Positions 1-53,013 of a DNA stretch of 53,013 nt are shown piece after piece (the first letter of the stretch is position 1; each line of letters opens with the position of its first letter). A program made the position numbers and the translations under genes. The stretch is from a virus: the IMG/VR virus record IMGVR_UViG_3300032086_003020, positions 1 to 53,013 of that record, one strand, 5' to 3'. A model generated the notes under the pieces. That model was not told where the DNA came from. It saw nothing but the letters and a program-made list of their open reading frames with translations, and made no database searches.

Positions 1-2
1 TG

Positions 3-782
3 GACTCTAATCCTGATGGATATTGCTTGTATTTTGATACTGAGGCAGCTGTCAATAAGTCACTCCTAGAAAGTCGTGGTATTGATCTTGACAGATTAGT
101 TGTTGTCAATGTTGTAACAATTGAAGAGTTCCGTAGCAAGGCACTCAAGGCAGTAGATATATACTTAAAAAAACCTGTAGATGAACGCAAACCTTGCATG
201 TTTGTATTAGACTCCTTAGGTATGCTCTCAACTGAAAAGGAGATCACTGACGCATTAAACGACAAGCAAGTTCGTGACATGACCAAATCTCAACTGGTCA
301 AGGGTGCTTTTAGGATGCTTACATTGAAGTTGGGACAGGCAAACATTCCAATGATTGTAACTAATCATACCTATGATGTTATCGGTTCTTATGTTCCTAC
401 AAAAGAAATGGGTGGTGGCAGTGGACTCAAGTATGCTGCCTCTACGATCATTTATCTCAGCAAGAAAAAAGAAAAGGATGGAACAGAAATTGTTGGAAAC
501 ATTATCAAGGCAAAGACTGCTAAGTCGCGTTTAAGTAAAGAAAATAAAGATGTGGAGATTCGTCTTTATTATGATGAGCGTGGTCTCGATCGTTATTATG
601 GTCTGCTAGAATTAGGTGAACTTGGTGGACTATGGAAGAATGTAGCAGGTCGTTATGAGATGGATGGCAAAAAAGTTTATGCCAAACAAATTTTGAAAGA
701 CCCAGAAACTTATTTCACTCCTGAAGTGATGGAACAATTGGACGAGATCGCAAAGAAGGAGTTTAGTTATGGAGAAAGTTGA
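3..782 (+). CDS. uvsX: UvsX RecA-like recombinase, 5'-truncated by window edge
   Basis: This is the C-terminal 259 residues of a T4 UvsX-type strand-exchange protein, which pairs single-stranded DNA with a homologous duplex during recombination-dependent phage replication. The frame is open to the window edge, so the N-terminus and Walker A loop are missing. A Walker B strand (CMFVLDSLGML) and a later strand ending in VTNHTYDVIG, followed by a GGGSGLKYAAS segment typical of RecA-fold DNA-binding loop 2, are visible. The last 14 bases overlap the gp41 helicase gene, the same neighbourhood as in T4 (uvsX-40-41). The TTG at 27 is an internal leucine, not a start. Confidence 0.93.
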   Translation, partial: DSNPDGYCLYFDTEAAVNKSLLESRGIDLDRLVVVNVVTIEEFRSKALKAVDIYLKKPVDERKPCMFVLDSLGMLSTEKEITDALNDKQVRDMTKSQLVKGAFRMLTLKLGQANIPMIVTNHTYDVIGSYVPTKEMGGGSGLKYAASTIIYLSKKKEKDGTEIVGNIIKAKTAKSRLSKENKDVEIRLYYDERGLDRYYGLLELGELGGLWKNVAGRYEMDGKKVYAKQILKDPETYFTPEVMEQLDEIAKKEFSYGES

Positions 783-2145
783 GTTTCTAATTCTTAGAAA
801 CCTTTTATATAATGAAGAGTATGCAAGGAAAGTTATACCTTTCCTTAAACCAGATTACTTTGAAGATACATCTCAAAAAATTATCTTTGAAGAAATCTCT
901 AAATTTATTGATGAGTATAATAAACTTGCCACCAAAGAAATTCTTTGCATTGAAGTAGAGAATAGAAAAGATATCAATGACTCTTCATTCAAAGAAGTTG
1001 TTGAGATTATTCAAAATCTAGATGATGTTTCTAGTGAATTTGAATGGATAATTGATACTACTGAGAAGTGGTGTCGTGATCGTGCTATTTACCTAGCACT
1101 CATGGAATCCATTTATATTGCTGATGGAAATGATGAGGAGAGAAATCGTGATGCGATTCCTTCAATTCTTTCTGATGCTCTTGCTGTCAGTTTTGACAAT
1201 CACGTCGGTCACGATTACTTAAACGATTACGAAAAAAGATATGAACTCTACCATAGGAAGGAAGAAAAGATCGAATTTGATCTTGAATACTTTAACAAAA
1301 TCACGAAAGGTGGGATCCCTAACAAAACTCTTAATATCGCTCTTGCTGGTACGGGTGTCGGAAAATCTCTATTCATGTGCCATGTGGCTAGCTCCGTCTT
1401 GCTCCAAGGGAGGAACGTTCTCTACATTACAATGGAGATGGCAGAAGAGAGAATTGCTGAACGAATTGATGCGAACCTCCTGAACGTTCCCATTCAAGAG
1501 ATTACTAATCTTCCTAAGATGATGTTTGAGAATAAGGTAACAAACTTATCGCAAAAAACTCAAGGATCACTTATAATTAAAGAATATCCAACCGCATCTG
1601 CACACAGTGGACATTTTAGAGCACTTCTTAATGAGCTTGCACTTAAGAAGTCATTTAGACCTGATATTATTTTCATTGATTACCTTAATATATGTGCTTC
1701 CTCACGATATCGCGGTAATCTTTCTGTCAATTCATACAGCTATATTAAGGCTATTGCAGAAGAACTTAGAGGGTTGGCTGTTGAAGCAAACGTCCCTATC
1801 GTTTCTGCCACGCAGACCACTCGTTCTGGTTATGGTAGCTCTGATGTTGACATTACTGATACTAGTGAGTCCTTTGGTCTCCCTGCTACTGCTGATCTTA
1901 TGTTTGCCCTCATCTCTTCTGAGGAACTTGAAAACCTAGGGCAAATTATGGTGAAGCAATTGAAGAATCGTTATAACGATCCCACTGTCAATAAGAGATT
2001 TGTTGTCGGTATTGATCGTGCCAAGATGCGTCTCTACGATTGTGAGCAGTCTGCCCAGAATGATATTCTTGACTCAGGGCAGGATGAGGAGTATAATAAT
2101 GAGGAACACAATGTTAAAAAATCATTTGAGGGATTCAAGTTCTGA
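769..2145 (+). CDS. 41: gp41-like replicative DNA helicase (DnaB family)
   Basis: A 458-residue DnaB-family helicase that would unwind DNA at the phage fork together with the gp61 primase found near 10.6 kb. An N-terminal helical domain covers about residues 1-150. The RecA-like motor carries Walker A GTGVGKS (194-200) and Walker B IIFIDYLN (about 300-307), and a lower-complexity acidic tail follows. Length is close to T4 gp41 (475). The ATG is preceded by AAGGAG eight bases upstream, inside uvsX, so translation is probably coupled. The stop overlaps the next start as TGATG. Confidence 0.95.
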   Translation: MEKVEFLILRNLLYNEEYARKVIPFLKPDYFEDTSQKIIFEEISKFIDEYNKLATKEILCIEVENRKDINDSSFKEVVEIIQNLDDVSSEFEWIIDTTEKWCRDRAIYLALMESIYIADGNDEERNRDAIPSILSDALAVSFDNHVGHDYLNDYEKRYELYHRKEEKIEFDLEYFNKITKGGIPNKTLNIALAGTGVGKSLFMCHVASSVLLQGRNVLYITMEMAEERIAERIDANLLNVPIQEITNLPKMMFENKVTNLSQKTQGSLIIKEYPTASAHSGHFRALLNELALKKSFRPDIIFIDYLNICASSRYRGNLSVNSYSYIKAIAEELRGLAVEANVPIVSATQTTRSGYGSSDVDITDTSESFGLPATADLMFALISSEELENLGQIMVKQLKNRYNDPTVNKRFVVGIDRAKMRLYDCEQSAQNDILDSGQDEEYNNEEHNVKKSFEGFKF

Positions 2146-2393
2146 TGTATTCTGTATTTAACCCACGTGGTGAAAAAATTGCCGACTGTGGATCTCTCAG
2201 AGATGCTACTAATCTTGTCGGCATGAGAAATGTCAGATGGGATGGTCATTATTATCAGTTCAAACCAGACTATCAAACGATTGATTTGGAACCATTTCCA
2301 CAAAATCAACTTCCAACTATTACAATTGCGGGACAAGAAATCCCCATTCAACAAGAACTACCAAACACACAACAAGAACCACTAGATTTATGA
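2145..2393 (+). CDS. hypothetical protein, 82 aa
   Basis: Not recognised. The start overlaps the gp41 stop and its own stop overlaps the next ATG, so it belongs to the same translationally coupled operon. The N-terminal half (FNPRGEKIADCGSLRDATNL) is folded-looking. The C-terminal half is rich in proline and glutamine and probably flexible. No membrane segment or metal motif is visible. Confidence 0.75.
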   Translation: MYSVFNPRGEKIADCGSLRDATNLVGMRNVRWDGHYYQFKPDYQTIDLEPFPQNQLPTITIAGQEIPIQQELPNTQQEPLDL

Positions 2394-2857
2394 CTATTTC
2401 TATTAGTAAGGAAGAAACACCAGAAGGAACTAAATTTACTATGTCACAAGATAAAGTAGATACTCAAAAATACTTGGAGTTTGTCGATGCCGTCACGTCA
2501 AATGAAAGTAAAAACTATTACGATTTCGCACAAAGGATTGCGATCCTCCAAGATCGTGACGACTTTCCTACCGAGCGACTGCTTACTGCTGCTGTAGGAA
2601 TGTCTGCAGAAGCAGGTGAGTTTACTGAGATTATCAAAAAGATTATTTTCCAAGGCAAACCTGTTAATGAAGAAAACCTTTTCCATCTAAAACGTGAACT
2701 GGGCGACATCATGTGGTATGTTGCTCAAGCATGTATTGGTCTTGATATTTCTCTTGATGAAGTCATGGAGATGAATGTTGAGAAACTGGTTGCACGTTAT
2801 CCTGGTGGAGAGTTTGATGTCCACTATTCTGAAAACCGTAAGGAGGGAGACCTATGA
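2390..2857 (+). CDS. MazG-like nucleoside triphosphate pyrophosphohydrolase
   Basis: A 155-residue all-alpha NTP-PPase candidate. The motif SAEAGEFTE (72-80) followed by LKRELGDIMWYVA (100-112) matches the MazG/dUTPase-alpha metal-binding pattern ExxE...ExxD (E74, E77, E103, D106). Such enzymes hydrolyse (d)NTPs to monophosphates, and in cyanophages they have been linked to nucleotide recycling or alarmone levels. The extra N-terminal 45 residues are not part of the conserved core. It starts on the stop of the preceding gene. The substrate cannot be read from sequence. Confidence 0.82.
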   Translation: MTISISKEETPEGTKFTMSQDKVDTQKYLEFVDAVTSNESKNYYDFAQRIAILQDRDDFPTERLLTAAVGMSAEAGEFTEIIKKIIFQGKPVNEENLFHLKRELGDIMWYVAQACIGLDISLDEVMEMNVEKLVARYPGGEFDVHYSENRKEGDL

Positions 2858-2997
2858 CCAAACGTGAATTTACTACTAAGTCTGGAGACACCTTTGTTTG
2901 GGAAGAGACTGAAGAAACCCGTAAAGCAGTAGAAGAACTGCATAAGACTATTCGTGATTTGGAAAAGAAAGCACCTGATTATGGAGTAGGTAAATGA
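2854..2997 (+). CDS. small hypothetical protein, 47 aa
   Basis: A short frame beginning MTKREFTTKSGDTFVWEET and ending in a charged helix (KAVEELHKTIRDLEKKAPD). It overlaps the previous stop by four bases and its TGA overlaps the next ATG. A GGAGGGAGA Shine-Dalgarno lies just upstream. Function unknown. Confidence 0.7.
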   Translation: MTKREFTTKSGDTFVWEETEETRKAVEELHKTIRDLEKKAPDYGVGK

Positions 2998-3203
2998 AAA
3001 AACTTACACTAGAAGATTATCAGAAAGCAGGTGAAGAGTTCTGGCCCAAGTATTGGTACATTGCCAAAGAACTTGGTGAGGATGCCAAACCAGAACAAGT
3101 CTTGAAAGTTATGGAGGCAATCGGTGGTCTTGCTTTAAAACTTGCACTAGAAGAAAAACTTTCTCCATTTGGATTTAACAAAAAAACTGATGACTCAAAC
3201 TGA
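2994..3203 (+). CDS. hypothetical protein, 69 aa
   Basis: A helical, mixed-charge protein (MKKLTLEDYQKAGEEFWPKYW...) with no motif that I recognise. ATGA overlap with the preceding small gene indicates coupled translation. Its end overlaps the following gene by 14 bases. Confidence 0.7.
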   Translation: MKKLTLEDYQKAGEEFWPKYWYIAKELGEDAKPEQVLKVMEAIGGLALKLALEEKLSPFGFNKKTDDSN

Positions 3204-3447
3204 TACTATTAACGAAGTTGTTATTGTTCCAGAAAATGCTGAACTTATCGATGATGTATTTTATGTTTGGAAAACTAGGTTTGGACTATACTCGACTATG
3301 ACCAAAGAGGGTCGTAAGATGCTCACTGGTGGTACTTATGATGGTGTAGTTCATATGACTCGTTGGCATCTTCAGTGTGAACAAGAAGGAACACTTCACT
3401 TATACACTAGGGTTGTTAATTCTGGTGTTGTGGGAGGTAAACTTTAA
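3190..3447 (+). CDS. hypothetical protein, 85 aa
   Basis: I place the start at the ATG at 3190 (MTQTDTINEVVIVPENAEL) rather than the TTG at 3169, which would lengthen the overlap with the upstream gene. A compact, probably beta-rich protein (DDVFYVWKTRFGLYSTMTKEGRKMLTGG in two pieces). Unrecognised. It is the last gene before a late-type AATAAATA box. Confidence 0.68.
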   Translation: MTQTDTINEVVIVPENAELIDDVFYVWKTRFGLYSTMTKEGRKMLTGGTYDGVVHMTRWHLQCEQEGTLHLYTRVVNSGVVGGKL

Positions 3448-3453
3448 TAAATA
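3446..3453 (+). promoter_or_regulatory. possible T4-type late promoter (AATAAATA)
   Basis: AATAAATA, one base off the T4 late consensus TATAAATA, lies 23 bases before the start of the Lys/Ala-rich structural-type gene. Its position ahead of a probable virion gene fits the late class. Confidence 0.45.
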
Positions 3454-3475
3454 AAAGAAAAGTGTTTCTATAAAG

Positions 3476-4495
3476 ATGGACAGCAAACTCTACAGAACTC
3501 TTGCAGAATCTTATGCTGCAGTATATGACCAAGATTTAAATGAAGATCTTATTGAGCAGTATGAGTTCGTTGATGAACTAACTGACGAAGATCTAACCGA
3601 TGTTGTTGAAGAAGTTATTGTTGATCTTCTAGAAGAAGGTTATGACTTCGATGATGTTGAGGATATTCTTAAGGAAGAACTCATCGGGGAAATTCTTTCC
3701 GAAGCAAGAGTTGACATGGCAGCTCGTGCAGCAAGACGTAGAGAGCAAGCAGCAGCATCTGAAAAGTCTGCTAAGGCAGCAAGAAAAGCAGGTGCAGCAG
3801 TAGTCTCTAAGGAAAAGAGAGCAGAGAGAGTTGCTAGAGTAAAGAGTGCTGTTAAGTCTGGTGTTGCAAAGGCAAAAACTGCCGCAAAAGCAGGTGTTGC
3901 TAAAGCAAAAGAAGCAGGAAGAGAAGCAAAGTTCCAAGCAGTAGATAAGAAAGTTGCTGCATATGCAAATAAGAGAGGACTTCATAAAGCACCTGGAATG
4001 GCAGCAAGATCTAAAGATCCTGCAAAGAGAAGAGGTTTAAGAGCAACTGTTGCTAAGGACATTGCTTCCAGAGCAAGTGCTAAGGCAAAATCTAAGGCAA
4101 AGGAAGTTAAGGGTAAAGCAACTCAAAAGGCAGCATCTGCTGCAGTCTCTGGATATGCTGCTGGTCGTGCCGCTAAGCAAGCAGCAGGTGATGTTGCAGG
4201 AAGAGCAAAGCAAAGTGCTAAAAACATGGCAGCACGTGCTGGTAGAGCAGCAGGTGAGGCTAAGGCAAAAGCAAAGAGTGGAGTTAAAGGTCTCATTAGA
4301 AAAGCAGCAGAGAAAGTTGCATCTGGTGCTACTAAAGTTGCTAAGAGAATGAGTGAAGAGTATGATCAGTATGATCTAGTTCTTGAGTTCCTTCAAGCAG
4401 AGGGAATTGCTGAATCTCTAGAAGAAGCAAAGACCATCATGATCAACGAACTTGATCGTGAGGATATTGAGACAATCACAAGTCTCTATAACTGA
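3476..4495 (+). CDS. Lys/Ala-rich protein with acidic ends, probable virion or head-core protein
   Basis: A 339-residue protein with three zones. The acidic N-terminus (about 1-78) contains EEVIVDLLEEGYDFDDVED. The long middle (about 79-285) is made of Ala, Lys and Arg in histone-H1-like repeats (KSGVAKAKTAAKAGVAKAK). The acidic C-terminal helix (about 290-339) contains YDLVLEFLQAEGIAESLEEA. The composition suggests nucleic-acid binding or scaffold behaviour. It leads a run of three related large proteins (to 8060) and follows a late-type box, so I infer a late, virion-associated role. No enzyme motif is seen. Confidence 0.8.
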   Translation: MDSKLYRTLAESYAAVYDQDLNEDLIEQYEFVDELTDEDLTDVVEEVIVDLLEEGYDFDDVEDILKEELIGEILSEARVDMAARAARRREQAAASEKSAKAARKAGAAVVSKEKRAERVARVKSAVKSGVAKAKTAAKAGVAKAKEAGREAKFQAVDKKVAAYANKRGLHKAPGMAARSKDPAKRRGLRATVAKDIASRASAKAKSKAKEVKGKATQKAASAAVSGYAAGRAAKQAAGDVAGRAKQSAKNMAARAGRAAGEAKAKAKSGVKGLIRKAAEKVASGATKVAKRMSEEYDQYDLVLEFLQAEGIAESLEEAKTIMINELDREDIETITSLYN

Positions 4496-4502
4496 TACTA
4501 CC

Positions 4503-4535
4503 AAGACCCTCTTGACAGATCGTCTTGAGGGTCTT
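4503..4535 (+). terminator. hairpin between structural gene and tRNA-Ala, overlapping a promoter
   Basis: Arms AAGACCCTC (4503-4511) and GAGGGTCTT (4527-4535) pair perfectly. The loop can extend the stem by GAC/GTC after a T-T mismatch. No T-tract follows, so termination may be weak. The loop contains the -35 of the tRNA-Ala promoter, and the last T of the 3' arm is the first base of its -10. Confidence 0.6.
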
Positions 4536-4540
4536 ATAAT
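4512..4540 (+). promoter_or_regulatory. consensus sigma70 promoter for tRNA-Ala
   Basis: TTGACA (4512-4517), a 17-base spacer, and TATAAT (4535-4540): a perfect match to the bacterial consensus, placed so that transcription would start about 4-6 bases before the tRNA. It would be read by host RNA polymerase early in infection. Confidence 0.85.
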
Positions 4541-4550
4541 ATCTTGAGTT

Positions 4551-4623
4551 GGGGAATTAGCTCAGATGGTAGAGCAACTGCTTTGCACGCAGTAGGTCAG
4601 GAGTTCGACTCTCCTATTCTCCA
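4551..4623 (+). tRNA. tRNA-Ala (TGC)
   Basis: Cloverleaf with acceptor GGGGAAT/ATTCTCC (one G-T pair), anticodon stem ACTGC/GCAGT with loop TTTGCAC giving anticodon TGC, and T-arm AGGAG-TTCGACT-CTCCT. No encoded CCA. It stands alone, 12 kb from the other tRNAs, behind its own promoter. Confidence 0.95.
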
Positions 4624-4625
4624 TT

Positions 4626-4633
4626 TATAAATA
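4626..4633 (+). promoter_or_regulatory. T4-type late promoter (TATAAATA)
   Basis: Exact TATAAATA immediately after tRNA-Ala and 35 bases before the nucleotidyltransferase gene. Matches the gp55-dependent late consensus of T4-like phages. Confidence 0.65.
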
Positions 4634-4668
4634 ATAGGAAGACATTTCGTCAGCAAATCCCTATAATA

Positions 4669-5886
4669 ATGAAAAGTTTTTTCCAGTTCCTGAAAGAAGC
4701 AGAGTCTGCCGCAGCACTGCAGGCAAAGAAACTGAATCTAAAGAGTGATGGTCACGGAGGGTGGTATGACTCCCGTGGTGAATTTGTAGCAAAGACGGAA
4801 GGTGGAAAGTTAAAGTTTTATAGTAAGAACCAAAAGGTTGGTGAGAGAGATCCCAACCAGAATACTAATCAAACTGCACAGAAGCAAGACGAAACTAAAA
4901 AGAAGCAAAAAGAAGTAGAAGCACCTAAGGGTAAGGAAGCACCACCTGAAGAAGGTAAAGAAACTCAGACAGAAACTCTAACTGTTGTGTTTGGTCGTTT
5001 TAATCCACCAACTGTTGGACATGAAAAACTTCTAAGTGCAGCTAAGAAAGCATCTGCAGGTGAAGATTATAAAGTATATCCATCAAGAACTCAGGATGCT
5101 AAAAAGAATCCACTTGATGTTGATCTAAAAGTTTCTTTCATGAAGAAGATGTTCCCTGATTATGAGGAGAATATTATTAATGATCCTGACATGAGAAACA
5201 TTTTTGATGTTCTCATTGCAGCAAATGAAGAAGGATATACCTCAGTCAATATTGTTGTTGGATCTGATCGTCAAGCAGAGTTTGAGAATCTGGCACAAAA
5301 GTATAATGGTCAACTCTATGAGTTTGATTTGATTCGTGTTATTTCTGCTGGTGTCCGTGATGCTGATGCAGAAGGTGTAGAAGGAATGTCTGCATCCAAG
5401 ATGCGTAAGGCAGTTATGGATGATGACTTTGAGTCATTCCGTCGTGGTACTCCTAAGACTCTTGATGATGGTGATGCTCAATCACTCTTTGATGCAGTCC
5501 GTCAAGGAATGAAAGTTAAGAAGAAAAAAGTTACTGCAGAAATGTGGGAAGTTGCTCCAAAGTATGATCATAAAGGACTTCGTGAAAATTATGTTTCTGG
5601 AAACATTTTCAATCTAGGTGACATTGTAGAAAATCTAAACACTGGATTGGTTGGTGAGATTATTCGTAGAGGAACTAATCATCTCATCTGTGTTACCAAA
5701 GAGAACTATATGTTCAAATCTTGGATTAAAGATGTAATGGAAGCAGTTGTAAATTATCCTGGTCCTTCTGGTGTCCCTGCAGATCAGAGAGAAGTAGGAA
5801 CTGATGCTCATCGTAAATATGCAATGAGAATGACTGGATTGCAGGATATCAAGAATTTTATAAATAAGTATAAGGCTAAAAAGTAA
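4669..5886 (+). CDS. nucleotidyltransferase-domain protein (cytidylyltransferase-like), probably virion-associated
   Basis: A 405-residue protein. A short N-terminal module (MKSFFQFLKEAES, then DGHGGWYDSRGEFVAKT) and a Gln/Lys-rich linker precede a cytidylyltransferase-fold domain (about 104-280). The domain has the nucleotide-binding FGRFNPPTVGH (108-118), the family's HxGH-like signature, and a late SASKMRKAV segment corresponding to the ISSTxxR motif. The C-terminal 120 residues are unassigned. The family transfers nucleotides to phosphorylated substrates; the substrate here is unknown. It sits between two Lys-rich structural-type proteins, so it may be packaged. Cyanophage homologues carry similar annotations. 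Confidence 0.82.
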   Translation: MKSFFQFLKEAESAAALQAKKLNLKSDGHGGWYDSRGEFVAKTEGGKLKFYSKNQKVGERDPNQNTNQTAQKQDETKKKQKEVEAPKGKEAPPEEGKETQTETLTVVFGRFNPPTVGHEKLLSAAKKASAGEDYKVYPSRTQDAKKNPLDVDLKVSFMKKMFPDYEENIINDPDMRNIFDVLIAANEEGYTSVNIVVGSDRQAEFENLAQKYNGQLYEFDLIRVISAGVRDADAEGVEGMSASKMRKAVMDDDFESFRRGTPKTLDDGDAQSLFDAVRQGMKVKKKKVTAEMWEVAPKYDHKGLRENYVSGNIFNLGDIVENLNTGLVGEIIRRGTNHLICVTKENYMFKSWIKDVMEAVVNYPGPSGVPADQREVGTDAHRKYAMRMTGLQDIKNFINKYKAKK

Positions 5887-5900
5887 AAACACTTATACTC

Positions 5901-8060
5901 ATGTCAATGAATCCTCTTAACGATATCTCTCAAGTATATCTTGAGAAGGTAGCAAACGTTGTTGAAGCAAAAAAGTCTTCTAAAAAAGAAAAACATATTA
6001 AAGCTGCCAAAGCAGGTAAACGTTGGCAGGATTCTGATGGTGACGGAAAATGGTATGAACCAGGTGAAGATGTTGCTGTAAAGGAAGCAAAGCACGCTAC
6101 TGCAAAGCAGATGCATTCTCCACACGAAGTTCCTTCTGCAAATATAAAGGGTCTTGTAAAGAAAGCAGTTAAGAGAATTGATACTGATGTGGATGGTGAT
6201 ACAGATAAAAACGATAAGGCAAAAGGAGAACTTGGAGAATTTATTCCTGGTGTAGGAAATAAAAGACTATATTCAACAACTAAAGTTAGAACTGCAAAAG
6301 AATCATTCTCTAATTGGAGACAAGATCTTATTGAAGTTATTGATAGTGATGATGAAGAGAAAAAGCAAGTAAAAGAAAAGAACGTAAAGAATACTATTAA
6401 GATTAATCCTAAGATTTCTGAAGAAGTTACTATCGTTGAGATGGTAGAACTATCTGAAGATCATGAACTTGAAACACTAAATTCAGCAGTAGATTTCTTT
6501 GTTGAGGAAGGTATCAACGAAGATGGTCTTGAAATGGTAATTGAAGAACTGGGTCTTGAAGAGTTTGTTGATCTAGTATATGAAGTTGGTTATGAAACTC
6601 TTTCTGAAGCAAGAACATTAACTGGAAAGAAGAAGAATCCTAAGAGACTTCCTAAGGGAACTGCTCCAGCAAAAACTACAAAGGCAACTATTGCTAAAGG
6701 TGGTAGAACTATAAAAGCAGCATCACCTTCTGGTGCATTTAAGAGAAGACCTGCAGCAGCAAAGGCAGTTGAAACTGCTAAGAAAGAGCAACCTAAGAAG
6801 AAGCCAGTTAGAGATGCTATTGCAAGAGGTGTATTTGGTGCTGTGAAAGCATACAAAGCAGGTATGGAACGTCACAAAAAGGCAATGGGTGCTGCAAAAG
6901 AAACTGGTAAAACTATTGCTAAGGCAGCAGCAGTAACTCATGAGGCAGGTCGTCGTGTTGGTCAAACCAAGGCAGGGCAAGCAGTTAAGAAAGCAGGTAT
7001 TGCAGCACTCAAAGCAGGTGCTGAAAAAGCAAAGAAAGACATTGAGTCTCTAAAGGCAAAGAATAGAGTGAAAAAGGAAGAGTATGAATTTTCTAATTGG
7101 AGAGACGATTTCAAAGCATTAGAAATTGAGACCGTTGATCTTATTAGTGCTGAAGAATTAGAACTTGAAGAGGGACTCTTTGGTAAGAAGAAGAGACCAC
7201 TAGGACCTCCAAAGGCAAGATATGGTGGTTCTTCAGAACCAACTAAAGATACTAGATATCAAGTCTCAAAAGCAGATGTTAAAGCAAATACACCTGCTGC
7301 TCAAAGATTAGCTGCTGGTGATAAGAGATATAAGATGATTGGTGAAGAGGGTATTGATGAAGTCTATAAGGGTAAGCACGGTCAGTCTGACAAAGAGTAT
7401 GCTGACTCACGTTCCCCTGGTGGAAAGATGGTCTCTGGTGACTCCAAGCAATCAGGTGCTGAATACACTCACGGTCGTAGAGTCAAGGCAGCAAACCCTG
7501 GTATGCAACCTGATGTAGGTGGTAAGACCAAACCAAAGTCTCAGGGTAAAATGGATCGTGGCACCCGTGCTGATCTTGAGTACCGTAAAGCAAACTTGAA
7601 GAAAAATGTTGATGAAGCAGCACAGTCTCAAGAAGATAAAGTTAGGTTGCAAAATGAAAAGAAGAAGCAAATTCTTCTAAGATTGCAGCAAGAAATTCTG
7701 AGGAAGAAAAAGTCTGGGCAATTGCCTGGAGGAACTGCTATGGAATCTGCAGAACTTGATGAAAGAACACGTTATGCTAAGGAAACTGGTAAGGATTACA
7801 CTACTGGTAAACCTTCAGTGAAAGGTGGAGAAGAACCACCTGCAGCAATGAAGCATCTTCAGAAAAAATTCAGAGACACTGGTGGTATGATGTCTTCTAG
7901 AAAGAAGCCAATTCAACCTCAGGGACAGAAGAAAACTCCTGGCAAAAAAGGTTATCAGGGTGTAACTCCTGTTGATAAAATTAAAGGACAACTTGCTAAG
8001 AAGAGAGCACCAAAACCAGATCCATATGGTTATGGTCAAGGTCGTTATCAAGGAGACTGA
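5901..8060 (+). CDS. large Lys/Ala-rich protein with EF-hand-like loops, probable virion protein
   Basis: 719 residues. An N-terminal DSDGDGKWYEPGED loop (44-57) and DTDVDGDTDKND (94-105) resemble calcium-binding DxDxDG loops. The motif FSNWRxD occurs twice (136-142 and 397-403), marking an internal repeat, each followed by an acidic patch. The segment 240-390 is Ala/Lys-rich like the 3476-4495 protein. The C-terminal 230 residues are Gly/Lys/Gln-rich (KHGQSDKEYADSRSPGGK). This looks like a modular, DNA- or capsid-interior-binding structural protein, but no enzyme domain is visible and the role is inferred from composition and neighbours. Confidence 0.8.
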   Translation: MSMNPLNDISQVYLEKVANVVEAKKSSKKEKHIKAAKAGKRWQDSDGDGKWYEPGEDVAVKEAKHATAKQMHSPHEVPSANIKGLVKKAVKRIDTDVDGDTDKNDKAKGELGEFIPGVGNKRLYSTTKVRTAKESFSNWRQDLIEVIDSDDEEKKQVKEKNVKNTIKINPKISEEVTIVEMVELSEDHELETLNSAVDFFVEEGINEDGLEMVIEELGLEEFVDLVYEVGYETLSEARTLTGKKKNPKRLPKGTAPAKTTKATIAKGGRTIKAASPSGAFKRRPAAAKAVETAKKEQPKKKPVRDAIARGVFGAVKAYKAGMERHKKAMGAAKETGKTIAKAAAVTHEAGRRVGQTKAGQAVKKAGIAALKAGAEKAKKDIESLKAKNRVKKEEYEFSNWRDDFKALEIETVDLISAEELELEEGLFGKKKRPLGPPKARYGGSSEPTKDTRYQVSKADVKANTPAAQRLAAGDKRYKMIGEEGIDEVYKGKHGQSDKEYADSRSPGGKMVSGDSKQSGAEYTHGRRVKAANPGMQPDVGGKTKPKSQGKMDRGTRADLEYRKANLKKNVDEAAQSQEDKVRLQNEKKKQILLRLQQEILRKKKSGQLPGGTAMESAELDERTRYAKETGKDYTTGKPSVKGGEEPPAAMKHLQKKFRDTGGMMSSRKKPIQPQGQKKTPGKKGYQGVTPVDKIKGQLAKKRAPKPDPYGYGQGRYQGD

Positions 8061-8062
8061 TT

Positions 8063-8458
8063 ATGCCAGCAGTATCTAAAGCACAACAACGGTTTATGGG
8101 AATGGTCCATGCCGTAAAGAAGGGGGAGATGGAAGCACCTTCCCCAGAAGTTGCTAAAGCAGCAGCATCTATGAAGAAAAAAGATTCTAAAGATTTTGCA
8201 TCAACTAAACATAAAGGTCTTCCTGAAAAGAAAAAGGTTGAGGAAAAAATTGATCTAACTGATCGCAAACAAATGCGTCGTCTTGCTGATACTGACCGAA
8301 GAAATCGTGAACAAGATCTTCGCATGAAACATGGTAAAAAATGGAGAGAGTTTACTCAAGACGTTGAACGAGTAAGAAGTAAGGGTAAAGGTATCCGTGG
8401 AACTCACAAAGGAAAGTGGGGAACATTCAATAAAGGTGTTTTTACACCAGATAATTGA
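8063..8458 (+). CDS. DUF3008-like protein, 131 aa
   Basis: The N-terminus MPAVSKAQQRFMGMV and the later DFASTKHKGLPEKK match the DUF3008 family of small bacterial and phage proteins of unknown function. The C-terminal half is an Arg/Lys-rich extension (DRKQMRRLADTDRRNREQD). It begins two bases after the previous stop, suggesting coupling. Possibly virion-associated from context. Confidence 0.8.
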   Translation: MPAVSKAQQRFMGMVHAVKKGEMEAPSPEVAKAAASMKKKDSKDFASTKHKGLPEKKKVEEKIDLTDRKQMRRLADTDRRNREQDLRMKHGKKWREFTQDVERVRSKGKGIRGTHKGKWGTFNKGVFTPDN

Positions 8459-8489
8459 TATATAGAATATACCCTAATTGAGGTTTATC

Positions 8490-8702
8490 ATGCTCGCATT
8501 CCTACTACCACTCGCATCAAAGATCATTAGAGACGCAGTTGCCAACATTCCTGATAATGAGGAATTAGGTGAGAAACTAGTTGAAGTTTGTTTAGTAATT
8601 CTTAAAAAAGCAGTTACTCTAACTAAAACTGATATGGATGATCAACTACTTGCTGTAGTTGAAAAGGCAATTCTCGCAAGAGAAGAAGCACCTGCTGAGT
8701 GA
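8490..8702 (+). CDS. small hypothetical protein, 70 aa
   Basis: The start is set at the ATG 8490 with GAGG seven bases upstream rather than the TTG at 8478. A hydrophobic N-terminus (MLAFLLPLASKIIRDAV) leads into amphipathic helices (LGEKLVEVCLVILKKAVTLTK). Unrecognised. It ends in front of a strong terminator. Confidence 0.7.
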   Translation: MLAFLLPLASKIIRDAVANIPDNEELGEKLVEVCLVILKKAVTLTKTDMDDQLLAVVEKAILAREEAPAE

Positions 8703-8726
8703 TTATAAATAAAAAAATAAATGATT

Positions 8727-8755
8727 AGGAGATCATTTTGTGGTCTCCTTTTTTT
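8727..8755 (+). terminator. intrinsic terminator
   Basis: Stem AGGAGATC (8727-8734) with GGTCTCCT (8742-8749, one T-G pair), loop of seven, then a run of T. It ends the structural block from 3.5 to 8.7 kb. Confidence 0.85.
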
Positions 8756-8762
8756 ATAAATA
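8755..8762 (+). promoter_or_regulatory. T4-type late promoter (TATAAATA)
   Basis: Exact TATAAATA starting in the T-run of the upstream terminator, 33 bases before the 8796 gene. A second copy at 8704-8711 lies upstream of the hairpin and would be blocked by it. Confidence 0.7.
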
Positions 8763-8795
8763 TCTAATAGCAAATGTATTCAAAGGAAAAGACAC

Positions 8796-9620
8796 ATGGC
8801 ACTTTGGGGTAATAGTGACAATGTAACATCTGCTGGTATTGTAACCGTAAACTATAGCACTCGTGTCGTTGAAGGACACACCACTGCTTTTGGTCTAACA
8901 GGTTCTGCACAAGTAGGAGATGTAATTAGATTTGGTATCAAGGATGAAACAAATCCTGATGCAGTTTATTTTGGTGATGCTGTAATCGCAAGCATTGCAA
9001 GCAGTGAATCAATAACCATTGCTTCTACTGCTGGTCTCAGTGGTGCTGCAATCGCAGGAACAGATTTTCAAATTTCACAACTTCCTGGATCTAGTGTTCT
9101 AGACAGTCATTTTTCTGAGTATAATGATGACAAATATGACGGATCATCCCAGGTAGTTGCAACAGGAACTGCAAGCACAGATTCTCCAGTTGGATTTGCA
9201 ACAATTTATCTAACTGAAGATCTAACTGCAATTGCATATCCAATCAGAACAGATTCTGATACCGTTTCTTATGCATCATCAACTACAGAATTTGTAATTA
9301 GTTCTTTGGTTGCTTCTACTGAAAACGATTCTGCAAGCACTGTTACATTAACTACTACCATGAATGTGGGAGTTAATACTGGAGATAAGATTACCTTTAC
9401 TGGTGTTAGAGGTGCTTATGATACCTATGTTTATGGTGCTGCTAAGCAAGGAATTCAGGCAGCAGCAGGAACTCAGTATGAAGCAGGTGTAGGTTGGGTT
9501 GGTGTTACCACATATCTTGATGCACATAACAATCTAAGAGTTAAGAAAGAAATTCTAGTTGCAATGTCTGGAATCACCACAGGTAACACCCCAATTTATG
9601 ATGCAGATCCACTAAGCTGA
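8796..9620 (+). CDS. probable virion structural protein, 274 aa
   Basis: A Ser/Thr/Gly-rich, beta-strand-predicted protein (MALWGNSDNVTSAGIVTVNY) with alternating hydrophobic strands and several T-rich turns, the usual look of a phage decoration or baseplate protein. A late-type promoter and upstream terminator isolate it as a late unit, with an AAAGGAAAAGA ribosome site. Similar proteins are found in T4-like cyanophage particles; which structure it belongs to is not visible. Confidence 0.75.
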   Translation: MALWGNSDNVTSAGIVTVNYSTRVVEGHTTAFGLTGSAQVGDVIRFGIKDETNPDAVYFGDAVIASIASSESITIASTAGLSGAAIAGTDFQISQLPGSSVLDSHFSEYNDDKYDGSSQVVATGTASTDSPVGFATIYLTEDLTAIAYPIRTDSDTVSYASSTTEFVISSLVASTENDSASTVTLTTTMNVGVNTGDKITFTGVRGAYDTYVYGAAKQGIQAAAGTQYEAGVGWVGVTTYLDAHNNLRVKKEILVAMSGITTGNTPIYDADPLS

Positions 9621-9631
9621 TCTAGTTAGAT

Positions 9632-10018
9632 ATGTTGTTTGATGAGTTGAATGAGGAAAATTTTTTATTATTTGCTATAAAAAATTATGAGAATCCTCAG
9701 GCTATTACAAAGGATGATTTTCATCGTGACTTGAACCACTTCAAGTATATAAAAAGGTTATTGCGTAAGTATAGGAATACTGGTGAATTGAAAGTACATT
9801 TGCTTTTGAATCATTTTATTATCTTATATAATATTTTTGATGATGCGACTACACCAATGCTTTTTTATAAACTTGAAGAGGATTTGTGGTCAACGACTAA
9901 AACATTCATTATGTTTTTGAATCGTTTGCCAGAATATCCAAAAGGTCAAATACATGAGATTAAGATTGATTCTAATGCATTAAGTGAGTTACAAATTCTT
10001 TATAACGAAAATGGATAA
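9632..10018 (+). CDS. conserved-looking phage protein, 128 aa
   Basis: A helical protein rich in aromatic and acidic residues (MLFDELNEENFLLFAIKNYE; later LLLNHFIILYNIFDD). I believe this type is common in T4-like cyanophages but cannot assign a function. Its stop overlaps the next start (ATGGATAA), implying coupling. Confidence 0.75.
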   Translation: MLFDELNEENFLLFAIKNYENPQAITKDDFHRDLNHFKYIKRLLRKYRNTGELKVHLLLNHFIILYNIFDDATTPMLFYKLEEDLWSTTKTFIMFLNRLPEYPKGQIHEIKIDSNALSELQILYNENG

Positions 10019-10241
10019 AGCAGACCGACTCATAAAACTTATTAGAGAAATGATGGCAGTCGGTGCTGGTGGTTTTACTGGTTCCTCTCCTGCAGAAGGA
10101 CCAACCGCAGGATACGATCCTCTGATAAAATTTCAGAGACGTGGAAAAACTGATTATAGAAAAGTCCCAAAGACTTATAAGAAGTGGGTAAAATCATTAG
10201 AAAAGAGCAATGCTAGGTCTAGGAAAACTTCAGGTTCTTGA
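10011..10241 (+). CDS. small conserved phage protein, 76 aa
   Basis: The start is placed at ATG 10011, overlapping the previous stop, rather than the upstream GTG at 9984. Short N-terminal helix (MDKADRLIKLIREM), a Gly/Ser/Pro stretch (GFTGSSPAEGPTAGYDP) and a basic tail. Unknown role. Confidence 0.7.
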   Translation: MDKADRLIKLIREMMAVGAGGFTGSSPAEGPTAGYDPLIKFQRRGKTDYRKVPKTYKKWVKSLEKSNARSRKTSGS

Positions 10242-10647
10242 ATCAAAATTAGGAATTTACGAAGACTTGTCCAAAGAAATGTTGGCCAAGTTGGAGGCTG
10301 CTGTTTCTTCTATTCAGGAGAATACAAATAAAACTGCTATTATCCTAGAACGTCATGAGAATAGGCTTGATGAAGGTGATAAAGCAAACCAGGCAATCAT
10401 ACAGATGATTAAGGACCATCAGAAGTATGACGATAGGATGTTCAATAATATTGAAGAGAAAATGAGCAACCTTGAGAAAAAGGTTGAAAAGAATGGAAGA
10501 TTTGTTATTGGTGCCACTGCTGTCATTGCCACAATCGTAACAGCATTACAAGTATTGCCACCCGTCATAAAAGTCTTGACAGACTCTTCCAACACGAGTA
10601 TGATGCCTAAAGCAGAACTCGTGTCTTTCGTTCATGGATCTAATTGA
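10210..10647 (+). CDS. coiled-coil protein with C-terminal membrane segment, 145 aa
   Basis: A long coiled coil (about 10-95, with SNLEKKVEKNG near its end) is followed by one hydrophobic helix (about 97-117, FVIGATAVIATIVTALQVL) and a short tail. The topology resembles spanin-like or membrane-anchored lysis proteins, but nothing identifies it specifically. It overlaps the previous gene by 32 bases, and its 3' part carries the promoter for the primase operon. Confidence 0.75.
   Translation: MLGLGKLQVLESKLGIYEDLSKEMLAKLEAAVSSIQENTNKTAIILERHENRLDEGDKANQAIIQMIKDHQKYDDRMFNNIEEKMSNLEKKVEKNGRFVIGATAVIATIVTALQVLPPVIKVLTDSSNTSMMPKAELVSFVHGSN
10576..10604 (+). promoter_or_regulatory. sigma70-type promoter for primase-nrdA-nrdB
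   Basis: TTGACA (10576-10581), 17-base spacer, TATGAT (10599-10604), inside the 3' end of the preceding gene and 30 bases before the primase ATG. It would let host polymerase express the replication/nucleotide operon early, independent of the gene it lies in. Confidence 0.7.
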
Positions 10648-11602
10648 TACTAAATATGTAAATCTAGTTTCTGCCAGATTACAAAAATTTAAAAGAGTAA
10701 AGAATAATCTTTATAACTTCAGATGCCCAATTTGTGGGGATTCGCAAAAGAATAAGAACAAAGCAAGGGGTTATCTTTATTCTGTAAAAAATAATACCAA
10801 CTTCAAGTGTCATAATTGTGGGGCAAGTTTGTCTCTCAATAATTTCTTGAAGCATCTAGACACAAACCTTCATCGGGAGTATTGTCTAGATAAATTTAAA
10901 GACGGTCACACTGGTCGTAATTTTGTAGTAGATGAACCTGAATTTGTTTTTGAGAAACCTAAGTTTGCACAGAGGATCGTTCTTCCTCTATGCAGTGAGG
11001 TGGAAGTTGCTAGAACCTATCTTCAAAATCGTAAGATCGATCCCACCAAATTTTATTATGCAGAAAACTTTGATGAGTTTGTGCGAACGTTTGAGGGTGT
11101 GGATTACGGGTATATGGGTAAAGAGCCTAGAATCATCATCCCGTTATATTGCGACAAAGATCTCATCGGATTCCAAGGCAGAAGTCTAAATTCCAAATCT
11201 ATTAAATATATTACTGTAATGCTTAAGGAGGGAGCACCGAAGATATATGGACTTGATAACATCAGAAAAGACACTAGAGTCTACATTACAGAAGGACCTT
11301 TCGACAGCACATTTATTTCAAACTCGATTGCTATGTGTGGAGCTGATCTTGATATCAGTAATTGGGGGATTGGCAATCCTGTTTGGATCTATGACAACGA
11401 ACCACGTAATAGAGAGATCCTCAACCGAATTAATAAGACAATCGATAGTGGGGACTCCTTAGTTATTTGGCCATCGCACATTAGGGAAAAGGACATAAAT
11501 GATATGGTCCTTGCTGGACATGATGTCCAAAATCTGATAGAATTAAATACTTACTCTGGTTTAGAAGCAAAACTTAAATTTACCACCTGGAAGAAAATAT
11601 GA
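10634..11602 (+). CDS. 61: gp61-like DNA primase
   Basis: 322 residues. An N-terminal zinc ribbon (C31, C34, C59, C62 in CPICGDS...CHNCG) is followed by a TOPRIM-like core with YITEGPFDSTFI (about 215-226) and a conserved acidic WIYDNEPRN segment. It synthesises RNA primers for lagging-strand replication in partnership with the gp41 helicase at 769-2145. Length matches T4 gp61 (342). The ATG overlaps the previous gene by 14 bases, and the stop overlaps the nrdA start (ATGA). Confidence 0.93.
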   Translation: MDLIDTKYVNLVSARLQKFKRVKNNLYNFRCPICGDSQKNKNKARGYLYSVKNNTNFKCHNCGASLSLNNFLKHLDTNLHREYCLDKFKDGHTGRNFVVDEPEFVFEKPKFAQRIVLPLCSEVEVARTYLQNRKIDPTKFYYAENFDEFVRTFEGVDYGYMGKEPRIIIPLYCDKDLIGFQGRSLNSKSIKYITVMLKEGAPKIYGLDNIRKDTRVYITEGPFDSTFISNSIAMCGADLDISNWGIGNPVWIYDNEPRNREILNRINKTIDSGDSLVIWPSHIREKDINDMVLAGHDVQNLIELNTYSGLEAKLKFTTWKKI

Positions 11603-13896
11603 GTAACGGAATTAAAGTACAAAAGAGAAGTGGTTCTGTTGAACCAATTGATCTTGAGAAGATGCATAAGATGGTTGAGGCTGCTTGTGAGGGTCTCTCG
11701 GGAGTCTCTGCAAGTCAGGTTGAGATTCAATCTGGCATTCAGTTTTATGATGGAATTTCGACATCAGAGATTCAAGAAATTCTGATTCGTTCTGCTTCTG
11801 ACCTTATTGATTTGGAGCATCCAAATTATCAATATGTTGCTGCACGACTACTTCTCTTTGCACTTAGGAAGAATCTAGCAGTTAGGTTTAAGAGGGATCC
11901 AAGTCTGCTTGAGCAGATTGAATTTGGAATTTCAAATAATGTTTATGATAAAGAAATTTTAGAGAAGTATACTACTGAAGAACTTGAGAAGGTAAATACT
12001 TTCATCTATCACGATCGTGACTATCTCTTTACATATGCTGGATTGCGGCAAGTTGTAGATAAATATCTTGTACAGGATAGAAGCAGTGGTGACGTATACG
12101 AAACACCACAGTTTATGTACGTGTTGATTGCACTTACTATCTTTGCTGAGTATCCTAAAGAGACACGACTCTCTTATGTCAAGAGGTATTATGACGCAAT
12201 CTCAAAGCACAAGATCAACATCCCAACACCAATCATGGCGGGAGTGCGGACACCACTTCGTCAATTTGCATCTTGCGTTCTCGTTGATGTTGATGACACC
12301 CTCGATAGTATCTTTAGCAGTGATATGGCTATTGGCCGATACGTTGCACAGAGGGCTGGTATCGGCATCAACGCAGGCAGAATCCGTGGCATCAACAGTA
12401 AGATCCGAGGTGGAGAGGTACAACACACAGGCGTGGTCCCCTTCCTTAAAAAGTTTGAATCAACTGTACGATGCTGCACACAAAACGGTATCCGAGGTGG
12501 TTCTGCTACAGTTCACTTTCCTATCTGGCACCAAGAAATAGAAGATATTCTAGTTCTTAAGAACAACAAAGGAACCGAAGATAACCGTGTTCGTAAACTA
12601 GATTATTCTATTCAAGTAAGCAAACTCTTCTATGAACGATTCATTCAAGACAGAGAAATCTCACTATTCTCTCCTCACGACGTTCCAGGTCTGTATGATG
12701 CTTTTGGTCTTGATGGATTTGACGAGTTGTATGTGGCTTATGAACGAACTGAGTCTGTTCCAAGAAAGACTATCCGAGCTCAAGAACTCTTTTTGGATCT
12801 TCTAAAAGAACGTGCCGAGACTGGTCGTGTTTACATCATGAACATTGATCACTGTAATGAGCACTCTTCTTTCAAAGATAAGGTTTATATGAGTAACCTT
12901 TGCCAAGAGATTACTCTCCCAACGAAACCACTTCAGCACATTGATAAGGAAGGTGAGATTGCTCTATGCATCCTTTCTGCTATTAATGTTGGCAAAGTTA
13001 AATCTGATGTTGAACTAGAGAATCTTTGTGATCTTTCTGTCCGTGGTCTAGAAGAACTCATTGACTATCAGAAGTATCCTATCATTGCCGCAGAGGTTGC
13101 TACAAAGGCACGTAGGTCCCTTGGAATTGGTTTTATTGGTCTTGCCCACTATCTTGCCAAACTTGGATTTAACTATGGTGATCAAGAGGCATGGGATGCA
13201 GTTCATGGTTTAACTGAGTCATTCCAGTATTATCTTCTCAAAGCATCAAATGAGATTGCAAAAGAGAAGGGTGCTTGCGATTATTTCCATCGTACTAAGT
13301 ATGCTGATGGTATTCTTCCTATCGATACATACAAGAAGGATGTCGATGAGATTACCACTCAGGAGTTAGTACATGATTGGGATTCTCTACGGAATTCTAT
13401 CAAAGAGTTCGGACTACGACACAGTACATTGTCCGCACAAATGCCATCAGAGAGCAGTTCCGTTGTGTCAAACGCAACCAATGGAATCGAACCACCCCGT
13501 GACTTCTTGTCCGTTAAGAAATCTAAAAAAGGACCCCTTAAGCAGATTGTTCCGCAGTATAATTCCCTGAAGAACAACTACACTCTATTGTGGGAAATGC
13601 CTGACAATAAAGGTTACATAAATGTAGTGTCTGTCATGCAAAAGTTCTTTGATCAAGCCATATCTGGTAACTGGAGTTACAATCCAGAGAATTATCCCAA
13701 TAATGAAGTGCCAGTTTCGGTCATGGCAAATGATCTATTAACTACATATAAGTACGGGTGGAAAACATCATATTATCAGAACACTTATGATAACAAGACC
13801 GATGAGGTTCTAGATGATAAGCAATCACAACTAGATGCACTAGTAGCAGAATTAAGTCAAGCCGAGGAGGGAGAGTGTGAATCCTGTGCAGTTTAA
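11599..13896 (+). CDS. nrdA: ribonucleotide reductase class Ia, alpha subunit
   Basis: A 765-residue NrdA. It reduces ribonucleoside diphosphates to deoxy forms to supply DNA replication. The ATP-cone begins IKVQKRSGSVEPIDLEKM. Catalytic residues are in place: C226 (QFASCVLVD), N433/C435/E437 (MSNLCQEITLP) and C457 (ALCILSAIN). A C-terminal CESC pair serves thioredoxin-type re-reduction. No intein or intron interrupts it. It is followed directly by nrdB, whose GTG start overlaps it by 20 bases. A phage thioredoxin-like protein at 34017 could be a reductant. Confidence 0.97.
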   Translation: MSNGIKVQKRSGSVEPIDLEKMHKMVEAACEGLSGVSASQVEIQSGIQFYDGISTSEIQEILIRSASDLIDLEHPNYQYVAARLLLFALRKNLAVRFKRDPSLLEQIEFGISNNVYDKEILEKYTTEELEKVNTFIYHDRDYLFTYAGLRQVVDKYLVQDRSSGDVYETPQFMYVLIALTIFAEYPKETRLSYVKRYYDAISKHKINIPTPIMAGVRTPLRQFASCVLVDVDDTLDSIFSSDMAIGRYVAQRAGIGINAGRIRGINSKIRGGEVQHTGVVPFLKKFESTVRCCTQNGIRGGSATVHFPIWHQEIEDILVLKNNKGTEDNRVRKLDYSIQVSKLFYERFIQDREISLFSPHDVPGLYDAFGLDGFDELYVAYERTESVPRKTIRAQELFLDLLKERAETGRVYIMNIDHCNEHSSFKDKVYMSNLCQEITLPTKPLQHIDKEGEIALCILSAINVGKVKSDVELENLCDLSVRGLEELIDYQKYPIIAAEVATKARRSLGIGFIGLAHYLAKLGFNYGDQEAWDAVHGLTESFQYYLLKASNEIAKEKGACDYFHRTKYADGILPIDTYKKDVDEITTQELVHDWDSLRNSIKEFGLRHSTLSAQMPSESSSVVSNATNGIEPPRDFLSVKKSKKGPLKQIVPQYNSLKNNYTLLWEMPDNKGYINVVSVMQKFFDQAISGNWSYNPENYPNNEVPVSVMANDLLTTYKYGWKTSYYQNTYDNKTDEVLDDKQSQLDALVAELSQAEEGECESCAV

Positions 13897-15055
13897 ACTT
13901 TCAGAAGAAAAGCAGATTGATGGAATGACCGTATTCAATACGGAAAATGTGGATACCAAAAAGCAACCAATGTTTTTTGGTAAACCACTTGGTGTACAAA
14001 GATATGATTCATACAAGTATCCTATTTTTGACAAATTAACTACCCAACAACTTGGGTATTTCTGGAGACCAGAAGAAGTTTCATTACAGAAAGATCGTGG
14101 GGATTATCAAACACTTCGTCCTGAACAAAAGCATATCTATACAAGTAACCTCAAGTATCAGATTATGCTTGACTCCGTACAAGGGCGTGGTCCTGGGATG
14201 GCTTTTATACCTTATTGCAGTCTACCCGAGTTAGAAGCATGTATGGAAGTCTGGGGATTTATGGAGATGATCCATAGTCGTTCCTATACATACATCATTA
14301 AGAATGTCTATTCCGATCCTTCAGAGGTATTTGATAAGATCGTCACTGATGAACGCATTCTAGAACGTTCTAGGAGTGTTACACAGGCATATGATGATTT
14401 CATCAATAGTGCTCAAACATGGGGCAATGGCAACATGTGGAAGGAAGACTATCGTGATACTTACACATCGCAGGAAGCAATTAAAGATGTCAAACGTAAA
14501 CTCTACAGAGCAGTTGCAAACGTTAATGTTCTTGAGGGTATTCGGTTCTACGTTAGTTTTGCTTGTTCTTTCGCCTTTGGTGAACTCAAACTCATGGAAG
14601 GCAGTGCAAAAATCGTATCTCTCATCGCAAGAGACGAAAATCAGCATTTAGCAATTACTCAAAATATTTTGAACAAGTGGAAGTCTGGAGATGATCCAGA
14701 GATGAAAGAGATTGCTAAGGAAGAAGAAGAATGGACTTATGCTTTGTTTGACAATGCAGTCAATGAAGAAAAGAAATGGGCAGAGTATCTGTTCAAAGAT
14801 GGTTCTATGATTGGTCTAAATGATAAACTACTCAAGAATTATGTTGAGTGGGTTGCAAATCGTCGCATGAAGTCCATTGGTCTCAAACCTGTGTATGATA
14901 TTGCTGCCAAAGCAAATCCACTACCATGGACCGAGCACTGGATCTCCTCCAAAGGACTCCAGGTGGCACCACAAGAGACGGAAGTTGAGTCTTATGTGGT
15001 AGGTGGCATCAAGCAAGATGTCAAGGCAGATACGTTCTCAGGATTTAAACTATGA
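13877..15055 (+). CDS. nrdB: ribonucleotide reductase class Ia, beta subunit
   Basis: A 392-residue NrdB, the di-iron tyrosyl-radical partner of NrdA. Carboxylate/histidine iron-ligand segments are visible (ELEACMEVWGFMEMIHSRSY and RDENQHLAI). I accept the GTG start at 13877 because a strong GAGGAGGGA ribosome site lies five bases upstream. The first ATG (13925) would give a protein 16 residues shorter and has no such site. The stop overlaps the next small gene. Confidence 0.96.
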   Translation: MNPVQFKLSEEKQIDGMTVFNTENVDTKKQPMFFGKPLGVQRYDSYKYPIFDKLTTQQLGYFWRPEEVSLQKDRGDYQTLRPEQKHIYTSNLKYQIMLDSVQGRGPGMAFIPYCSLPELEACMEVWGFMEMIHSRSYTYIIKNVYSDPSEVFDKIVTDERILERSRSVTQAYDDFINSAQTWGNGNMWKEDYRDTYTSQEAIKDVKRKLYRAVANVNVLEGIRFYVSFACSFAFGELKLMEGSAKIVSLIARDENQHLAITQNILNKWKSGDDPEMKEIAKEEEEWTYALFDNAVNEEKKWAEYLFKDGSMIGLNDKLLKNYVEWVANRRMKSIGLKPVYDIAAKANPLPWTEHWISSKGLQVAPQETEVESYVVGGIKQDVKADTFSGFKL

Positions 15056-15204
15056 TGGAACAGTGGGCAATTAAATTAATGGCAGACACTAATACAGAAT
15101 TGTCTGATGAAGATCTGAGATTACTTAGATATGGACCACAACCTTGGTTGCCTCATGAAGTTTTGAGATATAACCTTTTAAAACTTAAAGTCAAGAAGGA
15201 CTAA
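15052..15204 (+). CDS. small hypothetical protein, 50 aa
   Basis: Starts with ATGATG overlapping the nrdB stop. Sequence MMEQWAIKLMADTNTELSDE and a basic end (KLKVKKD). It closes the primase-nrd operon: its stop codon is in the loop of the terminator hairpin. In T4-like phages small genes often follow nrdB; no glutaredoxin CxxC is present here. Confidence 0.65.
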   Translation: MMEQWAIKLMADTNTELSDEDLRLLRYGPQPWLPHEVLRYNLLKLKVKKD

Positions 15205-15219
15205 GGTCCTTCTTTTTTT
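15194..15219 (+). terminator. intrinsic terminator
   Basis: Perfect 8-bp stem AGAAGGAC (15194-15201) / GTCCTTCT (15206-15213), loop TAAG, then T6. The 5' arm and loop contain the last codons of the 50-aa gene. Confidence 0.92.
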
Positions 15220-15220
15220 G

Positions 15221-15228
15221 TCTAAATA
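15221..15228 (+). promoter_or_regulatory. late-type promoter (TCTAAATA)
   Basis: TCTAAATA right after the terminator T-run and 22 bases before the GIY-YIG gene. One base off the T4 late consensus. It lies within a small GTCTA/TAGAC hairpin. Confidence 0.45.
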
Positions 15229-15250
15229 TGCTAGACTATGGCATATATGA

Positions 15251-15679
15251 ATGGTCGATTATGAAAACCCGTGGACCTATTTGGAGAGACCTTTTACTTC
15301 TGATGATGTTCTGGACAACTTTGGTTTTGTTTATCTCATTACCAATCTCACAAACCAACGACAGTACATTGGGAGAAAGTATTTTTGGTCGTTTAGAACC
15401 CCAAAAGGAAAGAAACGAAAAGTCAAACAGGAGAGTGATTGGAAGCGGTATTACGGATCATGTCCAGAACTGAAAGAGGACATAGAAAAGTTAGGTAAGG
15501 ATAAATTTAAGAGAGAAATATTATCCTTACATAAAACAAAAGGAAGAACAAACTTTGAAGAGACACGTCAATTGTTTCTTAACAATGTTCTCACAGAATC
15601 TCTTAACGGAGAACCAGCATACTACAATAGTAATATTTTAAGTCGTTACTTTAGAAAAGATTATTATGGAGACACTTGA
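15251..15679 (+). CDS. GIY-YIG family endonuclease (Seg-like)
   Basis: 142 residues with the GIY-YIG core FVYLITNLTNQRQYIGRKYF (about 26-45) and a downstream DWKRYYGSCPELKED segment with conserved Tyr, in the range of T4 Seg-type free-standing homing endonucleases. It would cut DNA at a specific site, possibly to spread into related phages. It lies alone between a terminator and a late-type box, as mobile genes in T4 relatives often do. No ribosome site is obvious. Confidence 0.8.
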   Translation: MVDYENPWTYLERPFTSDDVLDNFGFVYLITNLTNQRQYIGRKYFWSFRTPKGKKRKVKQESDWKRYYGSCPELKEDIEKLGKDKFKREILSLHKTKGRTNFEETRQLFLNNVLTESLNGEPAYYNSNILSRYFRKDYYGDT

Positions 15680-16379
15680 TAAGTTATATAAGTATTGTTC
15701 AGAACACAATCCAGATTGTGAAGTATCTGATTATAACAACCATGTAGTCCGTGTAAAAAATATTTTTAAGTATCCAGAAAAGATGCTTAAATTTCAATCT
15801 CTCCTTGGAAAATGGGAATCATGTCACTGTGCCAAACCAGGCATTCAGTCCATGAAACTTCCTTATTGGACAGGAACAGAAATTGCTACTAACGTATTAA
15901 ATTTGGAGCAAAAGTTTGACGAATTTAGAACTGAGATTGAATTTTATTACTTCTATTATAACAACACTGGATTAGATGCAAATCTGCATGATCTTAGGAC
16001 AAATAATTGCAATCTTCCGCACACAGATCCTGGTGATAAACGTGACCAGATCAATTTAATTGGATTGGTAAACTTAAATAAAAGACCAGTTAAAACTGGA
16101 TTCTGGGAGTTTAAAGGAAAACTGACAGAAGATACTGAGAAATTTGCTGACGAATACAATGAGTATTGTAATACTATAAATTATGATAATTATCATGAGA
16201 AAATTAATAATGGAATATTAGATAATGTTTTCAATGTTGAATATGGATTTAATGAGGCAATCTTTTATAACTCCATATCATTTCATCAACCAATCATTGA
16301 TAAATATTACACAAGAGAGAGTCCAAGAATCATGATGAGACTGTCCTACATACTTGACGAGGGGGTGAAGGAGTGGTAA
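15666..16379 (+). CDS. 2OG-Fe(II) oxygenase-like protein, 237 aa
   Basis: A double-stranded beta-helix candidate. H119-x-D121 (LPHTDPG) and a distal histidine at about 207 (SFHQPIID), followed within 11 residues by arginine (RIMMRLSY), fit the Fe(II) triad and 2-oxoglutarate-binding arginine. The N-terminal 100 residues are helical and unassigned. It overlaps the GIY-YIG gene by 14 bases. The hydroxylation target is unknown. Confidence 0.68.
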   Translation: METLDKLYKYCSEHNPDCEVSDYNNHVVRVKNIFKYPEKMLKFQSLLGKWESCHCAKPGIQSMKLPYWTGTEIATNVLNLEQKFDEFRTEIEFYYFYYNNTGLDANLHDLRTNNCNLPHTDPGDKRDQINLIGLVNLNKRPVKTGFWEFKGKLTEDTEKFADEYNEYCNTINYDNYHEKINNGILDNVFNVEYGFNEAIFYNSISFHQPIIDKYYTRESPRIMMRLSYILDEGVKEW

Positions 16380-16382
16380 TAT

Positions 16383-16571
16383 ATGGGAGTCAACGAGGCA
16401 AGCATGGAAGACCAAGTAATCGATTCAGTTTGTGAAATTATTGAATGGTCTAAAGAACGTTTGATGAATGAAGAACTTGAATGGGAAGATGCTGCATCAA
16501 TTGCCATGGAGTTCCGAGAGTGGTTAGATGCAGACGAAATTGATCTCCTCTACCTTGACAAAATAGATTAA
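16383..16571 (+). CDS. small acidic hypothetical protein, 62 aa
   Basis: A strongly acidic helical protein (EDQVIDSVCEIIEWSKERL; AASIAMEFREWLDADEID). Unrecognised. The start lies three bases after the oxygenase stop. Its last codons hold the -35 box of the tRNA-Arg promoter. Confidence 0.7.
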   Translation: MGVNEASMEDQVIDSVCEIIEWSKERLMNEELEWEDAASIAMEFREWLDADEIDLLYLDKID

Positions 16572-16583
16572 ACAGTCTATAAT
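16555..16583 (+). promoter_or_regulatory. consensus sigma70 promoter for tRNA-Arg and downstream array
   Basis: TTGACA (16555-16560), 17 bases, TATAAT (16578-16583): a perfect consensus ending nine bases before tRNA-Arg. Same design as the tRNA-Ala promoter. Confidence 0.85.
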
Positions 16584-16592
16584 TCTTTTATT

Positions 16593-16666
<74 letters not shown>

Positions 16667-16701
16667 TCGGGAAGTAATTCTTCCCATATTTGCAAAATCA
16701 A

Positions 16702-17217
16702 ATGCTTCCTTACAATCTTCAAGAAACCTATCAGATTACTCCAAATGCAGAAGCAGCAGAGTTTATCCAAGCAGAAGTTCAAAACTATTTTAGTTATGAA
16801 CAAAAATCTAAAAGAGAAAAGTATGCTGATGTATGGGTTTCTAAAACAGAAGGTCTCAATGTAAAAACTGATAACCTTCTCTCTCAACAAAACAAAGGTC
16901 GTCTTTGCACTGCCGAAGTCAACCAATGGTTGAGAGATCCAAACAATAATCTTAAATTCTTGTTTATTGAATATAAGAATGAAGATGGACTTCTTACTTT
17001 AATGTCAACTAAAGAAGTTTATATTGAAGAAGTAGTTTATGAAATCTCTAACCAGGGTCGTGGTCTTCTACAACCCAAACGAACTTCCGAAGGAAAAGTT
17101 ATTCTCCGAGATCGTATTAGTAGAGATGAATGGATTGCAGAGTTCAAAGTTAAGTATTCTGATTTTGTAGATAAACAAATAGCACGATTTGAAAAATATA
17201 AATCAGATTGGTGCTAG
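16702..17217 (+). CDS. hypothetical protein, 171 aa, possible nuclease
   Basis: The start is set at ATG 16702, in frame with a TTG twelve bases earlier. Visible segments are YADVWVSKTEGLNVKTDN, RLCTAEVNQWLRDPNNN and FLFIEYKNEDG. The spacing of Asp, Glu and Lys (D..., IEYK) is reminiscent of PD-(D/E)xK restriction-type nucleases, but the match is weak and unverified. It lies between two tRNAs, a place where mobile genes tend to insert. Confidence 0.7.
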   Translation: MLPYNLQETYQITPNAEAAEFIQAEVQNYFSYEQKSKREKYADVWVSKTEGLNVKTDNLLSQQNKGRLCTAEVNQWLRDPNNNLKFLFIEYKNEDGLLTLMSTKEVYIEEVVYEISNQGRGLLQPKRTSEGKVILRDRISRDEWIAEFKVKYSDFVDKQIARFEKYKSDWC

Positions 17218-17225
17218 TTTTTCTT

Positions 17226-17429
17226 ATGGACAAACTTGATAGTTATGAATTTGGTGGACGACCTGCTTCATCAATAAATCTTCTTCTACTCATAAGTGAG
17301 ATGGAAGGTACTTACCAACATCTCAAGTATATGGGATTTGAAGAAGATATGAATACTATCGAAGAAATGAAGAAGAGATATTATAAACTCTACTTCAAAA
17401 CAAAGAAAGAAGAAAACAATCCCAAGTAG
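17226..17429 (+). CDS. small hypothetical protein, 67 aa, ending inside tRNA-Asn
   Basis: ATG 17226 is preferred over the GTG/TTG codons upstream. Sequence MDKLDSYEFGGRPASSINLL, helical and basic at the end. Its TAG stop (17427-17429) is the conserved T8-A9-G10 of tRNA-Asn, so the gene and the tRNA share ten bases. Function unknown. Confidence 0.7.
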   Translation: MDKLDSYEFGGRPASSINLLLLISEMEGTYQHLKYMGFEEDMNTIEEMKKRYYKLYFKTKKEENNPK

Positions 17430-17491
17430 CTCAGTGGCAGAGCAGGTGACTGTTAATCACTCGGTCGCAGGTTCAAATCCTGCCTTGGGAG
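17420..17491 (+). tRNA. tRNA-Asn (GTT)
   Basis: Acceptor TCCCAAG/CTTGGGA, anticodon stem GGTGA/TCACT with loop CTGTTAA giving GTT, T-arm GCAGG-TTCAAAT-CCTGC. Its 5' end overlaps the stop of the preceding small gene. Confidence 0.95.
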
Positions 17492-17629
17492 TAACGGACT
17501 GGAATACATCCGTGCTCACATCTCCGAGAGAAAAAAAGAATCGGAAAATCAACCCATGTGAGAGAGAGGTGGGATCCCTCTTGAGCCCGTCAGTGCTATT
17601 CTGCAGGATAGCATTGACGTATTATTATT
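17492..17629 (+). ncRNA. candidate structured RNA in tRNA array
   Basis: The 138 bases between tRNA-Asn and tRNA-Thr contain no convincing gene but four successive helices. They are ACGGA/TCCGT (17494-17498/17509-17513), CTCACAT/ATGTGAG (17515-17521/17556-17562) with an inner TCCGA/TCGGA, GAGAGG/CCTCTT (17564-17569/17577-17582), and a 12-bp stem 17588-17599/17608-17619 with one G-T pair. T4's tRNA cluster also contains two stable non-tRNA RNAs of unknown function, so a co-transcribed stable RNA is plausible. Confidence 0.5.
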
Positions 17630-17702
17630 GCCTCCGTAGCTCAGCTGGTAGAGCAGGTCTTTTGTAAAGATCAGGTCGCAGGTTCAAGTCCTGTCAGAGG
17701 CT
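17630..17702 (+). tRNA. tRNA-Thr (TGT)
   Basis: Acceptor GCCTCCG/CAGAGGC with one C-A mismatch at the sixth pair, anticodon stem GGTCT/AGATC with loop TTTGTAA giving TGT, T-arm GCAGG-TTCAAGT-CCTGT. Otherwise canonical. Confidence 0.92.
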
Positions 17703-17706
17703 CCTT

Positions 17707-17778
17707 GCGGAATTAGTTCAGTGGTAGAACGTCAGCCTTCCAAGCTGAATGTCAGGGGTTCAAATCCCCTATTCCGCT
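17707..17778 (+). tRNA. tRNA-Gly (TCC)
   Basis: Acceptor GCGGAAT/ATTCCGC perfect, anticodon stem TCAGC/GCTGA with loop CTTCCAA giving TCC, T-arm AGGGG-TTCAAAT-CCCCT. It starts four bases after tRNA-Thr, so the two are surely co-transcribed. Confidence 0.95.
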
Positions 17779-17804
17779 CTTAATAAAGATTTTAGACTTT
17801 TTCT

Positions 17805-17812
17805 GATAAATA
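17805..17812 (+). promoter_or_regulatory. possible late promoter (GATAAATA)
   Basis: GATAAATA, one base off TATAAATA, 11 bases before the ATG of the 65-aa gene. The short distance would give an almost leaderless message, so confidence is modest. Confidence 0.35.
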
Positions 17813-17823
17813 GTAACTTAGTC

Positions 17824-18021
17824 ATGAAGAAAAGAAAGTTGAAGAAACTCATTCAAAAACCTCTGAGGTTTCATCACCAAGATATTCATGAGGAGTTGGA
17901 TCAGATTAAGGAGATGTTGAATCATGTTATCTGTCAGATGCAAAATTTGCAATGTAGAATTGACCAGTACGAGCAAGACTCAGTGCTGCGGGTGCCAGAA
18001 TCAAATGGTTCTGAAGGATGA
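17824..18021 (+). CDS. small coiled-coil protein, 65 aa
   Basis: Basic N-terminus (MKKRKLKKLIQKPLRFHH) then a heptad-like helix (DIHEELDQIKEMLNHVICQM). The start at 17824 excludes residues that would come from inside tRNA-Gly. Its last 98 bases overlap the zinc-ribbon gene in another frame, so one of the two starts may be wrong, but both frames look protein-like. Confidence 0.6.
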   Translation: MKKRKLKKLIQKPLRFHHQDIHEELDQIKEMLNHVICQMQNLQCRIDQYEQDSVLRVPESNGSEG

Positions 18022-18172
18022 TAAAGTTGCTGCAAATGATTTGGGTAACGTTTTAATAACAAAGTCTGAAACTGGTATTAAAAATACCAGCAAACTATCA
18101 AAGTATGACTTAGAATATCAGGAGAACCGCAGAAAGAGAAAGGTTCGTAAACTTGACTTTGAGGTTAGATAG
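17924..18172 (+). CDS. zinc-ribbon small protein, 82 aa
   Basis: Two cysteine pairs (VRCKICNVEL at about 4-13 and TQCCGCQNQM at about 19-28) form a likely zinc knuckle, followed by a hydrophilic helix with a basic patch (RRKRKVRKLDF). Such small zinc-ribbon proteins are common in T4-like cyanophages. Role unknown, possibly nucleic-acid binding. The stop overlaps the next GTG start. Confidence 0.75.
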   Translation: MLSVRCKICNVELTSTSKTQCCGCQNQMVLKDDKVAANDLGNVLITKSETGIKNTSKLSKYDLEYQENRRKRKVRKLDFEVR

Positions 18173-18381
18173 TGTATAGTTCAACATACCTAATTCTAAT
18201 AGTTTTTATTGCATTAGTTGCAATTGGGGGATACGAATCAACTTTAAGGTTGATCCGATTTATTGACATATCAATGAGATATGAAATCGTTAAAGTACGA
18301 ATGTGGTTCCTAAAGAAAAAACTAGAAAAAGAATTAAACCTACCACCAAAAGACTGGAGCGATTTCAATGGAAAGCACTAA
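18172..18381 (+). CDS. small membrane protein, 69 aa
   Basis: GTG start on the stop of the previous gene. One N-terminal membrane helix (about 5-22, TYLILIVFIALVAIGGY), then a basic cytoplasmic-type amphipathic region (VRMWFLKKKLEKEL). Overlaps the following gene by 14 bases. Function unknown. Confidence 0.72.
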   Translation: MYSSTYLILIVFIALVAIGGYESTLRLIRFIDISMRYEIVKVRMWFLKKKLEKELNLPPKDWSDFNGKH

Positions 18382-18625
18382 GACCTGCCCAAAATGTGGA
18401 GCAACCTGGATCAATGGAGAACATTACTGGGCAACAGGTAAGAAGGGAAATGAAGATGATCTTGCTGGTCTAGTGTGCAACAAACTGGGAGATGATACTT
18501 GCATAAATCCAAAGAAAGGATCTGATGCAGGAGATACTTGGGCAAAAAGACTTGGATATCTAGAGGGTGCCACAGAGTCTAGAAAGAAAATGCTAAATGA
18601 TCTAAATGATCAACTGGAGGAATAA
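18368..18625 (+). CDS. small cysteine-containing protein, 85 aa
   Basis: Begins MESTKTCPKCGATWINGEHYW, a CxxC knuckle, with further cysteines near VCNKLGDDTC that may complete a zinc site, then an acidic helix. Conserved-looking small cyanophage protein of unknown function. Stop and next ATG overlap (TAATG). Confidence 0.75.
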   Translation: MESTKTCPKCGATWINGEHYWATGKKGNEDDLAGLVCNKLGDDTCINPKKGSDAGDTWAKRLGYLEGATESRKKMLNDLNDQLEE

Positions 18626-18789
18626 TGTCTACAGGAAGATTGACAAAGATTGATATAGAAGCAAGAGTTTACAAATTAAAAAATGATATTCTTGATGGTA
18701 AATATGATGGTGCAAGTGAAGATTGGATAAATGGAGCACATTATACTTTAAATCAAGTTCTAGACATTATAAACGAATATCGACTTTGA
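18625..18789 (+). CDS. small hypothetical protein, 54 aa
   Basis: ATG overlaps the previous stop, with GGAGG upstream. Sequence begins MSTGRLTKIDIEARVYKLKN, a helical protein that ends by a TGATG overlap with the next gene. The tight coupling on both sides and the good ribosome site support it. Function unknown. Confidence 0.72.
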   Translation: MSTGRLTKIDIEARVYKLKNDILDGKYDGASEDWINGAHYTLNQVLDIINEYRL

Positions 18790-18962
18790 TGAACTCAGAC
18801 GAAAAAAGAGAGTTTTATAAATCCCTCAGAGAGAGAATCCATCAATTAAGAATGGGGCATCTCTTTGAGGAACCTTGCCCATTATATGAACCAGAGTGGG
18901 ATGAAGATCTTTGGGATTGTCGTCTTACTTATGATCATGATGAGGAAGAAGAGGACGATTAA
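18789..18962 (+). CDS. small acidic protein, 57 aa
   Basis: Begins MNSDEKREFYKSLRERIHQL at a TGATG overlap and ends in a run of Asp/Glu (YDHDEEEEDD). Unrecognised. It precedes the late-type box and hairpin of the HNH gene. Confidence 0.7.
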   Translation: MNSDEKREFYKSLRERIHQLRMGHLFEEPCPLYEPEWDEDLWDCRLTYDHDEEEEDD

Positions 18963-18968
18963 AACTCT

Positions 18969-19004
18969 TATAAATATTTGGGAAGCATAAAGTTGTTCCC
19001 AAAT
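18969..19004 (+). promoter_or_regulatory. late promoter plus start-codon-sequestering hairpin of HNH gene
   Basis: TATAAATA (18969-18976) is followed by a 9-bp perfect hairpin ATTTGGGAA (18976-18984) / TTCCCAAAT (18996-19004). The first two bases of the HNH start codon (19003-19005) are in the 3' arm. A transcript begun at the late promoter (about 18981-18983) would lack most of the 5' arm and leave the start free; read-through from upstream would mask it. T4 homing endonuclease genes such as I-TevI are controlled this way. Confidence 0.7.
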
Positions 19005-19362
19005 GGAAAGAAAGTGTAGAGAGTGTGGTTCTGTTCACCTATTGACTAATTATCCAAAAGCTAGTATGGTTAAGGGAGTTCAATACTATCGACATCTCTG
19101 CACAACCTGTTATTCAAAACAGAAGATAAATAAATCACAAGATCGGATGGAAAAGTTCAGGGAATATAAGAAGACCCTGAAATGTAATCGTTGTGGATAT
19201 GATGATTACAGGGCACTACAATTCCACCACACAGATGACAATAAAGAGGGAACACCCTCAGTCATTGCCAGACATAAGTCTTGGGATAATGTGATGGAAG
19301 AACTGAACAAGTGTGAGGTTCTATGTGCAAACTGCCATCAGATTGAACATTACGGAACGTAG
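19003..19362 (+). CDS. HNH endonuclease, 119 aa
   Basis: A small HNH-type nuclease. Zinc-binding cysteine pairs are CRECGSVH (about 4-11), CTTC (33-36), CNRC (61-64) and CANC (109-112). The catalytic core is LQFHHTDDN (about 74-82) through VLCANCHQIEH. Free-standing HNH proteins of this kind are usually homing endonucleases in T4-like phages. The TAG stop is provided by the T8-A9-G10 of the following tRNA-Pro, with which it shares ten bases. No Shine-Dalgarno is seen; the start lies in a hairpin. Confidence 0.85.
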   Translation: MERKCRECGSVHLLTNYPKASMVKGVQYYRHLCTTCYSKQKINKSQDRMEKFREYKKTLKCNRCGYDDYRALQFHHTDDNKEGTPSVIARHKSWDNVMEELNKCEVLCANCHQIEHYGT

Positions 19363-19426
19363 CTCAATTTGGTAGAGCACTCGGTTTGGGACCGAGCGGT
19401 TGAAGGTTCAAATCCTTTCGTTCCGA
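19353..19426 (+). tRNA. tRNA-Pro (TGG)
   Basis: Acceptor CGGAACG/CGTTCCG perfect, anticodon stem CTCGG/CCGAG with loop TTTGGGA giving TGG, T-arm GAAGG-TTCAAAT-CCTTT. Its 5' ten bases are the end of the HNH gene. Confidence 0.95.
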
Positions 19427-19460
19427 TTGCCCCACTGGGCACAATTATCTTTTGGTGAAT

Positions 19461-19577
19461 ATGGAAAAAGTTGTAGAGAGCACTGAAGGCAAGACAAAGA
19501 CAGATGAAGAAGTGGCACAGGAAGAAGTAGACGAGGAGTATCTTGAGTGGTATCATACACATAATCAGGGGTCCTGA
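19461..19577 (+). CDS. tiny acidic protein between tRNAs, 38 aa
   Basis: A short frame MEKVVESTEGKTKTDEEVAQ and on, rich in Glu and ending NQGS. It lies between tRNA-Pro and tRNA-Met. Its end sits in an ATCAGG/CCTGAT hairpin (19564-19578). Ribosome site weak, so it may not be expressed. Confidence 0.4.
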   Translation: MEKVVESTEGKTKTDEEVAQEEVDEEYLEWYHTHNQGS

Positions 19578-19584
19578 TCCCACT

Positions 19585-19657
19585 GCTCCTTTAGCAATCT
19601 GGTGAATGCACCGAACTCATAATTCGGCTAAGGTGAGTTCGATCCTCACAAGGAGCA
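19585..19657 (+). tRNA. tRNA-Met (CAT)
   Basis: Acceptor GCTCCTT/AAGGAGC, anticodon stem CCGAA/TTCGG with loop CTCATAA giving CAT, T-arm GTGAG-TTCGATC-CTCAC. The paired first acceptor base argues against an initiator. A lysidine-modified Ile tRNA also uses CAT and cannot be excluded by eye. Confidence 0.88.
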
Positions 19658-19659
19658 TT

Positions 19660-19682
19660 GGAGTTGACAAACAACTCCTTTT
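19660..19682 (+). terminator. terminator after tRNA-Met, overlapping a promoter
   Basis: Stem GGAGTTG (19660-19666) / CAACTCC (19672-19678), loop ACAAA, then TTTT. It ends the tRNA array while its stem and loop contain the -35 (19664-19669) of the next promoter. Confidence 0.75.
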
Positions 19683-19692
19683 CCACTATACT
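19664..19692 (+). promoter_or_regulatory. sigma70 promoter embedded in terminator
   Basis: TTGACA (19664-19669), 17 bases, TATACT (19687-19692). Drives the small genes from 19716 onward. Confidence 0.8.
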
Positions 19693-19715
19693 TTCTAAGT
19701 AATCTACACAAGACA

Positions 19716-19931
19716 ATGACTATCACGGGTAAGTTCAAGAAGGACATTCAAACCCTTCGTGCTGCTGCAAATGGTGAAATTTTCTTGGACGTAAAAAATC
19801 CAAAACTGTTTAAAAAAGTTCGTCGTTATTATGAAAACACAGGTGTTGTTTTCTCTGGTGATCCTCTTGATGATTATGAAATTATGATGGAGTATCTTTA
19901 CAACGATCTTGAGACTGCTGAGGTAGCATGA
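19716..19931 (+). CDS. hypothetical protein, 71 aa
   Basis: Begins MTITGKFKKDIQTLRAAANG. Small alpha/beta protein with no known motif; first gene behind the 19664 promoter, so probably early. The stop overlaps the next ATG by four bases. Confidence 0.75.
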   Translation: MTITGKFKKDIQTLRAAANGEIFLDVKNPKLFKKVRRYYENTGVVFSGDPLDDYEIMMEYLYNDLETAEVA

Positions 19932-20206
19932 ACGATTTAGATCCCAAGTCTGTTGCATCAACTAAGACTATTATTATTCATGAACGATTTCCTTATCGGT
20001 TCGTTCAGAGAGGTCACATTCAATTGAACGGAAACCCCGATTTCCGTATGCAAAAAGCAAATGAGTATACTAAAAAATACTCTGATGTTTATTTGTTTGA
20101 TAATGGAGATCAAATGCTTCTTGCCATTGAAGACATTGAATATGCAAAATGGTTAGATCCCGATAGAGTTCCCTGTTATGTCAAAGATTCAAACAGTAAT
20201 TATTGA
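19928..20206 (+). CDS. hypothetical protein, 92 aa
   Basis: Begins MNDLDPKSVASTKTIIIHER and contains YRFVQRGHIQLNGNPDFRMQ. It looks like a conserved small cyanophage protein of unknown function. It overlaps the preceding gene by 4 bases and the following oxygenase-like gene by 29 bases, consistent with a compact early operon. Confidence 0.75.
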   Translation: MNDLDPKSVASTKTIIIHERFPYRFVQRGHIQLNGNPDFRMQKANEYTKKYSDVYLFDNGDQMLLAIEDIEYAKWLDPDRVPCYVKDSNSNY

Positions 20207-20747
20207 TAATTATCTTCCAGAAGAAGAGTTTTCTCGTCTAAAAAAGGAAACTTTGGAAGAAATGGGTACAAGTATTATGCACCCATCTTTTTATGATTTA
20301 AAAACTACTGTAGATCATCCCTATATTAATATTGCTGACATTATGCTTAATGCGGCAAGTGAATATTATGATCTTGAATCAATTGTAGGTTATGAGATCT
20401 GGACTCATAATAATACTCGTCCTGGAGGTAGACATACTGACAAAGACGATATGTATTATGAGATAACAGGTAAAGAAAGACACCCTGTTTGTACAATTGT
20501 TTACTATCTAAATGTAGATCACTTTCTTAAAGATGGTCGTTTAAAGTTGGATAATATTGCAACAATTGTACCAAAAGAAAACAGGGTTGTCATTTTTCCT
20601 CCTGGGGTCTGGCATGAAGTTGAAAAATATGAAGGTGATCGAGTATCTATAGTTATGAATCCTTGGAATACTCCAGTTTATACTGATCCAGACGATATTC
20701 CAGAGGAAGAACAAAAAGCATTTTGGGGAGACATGGAGAGTCTTTAA
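20178..20747 (+). CDS. 2OG-Fe(II) oxygenase-like protein, 189 aa
   Basis: Prolyl-hydroxylase-type fold with a complete set of expected residues: H86-T-D88 (GGRHTDKDD), distal H146 (PPGVWHEVEK) and R155 (GDRVSIVMN), which bind Fe(II) and 2-oxoglutarate. Strands such as VCTIVYYLN and RVVIFPPG fit the jelly roll. It would hydroxylate a protein, nucleotide or sugar; the target is unknown. It overlaps the 92-aa gene and precedes a probable RNA element. Confidence 0.82.
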   Translation: MSKIQTVIIDNYLPEEEFSRLKKETLEEMGTSIMHPSFYDLKTTVDHPYINIADIMLNAASEYYDLESIVGYEIWTHNNTRPGGRHTDKDDMYYEITGKERHPVCTIVYYLNVDHFLKDGRLKLDNIATIVPKENRVVIFPPGVWHEVEKYEGDRVSIVMNPWNTPVYTDPDDIPEEEQKAFWGDMESL

Positions 20748-20754
20748 AAACCCT

Positions 20755-20952
20755 GGTCGGAGCAATTTTTACTCCTTAGTCACGGATGGACTTTAACAGT
20801 ACTGGTGGAGTCAAGTATGACCCTGTTAGGTTTCTTGCTTCCTCAAAAAGCAAGTGGTGCGGATGGAGGAAACTCCCGTCTGGTTTCCAATTTCCAGAAA
20901 AAGAATTGGTGGCGAGCCTGCAAGACCCTGGGGGATTTGATCCCCCTTTTTT
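20755..20952 (+). ncRNA. candidate structured RNA with terminator, upstream of sugar cassette
   Basis: Five hairpins in 200 bases: GGAG/CTCC (20759-20762/20772-20775), CTTGCTT/AAGCAAG (20834-20840/20848-20854), GGAG-GAAA-CTCC with a GNRA loop (20865-20876), CCAATT/AATTGG (20887-20892/20904-20909) and the terminal hairpin at 20930-20946. Two short frames cross it (20786-20959, 57 codons; 20817-20981, 54 codons, the latter with GGAG six bases ahead), but both run through the terminator. I favour an RNA element; a small protein is the alternative. Confidence 0.45.
20930..20952 (+). terminator. intrinsic terminator
   Basis: Stem GGGGGA (20930-20935) / TCCCCC (20941-20946), loop TTTGA, then T6. 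It separates the oxygenase operon from the 20986 gene. Confidence 0.9.
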
Positions 20953-20954
20953 AT

Positions 20955-20962
20955 TCTAAATA
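20955..20962 (+). promoter_or_regulatory. late-type promoter (TCTAAATA)
   Basis: TCTAAATA just past the terminator T-run and 24 bases before the 20986 gene. Confidence 0.5.
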
Positions 20963-20985
20963 TAAAAAGACGTTCATTTAAAACT

Positions 20986-21300
20986 ATGGCAACACGTAAG
21001 AGAACTACATCTGAGTCTGGTGCATATATGTCCCAGTATGATACTGAGGTAGAAAAGAGACTACAAGCACTGGAAGCAGAAGCACATACGAAACCAACTG
21101 GTGCTACACAAGCAAAGGTAGATGCAAGACTAGATGCTCTAGAAGCAAAAGCACACACACCTTGCGGAGGTGGTGGTAAGTCTGCTAAAGTAAATGCAGC
21201 AGCACTTCCTGCACTTGCTCCAAGAAAGACCTCTTCTCCAACTGTAAGACTTGATGCAATTGAAGCAAGACTTGAGGCACTAATTGCACAACTTTCCTGA
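20986..21300 (+). CDS. coiled-coil repeat protein, 104 aa, probable virion component
   Basis: Contains three related helices, RLQALEAEAH (about 25-34), RLDALEAKAH (about 48-57) and RLDAIEARLEALIAQLS at the end, with a Gly-rich stretch (CGGGGKSAK) between. The short trimeric-coil-like repeats and a late-type promoter suggest a small fibre or structural adaptor. This pattern is familiar from T4-like cyanophages, but the role is not established here. Confidence 0.7.
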   Translation: MATRKRTTSESGAYMSQYDTEVEKRLQALEAEAHTKPTGATQAKVDARLDALEAKAHTPCGGGGKSAKVNAAALPALAPRKTSSPTVRLDAIEARLEALIAQLS

Positions 21301-21306
21301 TGACTT

Positions 21307-21921
21307 ATGTCAATTGAATTGATTCCTTTATTTTCTGTCCCTGTTATTAAATTTAAGTTTAGCAAGCACAATAATTACAACTTCCCAACCATTGAGAGGC
21401 AAGAACGCATTCCCGATGGTTGGGAAGTTTCGCTTAATAGTTCTTATCCATGCATTGAAGATAATGATCCATATATCTTCCCAGAAACTAGGGATTGCAT
21501 AGAACGTGATCTTTTCGCAGATGTTCAAGCAGTTCTAAAACGACTAGGGGTATCTTATAAAGGTGCTTACTTTACAGACGTTTGGTATAATGTTTACCAT
21601 GAAGATCAAGGACAAGAACCTCACGATCATCTGGTAAATGCTGGAGAACCTAATGCATATTGGTCTGGAATTTACTATAATCGTGGAGCATCTCCTACAA
21701 AGTTTCATAATGCACATAGATATATGAAACTTTGTATGCCACCTGATATACATCCAGATTCAGCCATTGGTGAAATGTATAATGATATGCATGACCAAGA
21801 AGTTGAAGATGGAGATGTGATTTTATTCCCACCTTGGTTAGTTCATGAGGTAATTCCTGATAAAACTAGGACTGATATGAGATTGACATTCACTTTTAAT
21901 GTAGGTTATAATCATGAGTGA
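21307..21921 (+). CDS. 2OG-Fe(II) oxygenase superfamily protein, 204 aa
   Basis: Matches the phage/bacterial putative 2OG-Fe(II) oxygenase group: an N-terminal [14 protein letters not shown] start, metal residues H106-D107-H108 (QEPHDHLV), distal H180 ([10 protein letters not shown]) and R192 (DMRLTFTFN). Aromatic strands ([10 protein letters not shown]) complete the double-stranded beta-helix. Eight bases overlap the next gene. It heads the sugar cassette and may hydroxylate a sugar or protein; the substrate is unknown. Confidence 0.82.
21883..21912 (+). promoter_or_regulatory. possible sigma70 promoter inside gene end, ahead of gmd
   Basis: TTGACA (21883-21888), 18 bases, TATAAT (21907-21912), two bases before the first gmd ATG. 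Transcription would start near 21919, past that ATG, so it would express gmd only from the internal ATG at 21935. Confidence 0.4.
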
Positions 21922-22942
21922 TACGAACAAGAAAATGAAGACAGCATTAATTACTGGTATTACTGGGCAAGATGGATCATATCTTGCCGAGTTGCTCCTT
22001 GAGAAAGGATACATGGTTCATGGTATTGTGAGGAGAGCATCTCTAATCAATACTGCTCGTATTGACCATATCTATGATCATGAACGCATTAAGTTGCATT
22101 ATGGTGATCTAACTGATTCTGCTAATATCATTCACATTCTTCAGCAGACTCAACCTGATGAGATTTATAATCTTGCTGCTCAGAGTCATGTGAAAGTATC
22201 GTTTGAACTTCCTGAGTATACGGGTAATGTTGATGGTCTTGGTACACTTCGTATCCTTGAGGCAGTTCGTATTCTAGGTATGGAGAAGAAGTGCCGTATC
22301 TATCAGGCATCAACGTCTGAGATGTATGGTCTTGTTCAGGAGACTCCTCAGAGTGAAACCACACCATTCTATCCACGTTCACCTTATGGATGTGCAAAGG
22401 TTTATGCTTATTGGTTGACTAAGAACTACCGTGAATCTTATGGCATGTATGCCTGTACTGGTATTCTATTCAATCATGAGTCACCTCGCCGAGGTGAGAC
22501 TTTTGTAACCCGTAAAGTTACCCGTGGTTTATCACGCATTTCTGTTGGTGAACAGAAAGTTTTGTATCTTGGCAATCTAGATGCAAAACGTGATTGGGGA
22601 CATGCAAAAGATTATGTCCGTGCTATGTGGTTGATGTTACAGCAAGATGAACCTGAAGATTATGTAATTGCTACTGGTGAGCAATATTCAGTTCGTGAAT
22701 TTGTAGAACGTACTGCACCATATTTTGGTATGAGTATTGAATGGCATGGTGAAGGTGAAGACGAGATTGGTATGGATAAGCATACCAAAAGGACTATCAT
22801 TGCTGTAGATCCTAAATATTACCGTCCTGCTGAAGTTGAAACTCTACTTGGAGATCCAACGAAAGCAAAAGAAAAACTTGGATGGGAACCTGAAATTACT
22901 TTTGATGAATTGATTGAGGACATGTGTATCTATGGACAGTGA
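21914..22942 (+). CDS. gmd: GDP-mannose 4,6-dehydratase
   Basis: A 342-residue short-chain dehydratase that converts GDP-mannose to GDP-4-keto-6-deoxymannose, the first step to GDP-fucose. Visible features are the NADP-binding [15 protein letters not shown] (about 14-28), VRRAS, the active-site region TSEMYG (about 133-138) with Y-x-x-x-K in [10 protein letters not shown], and [14 protein letters not shown]. Full-length for the family. A second ATG at 21935 would remove seven residues. Eleven bases overlap the GDP-fucose synthase gene. Confidence 0.97.
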
Positions 22943-23879
22943 TTCTAAAATTTACGTTGCAGGTCATAACGGACTTGTAGGATCTGCAATTGTACGAAAA
23001 CTACGAGCAGAAGGATATAATAATCTTCTTTTGATTCCTAGTAGTGAATGTGATCTTCGTGACAAGGAAGCAGTAGAAAATCTATTTTCTATTCATCAAC
23101 CCGATTACGTTATCCTTGCAGCTGCAAAGGTTGGTGGAATCCTTGGTAACAAACATTACAAGGGTGAGATGATCTATGACAATCTGATGATTCAGAATAA
23201 TGTCATTGATACTGCATATCGTTCTGGAGTTAAGAAACTTCTTTTCCTTGGTTCTTCTTGCATCTATCCAAAGCATTGTAATCTTCCAATCAAAGAAGAT
23301 TATCTAATGACTGGTTTGCTAGAACCAACTAATGACTCATATGCAGTAGCAAAGATTGCTGGAATTAAGATGTGCCAGGCATATAATGAACAGTATGGAT
23401 TCAATGCCATTAGTGCAATGCCTTGCAATCTTTATGGAATTAATGATAATTTCCATCCAGAGAAGTCTCATGTTCTTCCTGGACTGATTCGTAGGTTTCA
23501 TGAAGCAAAAGAGCAGAACTTACCAACAGTGACATGCTGGGGTGATGGATCACCACTTCGTGAGTTTTTATTTGTAGATGATCTAGCAGATGCTTGTGTC
23601 TATCTAATGAATAATTATCACAACTCTCAGGAGATCGTGAATGTTGGTACTGGTGATGAAATTAGTATTCGTGAACTCGCAGAAACTATTGCTGATGTAG
23701 TTGGATATGAAGGTCTCATTATGTGGGATACTGAAAAACCAAATGGTACTATGCGTAAAGTGATGGATGTGTCTCGTATCAAGTCAACAGGATGGGAACC
23801 AAAAGTAAGTATCCGTAAAGGTATTGAACTTACATATGAATGGTTCAAAGAAAATGTAGACTCAGTTCGTGGAGGTTGA
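22932..23879 (+). CDS. fcl: GDP-L-fucose synthase
   Basis: A 315-residue epimerase/reductase (WcaG/Fcl family) that turns the product of Gmd into GDP-L-fucose using NADPH. N-terminal dinucleotide fold [19 protein letters not shown], catalytic SSCIYP (about 108-113) and Y-x-x-x-K (SYAVAKIAG). The start is placed at ATG 22932, overlapping gmd, rather than the longer frame from 22914. Together with gmd it completes a two-step pathway. Confidence 0.96.
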
Positions 23880-23881
23880 TA

Positions 23882-24733
23882 GTGTTTTTAGTTGCAACTA
23901 CAAGGTCTTTACTATATGTTCGTGAAGACAATGTAATCACTCCTGTTGATCGTGGTAAAGGTCTTTATTATGGTTTAGCAAAGCACTTTGGTAAGTATTA
24001 TGTTGCTTGCCGTAATAGTGATCCGACTAATACTAATAATTTTATCCCACCAGAACAGGAAGTTGGAGATATTATTGTATTAGATAATAAACTACGAGCA
24101 GAAACTATTCTTCAACCAGAAGATTTTAAATTACAAGATCTTCACGGTATTGGATTCTGGAATGGAAAACTTCTCTGCACGTCAAGTTATGGTGATTATA
24201 TTGCGATCTATGATGGAGAAAGATGGGATCGTTGGCAACCAATTCCACCACGACGTAATTGTAGTTACCGAGATAGTCATCACCTAAACACAGTTTATGG
24301 AACTGACAATCGTTTGTACATCCTTGCACATAATTGGGATAACGGTAGTTTCATTCTTGAGTTTGATGGTATTGGACAACCTCCACGTCAGATCCATAGT
24401 AATATGGGTATTCAATGTCATGATTTATGGTTGCATAAAGGTGATGTTTATACTCTAAGTTCTAAGGAAGGATGTGTACGATCTACTAGTGGTTTTGTAA
24501 AAGATCTTGGTGGATGGGTCCGTGGTTTTGCCCAGGTAGACGATCATTTTTGGGTAGGTGTTTCACCAACTGCAAAGAGAAATGACAGAGCATTTGGTGA
24601 TGGACTTATTCGTAAGTATGATGAGAACTGGAATCAAGTTGATGAACTTGTTCTAGAAGATGAGGGTCAAGTTTTAGCAATCCTTGATATTGGACGCAAG
24701 GCATCAAATCCACAACTAGCAATGCTATCATGA
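23882..24733 (+). CDS. predicted beta-propeller-like protein, 283 aa
   Basis: The GTG at 23882 is the likely start (MFLVATTRSLLYVRE), just after the fcl stop; the frame open from 23840 lies inside fcl. The protein has repeated blade-like segments: LHGIGFWNGKLLCTSSYGD, HHLNTVYGTDNRLYILAHNW and CHDLWLHKGDVYTLSSKEG. I see no catalytic motif. Embedded in the glycan cassette, it may bind or modify sugars. Its stop overlaps the next ATG. Confidence 0.68.
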   Translation: MFLVATTRSLLYVREDNVITPVDRGKGLYYGLAKHFGKYYVACRNSDPTNTNNFIPPEQEVGDIIVLDNKLRAETILQPEDFKLQDLHGIGFWNGKLLCTSSYGDYIAIYDGERWDRWQPIPPRRNCSYRDSHHLNTVYGTDNRLYILAHNWDNGSFILEFDGIGQPPRQIHSNMGIQCHDLWLHKGDVYTLSSKEGCVRSTSGFVKDLGGWVRGFAQVDDHFWVGVSPTAKRNDRAFGDGLIRKYDENWNQVDELVLEDEGQVLAILDIGRKASNPQLAMLS

Positions 24734-25599
24734 AGATTTATATTTGGGGGCACAAACTCCACGAACACACTCATAGCTACATTCATAGTTCTTATTACAA
24801 GGCATTTGAAAATCTTGGTCATGAAGTTTATTGGATTGACTCAAGAGATGATTTAAACCAGTATGATTTCAGTGATTCTATTTTCTTTACTGAAAATTCT
24901 GTAAAAAATGGAATGCCTCTCCGTAAAGATTGTAAATATATCACGCATCACATTGATACTGAATATCTAACCGATGCTGGTGTTCCTTATGAAAATGTTC
25001 TTAGGTTGGGAAATTATCTACCTAGTCTAGAGATTCATGAGAAAGTAGATCATCTTGCATATTGGGATCAGTCTACTCGTACTTTGTATCAAACTTGGGG
25101 AACAGATCTACTTCCTCACGAAATTGATGAAGATAATCCTGCAAGGTTTAACTGGAGCAATAAAGATTTGCATTATGTTGGAATGCTTTATGAGCAAGGA
25201 CCTTGGTGGGCACAATCTTTTGCAGATATTATTCATGAAAAGAATAAAGTATCATTCAGAGTTTTTACTCAGAATGCATCTGATGAAGAGAATAGAAATC
25301 TAATCAGAACTTCGTTCTTATGTCCTGACTTTAGAAGTGATTGGCACTTGCAATGTGGATATATTCCGTGTAGAATATTCAAGAATATAAGTTATGGTAG
25401 GATCACAGGAACAAACTCACCATTTGTAAAACGTGCATTTGGTGATTATGTTGCATATGGTGGAACACCAGATACATTATATGATAATCTTCTACATGCA
25501 GATATGAATGGGAAGATTGATATTAGAGAAGCAATGCTTTTTGTAAAAGAAAATCATACCTTTGTTAACAGAGTCAATAATATTCTGAAGTTCTTATGA
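24730..25599 (+). CDS. glycosyltransferase-like protein (GT-B type), 289 aa
   Basis: Begins MKIYIWGHKLHEHTHSYIHS, a first Rossmann strand. A C-terminal half with CGYIPCRIFKNISYGRITGT and AFGDYVAYG resembles the donor-binding region of CgeB/GT-B glycosyltransferases. A distant member; donor and acceptor are not evident. Four-base overlaps on both sides place it in a coupled chain between the fucose-synthesis genes and the fucosyltransferase. Confidence 0.65.
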   Translation: MKIYIWGHKLHEHTHSYIHSSYYKAFENLGHEVYWIDSRDDLNQYDFSDSIFFTENSVKNGMPLRKDCKYITHHIDTEYLTDAGVPYENVLRLGNYLPSLEIHEKVDHLAYWDQSTRTLYQTWGTDLLPHEIDEDNPARFNWSNKDLHYVGMLYEQGPWWAQSFADIIHEKNKVSFRVFTQNASDEENRNLIRTSFLCPDFRSDWHLQCGYIPCRIFKNISYGRITGTNSPFVKRAFGDYVAYGGTPDTLYDNLLHADMNGKIDIREAMLFVKENHTFVNRVNNILKFL

Positions 25600-26384
25600 T
25601 CGGTTTTAATCACCTTGGCCAGCACGGAAGACTTGGCAATCAAATGTTTCAATATGCTGCACTACGTGGTATTGCTGCAGCACGTGGATATGACTTTGCA
25701 ATTCCTCAATCTAATTTTGAAGATGAGTGGAAAGATCATCAATTATTTGAAACCTTTAAGATGCCTCACAGTAAAAACCGTGGGTATCAACTACAACCAC
25801 AGTATTATCAAGAGAAGCAATTTCACTATGATCAGACATATGTAGATAATTGTCCAGATCAAGTATGTCTATTTGGATATTTTCAAACAGAACGGTACTT
25901 TGAGCACATTGCTGATAGTATTCGTGAAGACTTCACTTTTAAAGATTATATCGTAGAAACTTGTCAAGGTTTTATTGATCAAGTAAACAATCCTATCGCA
26001 CTTCATGTTCGTAGGACTGATTATGTTACTAAATCAAAGGATCATCCACCTTGTGGTCTTGAATATTATCAAAAAGCATTGACACAATTTAAGAATACTA
26101 GAAATGTAATTGTATTTTCGGATGATCCAGAGTGGTGTAAGCAGCAAGAACTATTTGAATCTGATAGGTTCCTAATTGCTGAGGGTAATGATAATCGTTA
26201 TGATATGTGTCTGATTTCAATGTGTGACGATTTTATCATTGCAAACTCATCTTTCTCATGGTGGGGTGCCTGGTTAGCAAATCGTGGAACTGTAATTGCA
26301 CCTTCTCGTTGGTTTGGTGATGATGGATACACTTCAAAAAATGATACCCGTGATATTATTCCTAGTAGATGGTGGAAACTATGA
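25596..26384 (+). CDS. GT11 alpha-1,2-fucosyltransferase-like
   Basis: 262 residues with GT11 signatures: N-terminal GRLGNQMFQYAALRGIA (about 11-27), the GDP-fucose-binding IALHVRRTDYV (about 130-140) and the late NSSFSWWGAWLA (about 228-239). It should use the GDP-fucose made by the gmd/fcl products encoded 2 kb upstream. Host LPS or a phage-surface glycan is the likely acceptor. Confidence 0.92.
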   Translation: MIGFNHLGQHGRLGNQMFQYAALRGIAAARGYDFAIPQSNFEDEWKDHQLFETFKMPHSKNRGYQLQPQYYQEKQFHYDQTYVDNCPDQVCLFGYFQTERYFEHIADSIREDFTFKDYIVETCQGFIDQVNNPIALHVRRTDYVTKSKDHPPCGLEYYQKALTQFKNTRNVIVFSDDPEWCKQQELFESDRFLIAEGNDNRYDMCLISMCDDFIIANSSFSWWGAWLANRGTVIAPSRWFGDDGYTSKNDTRDIIPSRWWKL

Positions 26385-27133
26385 TTGATCTATCCGTTGC
26401 TATTCCTACCTATGAAATGGGTGGTGTAGGACCAGACTACCTCAGAGAACTATTTGCAAGTATTGCAAAGCAAACATTCAAAAACTTTGAAGTTTGTATC
26501 TCAGATCATTCTAAGGATGATTCTACTCTAGAAGTATGTGAAGAGTATTCTCAAGATTTCACTATTCAATACTTCAAAAATGTAGAGGATCGTGGTAATG
26601 GACCAGCTAATACAAACTCAGCAGTTGAGATGTGTTCTGGTCAATATACCAAACTTATTTTCTCTGATGATTTATTCATCAATGATAATGCTTTTGAATT
26701 AATTGTTAGGACCTTTGATGCTACTGATTGTGATTGGTTGTTCAATGGTTTTAAACATACTTCTGATGGGAGAAACTTTGTAAGACCAATGGTTCCTCGT
26801 TGGACTGATATGATGTTGGAGGGTAGAAATCTCCTTGGTTCTCCTTCTTGTGTTGCCTTTAAGACTGATAAATTTGTGGGATTTGATTCTAAACTAAAAC
26901 TACTGATGGATACCGATTTCTATCATCGGATGCGTTGTGAGAATGGTGCTCCTGGATTGATTGAAGATTATCTTATTGCTAATCGTGAGCATCCGAATAG
27001 AATTAGTTCTGCCAACGTTGATTACAACTATAGGTTTGATCATCCAGAAGGATCTTGGATTGTAAATAAGGAAGAACTTGATTACGTTCTAGAGAAAAAC
27101 AAAAACAATACATACCAAAATGAGAAAGATTGA
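26381..27133 (+). CDS. family 2 glycosyltransferase
   Basis: A 250-residue GT-A enzyme. N-terminal LSVAIPTYEMGG then FEVCISDHSKDDST is the nucleotide-sugar-binding part; LIFSDDLFIND (about 90-100) supplies a DxD-like motif, and LLMDTDFYHRM is a GT2-type acceptor motif. ATG 26381 overlaps the GT11 stop. A nonprocessive transferase adding one sugar is the simplest reading. Confidence 0.88.
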   Translation: MIDLSVAIPTYEMGGVGPDYLRELFASIAKQTFKNFEVCISDHSKDDSTLEVCEEYSQDFTIQYFKNVEDRGNGPANTNSAVEMCSGQYTKLIFSDDLFINDNAFELIVRTFDATDCDWLFNGFKHTSDGRNFVRPMVPRWTDMMLEGRNLLGSPSCVAFKTDKFVGFDSKLKLLMDTDFYHRMRCENGAPGLIEDYLIANREHPNRISSANVDYNYRFDHPEGSWIVNKEELDYVLEKNKNNTYQNEKD

Positions 27134-27959
27134 TCTATCTAATGCAACTTTTATCGTCCCTATCAGATTAGAATCTGAGGATCGATTGCGAAATGTAATT
27201 ACAAGTTTGTGTTATATTCTTGCAAACTTCAAAACAAACGTAATAGTTCATGAAGTTGATTCCGAGTCTGTGTTTGCAGAAAGTGCTCTGCCACAGATTA
27301 CGGAATTTCTTGATGGAGATGTAGAAGGTCTTAAGCATATTTTTGAAGAATCTGATTCACCATCATTTCATAGACAGAGAGTTCTCAATGATATGATTAT
27401 GATGTCAACTACTAAAGTAGTTGTGAATTATGATTGTGATATTATTCTTCCTAGGGAGACGTATCAACATGCATATGAGATTATTAATAATGACCATGCA
27501 GATGTAATCTATCCTTATGGTGATGGCAATTGGCAATATCAGGTTTTTGCTGATGATGAATTGGTTACGGAATTCCTTACCAATGAATTCGACGTTAGAA
27601 TCCTAAATAAGAAATCAAAAGTCTATATGTCCAAATATGGATTTTGTCAATTCTTCAATAGAGATGTCTACATTGAAGGTGGATTAGAGAATGAAAACTT
27701 CGTAGCATATGCTCCAGAAGATGTAGAAAGATATCATAGATTTACAACTCTTGGTTATAGGGTTGGCAGAGTTCCTGATTGGGTGTATCATTTGGAACAT
27801 GCCAGAACTCCAAATTCATGGGTCAATAATCCACACATGCAAAAGAATAATGCAGAGTGGGAAAATATACAAAAGATGTCACCCGTTGAGTTAAGAGAGT
27901 ATATCACTAGTCAGGAGTATTACAAAAAAAGGTTATGTCAGATAAAAGAATCGCAGTAA
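27120..27959 (+). CDS. GT-A glycosyltransferase, galactosyltransferase-like
   Basis: 279 residues. ATFIVPIRLESEDRLRNVI opens a GT-A fold, NYDCDIILP is its DxD-type motif, and AYAPEDVERYHRFTTLGYRV followed by VYHLEHAR is the acceptor/metal region seen in chondroitin-type and beta-galactosyltransferases (ED and HxxH). Overlaps both neighbours by 14-25 bases. Confidence 0.83.
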   Translation: MRKIDLSNATFIVPIRLESEDRLRNVITSLCYILANFKTNVIVHEVDSESVFAESALPQITEFLDGDVEGLKHIFEESDSPSFHRQRVLNDMIMMSTTKVVVNYDCDIILPRETYQHAYEIINNDHADVIYPYGDGNWQYQVFADDELVTEFLTNEFDVRILNKKSKVYMSKYGFCQFFNRDVYIEGGLENENFVAYAPEDVERYHRFTTLGYRVGRVPDWVYHLEHARTPNSWVNNPHMQKNNAEWENIQKMSPVELREYITSQEYYKKRLCQIKESQ

Positions 27960-28627
27960 TTACGTCATCAATCGGATCTAATCAACTGATTAGTCCACAA
28001 AAATGGATGCATAAAGTTGATTATCATGCCTTTGTAGAGCCACAATATCTGCATATTGGTGATATGTGGATTCGTCATGAGTATATCAGTTTCTCTTTAG
28101 ATCCAAAGTATAAGAACAGAAGGGATGCGAAGATCTATAAAGTTTGTCCTCATCTGTTTGTACCTGGTTATGAGTATTATATTTGGATGGACTCTACACA
28201 TATCTTAGAAGCAGATCCTGAAGAATTGATTGAAAAATACTTGAAAGGATCTGACATTGCTGTATTTAAACATCCAGAAAGAGATTGTGTTTATGAAGAA
28301 GGTAATCTTGTAAAACAAATTGGATTTGATCATCCTAACTTAGTAGAAGATCAACTTGACTTCTATAGAGAGATGGGTTATCCTTATCATAATGGGTTGT
28401 ATGAACTTCCCGTTAGAGTGCAAAGAAATAATGAACGGACACAGCAACTTGGTTTAATGTGGTGGGAACAGATTTGCATGTTCTCTTCAAGAGATCAAAT
28501 TAGTTTCCCGTTTGTTTGTCATCAACTAAATATCAAACCAAATATCATTCCTGGGAGAGCAAACACTATCCGAGGAAATGATTTTATTCCACAAGTAGTC
28601 AGTTCTCATCATAGCCGAGTTGGATAA
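27935..28627 (+). CDS. TOD1/MUCI70-like (DUF616) glycosyltransferase
   Basis: 230 residues with the DUF616 pattern: RDAKIYKVCPHLFVPGYEYY, then IWMDSTHILEADPEELIEKY (a D-x-x-H/D metal motif) and IAVFKHPERDCVYEE. Members act as GT8-like transferases. It starts inside the preceding gene and overlaps the amidotransferase start by one base, continuing the coupled chain. Confidence 0.8.
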   Translation: MSDKRIAVITSSIGSNQLISPQKWMHKVDYHAFVEPQYLHIGDMWIRHEYISFSLDPKYKNRRDAKIYKVCPHLFVPGYEYYIWMDSTHILEADPEELIEKYLKGSDIAVFKHPERDCVYEEGNLVKQIGFDHPNLVEDQLDFYREMGYPYHNGLYELPVRVQRNNERTQQLGLMWWEQICMFSSRDQISFPFVCHQLNIKPNIIPGRANTIRGNDFIPQVVSSHHSRVG

Positions 28628-29949
28628 TGTGTAGTTTTCTTTTTACTGATGTTGATGTAAATGATTTTGATTACACAAATCATTACATGAGATTTCGTGG
28701 TCCTGATGCCACAAATAGTATTCAAGTTAATGAGTACACAATTGCTCATAATATTCTCTCAATTACTGGAGAGTTTACACCACAACCGTTTGTAGATCAT
28801 GATGACGAGATTGTATGTGTCTATAACGGACAGATCTATAATTATGATGACTTTGGTGACTTTGGGTCTGATGGTGAATGCATTATTCCAACATATAAAA
28901 AGTTTGGTGAACGTGCATTTGTTACACTAGATGGTGAATTTGCTATCGTCCTAGCAGATTTTAAAAACAATCGTTTGCATCTTGTTACTGATCCCTTCGC
29001 AACCAAACCATTATGGTATGGTATTGAAGCTGGTCGTATTGCTGTAGCAAGTTATGAGTCTGCTGTTAAATCATTGGGAATCAAAGCAACTAAGTTAGAA
29101 GCAAATACTATTCTAACTCTTGAACTTGATTCAAAGGCATTTGTAAATTCTATCAGAACATATGAGTTTGTTCTGCATCAATTTAATGATTCTTTTGATG
29201 GATGGATTCGTGCATTTGAAGAATCTGTTCGTAAGAGAACCAGAGGTATTCGTGAGAAAGTATTCATTGGGTTGTCCAGTGGATATGATAGTGGTGGAAT
29301 TGCTTGTGAACTGAATAAGCAGAACGTTCCTTACAAAGCATATACAGTTGTTGGTCATGAGGACCAGGATGTGCTTCGTAAGAGATATGAAATGTTTAAT
29401 TCAAATTCTTGTGGTGTACATCTTCAAGATAATCGTTGGGCATACAAAGATTACATTAATAAAAATGTAGAAGAGTTTAAGTATCGTATCTACTCTTCTA
29501 GTAGTGATTACAATGAGTTCAATACTAGACTGCAGGATGACAATGGATCTTGTGGTCTTTCTATGATTTGTGACAATGCTCGCAAAGAAGGACATAAGAT
29601 CTATCTCTCAGGGTCTGGGTCGGATGAAATCTTCTCTGACTATGGATTTAATGGTGAGAAGAAGTTCCTGCATAGTAATTTTGGTGGACTGTTCCCTGAA
29701 GATTTGGCAACTATCTTCCCTTGGGCTTCATTTTATGGAAGCACTATGGTATCATATCTTGCGAAGGAAGAGTATGTTGCTGGTTCCTATGGTATAGAAA
29801 CACGTTATCCATATTTGGATAAATACGTCGTACAAGAATTCCTGTCACTGACTCATACATTAAAGAATTCAAAGTATAAGTCTGTGCTTGATGAGTATCT
29901 GACTAGATCAAATTATCCATTTGAAAAAAATATTAAGAGAGGTTTTTGA
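28627..29949 (+). CDS. asparagine-synthetase-like glutamine amidotransferase
   Basis: 440 residues. N-terminal class II glutaminase with nucleophile C2, RGPD (24-27), VYNGQIYNY (65-73) and LDGEFAIVLAD. The C-terminal ATP-pyrophosphatase domain has the PP-loop SSGYDSG (217-223) and SGSGSDEIFSDYG. AsnB is usually about 550 residues, so this is a short version. In sugar clusters such enzymes amidate uronic acids or other acceptors; here the acceptor is unknown. A free asparagine-supply role is the alternative. Confidence 0.87.
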   Translation: MCSFLFTDVDVNDFDYTNHYMRFRGPDATNSIQVNEYTIAHNILSITGEFTPQPFVDHDDEIVCVYNGQIYNYDDFGDFGSDGECIIPTYKKFGERAFVTLDGEFAIVLADFKNNRLHLVTDPFATKPLWYGIEAGRIAVASYESAVKSLGIKATKLEANTILTLELDSKAFVNSIRTYEFVLHQFNDSFDGWIRAFEESVRKRTRGIREKVFIGLSSGYDSGGIACELNKQNVPYKAYTVVGHEDQDVLRKRYEMFNSNSCGVHLQDNRWAYKDYINKNVEEFKYRIYSSSSDYNEFNTRLQDDNGSCGLSMICDNARKEGHKIYLSGSGSDEIFSDYGFNGEKKFLHSNFGGLFPEDLATIFPWASFYGSTMVSYLAKEEYVAGSYGIETRYPYLDKYVVQEFLSLTHTLKNSKYKSVLDEYLTRSNYPFEKNIKRGF

Positions 29950-30494
29950 TGTCGTCCACATTATCTAAAGAAGTTCTTCTAAAGCATAAGAAGAATAATG
30001 TATTTGTAGAAACAGGAACACTTTGGGGTGATGGAGTCGCAGTTGCTCTAGAGTGTGGTTACGATAAGGTCATTAGTATAGAGATTGACCCCGATCGAGT
30101 CGCAGCAAACTCTGAAAGGTTTGCTGACGAGATTGCAGAGGGTCGTGTGGAATTGGTTGAGGGTGACACCTTTGATGTCTTTGAGGGCATTGTGGAGGGT
30201 CTTGAGGAACCAGCAACGTTCTGGTTAGATGCTCACTGGGATAATGATGGAGCACCAATCGGTGAGTACAAGTGCCCACTTCCATTTGAACTTGATACGA
30301 TTGCAAAGAGTGATATCAGAACTCATACTTTGATGATTGATGATCGTAGACTATTTGGTGATCAAGGAAGCACTTGGGGTAATACTATTGATGAGAGTGC
30401 AATCTATGAGCAGATAACTGCGATTAATGGATCCTACTTCATTGCATATGAAGATGGTCACGTAGAGAATGATGTTATTGTTGCCTCTTGCTAA
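29949..30494 (+). CDS. class I SAM-dependent methyltransferase-like, 181 aa
   Basis: A Rossmann-type protein: VFVETGTLWGDGVAVALECG is motif I and KVISIEIDPDR the acidic loop after strand 2, followed by VELVEGDTFD and FWLDAHWDNDG. The start is the ATG overlapping the amidotransferase stop; the TTG three bases upstream is ignored. Probably methylates a sugar of the glycan built by neighbouring genes. Confidence 0.75.
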   Translation: MSSTLSKEVLLKHKKNNVFVETGTLWGDGVAVALECGYDKVISIEIDPDRVAANSERFADEIAEGRVELVEGDTFDVFEGIVEGLEEPATFWLDAHWDNDGAPIGEYKCPLPFELDTIAKSDIRTHTLMIDDRRLFGDQGSTWGNTIDESAIYEQITAINGSYFIAYEDGHVENDVIVASC

Positions 30495-30496
30495 TT

Positions 30497-31297
30497 ATGA
30501 ATTACAATGTGTTTACTACGGCTAACAAGTCGTACTTTCCTTTTGTTGATGTACTTGTAAATTCTTTAACCGAGAATTGCCCAAATCTCAAACGAATTTA
30601 TATTGCAGATTGTGGTCTCGGTGAATATCGTAAGTATCTTCAGGGTAAAGATAATGTGTCTATCATGGACACAGATGTTATTGATGAATACTCTGGTGTC
30701 CATTCTGAAGGTTGGGTAAAAGCAACTCAACAGAAGACCAGAGTTCTGAGCAAACTCCTGACTATGATGGACTTTGAAGATCCACTCATCATGATTGATA
30801 GTGATGTATGCGTCTTAGAAGATCTAGCACAGGTCATTGATAATGAGTTTGATATGCAAGTGACTACAATGAATACTGGTGGTCATACCCGTGCTGATGG
30901 AATCTTTATCAGTGAGATTGCAAGTTTCTTAGTTATCAATAATTGTGATCTTGGTAGGTCTTTTGTTCTTAATTGGATTAAGCAGATGGAAGAGTTTGCT
31001 AAAAATGGAACTCCATTCCCTCACGAAACTCCTGCACTAAATATGACCTTGCAGAATAACAATCTACTTAAAGTTGGTTATCTAAAAGAATTGGAAGTTT
31101 GTGCGGATCAAGAGTTGACTTCTAACACTATTTCTATTCACTTTAAGAGCAATGGTTCCACAAAGGACAATCCTGTGGTAAACTTTGAGAGTAGAGTTAT
31201 GTCAGTCAACAATAGAACTAATAATGATCTTGAAGTTGACAAATACCTGAACGAAGAAATGTATGACCAATGGAGATCTGAATATGAAACTAACTGA
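30497..31297 (+). CDS. GT8-like glycosyltransferase, 266 aa
   Basis: Begins MNYNVFTTANKSYFPFVDVL. KLLTMMDFEDPLIMIDSDVC contains a DSD metal motif typical of GT-A enzymes. Middle and end resemble nucleotide-diphospho-sugar transferases with low similarity. ATG 30497 lies just after the upstream stop. Acceptor unknown. Confidence 0.7.
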   Translation: MNYNVFTTANKSYFPFVDVLVNSLTENCPNLKRIYIADCGLGEYRKYLQGKDNVSIMDTDVIDEYSGVHSEGWVKATQQKTRVLSKLLTMMDFEDPLIMIDSDVCVLEDLAQVIDNEFDMQVTTMNTGGHTRADGIFISEIASFLVINNCDLGRSFVLNWIKQMEEFAKNGTPFPHETPALNMTLQNNNLLKVGYLKELEVCADQELTSNTISIHFKSNGSTKDNPVVNFESRVMSVNNRTNNDLEVDKYLNEEMYDQWRSEYETN

Positions 31298-31871
31298 TAT
31301 TCATACACAATTTAAGACTGATAAGGGAACTGCTCATGATTATATTCCCTACTATGAGCAGACTTTTTCTGGCCGTAGAACAGAAAAATTAAACGTTCTT
31401 GAAATTGGTGTTCTTTTTGGCGGATCACTCAAGATGTGGGAACACTACTTTGAGAACTCCAACATATATGGTGTTGAAGATTTTTCTCAACAGGATGGGC
31501 AGTGGCACTATCAATATGAACCAGTAGATGGTGATGCTGTTATGGAGGATGTTAATAGTCATGAACGGATTACACTATTCAACTTTGATTGTGAAAATCT
31601 AAATCATATTCAGGAACACTTTGGTGATCTAAAATTTGACATTATTCTTGATGATGCAAATCATAAGTTGACTCAGCAGATGAAAAACTTTGAAAATTAC
31701 TTTCCATATCTAAATGATGGTGGAGTTTATATTTGCGAAGATGTTCAGACTGCAGAAACTGCTAAAGAACTTCGGGAGTTTATTTTAGAACTTTATCCTG
31801 ATAGGGAAGTGCATATTGTTGAGTGTGACTTAAATAAAAAGTCTGACGATCGATTAGTGGTGGTTGTATGA
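31284..31871 (+). CDS. class I methyltransferase, 195 aa (cephalosporin-hydroxylase/TylF-like)
   Basis: Begins MKLTDIHTQFKTDKGTAHDY, typical of sugar O-methyltransferases in polysaccharide clusters. Motif I is LNVLEIGVLFGGSLKMWEHY, followed by FDIILDDANHKLTQQM (DDxxH-like metal site). ATG 31284 has GGAG eight bases upstream; an earlier ATG at 31263 is in frame but less well placed. Likely methylates a hydroxyl on a sugar. Confidence 0.82.
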   Translation: MKLTDIHTQFKTDKGTAHDYIPYYEQTFSGRRTEKLNVLEIGVLFGGSLKMWEHYFENSNIYGVEDFSQQDGQWHYQYEPVDGDAVMEDVNSHERITLFNFDCENLNHIQEHFGDLKFDIILDDANHKLTQQMKNFENYFPYLNDGGVYICEDVQTAETAKELREFILELYPDREVHIVECDLNKKSDDRLVVVV

Positions 31872-32659
31872 GAACTTTAAACATCTATTGTGACGGTGGT
31901 TTTGGCAATCGTTATGGAACTTTGCTCGGCGGACTTGCTGTAGCAAATTACCATGAAATGCGTCCAGTTGTTATCTGGAGAGATACTTCTGCATGTCGTT
32001 TGCCATTTCATGAAATCTTCACGTCTGACATAGATGTGGTTGATAAACCACTACAGGATTTTTCTAGTAGTGTGCTTCTTATGCATGAAGATTTTATCCA
32101 AGGAGTTAAAAATTATAATATTAACTCCTTTGGTTCTATTGATGATCTTCCAGTGTCTAATTGTGGTTCATATGTTTACAATAATAATTGGATCCCTGAA
32201 TGGTTGAATGAGAATCTTGTTATTGAAGCAGGTAGACAGTTGAAGTTTGTAGATAAGATCAAAAACTTTTGCGATCAATACTGTAAGAAACATTCTATAA
32301 CACCATTTACTATTGGTATTCATTTGAGAGCAACAGATTTCAATACTTTTATTCCTAAGTTTGATAGAGAATATAAGTGGGTTGAAGGACAACCAGAAGA
32401 ATCATTCTTTGTTTTATCTGATGATCCGAATATTGAAAAGAAATTTAATAAACTCAAGAACGTAGTTGTTCGTATGAAAGAACATTACGTTGAAAAAGAA
32501 AATAAAGATGCTGGTTGGTGTGGAAACGTAGAAAGAACTTCTGAAAGTGTTATGGATGCTCTCATTGACTTGACAATTCTTTCTAAAACAAATATTATGG
32601 TAAACTCACCCAGTTCATTTTTGAAAACGGCTCTGTTATTACGCAAGATTAATGGATAA
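31868..32659 (+). CDS. fucosyltransferase-like protein (NodZ/FUT8 type), 263 aa
   Basis: N-terminal MRTLNIYCDGGFGNRYGTLL resembles the GDP-fucose enzymes' G-x-G-N motif. TIGIHLRATDF (about 149-159) matches the conserved H-x-R of alpha-1,6/GT11-like families, and MVNSPSSFLKTALLLRK is the terminal motif. A second fucose acceptor reaction is plausible, making two fucosyltransferases in the cassette. Internal promoter-like boxes near its 3' end serve the next gene. Confidence 0.72.
   Translation: MRTLNIYCDGGFGNRYGTLLGGLAVANYHEMRPVVIWRDTSACRLPFHEIFTSDIDVVDKPLQDFSSSVLLMHEDFIQGVKNYNINSFGSIDDLPVSNCGSYVYNNNWIPEWLNENLVIEAGRQLKFVDKIKNFCDQYCKKHSITPFTIGIHLRATDFNTFIPKFDREYKWVEGQPEESFFVLSDDPNIEKKFNKLKNVVVRMKEHYVEKENKDAGWCGNVERTSESVMDALIDLTILSKTNIMVNSPSSFLKTALLLRKING
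32570..32598 (+). promoter_or_regulatory. possible sigma70 promoter inside gene, ahead of GT25 gene
   Basis: TTGACA (32570-32575), 17 bases, TATTAT (32593-32598), about 54 bases before the GT25 ATG. Coding context means chance cannot be excluded. Confidence 0.45.
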
Positions 32660-33446
32660 AAATAAATCAACATTCAAACTTCAAGGTTTTGGTCCTATCT
32701 ATTATCTCAATCTCGATGGTCAACCAGAGAGACGTGAGTTTATGGAGGACCAATTTAAGTATTGGGAGATTGAAAACTATGAAAGAATCTCTGCATACGA
32801 TGGTAGACAAGATGATCTCAGTGACATTTTAAAGGGTCGTTATCCTGAGAGGATGACTCCTGGTGAGATTGGATGTGTTACATCACATCTGAAAGCAATC
32901 AGGCATTGGTTGGACACTTCTGATTCACCTTATGCAGTCTTCATGGAAGACGATTGTAGTCTTGATCTTGTAAGGTTTTGGCCATTTACTTGGAGAGACT
33001 TTTATTCTCGTCTTCCTTATGACTGGGATTGTGTACAGATTTCTATTATCTGTACTGGTGATATTCATGTCAGACTTCACAAACGTTTTGTTAATGATTT
33101 CTCGACAGCATGTTATATTATGAATCGTCGGTATGCTGAGAAACTCATGCATTTCCACGTCAAGGGTCCCGACAAATATAAACTTGATAATGGTGTGAAA
33201 CCACGTCCAGTTGCGGACGATCTTCTGTATAATGCAGGGAATACATATGCAATTCCTTTGCTTCTATACAGGACTGAGTTAGGTTCTTCTATTCATCCAG
33301 AACATGTGGATGTATTCCATAAGCAGAACTATCAGTCTCAATGGAATTATTGGGAGACTTCTGGGTCTAAGATGAGTCTTGCGGACATCGTGAACTATGA
33401 TCCATACCTGGGTCGAGTCACGGAACCCTCACAACAAAAGTCTTGA
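32652..33446 (+). CDS. GT25 glycosyltransferase
   Basis: 264 residues. GPIYYLNLDGQPERREFMEDQ, GEIGCVTSHLKAIRHWL and YAVFMEDDCSLDL (ExDD metal motif, about 98) are the defining segments of family 25 (LPS and collagen galactosyltransferases). This is the last gene of the cassette. Its ATG overlaps the previous gene by eight bases. Confidence 0.92.
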   Translation: MDKNKSTFKLQGFGPIYYLNLDGQPERREFMEDQFKYWEIENYERISAYDGRQDDLSDILKGRYPERMTPGEIGCVTSHLKAIRHWLDTSDSPYAVFMEDDCSLDLVRFWPFTWRDFYSRLPYDWDCVQISIICTGDIHVRLHKRFVNDFSTACYIMNRRYAEKLMHFHVKGPDKYKLDNGVKPRPVADDLLYNAGNTYAIPLLLYRTELGSSIHPEHVDVFHKQNYQSQWNYWETSGSKMSLADIVNYDPYLGRVTEPSQQKS

Positions 33447-33471
33447 CAGAACTTTACATTTCCTATATAAT
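33443..33471 (+). promoter_or_regulatory. consensus sigma70 promoter for hli operon
   Basis: TTGACA (33443-33448), 17 bases, TATAAT (33466-33471), 26 bases before the Hli ATG. A perfect consensus; the -35 overlaps the GT25 stop codon. Confidence 0.88.
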
Positions 33472-33497
33472 TATGTTGTAAATCTTTACAAAGGGAA

Positions 33498-33716
33498 ATG
33501 ACTGTAACTAAAAATGAATTTGGGCAAATGAATATGTTTGCCAAAGAACCTTCAATGTACATGACCAAGGAAGATCTTGATCGTTATGGTATTGAAACTC
33601 ATGCAGAGAAAGCAGAGAAACTAAATGGTCGTACTGCTATGCTTGGATTTGCCGCTGCAGTCATTTCCTATGCTACAACTGGTAGTGTCTTCTTCTTCGG
33701 ATTATTTGGATTCTGA
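33498..33716 (+). CDS. hli: high-light-inducible protein (Hli/HLIP)
   Basis: 72 residues ending in a single chlorophyll-binding helix with EKLNGRTAMLGFAAAVISYA (about 41-60), the one-helix CAB signature (ExxNGRxAM). The N-terminal MNMFAKEPSMYM resembles thylakoid Hli extensions. Hli proteins bind pigment near photosystem II and protect it from excess light, here during infection. First gene behind a consensus promoter. Confidence 0.95.
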   Translation: MTVTKNEFGQMNMFAKEPSMYMTKEDLDRYGIETHAEKAEKLNGRTAMLGFAAAVISYATTGSVFFFGLFGF

Positions 33717-33802
33717 TGACTGAAGTAATTTTTACTCTAACGACGGTAACTTTTTTCTGTCTTCTTGCATATTCTGTTGAACAACTATCTGAGACTTATT
33801 AA
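33716..33802 (+). CDS. tiny membrane protein, 28 aa
   Basis: MTEVIFTLTTVTFFCLLAYS then VEQLSETY: one membrane helix and a short polar tail. ATG overlaps the hli stop and its own TAA overlaps the next ATG, so it is coupled to hli. It resembles the size and form of small photosystem subunits, but I recognise no specific one. Confidence 0.65.
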   Translation: MTEVIFTLTTVTFFCLLAYSVEQLSETY

Positions 33803-34020
33803 TGGAAACTTCTTTGATTGAACTTCTGACTTATTATGTTATTGGTGGTGCTCTTTTGATTGGAGCACCTGCAGTATTCTTTCTTATTGCTTTTATGCCT
33901 GCCCTTCAAAATACGAAGGGTCGTATGGTAGGATACAAAGATCATAAAACCTATGGTGATAGTTCTATCTATGAAAACACCCGTGGGGACAACACTAAAT
34001 TTTTTCTTGAACTCTCATGA
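33802..34020 (+). CDS. small membrane protein, 72 aa
   Basis: A hydrophobic helix near the N-terminus (about 8-33, LLTYYVIGGALLIGAPAVFF) then a polar region (KGRMVGYKDHKTYGDSSIYE). Co-operonic with hli and a thioredoxin, so it may sit in the thylakoid membrane. Identity unknown. Confidence 0.72.
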   Translation: METSLIELLTYYVIGGALLIGAPAVFFLIAFMPALQNTKGRMVGYKDHKTYGDSSIYENTRGDNTKFFLELS

Positions 34021-34307
34021 ATAAGTTTCTTCTATTTTCAAAAGACTCTTGTGGACCATGTATGTTGGTTGAAAAGTATTTCAAAACTCTTGGAGATCAA
34101 CGTACTGATATTATTAAAAAAATTGATCTTGAGGACGTAAGTGATACACCTATTCCTCAGGAAAATCTTGATCTTGCCAAGAAGTATGGTGTGACTGCTA
34201 CTCCAGTTCTTATTGTTACTGATGCTGATGGTATCAAACTTGATGAAAAGGTTGGAGGAATGCAAATCACTCAGAACATTAGAAAGTTATTTGATCAATA
34301 TGCCTAA
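34017..34307 (+). CDS. thioredoxin-like protein, 96 aa
   Basis: CGPC active site at about 12-15 (LLFSKDSCGPCMLVEKYF), and a cis-proline TPVLIVTDADG near 61-71. Probably reduces disulfides. Candidates are NrdA's C-terminal cysteines and the peroxiredoxin encoded just downstream. ATGA overlap with the preceding gene. Confidence 0.87.
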   Translation: MNKFLLFSKDSCGPCMLVEKYFKTLGDQRTDIIKKIDLEDVSDTPIPQENLDLAKKYGVTATPVLIVTDADGIKLDEKVGGMQITQNIRKLFDQYA

Positions 34308-34449
34308 TCCAAATCAACTCTATGAAGACATGGAGAAACTAAATGCCCTATATGAAGAACTCTGCTGGGGGCACGATGACGAACTAGTGTTCAGTCACGA
34401 AAATGGTAGAGTCATTATTTACAATAAAACAATGGAGCAAAAACAATGA
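34300..34449 (+). CDS. small hypothetical protein, 49 aa
   Basis: MPNPNQLYEDMEKLNALYEE then a short beta segment (LVFSHENGRVIIYNKT). Start overlaps the thioredoxin end by eight bases; stop overlaps the short hli. Unknown function, conserved-looking in cyanophages. Confidence 0.7.
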   Translation: MPNPNQLYEDMEKLNALYEELCWGHDDELVFSHENGRVIIYNKTMEQKQ

Positions 34450-34553
34450 ACGAAAGAGCAGAACGTATTAATGGATGGGCAGCTATGATTGGTGTCATTG
34501 CTGCAATGGGATCATATGCTGTAACAGGACAAATTATTCCTGGAGTATGGTGA
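34446..34553 (+). CDS. hli: minimal high-light-inducible protein, 35 aa
   Basis: MNERAERINGWAAMIGVIAA, ending GSYAVTGQIIPGVW. The core matches the HLIP helix (ExxNGxxAMxG) but with Trp in place of the usual Arg after Asn-Gly, and almost nothing outside the helix. Overlaps the preceding stop and the next start. It would still be able to pair and bind pigment like other one-helix proteins, though the Arg change removes the usual salt bridge. Confidence 0.85.
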   Translation: MNERAERINGWAAMIGVIAAMGSYAVTGQIIPGVW

Positions 34554-34678
34554 TGTTATTATTAGCAACTTGTCTTTTAGGTGCATTTATAATTGGAACA
34601 GCACTTAAAGATGGAGATGTTGATGATGACGATGATATGGACGGGGGCATGATGGTTCCTGTCCATAATCCAGTATAA
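34553..34678 (+). CDS. tiny membrane protein with acidic tail, 41 aa
   Basis: MLLLATCLLGAFIIGTALKD followed by DGDVDDDDDMDGG and a short end. One membrane helix and a poly-Asp patch. GGAG seven bases upstream supports ATG 34553; an in-frame ATG at 34547 is an alternative. Function unknown. Confidence 0.6.
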   Translation: MLLLATCLLGAFIIGTALKDGDVDDDDDMDGGMMVPVHNPV

Positions 34679-34681
34679 ATA
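34674..34681 (+). promoter_or_regulatory. T4-type late promoter (TATAAATA)
   Basis: Exact TATAAATA overlapping the stop of the poly-Asp protein and 35 bases before the peroxiredoxin gene. Confidence 0.65.
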
Positions 34682-34716
34682 AAAATAATAAACTTATTGT
34701 CATAGAGAATAGAGTT

Positions 34717-35379
34717 ATGTCAGTTAGTAGAGATGTTGAAATCCAAAATAGAATGAAGGCAATGGCAGAGAGACATTCACCAATTGAGTATATGTCTGGT
34801 TTGCCGTTGGCACGATTTATTATGCGTGAGAATGGTGAGTTTGTAGAAAAAACTACAAGAGATCTTTTCTTTGACAAGAGAGTCGTTTTATTCGGACTTC
34901 CTGGTGCCTTTACTCCTACTTGCACTACAAGTCAAGTTCCTGACTTTGAGGCAGCATATGACGATTTAATTGCTGCTGGTGTTGACGAAGTATATTGTAT
35001 TAGTGTTAATGATGCATTTGTAATGAATGCATGGAGAGAAAGTCTAGGTGTAGAAAAGGTAAAGTTCATTCCTGATGGAAATGGATTCTTTACAAGACAA
35101 CTTGGTAAGAGTGTCTTTAAATCTAATCTTGGTTTTGGTGTTAGATCTTGGAGATATGCTGCAGTAGTCGATTCTGATGTCATTGAAGTTATGTTCAGTG
35201 AAGAAGGTCAGGTTGATAATTGTAAGGAAGATCCATATGAGATGTCAAAACCAGAGAAAGTACTTAACTATCTAAAAGAAGTTTCTCGTAGAGAAGATCT
35301 TAAGACAGAAGAAGATGAGGATGCTATTAGTGTATTGGAAAAGTTTGAACGTGAACTTTTCCTCAAGAGACACGCTTGA
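34717..35379 (+). CDS. peroxiredoxin (Prx5/AhpC-TSA family)
   Basis: 220 residues. The peroxidatic cysteine is C69 in LPGAFTPTCTTSQVPDFE, and VYCISVNDAFVMNAW is the following conserved strand. The C-terminal 50 residues form an extra charged helix. It would detoxify peroxides made when photosynthesis continues in an infected cell. Late-type promoter and close thioredoxin gene fit. Confidence 0.92.
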   Translation: MSVSRDVEIQNRMKAMAERHSPIEYMSGLPLARFIMRENGEFVEKTTRDLFFDKRVVLFGLPGAFTPTCTTSQVPDFEAAYDDLIAAGVDEVYCISVNDAFVMNAWRESLGVEKVKFIPDGNGFFTRQLGKSVFKSNLGFGVRSWRYAAVVDSDVIEVMFSEEGQVDNCKEDPYEMSKPEKVLNYLKEVSRREDLKTEEDEDAISVLEKFERELFLKRHA

Positions 35380-35404
35380 CAATCGATAGTATATGTGATA
35401 GGTT
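35376..35404 (+). promoter_or_regulatory. possible sigma70 promoter
   Basis: TTGACA (35376-35381), 17 bases, TAGGTT (35399-35404), 14 bases before the lysozyme-like ATG. -35 and spacing are exact, -10 is weak. Confidence 0.5.
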
Positions 35405-35418
35405 GAGGTGGTAGTTAT

Positions 35419-36021
35419 ATGAAGGTTATGTTTGTTTCTACTTTAAGTATTGCTGCGGCTGCAACCGCAGCATTTGCTTTATACGGTAAACCATCTGCAC
35501 CACCTCAAGTTGATGTTTCCGTTAATCAGGAGAATGCAGTTCAATTAGAAGTTGTTGAGAAGCAATGGACTTGTCCAACATGTAGTGACAATGAAAAGTA
35601 CGTTTTAAAGCAACTTCAAGAAAACACCCAAATCACCGATCGTAATGCACTTGCAACAATTTTGGGAAATATTAAACAGGAAAGTATGTTCCATCCCAAC
35701 ATCTGCGAGGGAGGTGCTAGAGTTCCTTATGATAGTTGCCATAGCGGTGGTTACGGACTCATTCAGTGGACCTCTACGGGTCGTTATTTGGGGTTAGGAT
35801 CTTTCTGTAAAAAGTATGACTGTGATCCTAGTAGTCTTGAAGGTCAGACTCGTTATATGATTAATGAGAATATTTTCCAACGTTATCTTCCAGAGTTTGA
35901 AGGATCTGGACGCACTGTCCGACAATACATGGTTCCTGCCTATTATTGGTTGGGTTGGGGTATTAAAGGAAATCGTGAGATTTATGCCTATGACTACACT
36001 AAGAAATTCGTATTCTCATGA
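35419..36021 (+). CDS. exported phage tail lysozyme-like protein, 200 aa
   Basis: An N-terminal signal-like segment (MKVMFVSTLSIAAAATAAFA) is followed by CPTC and then ATILGNIKQESMFHPNICEG and GGYGLIQWTSTGRYLGLGSF (about 80-130), the pattern of phage tail lysozymes. Glu in the IKQES segment is the expected acid catalyst. It would cleave peptidoglycan for lysis or penetration. A holin-like protein lies 4 kb downstream. Confidence 0.8.
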   Translation: MKVMFVSTLSIAAAATAAFALYGKPSAPPQVDVSVNQENAVQLEVVEKQWTCPTCSDNEKYVLKQLQENTQITDRNALATILGNIKQESMFHPNICEGGARVPYDSCHSGGYGLIQWTSTGRYLGLGSFCKKYDCDPSSLEGQTRYMINENIFQRYLPEFEGSGRTVRQYMVPAYYWLGWGIKGNREIYAYDYTKKFVFS

Positions 36022-36449
36022 TTATTAAAGCAATTAAACAACTAATCGAAACCCAAACAACTCTTCTTCAAAAGAAAGCAAATGCTTTTGAAGAAGAGGA
36101 TGCTATCGATCAAGAACTTATTGATTGTAAAGAGGTAGAAACTAATTATACTGGTTATCCTCCTCCTGAGTATCTTCAAGATGATCCTTGGTTTCCCTCT
36201 CCCATCCTGTCTGAAAAACAGATGACTGTAAAGGAAGCACACGAACAAGCAATTGCAGATCAACAAATTCTTGATGAGTCTAAAAGTAATGAACCTGCAG
36301 ATATTCATCAAAAACTTTATGAAGTTGCCACTAAGAATTGGACAACTGTAGGAGAAACTCAAATTTCTGCACAAGGTGGATCTGAAAACTTTCAAGAGGG
36401 TCCTGGGGGTTGGCAATCAGGTACTGGTTACGGTCAGTTCAGGGGTTGA
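36018..36449 (+). CDS. hypothetical protein, 143 aa
   Basis: An acidic, Gln-rich protein with a low-complexity end (GGSENFQEGPGGWQSGTGYG). N-terminal helix IIKAIKQLIETQTTLLQKKA. Four-base overlap with the lysozyme gene. I recognise no domain. Confidence 0.7.
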   Translation: MIIKAIKQLIETQTTLLQKKANAFEEEDAIDQELIDCKEVETNYTGYPPPEYLQDDPWFPSPILSEKQMTVKEAHEQAIADQQILDESKSNEPADIHQKLYEVATKNWTTVGETQISAQGGSENFQEGPGGWQSGTGYGQFRG

Positions 36450-36479
36450 CAAAACCGAACATCCCTGATATTATAAATA
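36446..36479 (+). promoter_or_regulatory. overlapping early (sigma70) and late promoters
   Basis: TTGACA (36446-36451), 17 bases, TATTAT (36469-36474), and TATAAATA (36472-36479) sharing three bases with the -10. The fused TATTATAAATA box appears again in front of psbA. Drives the 36631 outer-membrane-like gene through a long leader. Confidence 0.75.
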
Positions 36480-36630
36480 AAGTTTCGTGAGGGACAACTT
36501 CACGAACTGTAACAAACCCGAATGCCTCAACTACTCGCTGCCTGGTTATGTTATACTGTAAACGCGGGGAACGTCGAATCCCCCTTCATCTGCGGGTGAA
36601 ATTCCGCAAGTAAAAAACGAGGTATCTAAA
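36480..36630 (+). promoter_or_regulatory. structured 5' leader with small upstream frame
   Basis: A leader of about 150 bases with hairpins TTCGTGA/TCACGAA (near 36484-36506), GGGG/CCCC and TGCGG/CCGCA (ending near 36608). A 25-codon frame starts at ATG 36522 and stops at 36597-36599. It could be a regulatory leader peptide or chance. Ribosome site ACGAGG precedes the gene. Confidence 0.5.
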
Positions 36631-36996
36631 ATGATCAAATCTGTATTCGCAGCAACTGCTGCTCTCTCCATGTCCGCTGGTGCTGCTTTTGCAGGTCCTT
36701 ACGTTAACGTAGAGGCAAACTCTGGTTTCGTAGGTTCTGATTATGCAGGAACCATCACTGATCTACACGTAGGTTACGAAGGTGCTCTAGGTGAGTCTGC
36801 TGCATGGTATGTCCAGGGTGGTCCAGCAATCGTCAGCCCCGATGGTGGTGACACTGACACCGAATTCTCTGGCAAGGCAGGTCTTTCTGCAGGTCTAACC
36901 GAACGTCTAAGTGCATACGGTGAGGTTTCTTTCCTAACCCAAGATGGTTCTGACACCAACTATGGCACTAAGGCAGGTCTGAAGTTCACCTTCTGA
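36631..36996 (+). CDS. exported outer-membrane-like protein A, 121 aa
   Basis: A signal peptide (MIKSVFAATAALSMSAGAAFA, cleavage AFA|G) is followed by eight or so short amphipathic strands and a terminal Phe (LKFTF), the shape of a small beta-barrel. It is a paralogue of the next protein; both start GPYV after cleavage and end in KF/TF. Probably derived from the host envelope. Confidence 0.78.
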   Translation: MIKSVFAATAALSMSAGAAFAGPYVNVEANSGFVGSDYAGTITDLHVGYEGALGESAAWYVQGGPAIVSPDGGDTDTEFSGKAGLSAGLTERLSAYGEVSFLTQDGSDTNYGTKAGLKFTF

Positions 36997-37017
36997 TCTT
37001 TACTTAGGTAAGATTAG

Positions 37018-37044
37018 GACCCTCTGACGAGGGTCTTTTTTTTT
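37018..37044 (+). terminator. intrinsic terminator
   Basis: Perfect stem GACCCTC (37018-37024) / GAGGGTC (37029-37035), loop TGAC, then T9. Ends the transcript of the first outer-membrane-like gene. Confidence 0.95.
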
Positions 37045-37091
37045 ATGTTAAATTTTGTTTAAACAGTCCTATATACCAAGGTTTGTCTTTT

Positions 37092-37145
37092 GTTAAATCA
37101 ACTTAACTTGATTTTAACGACGGAATTTGAAGAGAGTGTTATAAT
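37092..37145 (+). promoter_or_regulatory. Pho-box-like repeats and -10 upstream of second OMP gene and pstS
   Basis: Three TTAA-core repeats at 10-11-base steps (GTTAAATC, CTTAACTT, TTTAACGA at 37092, 37102, 37113) resemble the cyanobacterial Pho box of 8-bp repeats. A TATAAT (37140-37145) has no -35, as expected for an activator-dependent promoter. The host PhoB-type regulator would thus control the outer-membrane-like gene and pstS under phosphate limitation, as reported for other cyanophages. Confidence 0.55.
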
Positions 37146-37194
37146 AAACAGGTCTTCAACGGACAAACCCGAAAACATTACAAAGGAATTTCAA

Positions 37195-37554
37195 ATGAAA
37201 GCAATCGCACTTGCCGCACTGGCATTACCTATGGTAGCGGCACCTGCCCTTGCAGGACCCTACGTTGAGTCAAAGCACGAATTTAAAGGAACTGACGCAG
37301 ATTTTTCAAAGCAAGTTCATCAGGGACGTATCGGATATGAAGGTAAAGTTGGTTCTCTAACTCCTTACATTGAAGGTGGTGCTGGTATTGTTTACCCCGA
37401 TGGTGGTGGGCAAGAAACCTTTACTGCTCTTGAAGTTGGTAGTAAAGTTAAGATCACTGATCAATTCTCTGCTTATGGTAAGTGGGAAAACATCTTCAAC
37501 GAAGATTCTACCCGTGACTGGAAAGTCGAAGTTGGCACCAAGTACAAGTTCTGA
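37195..37554 (+). CDS. exported outer-membrane-like protein B, 119 aa
   Basis: Signal peptide MKAIALAALALPMVAAPALA cleaving ALA|GPYV, then beta-strand-rich body and C-terminal Phe (GTKYKF). ATG 37195 has AAAGGAA upstream; the longer frame to 37090 is not coding. It is a tandem paralogue of the 36631 gene and, with pstS 11 bases downstream, forms a probable phosphate-responsive operon. Confidence 0.78.
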   Translation: MKAIALAALALPMVAAPALAGPYVESKHEFKGTDADFSKQVHQGRIGYEGKVGSLTPYIEGGAGIVYPDGGGQETFTALEVGSKVKITDQFSAYGKWENIFNEDSTRDWKVEVGTKYKF

Positions 37555-37564
37555 TATTATATAA

Positions 37565-38545
37565 ATGAAACTCAAAGCACTCGCAGCAATTGCTGCTGCC
37601 ACTCCTCTGATGGTTGCCTGTGGTTCTAATCAAACTGCAGAGGTTAAAGAACCATTTAAACTGAATGGTGCAGGTGCATCATTCCCTGCCGCAATTTATA
37701 ATTCATGGTTGGGATCTTTTGCTAAAGAAACTGGCAATCAAGTCAACTATCAAGCAGTTGGTTCTGGTGCTGGTGTCCGTCAGTTCACTGCTCGGACTGT
37801 TGACTTCGGTGCCTCTGATGGTGCTGTGTCTGATGCCAAGCAGAAACTGCCTATGGTCCACATTCCTATGACTGGTGGTGCTATCGTTCCTGCATATAAC
37901 AACCCTGGTTGTGATGCTAAGATTACTCAGACTCAACTTGCTGATATTTTCCTCGGCAAGATTACTGAATGGTCTGCTTTCGGTTGTGAAGGTGGTTCTA
38001 TCAAAGTCGTCCATCGTTCTGATGGTTCTGGTACTACTAAAGGTTTCACCAACTCTCTATCAGCATTCTCTCCTGAGTGGAAAGAAAAGGTTGGCACTGG
38101 TAAGTCTGTGAAATGGCCTGTTGGTATTGGTGCCAAAGGTAACTCTGGTGTTGCTGCTCAGTTGAAACAAACTCCTGGTTCAATTGGTTATGTGAACTAT
38201 GATTATGTGAAGAATGGTGGTCTTCAACAACCTGCACTTCAAAACAAAGATGGAAACTTCGTCAAAGCATCTGCTGAAACTGCTTCTGCAGGACTTGGTG
38301 AAATTGTTCTTGACGATCAGTTGCGTGGTGCTGACGCTAACCCCGCAGGTGCAAATGCTTATCCTATCGTCTCCCTGACTTGGATTCTTGCATATCCTGA
38401 GTATGAAAAGAATGAAGATGTTAAAGCAACTCTTCGTTACATGCTTGCACCAGAGCAACAGGCAAAGTCTGATGCTCTAGGTTATGTCCCTCTTCCTGAG
38501 GGTCTACGTCAGAAAGCACTTGCTGCTGTAGAAACTCTACGTTGA
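37565..38545 (+). CDS. pstS: phosphate-binding protein PstS
   Basis: 326 residues with a lipoprotein signal (LMVACG lipobox near residue 18-19) and PstS phosphate-binding segments: GAGASFPAAIYNSWLGSF, GSGAGVRQF, DFGASDGAVSD, VVHRSDGSGTTKGF. It captures periplasmic phosphate for a host Pst transporter. pstS is a known cyanophage gene, induced by phosphate limitation in the infected host. Confidence 0.97.
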   Translation: MKLKALAAIAAATPLMVACGSNQTAEVKEPFKLNGAGASFPAAIYNSWLGSFAKETGNQVNYQAVGSGAGVRQFTARTVDFGASDGAVSDAKQKLPMVHIPMTGGAIVPAYNNPGCDAKITQTQLADIFLGKITEWSAFGCEGGSIKVVHRSDGSGTTKGFTNSLSAFSPEWKEKVGTGKSVKWPVGIGAKGNSGVAAQLKQTPGSIGYVNYDYVKNGGLQQPALQNKDGNFVKASAETASAGLGEIVLDDQLRGADANPAGANAYPIVSLTWILAYPEYEKNEDVKATLRYMLAPEQQAKSDALGYVPLPEGLRQKALAAVETLR

Positions 38546-38570
38546 CATTAACATAAACTTGACATATAAT
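38542..38570 (+). promoter_or_regulatory. consensus sigma70 promoter immediately before terminator
   Basis: TTGACA (38542-38547), 17 bases, TATAAT (38565-38570). The start point (about 38577) lies inside the 5' arm of the terminator hairpin that follows. A second TTGACA at 38559-38564 abuts the -10. Confidence 0.8.
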
Positions 38571-38571
38571 T

Positions 38572-38606
38572 GGACTATGCTATTCTAAATAGTATAGTCC
38601 TTTTTT
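38572..38606 (+). terminator. terminator after pstS with late box in loop
   Basis: A 12-bp stem GGACTATGCTAT / ATAGTATAGTCC (one G-T pair), five-base loop, then T6. The loop spans TCTAAATA (38584-38591), a late-type box for the 38616 gene. Confidence 0.9.
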
Positions 38607-38615
38607 ATTATTCCC

Positions 38616-38900
38616 ATGTCTGAATTCCCGAAGGATTGGAGATATGCTGATGACAGAATGCAATTAAGAGCAGCAGTATTTCGTGCTCTTAGTCATCATC
38701 TGGAAGAGCATTGCAGAGCAGTGTATGAATTTTGTCACGATTGGGTAAGTCAAGGCAATTCTAACGTTGACAACATTGAATTTTATTTTGAAAATTATTT
38801 AAAGGAGACCCATCGTGAAAAAGTTTATAAACTTGAAAAGTGCCTTGAACTCAATCCTAATTGGTACTTGCCTGTTAGGGATGAATCCAGTTCAAGCTGA
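38616..38900 (+). CDS. hypothetical protein, 94 aa
   Basis: Helical protein (MSEFPKDWRYADDRMQLRAA) with several aromatic and acidic residues; no motif recognised. Its last 86 bases overlap the exported HExxH protein gene in another frame. The start lies 25 bases after the late-type box. Confidence 0.6.
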   Translation: MSEFPKDWRYADDRMQLRAAVFRALSHHLEEHCRAVYEFCHDWVSQGNSNVDNIEFYFENYLKETHREKVYKLEKCLELNPNWYLPVRDESSSS

Positions 38901-39504
38901 AGATAAGATTACTAAGGGATATTACACAATGGATTCCATGGGGTGCATGATCTTACGAGAGTGTAAAGATGGAGTCCATCAAGTCGAAAGTATCGCAAGT
39001 ATTGCTGCTGAGTATCCCGATAGTGATTTTGATGTTGTTGCTAACGAGTTCAACAACATGCTCGTTTCTCTCAATCAAATCGGAGTTGGGGTGTTTCTAG
39101 CAGATAGTAAATATTTTCCTCCTGGGCATAGAGGTGTTTATCACACGGTTTCAAACAACTTCTTCTTGAATAAAGCATTCATGCATCGTCCCAGTACACT
39201 CATGGCAGTTATGCGTCATGAAGGGTGGCATGTTGCACAGGATTGTATGGCGGGTTCTGTCAAGAATTCTATGATTGCTATCATCATGAATGAAGAAGAT
39301 GTACCCCAGTATTGGGCAAATGTTGCAAAGAAAACTTATATGTCTTCATCACTTCCTTGGGAACGTGAAGCAATGTGGGCAGGTCATACAGAAGGCATGA
39401 CTCAAAAAGCACTTCAAGCATGTGCTGCTGGTGAGATGTGGAAAGTATATAAACCAACTCCTATGACTGCCGAGTGGTTAAAAGAAAATGGGTTTATCAA
39501 ATAG
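38815..39504 (+). CDS. exported HExxH metalloprotease-like protein, 229 aa
   Basis: The GTG start has AAGGAG seven bases upstream. The signal peptide (LNSILIGTCLLGMNPVQA|ED) sends it to the periplasm. RHEGWHVAQD (about 141-150) contains HExxH, the zinc-protease signature, and a Glu-rich AMWAGHTEGM further on could supply the third ligand. Zinc peptidase activity is inferred. It lies downstream of pstS and may act on a host envelope protein. Confidence 0.78.
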   Translation: MKKFINLKSALNSILIGTCLLGMNPVQAEDKITKGYYTMDSMGCMILRECKDGVHQVESIASIAAEYPDSDFDVVANEFNNMLVSLNQIGVGVFLADSKYFPPGHRGVYHTVSNNFFLNKAFMHRPSTLMAVMRHEGWHVAQDCMAGSVKNSMIAIIMNEEDVPQYWANVAKKTYMSSSLPWEREAMWAGHTEGMTQKALQACAAGEMWKVYKPTPMTAEWLKENGFIK

Positions 39505-39551
39505 GGATAGCAACCCCTTAAAAAGTTCTGTTTAACCTAACGGAGAAACAG

Positions 39552-39707
39552 ATGGCAAACTCACCAGTCGATAAAGGTAATGCATTTATTGAATCTGGAA
39601 TGACTTTAATTACTGAACATGCATCGGATAGATATTTAAAAAAAATAAATAGAGATGCCTCGTCTTCTACTCAATGCTCGGAAACAAATCTAAAGCAAAG
39701 GAAGTAG
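39552..39707 (+). CDS. small hypothetical protein, 51 aa
   Basis: MANSPVDKGNAFIESGMTLI and on. GGAG four bases upstream supports the start. Its C-terminus overlaps the next gene in a different frame, and the overlapping part looks less protein-like, so its length may be conserved only at the N-terminal end. Confidence 0.5.
   Translation: MANSPVDKGNAFIESGMTLITEHASDRYLKKINRDASSSTQCSETNLKQRK
39644..39651 (+). promoter_or_regulatory. possible late promoter (AATAAATA)
   Basis: AATAAATA, 22 bases before the holin-like gene, inside the preceding small frame. Confidence 0.45.
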
Positions 39708-39997
39708 AAGAGAAAGAAGACCATCATGAAGATAAGAGTGAAGTCCTTGGTAATCTAGTGAAAGTTGTCGTACTTATTTGGTCCGCATCTCTTCTTACGT
39801 TTTCCTACGTTCGTCTACCAAATGGTCAGAAGATTCTTGACTTCGACCCTACCTTCATTGCATCAGTATTCTCTGGATCTTTAGCTGCGTTTGGACTTTC
39901 TCCTGCCAAGAATGGTGGTGGAAATGGACAAGCAAAAGCAGTAGCAAGAAAAGAAGGAGAACTCCCAGTACAATCTGCTATTGAACCTAAGAAGTAA
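39674..39997 (+). CDS. two-helix membrane protein, possible holin, 107 aa
   Basis: A charged N-terminus (KSKAKEVEEKEDHHEDK) is followed by two hydrophobic helices (about 27-46, VKVVVLIWSASLLTFSYV; about 60-77, FIASVFSGSLAAFGL), then a basic/Gly tail. Two helices and dual charged ends are holin-like, but no family match is visible. It would work with the exported lysozyme-like protein at 35419. Confidence 0.62.
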   Translation: MLGNKSKAKEVEEKEDHHEDKSEVLGNLVKVVVLIWSASLLTFSYVRLPNGQKILDFDPTFIASVFSGSLAAFGLSPAKNGGGNGQAKAVARKEGELPVQSAIEPKK

Positions 39998-40003
39998 TTA
40001 ACA

Positions 40004-40213
40004 TTGTATCAAGAACCACACCTTCAAAAGAAATCAGACGAATGTGCTGAACTTTGGAGGGAGTGGTTTTCTTTGTTTCAGACAAGGGATCATAATGATC
40101 CAGAAAGAAAAGAATTAAGAAAAAAATGGTGTAAATGTTGTGAGGAATTTGGTGAGATGGTAAGTCAGGAAGTCAAGACAAATCCACGTTACATAGGACA
40201 CAAGTTACCATAG
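40004..40213 (+). CDS. hypothetical protein, 69 aa
   Basis: Starts at a TTG, there being no nearby ATG. Highly charged helical protein (DERKELRKKWCKCCEEFGEM-like region) with cysteine-rich KWCKCCEEF. Unrecognised; the unusual start lowers confidence. Confidence 0.55.
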   Translation: MYQEPHLQKKSDECAELWREWFSLFQTRDHNDPERKELRKKWCKCCEEFGEMVSQEVKTNPRYIGHKLP

Positions 40214-40235
40214 ATAGTGTAGTCGCATACAAGAA

Positions 40236-40559
40236 ATGAAGGTTTTCTTTGCGTTTTTAGCTACACTATTTTTGGCACTGCCTGCATGGGCTGTTGACGT
40301 TCAAATGGGTGCCAACGGCAATTTGGTTTTTGATCCTGCTGAAGTCACTATTAATGCTGGTGATTCAGTCCATTTTGTTAATAATATGCTTCCTCCTCAT
40401 AATGTCGTTGTAGAGGATCATCCAGAACTAAGTCATGAAGATCTAGCAATGTTACCAGGTGAAGACTTTGAAGTTGCATTTCCAGAAGCAGGTGACTACA
40501 CTTATTGGTGTGGTCCACATAAGGGTGCTGGCATGATCGGAACTGTTCATGTCGAATGA
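40236..40559 (+). CDS. petE: plastocyanin
   Basis: 107 residues with a signal peptide (MKVFFAFLATLFLALPAWA) for the thylakoid lumen. Copper ligands are all present: H55 (PPHNVVV), C92, H95 and M100 (YWCGPHKGAGM). It carries electrons from cytochrome b6f to photosystem I. In a phage it probably sustains electron flow late in infection. The next genes encode a small membrane protein and PTOX. Confidence 0.97.
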   Translation: MKVFFAFLATLFLALPAWAVDVQMGANGNLVFDPAEVTINAGDSVHFVNNMLPPHNVVVEDHPELSHEDLAMLPGEDFEVAFPEAGDYTYWCGPHKGAGMIGTVHVE

Positions 40560-40683
40560 GCATCATGGTGAACCAAATGGTGAAGATAGTATTCCTATGT
40601 GGGTCTATATGACAGGTGTAGGACTTTTACTTTTCACCATTCTTTGTTTCTGTATAATGTTAGCAGGGATGGTTTTCATATGA
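40549..40683 (+). CDS. small membrane protein, 44 aa
   Basis: MSNEHHGEPNGEDSIPMWVY then MTGVGLLLFTILCFCIMLAG. A polar N-terminus and one membrane helix. It overlaps petE by 11 bases and its stop overlaps the PTOX ATG, linking the two by translation. Not identified; could stabilise PTOX or plastocyanin docking. Confidence 0.65.
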   Translation: MSNEHHGEPNGEDSIPMWVYMTGVGLLLFTILCFCIMLAGMVFI

Positions 40684-41180
40684 AAAAATTCAACGAACTA
40701 ATTCTATCTGTTACTATCGCAATTATTGATTTCCTTTATCGTGGCAGAGACTATCAAAGATTCTGGGTGCTTGAGGAGATTGCTCGGGCACCCTATTTTG
40801 CTTTTTTGAGTGTCTTACATTTAAGAGAGTCTTTAGGATTGCGTGGTCCAGAACACCTATACTTGATGAAAGAGCACTTCGCACAATCAGTCAATGAAAC
40901 AGAACATCTGGAGTACATGGAATCTAGGGGCGGTAATACTTATTGGATTGATCGTTTTTTTGCCAGACACCTCGTCCTTGTCTATTATTGGATCAACGTG
41001 GTTTATTATTGGATATCTCCTCGCAATGCTTACCACCTCTCCTACGAAGTAGAAGTACATGCAGCAACTACATATGCTAAGTATCTTGCAATCAATGGAC
41101 CAGATGAAAAGATTCTTGAGATTCTAAATGATGAATTGGCACATGGTCATGAATTACAAAAAGCAATGGAGATGATTTGA
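40680..41180 (+). CDS. ptox: plastoquinol terminal oxidase (PTOX)
   Basis: 166 residues, starting at ATG 40680 rather than the upstream in-frame codons. Di-iron ligand motifs are LEEIARAPYF (about 33-42), NETEHLEYM (about 80-88), YEVEVHAATTYAKY and LAHGHEL, as in alternative oxidases. It reduces oxygen to water with electrons from plastoquinol, relieving over-reduction around photosystem II. Full-size for cyanophage PTOX. Confidence 0.93.
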   Translation: MKKFNELILSVTIAIIDFLYRGRDYQRFWVLEEIARAPYFAFLSVLHLRESLGLRGPEHLYLMKEHFAQSVNETEHLEYMESRGGNTYWIDRFFARHLVLVYYWINVVYYWISPRNAYHLSYEVEVHAATTYAKYLAINGPDEKILEILNDELAHGHELQKAMEMI

Positions 41181-41401
41181 TGTTCAAAAAATGGGGAAAA
41201 GATGTTGATCCAATTGAATATGTCACAAAAGATGAAGTGCAGGAGATGATTGATGATGCCATACGAAAGCATAATCGTAATGCTTCAATTATCAGTTTCT
41301 GTGTTGGTTGGGTTGTTCTTGCACTTTTTGCTGAGGGTCTGCTTCGACTTATTGGAGTAATTGATCCAGTCTTTCCATGGTTAAAACTAAGTTTAAATTA
41401 G
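41180..41401 (+). CDS. small membrane protein, 73 aa
   Basis: Charged N-terminus (MFKKWGKDVDPIEYVTKDEV) and one hydrophobic helix (about 36-60, IISFCVGWVVLALFAEGLL). ATG overlaps the PTOX stop. Probably membrane-bound in the same operon; function unknown. Confidence 0.72.
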   Translation: MFKKWGKDVDPIEYVTKDEVQEMIDDAIRKHNRNASIISFCVGWVVLALFAEGLLRLIGVIDPVFPWLKLSLN

Positions 41402-41408
41402 GAGGAAT

Positions 41409-42434
41409 ATGAAAGTAGGACTAATCGGACTCGGCAGGATGGGAGAGGGTATGTCCCGTCGCATGATTGCCAGAGGAAACATCGAAGTATGGGGATACAG
41501 AAACAACTATGCAAAAGCTGAAGAACAATATGAGAAGGGTTATATTAGTGGATGTACCACTTCTCTGGAAAGCCTTGTTCAAGTAGTTAAAGATAAAGGA
41601 CAACCAGGAATTTTTATGATGGTTGTTCCTGCCGAAACTGTGGAGGAAACACTTAATGACTTACTACGATATTGTAGTGAAGGGGACATTATTATTGATC
41701 ATGGCAATTCCAATTTTAAAGACAGTAGACGCAGGGCAGAAAGGTTGTCTAAACTTGGCATCCAATATCTTGACTGTGGTACTAGTGGTGGTGTTTATGG
41801 TCTGGACCGTGGATACTGTCTTATGGTTGGGGGCGGAAATACTGCAGTCTCCATTTGTAAACCAATTTTTGACGCACTCTCCCCAGGAGTTGCTGCCGCC
41901 GAACGTACACAACCTGACTCATACCATACTCCAGCAGAGTTAGGATGGTTGCATTGTGGTGGACCAGGTGCTGGACATTTTGTGAAGATGGTCCATAATG
42001 GTATTGAGTATGGTATAATGCAGGCATATGCTGAAGGATTTAATATTCTCCATGAAGCAAATGCTGGATCAAAATATGTCAAAGCAGGAGATGCAGAAGT
42101 TGCCCCAATGGACAACCCTGCCGATTATCAATATGATATTGATGTTGCTGAAGTGGCTGAGTTATGGCGTCGTGGTTCTGTTGTTGGTAGTTGGTTACTC
42201 GATCTTACCGCTGATGTTCTACGGAACGATCGAGAGCTTAGCAAATTCGATGGAGGAGTATCAGACTCTGGTGAGGGTCGTTGGACGGTTCATGCTGCTG
42301 TGGATCTTGGTGTACCCGCTCCTGTCATCAGCACTGCGTTGTATGAACGTTTTAATTCACGCAATCTTGGTGCTTTCGCGTCCAAGGTTCTGAATGGAAT
42401 GAGGTACATGTTTGGTGGTCATCATGTTCGGTGA
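41409..42434 (+). CDS. gnd: 6-phosphogluconate dehydrogenase (decarboxylating)
   Basis: 341 residues of the short GndA-like form. NADP fold MKVGLIGLGRMGEGMSRRM, the 6PGDH signature (IDHGNSNFKDSRRRAE) and catalytic GGPGAGHFVKMVHNGIEYG (with Lys). It makes ribulose-5-phosphate and NADPH. AGGAGG lies five bases before the ATG. Its end overlaps a small frame that bridges to zwf. Known cyanophage carbon-diversion gene. Confidence 0.96.
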   Translation: MKVGLIGLGRMGEGMSRRMIARGNIEVWGYRNNYAKAEEQYEKGYISGCTTSLESLVQVVKDKGQPGIFMMVVPAETVEETLNDLLRYCSEGDIIIDHGNSNFKDSRRRAERLSKLGIQYLDCGTSGGVYGLDRGYCLMVGGGNTAVSICKPIFDALSPGVAAAERTQPDSYHTPAELGWLHCGGPGAGHFVKMVHNGIEYGIMQAYAEGFNILHEANAGSKYVKAGDAEVAPMDNPADYQYDIDVAEVAELWRRGSVVGSWLLDLTADVLRNDRELSKFDGGVSDSGEGRWTVHAAVDLGVPAPVISTALYERFNSRNLGAFASKVLNGMRYMFGGHHVR

Positions 42435-42552
42435 AATACTTAAATGGATTGCGATACCCTTTGTATTATCCACGATATATTTCGGGATACGAAAAGGTGA
42501 GAATAACTACTACGAAACAGATAAGTACGATGGAAACGGAACCGCTCACTAG
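42424..42552 (+). CDS. small membrane protein bridging gnd and zwf, 42 aa
   Basis: MFGEILKWIAIPFVLSTIYF then GIRKGENNYYETDKYDGNGT. One hydrophobic helix. It overlaps gnd by 11 bases and the zwf ATG by 23. Its position argues for coupled expression, perhaps a membrane tether, but no identity is visible. Confidence 0.6.
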   Translation: MFGEILKWIAIPFVLSTIYFGIRKGENNYYETDKYDGNGTAH

Positions 42553-43876
42553 AGGCATAGTAATCTTCGGTGCTACTGGAGATCTATGTAAACGAAAACT
42601 TATTCCTGCACTTTATAAACTTTGGGAAAAAGAACTTCTTCCAAGCAATTTTTTAATTACTGGTGCTGCTAGAAGAGATATTGGAAGACAAATTTGGTTA
42701 GATGATATTCAAGGTTACGGAGAATATCCAGAAGAGTTTACTCATCAACTTGACTATGTTTCTTGTGATCTATCATCTCAAGAAAGTTTAAGTAAACTTC
42801 CAGATACCGACGACACAACTTATTTCTTATCTGTCCCACCAGAGAGGTACGAAAATGCCATCTTCAATCTCAAAGGATCAGGACTCCTCGACGATCCAGA
42901 AACCTCCCGTGTTGTTATTGAAAAACCCTTTGGGTACGATCTTAAATCTGCTAATCATTTACAGTTTGTGGTGGGGAGAAATTTACGCGAGAAGCAGGTT
43001 TATCGCATTGACCATTATCTTGGTAAAGATACTGTTAATAATATCCTTGCCACTCGGTTTGGGAATATTCTTCTTGAACCACTTTGGAATCGAGAGTACA
43101 TAGAGGAAGTTCAAATCTTTGCAACTGAAACAATTGGATGCGGAGGTCGTTCTCAATACTATGAAGGTGCAGGTGTCGTAAGAGATATGCTTCAGAACCA
43201 TATGCTTCAGGTTCTTGCATTGATTACAATGGAGGCACCTTGTCGTATGGATGCCAAAGAGATTCGTAGAGAAAAAGTTAAAGTTTTATCTGCAACTAGA
43301 CTCGGTAAGAAACTTGTTACTGGTCAGTATGAAGGATATCGTGATGAGCAAGGTGTGGGTCCAGAGTCAATGACTCAGACATTTGTTGCTGGTGATCTTT
43401 ACGTTGATAACTGGAGATGGAAAGGTGTACCATTCCACTTCATGACAGGTAAGAAGATGCCCTATGGTTGCGTAGAGGTTGTTATCAAACTCAAGGAACC
43501 ACCACTCAGTCTGTTTGAAGGTGAAACAAATGATCGTATTGTAATTAGACTTCAACCACATGCTCATCTTGATATTCAGATTGATGTGAAGTCTCCTGGA
43601 CTTGGTGATCGGGTTGAGTTGGCAACTCTTACTCATCGTTATCCTGATTGGTTAGGTGTTGATGGTTATGAGAAACTTCTTTATGATGCTATCAATGATG
43701 ATCAATCACATTTCGTTCACTCTGAAGAAGTGTTAGAATCTTGGAGGATTGTAGATGATCTTCTGTGTACTGGTGATAAGTGCCCAATTCGCACTGCTCC
43801 TTATATCTACAAAGAAAAAACCTGGGGACCAGAACACAAAACACAATTAATAACTAATTGGGATTATCCATCATGA
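42530..43876 (+). CDS. zwf: glucose-6-phosphate 1-dehydrogenase
   Basis: 448 residues starting METEPLTRGIVIFGATGDLC, which contains the NADP-binding GATGDLCKR. The catalytic RIDHYLGKDTVNNILATRF (about 160-178) matches the family. Earlier in-frame codons from 42431 lie inside gnd/small-gene sequence and are not used. It oxidises glucose-6-phosphate, supplying NADPH with Gnd. Slightly shorter than bacterial Zwf (about 490-510). Confidence 0.96.
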   Translation: METEPLTRGIVIFGATGDLCKRKLIPALYKLWEKELLPSNFLITGAARRDIGRQIWLDDIQGYGEYPEEFTHQLDYVSCDLSSQESLSKLPDTDDTTYFLSVPPERYENAIFNLKGSGLLDDPETSRVVIEKPFGYDLKSANHLQFVVGRNLREKQVYRIDHYLGKDTVNNILATRFGNILLEPLWNREYIEEVQIFATETIGCGGRSQYYEGAGVVRDMLQNHMLQVLALITMEAPCRMDAKEIRREKVKVLSATRLGKKLVTGQYEGYRDEQGVGPESMTQTFVAGDLYVDNWRWKGVPFHFMTGKKMPYGCVEVVIKLKEPPLSLFEGETNDRIVIRLQPHAHLDIQIDVKSPGLGDRVELATLTHRYPDWLGVDGYEKLLYDAINDDQSHFVHSEEVLESWRIVDDLLCTGDKCPIRTAPYIYKEKTWGPEHKTQLITNWDYPS

Positions 43877-43956
43877 GTATACTATTTGTAATCTTTTTTA
43901 TGGGACTAATTACTGCAGGAATGCAACTAACATGGCCAGGTAGGTATCGATCATGA
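43873..43956 (+). CDS. tiny membrane protein, 27 aa
   Basis: MSILFVIFFMGLITAGMQLT plus WPGRYRS. One membrane helix; ATG overlaps the zwf stop and its own stop overlaps the next ATG. Unknown function, similar in form to other tiny genes nearby. Confidence 0.6.
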   Translation: MSILFVIFFMGLITAGMQLTWPGRYRS

Positions 43957-44102
43957 TTTTATTCATTCGTCATGTAATGCAAACTCCTTGGTGCTTAGGT
44001 GTCATGGGTTTATTTTTAGTTGGAGTACCTATTTTAGGTATGCATCTTGTCCATAAATATGGATGGGAACACTGGGAACCTTTTACGAGGAAACACAAAT
44101 GA
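43953..44102 (+). CDS. small membrane protein, 49 aa
   Basis: MILFIRHVMQTPWCLGVMGL and a second hydrophobic stretch (FLVGVPILGMHLV), ending EHWEPFTRKHK. Coupled by ATGA overlaps on both sides. Not identified. Confidence 0.62.
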   Translation: MILFIRHVMQTPWCLGVMGLFLVGVPILGMHLVHKYGWEHWEPFTRKHK

Positions 44103-44308
44103 ACCCTATAATTTTAATCGGTTGTTTTACACCACTGGTTTTAATTTTTATAATTATGAAACTGTCAGTTTGGATTGCCGCAGTTAATGCTGAGTCGGAT
44201 TATGTCAGAAAAGAACCTCTACGACAACGAGGACCCTACTTGGCGGATGCATATGCAGACGTTGATGATGAGGAAGAAGAATATGGAGATCGCACAGACT
44301 ATCGATGA
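44099..44308 (+). CDS. small membrane protein, 69 aa
   Basis: MNPIILIGCFTPLVLIFIIM as an N-terminal helix, then a polar acidic tail (DADVDDEEEEYG-like). ATG 44099 overlaps the preceding stop. Unknown; forms a chain of single-helix proteins after zwf. Confidence 0.68.
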   Translation: MNPIILIGCFTPLVLIFIIMKLSVWIAAVNAESDYVRKEPLRQRGPYLADAYADVDDEEEEYGDRTDYR

Positions 44309-44429
44309 AGCATTGTTCAGATATTATTCTGAACAAGGTAAACCAGTTCCTCGATGGAAATTAAAAAAAGATCCAGATTGGTGGAGTAAATACCTAGATA
44401 GTTTAGGTATAGATCCAAAGAATCCGTGA
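44283..44429 (+). CDS. small hypothetical protein, 48 aa
   Basis: MEIAQTIDEALFRYYSEQGK and KDPDWWSKYLDSLGIDPK. AGGAAG upstream supports ATG 44283; a longer frame beginning at 44202 (MSEKNLYDNEDPTW) overlaps the previous gene more heavily and is the alternative. Overlaps the next GTG by four bases. Confidence 0.65.
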   Translation: MEIAQTIDEALFRYYSEQGKPVPRWKLKKDPDWWSKYLDSLGIDPKNP

Positions 44430-44638
44430 ACCTAATCCTTAAACCATTAGAAGATATTAATAACCCAACATGGAGTGTCATCATTAGTTTGGTGATGCTC
44501 CTTTTTGGTGTGGCATACTACATATATACAGTAATGAAACTTGCATATCAGGAGTTAGAAGAAGATGGGAGCAATGACACCCCCGAGTCGGAAGAGTTGT
44601 TACAACTTCCGAGTGATCGAGATCAACAGAGTTCTTGA
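44426..44638 (+). CDS. small membrane protein, 70 aa
   Basis: GTG start. One hydrophobic helix (about 17-36, WSVIISLVMLLFGVAYYIYT) and an acidic, Gln-rich end. It overlaps the SNase gene by 74 bases in another frame, so either its end or the SNase start is uncertain. Function unknown. Confidence 0.62.
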   Translation: MNLILKPLEDINNPTWSVIISLVMLLFGVAYYIYTVMKLAYQELEEDGSNDTPESEELLQLPSDRDQQSS

Positions 44639-45026
44639 TGGTGATACGATCGACGTGACTATTGATTTGGGATTTGATCTTTATAAGAAAGAGAGAGTTC
44701 GTGTTGCGGGTGTAGATACTCCAGAAAAACGTACAAGAGATCTAGAGGAGAAAGCACTTGGATACGACGCAACCAACTGGCTCAAAGAGAAACTGGAGGG
44801 TGCTATTTCTGGTGATGATGACCTTGTTATTAGGACTGAACTTGTTGGTGGCGTTGGGAAATATGGGCGTCTTCTTGGTTGGTTATACATTGGGGACGCA
44901 GAGTTGTCCCTTAACGAACAAATGATCACCGAAGGATATGCCTGGGCATATGATGGTGGAACTAAACAAAAGAATTTTGAAGAACTAAGAGAAATCCGTA
45001 GAGCACACGGGACACTTGTTGAATGA
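44565..45026 (+). CDS. staphylococcal-nuclease homologue (SNase)
   Basis: 153 residues of the thermonuclease family. NRVLDGDTIDVTIDLGF (about 21-37) and VRVAGVDTPEKRTRDLEEK (about 46-64) contain the Asp/Arg/Glu active-site arrangement, and KYGRLLGWLYI the second Arg. No signal peptide is seen, so it probably acts in the cytoplasm, perhaps on host DNA or RNA. Ends by overlapping the next ATG. Confidence 0.9.
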   Translation: MGAMTPPSRKSCYNFRVIEINRVLDGDTIDVTIDLGFDLYKKERVRVAGVDTPEKRTRDLEEKALGYDATNWLKEKLEGAISGDDDLVIRTELVGGVGKYGRLLGWLYIGDAELSLNEQMITEGYAWAYDGGTKQKNFEELREIRRAHGTLVE

Positions 45027-45799
45027 GAGTATTAAGTATTGATCTAGATTACTGCATGGATTCATGCTTGGATATGATTGATAATCAGGCAACTAATCCT
45101 TGGGTTGATGAAAATCCAGTAACAAGATGGAAAGCATTTGAAGAATTTTCTATGATTCCTGATCGGTCTATTTTTATTGATCAGGATAAAGTTGATTATT
45201 GCTTTGATGTTTATACAAAGGCACTAAAGCATTGTAATAATGTCATATTTGCATATGATCATGATGCTATTTTGTATCGTTTAGAGATGGACGATGCTCA
45301 TGATTTGGAAATTGTTAATATTGATTATCATAATGATATATTGAACGGAACCCCATACTGCGAATTTAGTCATTTATTTGGTGATGATGTAGTAAATACA
45401 TTAGAATATGAGTATCAAACTTTTCAACACGGTAGAGTGATGGAAGGTAATTGGGTTGGATGGTTGGAATGGAAAAATAAACTCAAGAATTATACATGGA
45501 TTCATGGTGTAAGAAGTCTTGGTTCAGGTAAATCATGTGCAGTATATAAAGAATTTTTGGAAGATAAGTTTAATTATTTTCTAAAAGAAAATTATAAGTT
45601 TGATAATTTTAAATTTGATTTTATATTTGTCTGCTTATCTCCAAATTATATTCCTCCAAAATTTTGGCATCATTTCACAACTTATATGAGTGAATATGAA
45701 AAAGTGACAGGAAAAACATACAAACTTATCAATCGTAAGTATGAAATAGATGCCAGATATACTGAATTGCATAAATACACATTGCCACGCAAAAGGTAA
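45023..45799 (+). CDS. UPF0489/arginase-fold-like protein, 258 aa
   Basis: Begins MRVLSIDLDYCMDSCLDMID. The segments FAYDHDAILYRL and VNIDYHNDIL recall the metal-binding D-x-H-x-D motifs of the arginase/UPF0489 group. A weak, distant resemblance; a metal-dependent hydrolase is possible. The coding region is AT-rich with many Asn/Tyr/Phe codons, unlike its neighbours, which may mean recent acquisition. Confidence 0.6.
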   Translation: MRVLSIDLDYCMDSCLDMIDNQATNPWVDENPVTRWKAFEEFSMIPDRSIFIDQDKVDYCFDVYTKALKHCNNVIFAYDHDAILYRLEMDDAHDLEIVNIDYHNDILNGTPYCEFSHLFGDDVVNTLEYEYQTFQHGRVMEGNWVGWLEWKNKLKNYTWIHGVRSLGSGKSCAVYKEFLEDKFNYFLKENYKFDNFKFDFIFVCLSPNYIPPKFWHHFTTYMSEYEKVTGKTYKLINRKYEIDARYTELHKYTLPRKR

Positions 45800-46081
45800 A
45801 TGCAGAAATTAGTCAACGTAATCGCATTACTTTCAGGTCTAGTATCACTTTCTGTAGTTGGTACTGCGGGATATCTTTACCTCAATAAGGATGCACTTAT
45901 AGAAGATGCGAGAGTAAAGGCAACAGCAGCAGTTACAGAAGCAATTACAGAAGCACTTCCTGGTATGTTAGATGCAGCAATGCCTGAAATGCCAGAACTT
46001 CCTAGTGTAACTGGTGGAGTTGTTAATGAATCCTCACAACCATCTTTACCAAATGTAACAGGAGGAGCAGTTCCTTTCTGA
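45800..46081 (+). CDS. exported or membrane-anchored small protein, 93 aa
   Basis: N-terminal hydrophobic segment (MQKLVNVIALLSGLVSLSVV), an Ala-rich helix, then two copies of a short repeat (LPSVTGG, LPNVTGG) in a Pro-rich tail. Similar small proteins occur in T4-like cyanophages. It begins right after the preceding stop. Confidence 0.7.
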   Translation: MQKLVNVIALLSGLVSLSVVGTAGYLYLNKDALIEDARVKATAAVTEAITEALPGMLDAAMPEMPELPSVTGGVVNESSQPSLPNVTGGAVPF

Positions 46082-46124
46082 GAATTTGCTAAGTTTTGTT
46101 AAATAATAAAAACTGGAGGTCATT

Positions 46125-46241
46125 ATGGCTCAATCAACTTATCGCAAGAAAGTAAAGAAAGATGCTTCAGATCAATTTTTTCTTTACGTTGCATTTCATT
46201 CTGCTTGGACTGCCGTTGTAAATTTCTTTCAATATGATTGA
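46125..46241 (+). CDS. small hypothetical protein, 38 aa
   Basis: MAQSTYRKKVKKDASDQFFL then YVAFHSAWTAVVNFFQYD. Strong CTGGAGG ribosome site and TGATG overlap with the next gene support expression. Function unknown. Confidence 0.68.
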   Translation: MAQSTYRKKVKKDASDQFFLYVAFHSAWTAVVNFFQYD

Positions 46242-47032
46242 TGGAAATACCTAACATTGGTACGAGGAATATTCAGATAAGAGAATTGAATATTCCTCCA
46301 GTTATAAATGCTCTTGAAAACACTTCTCAAAGTATTCCATATGCACCTCCAGTAGTAGTGAACATTGGTGTTCCTATTGTTGATGTTCCTGGATGTGTTG
46401 AAGCACATGAGAGTAATAATAAATCTAAGACTGTAGGCCAAGATGACAGTAAAGGATTGATTACTTATTGTGATGCTGGTATTCCTAGTTACAATCCTAT
46501 TAATTTTGAACCTGAACAGATAATTCCTACTGCTCCTGCTGGAGTTGATACTAGAGAAAAAGAAGAGAAACCAAAACCACCTGGGCAAGTAGAACTTCCA
46601 CAACCAGCACCACCTACGACTGTCAAGATTAATTGTCCTACAGCAGCACAGAATGCCAAGGAACCTGTAGGAACATACATCGAAGGTTTTAGGAAAAAAG
46701 TTACTGAATATAAATTGGTTGGTAATGAGTGTGTTCAGATTACAGAGAAAGTCCCACTACCAGAGCAAGTGGTAGCAGGACTTCCTAGTGCTGGAATGGT
46801 GATGACAACTGGTGGAGTTGCTGTTATTGCTACAACTTCAGCACTTATGGCAAAACCGTTAGCAGACTTACTATTGAAAGTAGTCAAACCAACGGTTAAG
46901 AAAGTTGTGAAAAAAATTGCTAAGATTAGAGGAAAACAACCTATTATATTATCTACTTCTGAACGTAGGAACGAACAGAGAGATAGAAATCATGCCATAA
47001 TGGCAATACGACAAACTTTGAAAAGAAAATGA
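46241..47032 (+). CDS. probable virion protein with membrane segment, 263 aa
   Basis: Pro-rich extended N-terminal half (PPVVVNIGVPIVDVPGCVEA), a Lys/Pro linker, then a Cys-containing globular part, one hydrophobic helix (about 197-217, MVMTTGGVAVIATTSALMA) and a strongly basic tail (VVKPTVKKVVKKIAKIRGK). The type is common in T4-like cyanophages and may be a structural protein. No enzyme signature. Confidence 0.7.
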   Translation: MEIPNIGTRNIQIRELNIPPVINALENTSQSIPYAPPVVVNIGVPIVDVPGCVEAHESNNKSKTVGQDDSKGLITYCDAGIPSYNPINFEPEQIIPTAPAGVDTREKEEKPKPPGQVELPQPAPPTTVKINCPTAAQNAKEPVGTYIEGFRKKVTEYKLVGNECVQITEKVPLPEQVVAGLPSAGMVMTTGGVAVIATTSALMAKPLADLLLKVVKPTVKKVVKKIAKIRGKQPIILSTSERRNEQRDRNHAIMAIRQTLKRK

Positions 47033-47223
47033 CAATACCAATTTATGTAGAAGAACCTATCACTTGGGAAAAAATTCAAGTACCGTATGAAGTTGTAGAA
47101 TATTGTAAAAAATTTACTAGACTAGATCCTTATAACGTAGAAAGTAGTATTGAAGATTTGAGGTTAACAGATTGTTATTGGATGAATATGGGATATTATG
47201 ATATTAATCCTGTGTTTGAATAG
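47029..47223 (+). CDS. hypothetical protein, 64 aa
   Basis: MTIPIYVEEPITWEKIQVPY and DLRLTDCYWMNMGYYDIN. Four-base overlap with the previous gene. Its last 20 bases run into the end of the minus-strand gene, a convergent antisense overlap. Unknown. Confidence 0.65.
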   Translation: MTIPIYVEEPITWEKIQVPYEVVEYCKKFTRLDPYNVESSIEDLRLTDCYWMNMGYYDINPVFE

Positions 47224-48052
47224 GTCCACCCAAATCTTCTGCTTTTTTAGAAGTTGGTCTTGGAATAGTATGACGATGTTGTGGAACTACAGTAACATTT
47301 TGTACTACAACATCAGCACATATTGAATAGTAAGGACTTTTGGGATGAAAACTAATACCTTGCTTTAGCAATTCTCCACAATTTTTTAATCTAGCAATCT
47401 CAAAATCTAATCTCTTATTAGCAGTTGTTTGTTGCATCAATGCGATGTTAGCAGCAGCTGCTTCTTTGCATTGGTCTTGTAGTTTTTTATCCAATGGTTC
47501 AGACCATGTAATAGAAAAACCAACACCTAGACTATAATTATCTTTTTGCCCAGTCCTTGTTTTCTTTCTAAAAAGAATTTCTCCTGGATTATCAATTAGA
47601 CCATCTTCATTTAGATCACTGACATCATATACGGGATCCATATAATATGGTTCATATGGTTTTGCTGCTGAAGCAGTTCCTGTTACATATGGAGTGAAAT
47701 TTCTAGTGGGACCTTGACACTGGATTCCATTTCCGTATGTATTGGTAATATATGGACCTTGGAGGACCTGGATGGCTTGGTTTGTAACTGAACCAGAGGA
47801 ATTAGCAACAGGAGCAGCAGTGGCACTAACGCCACCCACGGTTTCTGCCCATACTCCGTTTCCATGACAAAGTGCTCCTAGAGTTATTACTGTGAGAAGA
47901 TGCTTGTAGTGTCGGTTACGCTTGTAACTTCTGTTGTTCTTTGAATTATTGTTTGCTGACTTAATCCTGGTCCTTGATACGTCTCTGTGAACTGAAACGC
48001 ATTTCCTGGTGTTGTCTGTGTGAATGTTGGCCTGCTCGTTACCCCTGTCCAT
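47204..48052 (-). CDS. exported protein with EF-hand-like loop, 282 aa frame
   Basis: A signal-like segment (YKHLLTVITLGALCHGNGVWA|ET) lies about 48-68 residues into the open frame. DVSDLNEDGLIDNPGEILF contains a DxNxDG-type calcium loop. The first ATG (48052) overlaps the next gene by 166 bases, and there is no ATG, GTG or TTG near the signal peptide, so the true start is uncertain (an ATT at 47965 is in frame). It is the last gene of a three-gene minus-strand unit. Confidence 0.68.
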   Translation of the reverse strand: MDRGNEQANIHTDNTRKCVSVHRDVSRTRIKSANNNSKNNRSYKRNRHYKHLLTVITLGALCHGNGVWAETVGGVSATAAPVANSSGSVTNQAIQVLQGPYITNTYGNGIQCQGPTRNFTPYVTGTASAAKPYEPYYMDPVYDVSDLNEDGLIDNPGEILFRKKTRTGQKDNYSLGVGFSITWSEPLDKKLQDQCKEAAAANIALMQQTTANKRLDFEIARLKNCGELLKQGISFHPKSPYYSICADVVVQNVTVVPQHRHTIPRPTSKKAEDLGGPIQTQD

Positions 48053-48303
48053 GTTGATGTCACTCCATCAATAGTTACATTTGTTGCTCCTGTGCCAGGA
48101 GAAAGATTTCCATTTACTGTAATACCACTACCCGTTGCTGAATATTGGTATCCAGTGTTATAGTCCATCGAGTTGATGGTTTCTGTAATTTTTTGTGTTG
48201 TCTCAGTGTGGCTGGTCATTGACCCCTGAGTAAAGTTAGGAACTACTGGGACTGCCATTGCTGGAGATCCCAGTAGAAATGCCACAAGAAATAATTTCTT
48301 CAT
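47887..48303 (-). CDS. exported Thr/Ser/Gly-rich protein, 138 aa
   Basis: Signal peptide MKKLFLVAFLLGSPAMA followed by a beta-repeat-like body (TQKITETINSMDYNTGYQYS; NGNLSPGTGATNVTIDG). The composition suits a secreted fibre or surface protein. Middle gene of the minus-strand trio; related in style to the 158-aa protein upstream. Confidence 0.75.
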   Translation of the reverse strand: MKKLFLVAFLLGSPAMAVPVVPNFTQGSMTSHTETTQKITETINSMDYNTGYQYSATGSGITVNGNLSPGTGATNVTIDGVTSTWTGVTSRPTFTQTTPGNAFQFTETYQGPGLSQQTIIQRTTEVTSVTDTTSIFSQ

Positions 48304-48318
48304 GACTATTTACCTAAG

Positions 48319-48795
48319 TTATTTGATGGTCAATTCTGTTACGAATTGTCCTGTAGCACTTGTACCTGCTCCACCAGCTGTCAACGATATAGTTCCAGCA
48401 GAAGAGATGCTACCATCGAGAGCACCAGCCACCCCACCAGCAGTTGTGGTGACGTTTCCAAATGCGGGTAGGGTTCCAACCACACCGCTAGAAACGGTCG
48501 TTCCTGTGGGCACTGCATCTCCTTCGATGAATGATTCAGTAAATGTACTGGATGATCCACCAGTCCAATCGGTGGGTGTGTAACTAACAGCTGATCCTGA
48601 ACTAAGTGTACCAAGTCCACCTTCGGTATTGATGGTAATGTCAGTACCACTCATAGAATAAGTAGAACCAATACGAGTTGCCTGGGAGGCAGCAGCATCA
48701 ACAGTCAGTTGAACTGAGGTTGAAATTTTATGAGTAATATCGGCATGTGCAGGTGCCGCCATCAATAACATAACAAGAGGCAGTAATTTTTTCAT
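48319..48795 (-). CDS. exported Thr/Ser/Gly-rich protein, 158 aa
   Basis: Signal peptide MKKLLPLVMLLMAAPAHA, cleaving AHA|D, then repeated Ser/Thr/Gly strands (QATRIGSTYSMSGTDITINT; TLPAFGNVTTTAGGVAGAL). First gene of the minus-strand unit. ACTAAATA on the minus strand (48830-48823) about 28 bases upstream may be its late promoter. No homologue recognised. Confidence 0.75.
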   Translation of the reverse strand: MKKLLPLVMLLMAAPAHADITHKISTSVQLTVDAAASQATRIGSTYSMSGTDITINTEGGLGTLSSGSAVSYTPTDWTGGSSSTFTESFIEGDAVPTGTTVSSGVVGTLPAFGNVTTTAGGVAGALDGSISSAGTISLTAGGAGTSATGQFVTELTIK

Positions 48796-48822
48796 GCTCT
48801 CATGTCTTATGACTTCTTATAT

Positions 48823-48830
48823 TTAGTCTC
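48823..48830 (-). promoter_or_regulatory. possible late promoter for minus-strand trio
   Basis: ACTAAATA on the minus strand, one or two bases off TATAAATA, upstream of the 158-aa gene and divergent from psbA. Position estimated by eye. Confidence 0.35.
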
Positions 48831-48839
48831 CCCTACCCC

Positions 48840-48873
48840 TTGACAGATGTTCCAGAATCGTGTATTATAAATA
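48840..48873 (+). promoter_or_regulatory. overlapping early and late promoters for psbA
   Basis: TTGACA (48840-48845), 17 bases, TATTAT (48863-48868) with TATAAATA (48866-48873) sharing its end. The same TATTATAAATA fusion as at 36469. Would permit psbA transcription by host polymerase early and by the phage late sigma later. Confidence 0.78.
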
Positions 48874-49034
48874 CATCAGCACGTTAAGGAATGTAACTTT
48901 CCTTAAAGAGTTGTAACTCCCCGCAAACCAAGACCTCTAGGGAGTCTAAACACGTCTTTCATATCCTCTCTAAGGGTGAGAGGAAATAGTAACTCCACCA
49001 TTTCCCTGATGGTCTTACTTTTTTGTTCAATAAA
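48874..49034 (+). promoter_or_regulatory. structured psbA 5' leader
   Basis: About 160 bases with stems TTAAGGA/TCCTTAA (48884-48890/48900-48906) and TCCTCTC/GAGAGGA (48964-48970/48978-48984), and three GTAACT(C/T)C repeats (48893, 48913, 48989). Cyanophage psbA leaders can contain the PhotoRC-II RNA motif; whether this is one needs a covariance search. No Shine-Dalgarno is seen near the ATG. Confidence 0.5.
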
Positions 49035-50117
49035 ATGGCACAATCTACTCTTTCACGTCAACAACAATCGAATACTTGGGAACAGTTCACAGAGTGGGTA
49101 ACTTCCACCAACAATCGTCTTTATGTTGGTTGGTTCGGAACTCTAATGATTCCAACCCTACTTGCTGCAACCACTTGCTTCATCGTTGCTTTCATTGCTG
49201 CACCTCCTGTAGACATTGACGGCATCCGTGAACCTGTTGCTGGTTCTCTACTCTATGGAAACAACATCATTTCTGGTGCTGTCGTTCCATCTTCTAATGC
49301 AATCGGACTTCATTTCTACCCCATTTGGGAAGCTGCTTCACTAGATGAGTGGCTCTACAATGGTGGTCCCTACCAGTTGGTAGTCTTCCACTTCCTCATC
49401 GGCATCTTCTGCTACATGGGTCGTGAGTGGGAACTTTCCTACCGTCTCGGTATGCGTCCTTGGATCTGCGTAGCATATTCTGCTCCAGTTGCTGCTGCGA
49501 GTGCAGTATTCCTCGTCTATCCTTTCGGTCAGGGTTCTTTCTCTGATGGAATGCCACTAGGTATCTCTGGTACTTTCAACTTCATGCTTGTTTTCCAAGC
49601 AGAGCACAACATTCTAATGCACCCATTCCATATGCTTGGTGTTGCAGGTGTGTTCGGTGGTTCACTATTCAGTGCAATGCACGGTTCACTAGTTACATCT
49701 TCACTAGTTCGTGAAACCACAGAAAACGAGTCCCAGAACTATGGTTACAAGTTCGGTCAAGAAGAAGAGACCTACAACATTGTTGCTGCTCATGGATACT
49801 TTGGTCGTCTAATCTTCCAATATGCATCCTTCAACAACTCCCGTTCACTTCACTTCTTCCTTGCAGCATGGCCTGTCGTAGGAATCTGGTTCACTGCACT
49901 TGGTGTTAGCACCATGGCATTCAACCTCAACGGTTTCAACTTCAACCAGTCCGTCATGGATGGTCAAGGTAAGGTACTAAACACCTGGGCAGATGTACTT
50001 AATCGTGCTAACCTCGGTATGGAAGTAATGCACGAGCGTAATGCTCATAACTTCCCACTAGACCTTGCTGCTGCTGAGTCTACTCCTGTAGCACTCACTG
50101 CACCTAGCATCGGTTGA
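49035..50117 (+). CDS. psbA: photosystem II reaction-centre protein D1
   Basis: 360 residues, five membrane helices, uninterrupted (no group I intron). Ligand and cofactor motifs are intact: [36 protein letters not shown] (chlorophyll/iron His), and the C-terminal [15 protein letters not shown] with the processing site. The residue equivalent to D1-130 is Glu ([10 protein letters not shown]), the high-light D1:2 form rather than Gln. It replaces photodamaged host D1 during infection. ATG 49035 is used. Confidence 0.99.
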
Positions 50118-50138
50118 TATGACTGATGGCAGTTTTAT

Positions 50139-50169
50139 CCCCGTCACAAAATACGTGGCGGGGTTTTTT
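50139..50169 (+). terminator. intrinsic terminator of psbA
   Basis: 9-bp stem CCCCGTCAC (50139-50147) / GTGGCGGGG (50155-50163) with one T-G pair, seven-base loop, then T6. Confidence 0.95.
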
Positions 50170-50216
50170 ATAGGCATTTCAACTATTGTAATTCCTTTAC
50201 TTTGTGTGGTACTATT

Positions 50217-50588
50217 ATGATTGGTAAACTTGATCCTGAAGAACGTGTTATGAATGATATCCCTAAACATGACTGGACAAAAAACAAAGATGAATTTTTT
50301 GCCTGGGAAGATGATGGAATTATGGATCGCATTCAAGATTATCTTGAAGTTCTTGGATGGGAACCTGGAGATGAAATTGATGTAGAGATTGGTGGTACTT
50401 CTGTTTCTGGTATTGACGTTGGTGAAGAATACAATGCTAAATGGCAATCACCCATCGGTACTCGTAAGTACAATAAAGATGCTTTTATTGTGATTAAGAA
50501 TCAATCTCGTAGGGATCTGACTGGATCACAACCAATGGAAGAATTTAACCCACAACATCCACACGAATCACAAATTAACGAAAACTGA
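50217..50588 (+). CDS. hypothetical protein, 123 aa
   Basis: Begins [20 protein letters not shown], an acidic protein ([20 protein letters not shown]) with a basic C-terminal segment. It lies between psbA and ferredoxin, so may take part in photosynthesis, but I recognise no domain. No clear ribosome site. Confidence 0.7.
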
Positions 50589-50592
50589 GATT

Positions 50593-50886
50593 ATGACTTA
50601 TTCTATTACACTTCGTTCACCTGATGGCACTGAATCTGTAGTTCAATGTGCTGATGACCAATATATTCTAGATGCTGCTGAAGAAGCAGGTGTAGATATG
50701 AATTATTCCTGCCGTGCAGGTGCTTGCTCTTCCTGTGCTGGCAAAATTGTTTCTGGTACTGTTGACCAGTCTGACCAGTCTTTCCTAGATGACGATCAAA
50801 TTGATGCAGGATTTGTTCTTACTTGTGTTGCTTATCCTACTAGTGACTGTGTTATTGAAACCGAACAAGAAGAATCACTTTATTGA
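50593..50886 (+). CDS. petF: plant-type [2Fe-2S] ferredoxin
   Basis: 97 residues with the four cluster cysteines in [13 protein letters not shown] (about 40-52) and LTCVAYP (about 77-83). Accepts electrons from photosystem I and may feed ribonucleotide reductase or other phage/host reductases. Lies four bases after the previous stop. Confidence 0.96.
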
Positions 50887-50889
50887 TTC

Positions 50890-51096
50890 ATGACTAAAAC
50901 TTTTTCTCAGACTTCGCATAAACGATATGATCGTCATGTGTATAAACTGAATGTTCCTTGTGAAGGATCAGTTATAATTGAAGACTATGAAATGCTTAGA
51001 GCAATTTGGTTTGAGAAATGTAGAAACTTTTCTGGTTGTACAGTAGAAGTTTTGGATTATAAAACCAAGAAAAAATCTAAAGGAGGTTTTCAATAA
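50890..51096 (+). CDS. hypothetical protein, 68 aa
   Basis: MTKTFSQTSHKRYDRHVYKL and SGCTVEVLDYKTKKKSKGG; basic, beta-rich. Abuts psbD with an AGGAGG site in its last codons. Small and conserved-looking between petF and psbD; function unknown. Confidence 0.7.
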   Translation: MTKTFSQTSHKRYDRHVYKLNVPCEGSVIIEDYEMLRAIWFEKCRNFSGCTVEVLDYKTKKKSKGGFQ

Positions 51097-52155
51097 ATGG
51101 TAGCATCAACACTAACACAACAAACACAAAGAGGATGGTTCGATGTCCTGGATGACTGGCTTAAGAGAGACCGTTTCGTTTTTGTTGGCTGGTCTGGACT
51201 TCTTCTTTTTCCCACTGCTTATCTTGCTATTGGTGGTTGGCTTACTGGGACTACTTTCGTCACGTCTTGGTATACCCATGGATTGGCAAGTAGTTATTTG
51301 GAGGGTGCAAACTTTCTTACTGCGGCAGTTTCTACTCCAGCAGATAGTATGGGTCATTCTCTTCTTCTTCTCTGGGGTCCTGAAGCTCAGGGAGACTTCA
51401 TCAGGTGGTGCCAACTTGGAGGGCTTTGGGCCTTTGTTGCTCTCCATGGTGCCTTTGCCCTTATAGGATTCATGCTTCGGCAGTTTGAGATTGCACGTCT
51501 AGTAGGTATTCGTCCGTACAATGCTATTGCGTTCTCTGGTCCGATTGCTGTCTTTGTCAGCGTTTTCCTTATGTACCCTCTCGGGCAATCTAGTTGGTTC
51601 TTTGCCCCCTCGTTCGGGGTTGCGGCGATCTTCCGTTTCCTCTTGTTCCTCCAAGGTTTCCATAACTGGACACTCAACCCCTTCCACATGATGGGAGTTG
51701 CAGGTATCCTTGGTGGTGCTCTCCTCTGTGCAATTCATGGAGCAACTGTAGAAAATACTTTATATGAAGATGGTGAACAATCAAATACATTCAAAGCATT
51801 TGAACCAACCCAAGAAGAAGAAACCTACTCAATGGTTACTGCCAACCGATACTGGTCTCAGATCTTCGGTATTGCATTTAGTAATAAGAGGTGGCTTCAT
51901 TTCTTCATGTTGTTTGTACCTGTTATGGGTCTTTGGACTTCTTCTATCGGTATCATCGGACTTGCACTCAACCTTCGTGCATATGATTTCGTCTCACAAG
52001 AAATCAAAGCAGCAGAAGACCCCGAGTTTGAGACGTTCTATACTAAGAACATCCTGCTCAACGAAGGTCTACGTGCTTGGATGGCACCAGTAGATCAACC
52101 TCATGAGCAGTTTGTATTTCCTGAGGAAGTTCTTCCCAGAGGTAATGCACTTTGA
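51097..52155 (+). CDS. psbD: photosystem II reaction-centre protein D2
   Basis: 352 residues. [20 protein letters not shown] start, ligand regions [20 protein letters not shown] and [20 protein letters not shown], and the C-terminal [10 protein letters not shown] are all canonical. With D1 it forms the photosystem II core. AGGAGG ten bases upstream. psbA and psbD together are the usual cyanophage set for maintaining photosystem II. Confidence 0.99.
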
Positions 52156-52250
52156 TTAGTTCAACTACACCATATAAACTTGCTGAGATCATTCGTGATA
52201 CTTGGCCACAACTTTTTTATCCTAAAGTTGATAAAAAGAAAAAAAGGTGA
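52152..52250 (+). CDS. tiny hypothetical protein, 32 aa
   Basis: A TTG start overlaps the psbD stop; the frame reads [20 protein letters not shown] and ends in a Lys-rich tail (KVDKKKKR). Plausible as a coupled small gene behind psbD; the start codon makes it uncertain. Its end carries promoter-like boxes. Confidence 0.45.
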
Positions 52251-52256
52251 TATACT
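52228..52256 (+). promoter_or_regulatory. sigma70-like promoter immediately before terminator
   Basis: TTGATA (52228-52233), 17 bases, TATACT (52251-52256), directly abutting the hairpin that follows. The start point (about 52263) falls at the end of the 5' arm. Confidence 0.6.
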
Positions 52257-52279
52257 AGAGGTCTTCGGACCTCTTTTTT
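52257..52279 (+). terminator. intrinsic terminator with UUCG loop
   Basis: Stem AGAGGTC (52257-52263) / GACCTCT (52268-52274), loop TTCG, then T5 running straight into the next ATG (52280). Ends the psbD transcript. Confidence 0.9.
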
Positions 52280-52873
52280 ATGGGTGATATAGTATTAGGA
52301 AAATTATCTTATATTGGTCAATTTTTATCCGAAGAAGAATGTCAGATCATATACGATTATGCCATAGAAAATGAGGAAAGATTGATCAATCTTGGAGAGG
52401 ATATTTATTCTGCAGTAAAGACAAAAAACCCAAAAGGAAGTCTTACTGGTAGATATAACTTATACAATTGTTTGAATATTGATATACTAAATCCCATTCT
52501 GAAACCAAAATTTAAAAATTTAATTAATTATTTTAATTTTGATGGGGAATTGTATATACAATGTTGGATTAATATCTTAAGATACGGAGAGTCTCTTGAT
52601 ATTCACAGACATGTTGATTATCTTGATGAGACTTATATCTATGCCAGTGGTAATATTTTTATACATGGAAATCCAAATCCTGGTACTTCTTTTTATTATG
52701 ATGATCGTATTGATAATTATAAAAACAGACCTGGGATTATTCAAGTATTTCATCCAATCATTGAGCATGGAGTGAGGACATATTTAAATGATGATGTTAG
52801 AGTAAGTATTGCTTTTGATATTGGTAATCAAGAAATGTTAGAAGAAGATTCTATACTTTATAGGATGAAATGA
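52280..52873 (+). CDS. 2OG-Fe(II) oxygenase-like protein, 197 aa
   Basis: Metal residues H111-V-D113 (IHRHVDYLDE), distal His near 163 (IIEHGVRTY) and R174 (DVRVSIAFD) fit the Fe(II)/2OG pattern. The start codon follows a terminator with no ribosome site, so translation may be of nearly leaderless messages from the abutting promoter. AT-rich coding. Substrate unknown. Confidence 0.72.
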   Translation: MGDIVLGKLSYIGQFLSEEECQIIYDYAIENEERLINLGEDIYSAVKTKNPKGSLTGRYNLYNCLNIDILNPILKPKFKNLINYFNFDGELYIQCWINILRYGESLDIHRHVDYLDETYIYASGNIFIHGNPNPGTSFYYDDRIDNYKNRPGIIQVFHPIIEHGVRTYLNDDVRVSIAFDIGNQEMLEEDSILYRMK

Positions 52874-52874
52874 A

Positions 52875-53013
52875 ATGACCACGTTTATTAATTACGCAAC
52901 CGCATTCTGGTCCGTTGTAGTAATGAATTGTATTCAACCAGCTAATTGGCAATATTGTTATCGTATTGATGAATGGTTGTTACCAGACCTTTATCAGGGT
53001 GCTCAAATATACC
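52875..53013 (+). CDS. partial hypothetical protein, open at window end
   Basis: ATG 52875 opens MTTFINYATAFWSVVVMNCI, a hydrophobic helix, and continues QPANWQYCYRIDEWLLPDLY to the window edge. Only 46 codons are visible; not identified. Confidence 0.6.
   Translation, partial: MTTFINYATAFWSVVVMNCIQPANWQYCYRIDEWLLPDLYQGAQIY

Follow-up and report, generated by a model that had tools for sequence, protein, structure and literature searches.

A probable nested terminator-promoter at the junction between pstS and a conserved 94-aa gene of a T4-like cyanophage

Can an intrinsic terminator select transcripts by their origin? The question is raised, and made testable, by the junction downstream of pstS in a T4-like cyanophage virus record, where promoter sequences overlap a terminator hairpin. 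The window, which denotes the whole 53-kb stretch of DNA analyzed here, encodes both PstS and PsbA and has its closest matches among the Kyanoviridae. The features around the junction were as follows:

37565..38545, + strand: pstS coding sequence, 326 aa, from translation; viral relatives are 71-93% identical, and blastn matches annotated pstS
38542..38570, + strand: P1, candidate sigma70 promoter, TTGACA (38542-38547), 17 nt, TATAAT (38565-38570), a 12/12 match; predicted start about 38576-38579
38559..38586, + strand: P2, candidate promoter, TTGACA (38559-38564), 16 nt, TATTCT (38581-38586), with an extended -10 TG at 38578-38579; predicted start about 38592-38594
38572..38600, + strand: terminator hairpin, GGACTATGCTATT-CTA-AATAGTATAGTCC, 13 pairs, from the inverted repeat, folding and covariation
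38584..38591, + strand: late-promoter-like motif TCTAAATA at the hairpin apex, overlapping the P2 -10; CTAAATA occupies 38585-38591
38601..38606, + strand: U-tract T6, TTTTTTATT, directly 3' of the hairpin
38616..38900, + strand: conserved downstream gene, 94 aa, ATG at 38616, from the ORF and its relatives
38815..39504, + strand: second downstream gene, 229 aa, GTG start, HEGWH motif, from translation

The 229-aa protein is conserved and metallopeptidase-like, and the S-SCSM1 gene at the equivalent place is annotated as 'proteolytic enzyme'.

The stop codon of pstS overlaps the -35 element of P1, which was the sole 12/12 promoter match within 34-53 kb. A GC-containing hairpin followed by a U-tract, the usual form of an intrinsic terminator, was found at 38572-38606; its 13 pairs include one G-U and four G-C pairs, and the single base 38571 separates it from the -10 of P1. 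The first-pass annotation had described a perfect sigma70 promoter ending two bases before a 12-bp terminator; the perfect match and the hairpin were both recovered, with the helix lengthened to 13 pairs and the gap shortened to one base. P2, which the first-pass annotation had missed, sits within the terminator hairpin, and it overlaps P1, so that simultaneous occupancy of both promoters is impossible.

The pstS/94-aa junction element is probably a nested terminator-promoter that acts as an origin-selective insulator. A polymerase arriving from pstS would copy the entire inverted repeat, and the 13-bp hairpin would form before the U-tract and cause termination. RNA started at P1 (about 38577) would miss part of the 5' arm, and RNA started at P2 (about 38593) would miss all of it. 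Since an element-started RNA without the 5' arm would have no helix against the U-tract, the polymerase should proceed into the 94-aa gene with a leader of 20-40 nt. The terminator lies downstream of the promoter binding site, and strong pstS transcription should therefore cross the embedded promoter, which it may repress. The start positions used here are predictions from the usual spacing; termination efficiency, escape and promoter interference are likewise what we infer from the sequence.

Folding supported this reading. The full hairpin with its tail, as carried by readthrough RNA, folded at -16.6 kcal/mol, and RNA starting at 38581 or later had no structure left (0). RNA starting at 38577 kept a weak 8-pair helix (-4.3 kcal/mol), with its base 5 nt short of the U-tract, and these residual pairs in the P1 transcript count against the insulator reading, as does the mutually exclusive occupancy of P1 and P2.

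The leaders of orthologs of the 94-aa gene were compared among eight phages. The P2 position scored 8-11 of 12 in all eight leaders, whereas P1 was present in two, with a score of 12 in the window and 11 in L065; the other six scored 4-7. The main start is thus more likely near 38593, at P2, which would yield RNA without any 5' arm. This result modifies the earlier proposal of a compact origin-sensitive terminator, in which the transcript began near 38577: the geometry, the fall in folding energy for RNA from that start and the recurrence at unrelated junctions described below speak for origin sensitivity, but P1 is probably not the main promoter.

The hairpin was present in five of the eight leaders, namely the four that follow pstS (the window, L031, L065 and L096) and that of Sf-CH8. 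These five sequences, four of them distinct, showed covariation, with three pairs altered on both sides and 100% of cells paired. The remaining leaders (S-T4, L090 and L091) kept P2 and the TAGTCC-TTTTTT leader and were missing the 5' arm. Consequently, the promoter is independent of the hairpin, and the downstream gene does not require the hairpin, a further point against the insulator reading. In S-T4 and Sf-CH8, the 94-aa gene has no pstS directly upstream.

A late promoter may be added to the same element. CTAAATA was enriched 9.7-fold upstream of ORFs in these loci and, together with ATAAATA, made up the top two enriched 7-mers there, which is consistent with NATAAATA, reported as the cyanophage late motif (PMC2984593). 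An NTAAATA-type motif upstream of a gene, as expected of a gp55-type late promoter, is present at 38585-38591, and a late start near 38597 would, like P2, miss the whole 5' arm and avoid the hairpin. The late motif that had been noted in the hairpin loop thus gains weight from the enrichment, but only three of the eight orthologous leaders carry CTAAATA, so the motif is optional. Overlapping early and late promoters have been reported in cyanomyoviruses (PMC2984593), including an overlapping early -10 and gp55 site at psbA (PMC5931967), and the sigma70 -10 over a gp55-type motif, as TATTCTAAATA here, resembles them; unlike those overlaps, the double promoter here lies at the apex of a terminator hairpin.

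The window contains two further composites:

52228..52256, + strand: promoter of the second composite, TTGATA-17-TATACT with TG before the -10, by pattern match
52257..52274, + strand: hairpin of the second composite, AGAGGTCTTCGGACCTCT, followed by T5 and an ATG at 52280, from the inverted repeat and folding
15193..15214, + strand: third, weaker composite, in which a 9/12 promoter ends 2 bases ahead of a hairpin; CTAAATA at 15222, past the U-tract

The second composite bears out the first-pass annotation, which had assigned the same layout to 52228-52279, and RNA starting at 52262 or later was unable to fold its hairpin.

The recurrence of such layouts was then measured in 248 related cyanophage loci (2.35 Mb, 779 predicted terminators), centered on pstS, psbA and the 229-aa gene. 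For sigma70-like promoters scoring at least 9/12, the offset of the promoter end from the first base of the hairpin was recorded. Downstream sequence defined the families that were counted; clustering of whole elements was dropped because shared upstream genes merged too many of them. In class I, the hairpin starts 1-2 bases after the end of the -10 (offsets -2/-1), and 24 downstream families were found against 1.67 expected (Poisson P about 7e-20). In class II, the promoter ends at offsets +33 to +40 with its -35 at the hairpin loop, as in ACCACTCC-TTGACA-GGGGTGGT-TTTTTATT, and 29 families were found against 6.7 expected. Class III, which has the geometry of P2 with the -10 near the loop (+13 to +15), gave 5 families against 0.44 expected at a threshold of at least 10/12 (P about 1e-4). 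Such an excess is not due to chance. The probabilities are indicative, as they treat the background as flat and the families as independent. An unbiased test that started from promoters agreed, with inverted repeats 8 times commoner immediately past a -10 than at other distances.

Among distinct loci, class I followed pstS in 22 of 74 and psbA in 20 of 79, with class II at 14 of 74 and 6 of 79, respectively. The complete isolates Syn9, S-PM2 and P-SSM2 had one class I candidate each and S-SCSM1 had three, among 37-44 predicted terminators per genome; the layout is thus recurrent yet uncommon within any single genome, which weighs against the insulator reading. One candidate sits after a psbA-type 3' end in each of Syn9, S-PM2 and S-SCSM1, with a predicted start at about 168328-168330 in Syn9 and about 138893-138895 in S-PM2. 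In a set of 40 class I elements, the median fold energy rose from -12.3 to about 0 for RNA starting 7 nt past the -10. Hairpin arm sequences vary among the composite elements, and the occurrence of the same layout with differing sequences at many gene junctions points to a possible role in compact gene-to-gene switching.

Class II elements outside the window, in L206, L045, L029, L072 and others, comprise about 79 distinct hairpins and have their -10 past the U-tract; they often precede a gene whose product starts with MTVTTNE or MDREKLKLIV. A search of five phage genomes with the exact 12/12 pattern and NGGG gave no match, the pattern being too strict.

Several controls bear on these counts. 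Antisense promoters at the same cyanophage terminators numbered 0 at offsets -2/-1. In 800 kb of genomes of 29-40% GC belonging to the same family as a Cyanobium assembly, class I occurred at 0 of 87 terminators and class II at 1 of 87; this host-type set replaced an earlier bacterial control of mostly distant, unrelated bacteria, which was a poor match. Promoter-like sites as such numbered 61 in 19 kb against 55.4 expected from shuffles, and an isolated promoter match therefore says little.

The strongest alternative is genome compaction alone, in which selection for short intergenic DNA has packed a real terminator and a real promoter into the same space, so that escape would be automatic and the overlap would have no regulatory meaning. 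The short intergenic gaps at these junctions accord with it, as do the compactness that each of the nested geometries I, II and III provides and the frequent position of the -35 inside the last part of the preceding coding sequence. Yet compaction by itself predicts any overlap rather than sharp peaks at -2/-1 and +35 to +38, although these peaks are also the offsets at which both parts can work; we regard it as unlikely to be the whole explanation. Class I elements often have their -35 within the last pstS codons (L009-L088), written as GTTGACACT and encoding Val-Asp-Thr; the corresponding sequence in other pstS genes is GTCGAAACG, encoding Val-Glu-Thr. This difference suggests that the pstS coding sequence may have been adapted to carry the promoter element.

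A second alternative takes the hairpin as an operator, or as a 5' structure stabilizing the downstream mRNA, rather than as a terminator. T4-type mRNAs use 5' structures, and the inverted repeat here lies right at a promoter. A hairpin has also been reported in the psbA 5'-UTR of S-PM2 (PMC5931967). Against this explanation, a U-tract followed 116 of 135 repeats located immediately past a -10, compared with 46 of 243 further off; RNA from the predicted start would be unable to form most such hairpins, and the arm sequences vary among elements, unlike those of an operator. It was rejected as the main explanation on the U-tract bias, and we consider it very improbable. That AT-rich DNA has yielded spurious promoter matches beside what is only an ordinary terminator is the least credible explanation of all, for although promoter-like sites are nearly as frequent in shuffled sequence, the 12/12 match, the position-specific excess, the empty antisense offsets and the retention of P2 in every orthologous leader stand against it.

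Returning to the nested terminator-promoter as an origin-selective insulator, its closest known counterparts are composite promoter-terminators of T4-type phages, the promoter-early stem-loop (PeSL) cassettes (Arbiol 2010; Comeau 2014), as outlined in PMC4503421 and PMC3950731. In the outline given there, such a cassette insulates and restarts transcription where two genes meet, by pairing a strong sigma70 early promoter with an intrinsic terminator, and a strong sigma70 early promoter with a stem-loop terminator at a junction was likewise found here. The order differs: in RB49 and T4, the terminator and U-tract are followed by a separate TTGACA...TATAAT at offsets of about +60 to +82, whereas here the promoter lies upstream of or inside the hairpin, and the classification of the element as a PeSL was rejected on this basis. 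Among 220 terminators of non-cyanophage T4-like phages, the class I core occurred at 2, class II at 5 and a promoter further downstream, in the classical RB49 and T4 order, at 30. An RB49-type terminator would shield its promoter from upstream polymerases, whereas a class I promoter would be crossed before termination. PeSL cassettes recur within a genome in similar sequence and act as sites of recombination. Here the composite hairpin sequences differ, but the pattern of similarity to other phages shifts at the element: blastn matches on the pstS side stop before or at it, and those covering the downstream gene block start at it.

Flanking promoters and terminators have been predicted for all nine cyanophage pstS genes, with no common scheme (Sullivan 2010, PMC3037559). 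The genes and both signals are the same as here, and the available text of that article does not describe the overlap geometry. Provisionally, the start-inside-hairpin order and the -35-in-loop form were not found described as recurrent cyanophage designs, in a comparison that lay outside the primary PeSL and Syn9 transcriptome papers. If correct, the proposed element would explain how the borrowed host genes pstS and psbA are insulated from neighboring viral genes despite very short intergenic regions, and its parts list of about 60 bp, needing no protein, would be usable as a genetic insulator.

A further-reaching interpretation, possible but doubtful in our judgment, is that nested terminator-promoters are widespread in cyanophages, in at least two geometries (the start inside the 5' arm; the -35 as loop), and serve as one-piece switches. 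Heavy transcription of an upstream metabolic gene would occlude the embedded promoter and terminate, and the downstream gene would be expressed only while little transcription arrives from upstream. The pstS gene of another cyanophage is under host PhoBR control (PMC10976474), and phosphate state could thus in principle affect the downstream gene in the opposite direction. A strict pattern search upstream of pstS in the window found no Pho box; prediction of Pho boxes has been reported to be unreliable (PMC10976474).

Hairpins were also found next to late-type motifs. Across many cyanophage loci, (A/C)TAAATA began 4-7 nt past the hairpin end in 5-9 families per offset, against a background of 0.2, and terminators therefore appear to be often joined to late promoters too; examples in the window are 8727-8762 and 15193-15228. 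A wcaG RNA (Rfam RF01761, 92 bits) lies at 20826-20923, with a terminator hairpin immediately after it at 20930-20946 and CTAAATA at 20956. A PhotoRC-II RNA (RF01717, 74 bits) occupies 48904-48997, upstream of an ORF beginning near 49023.
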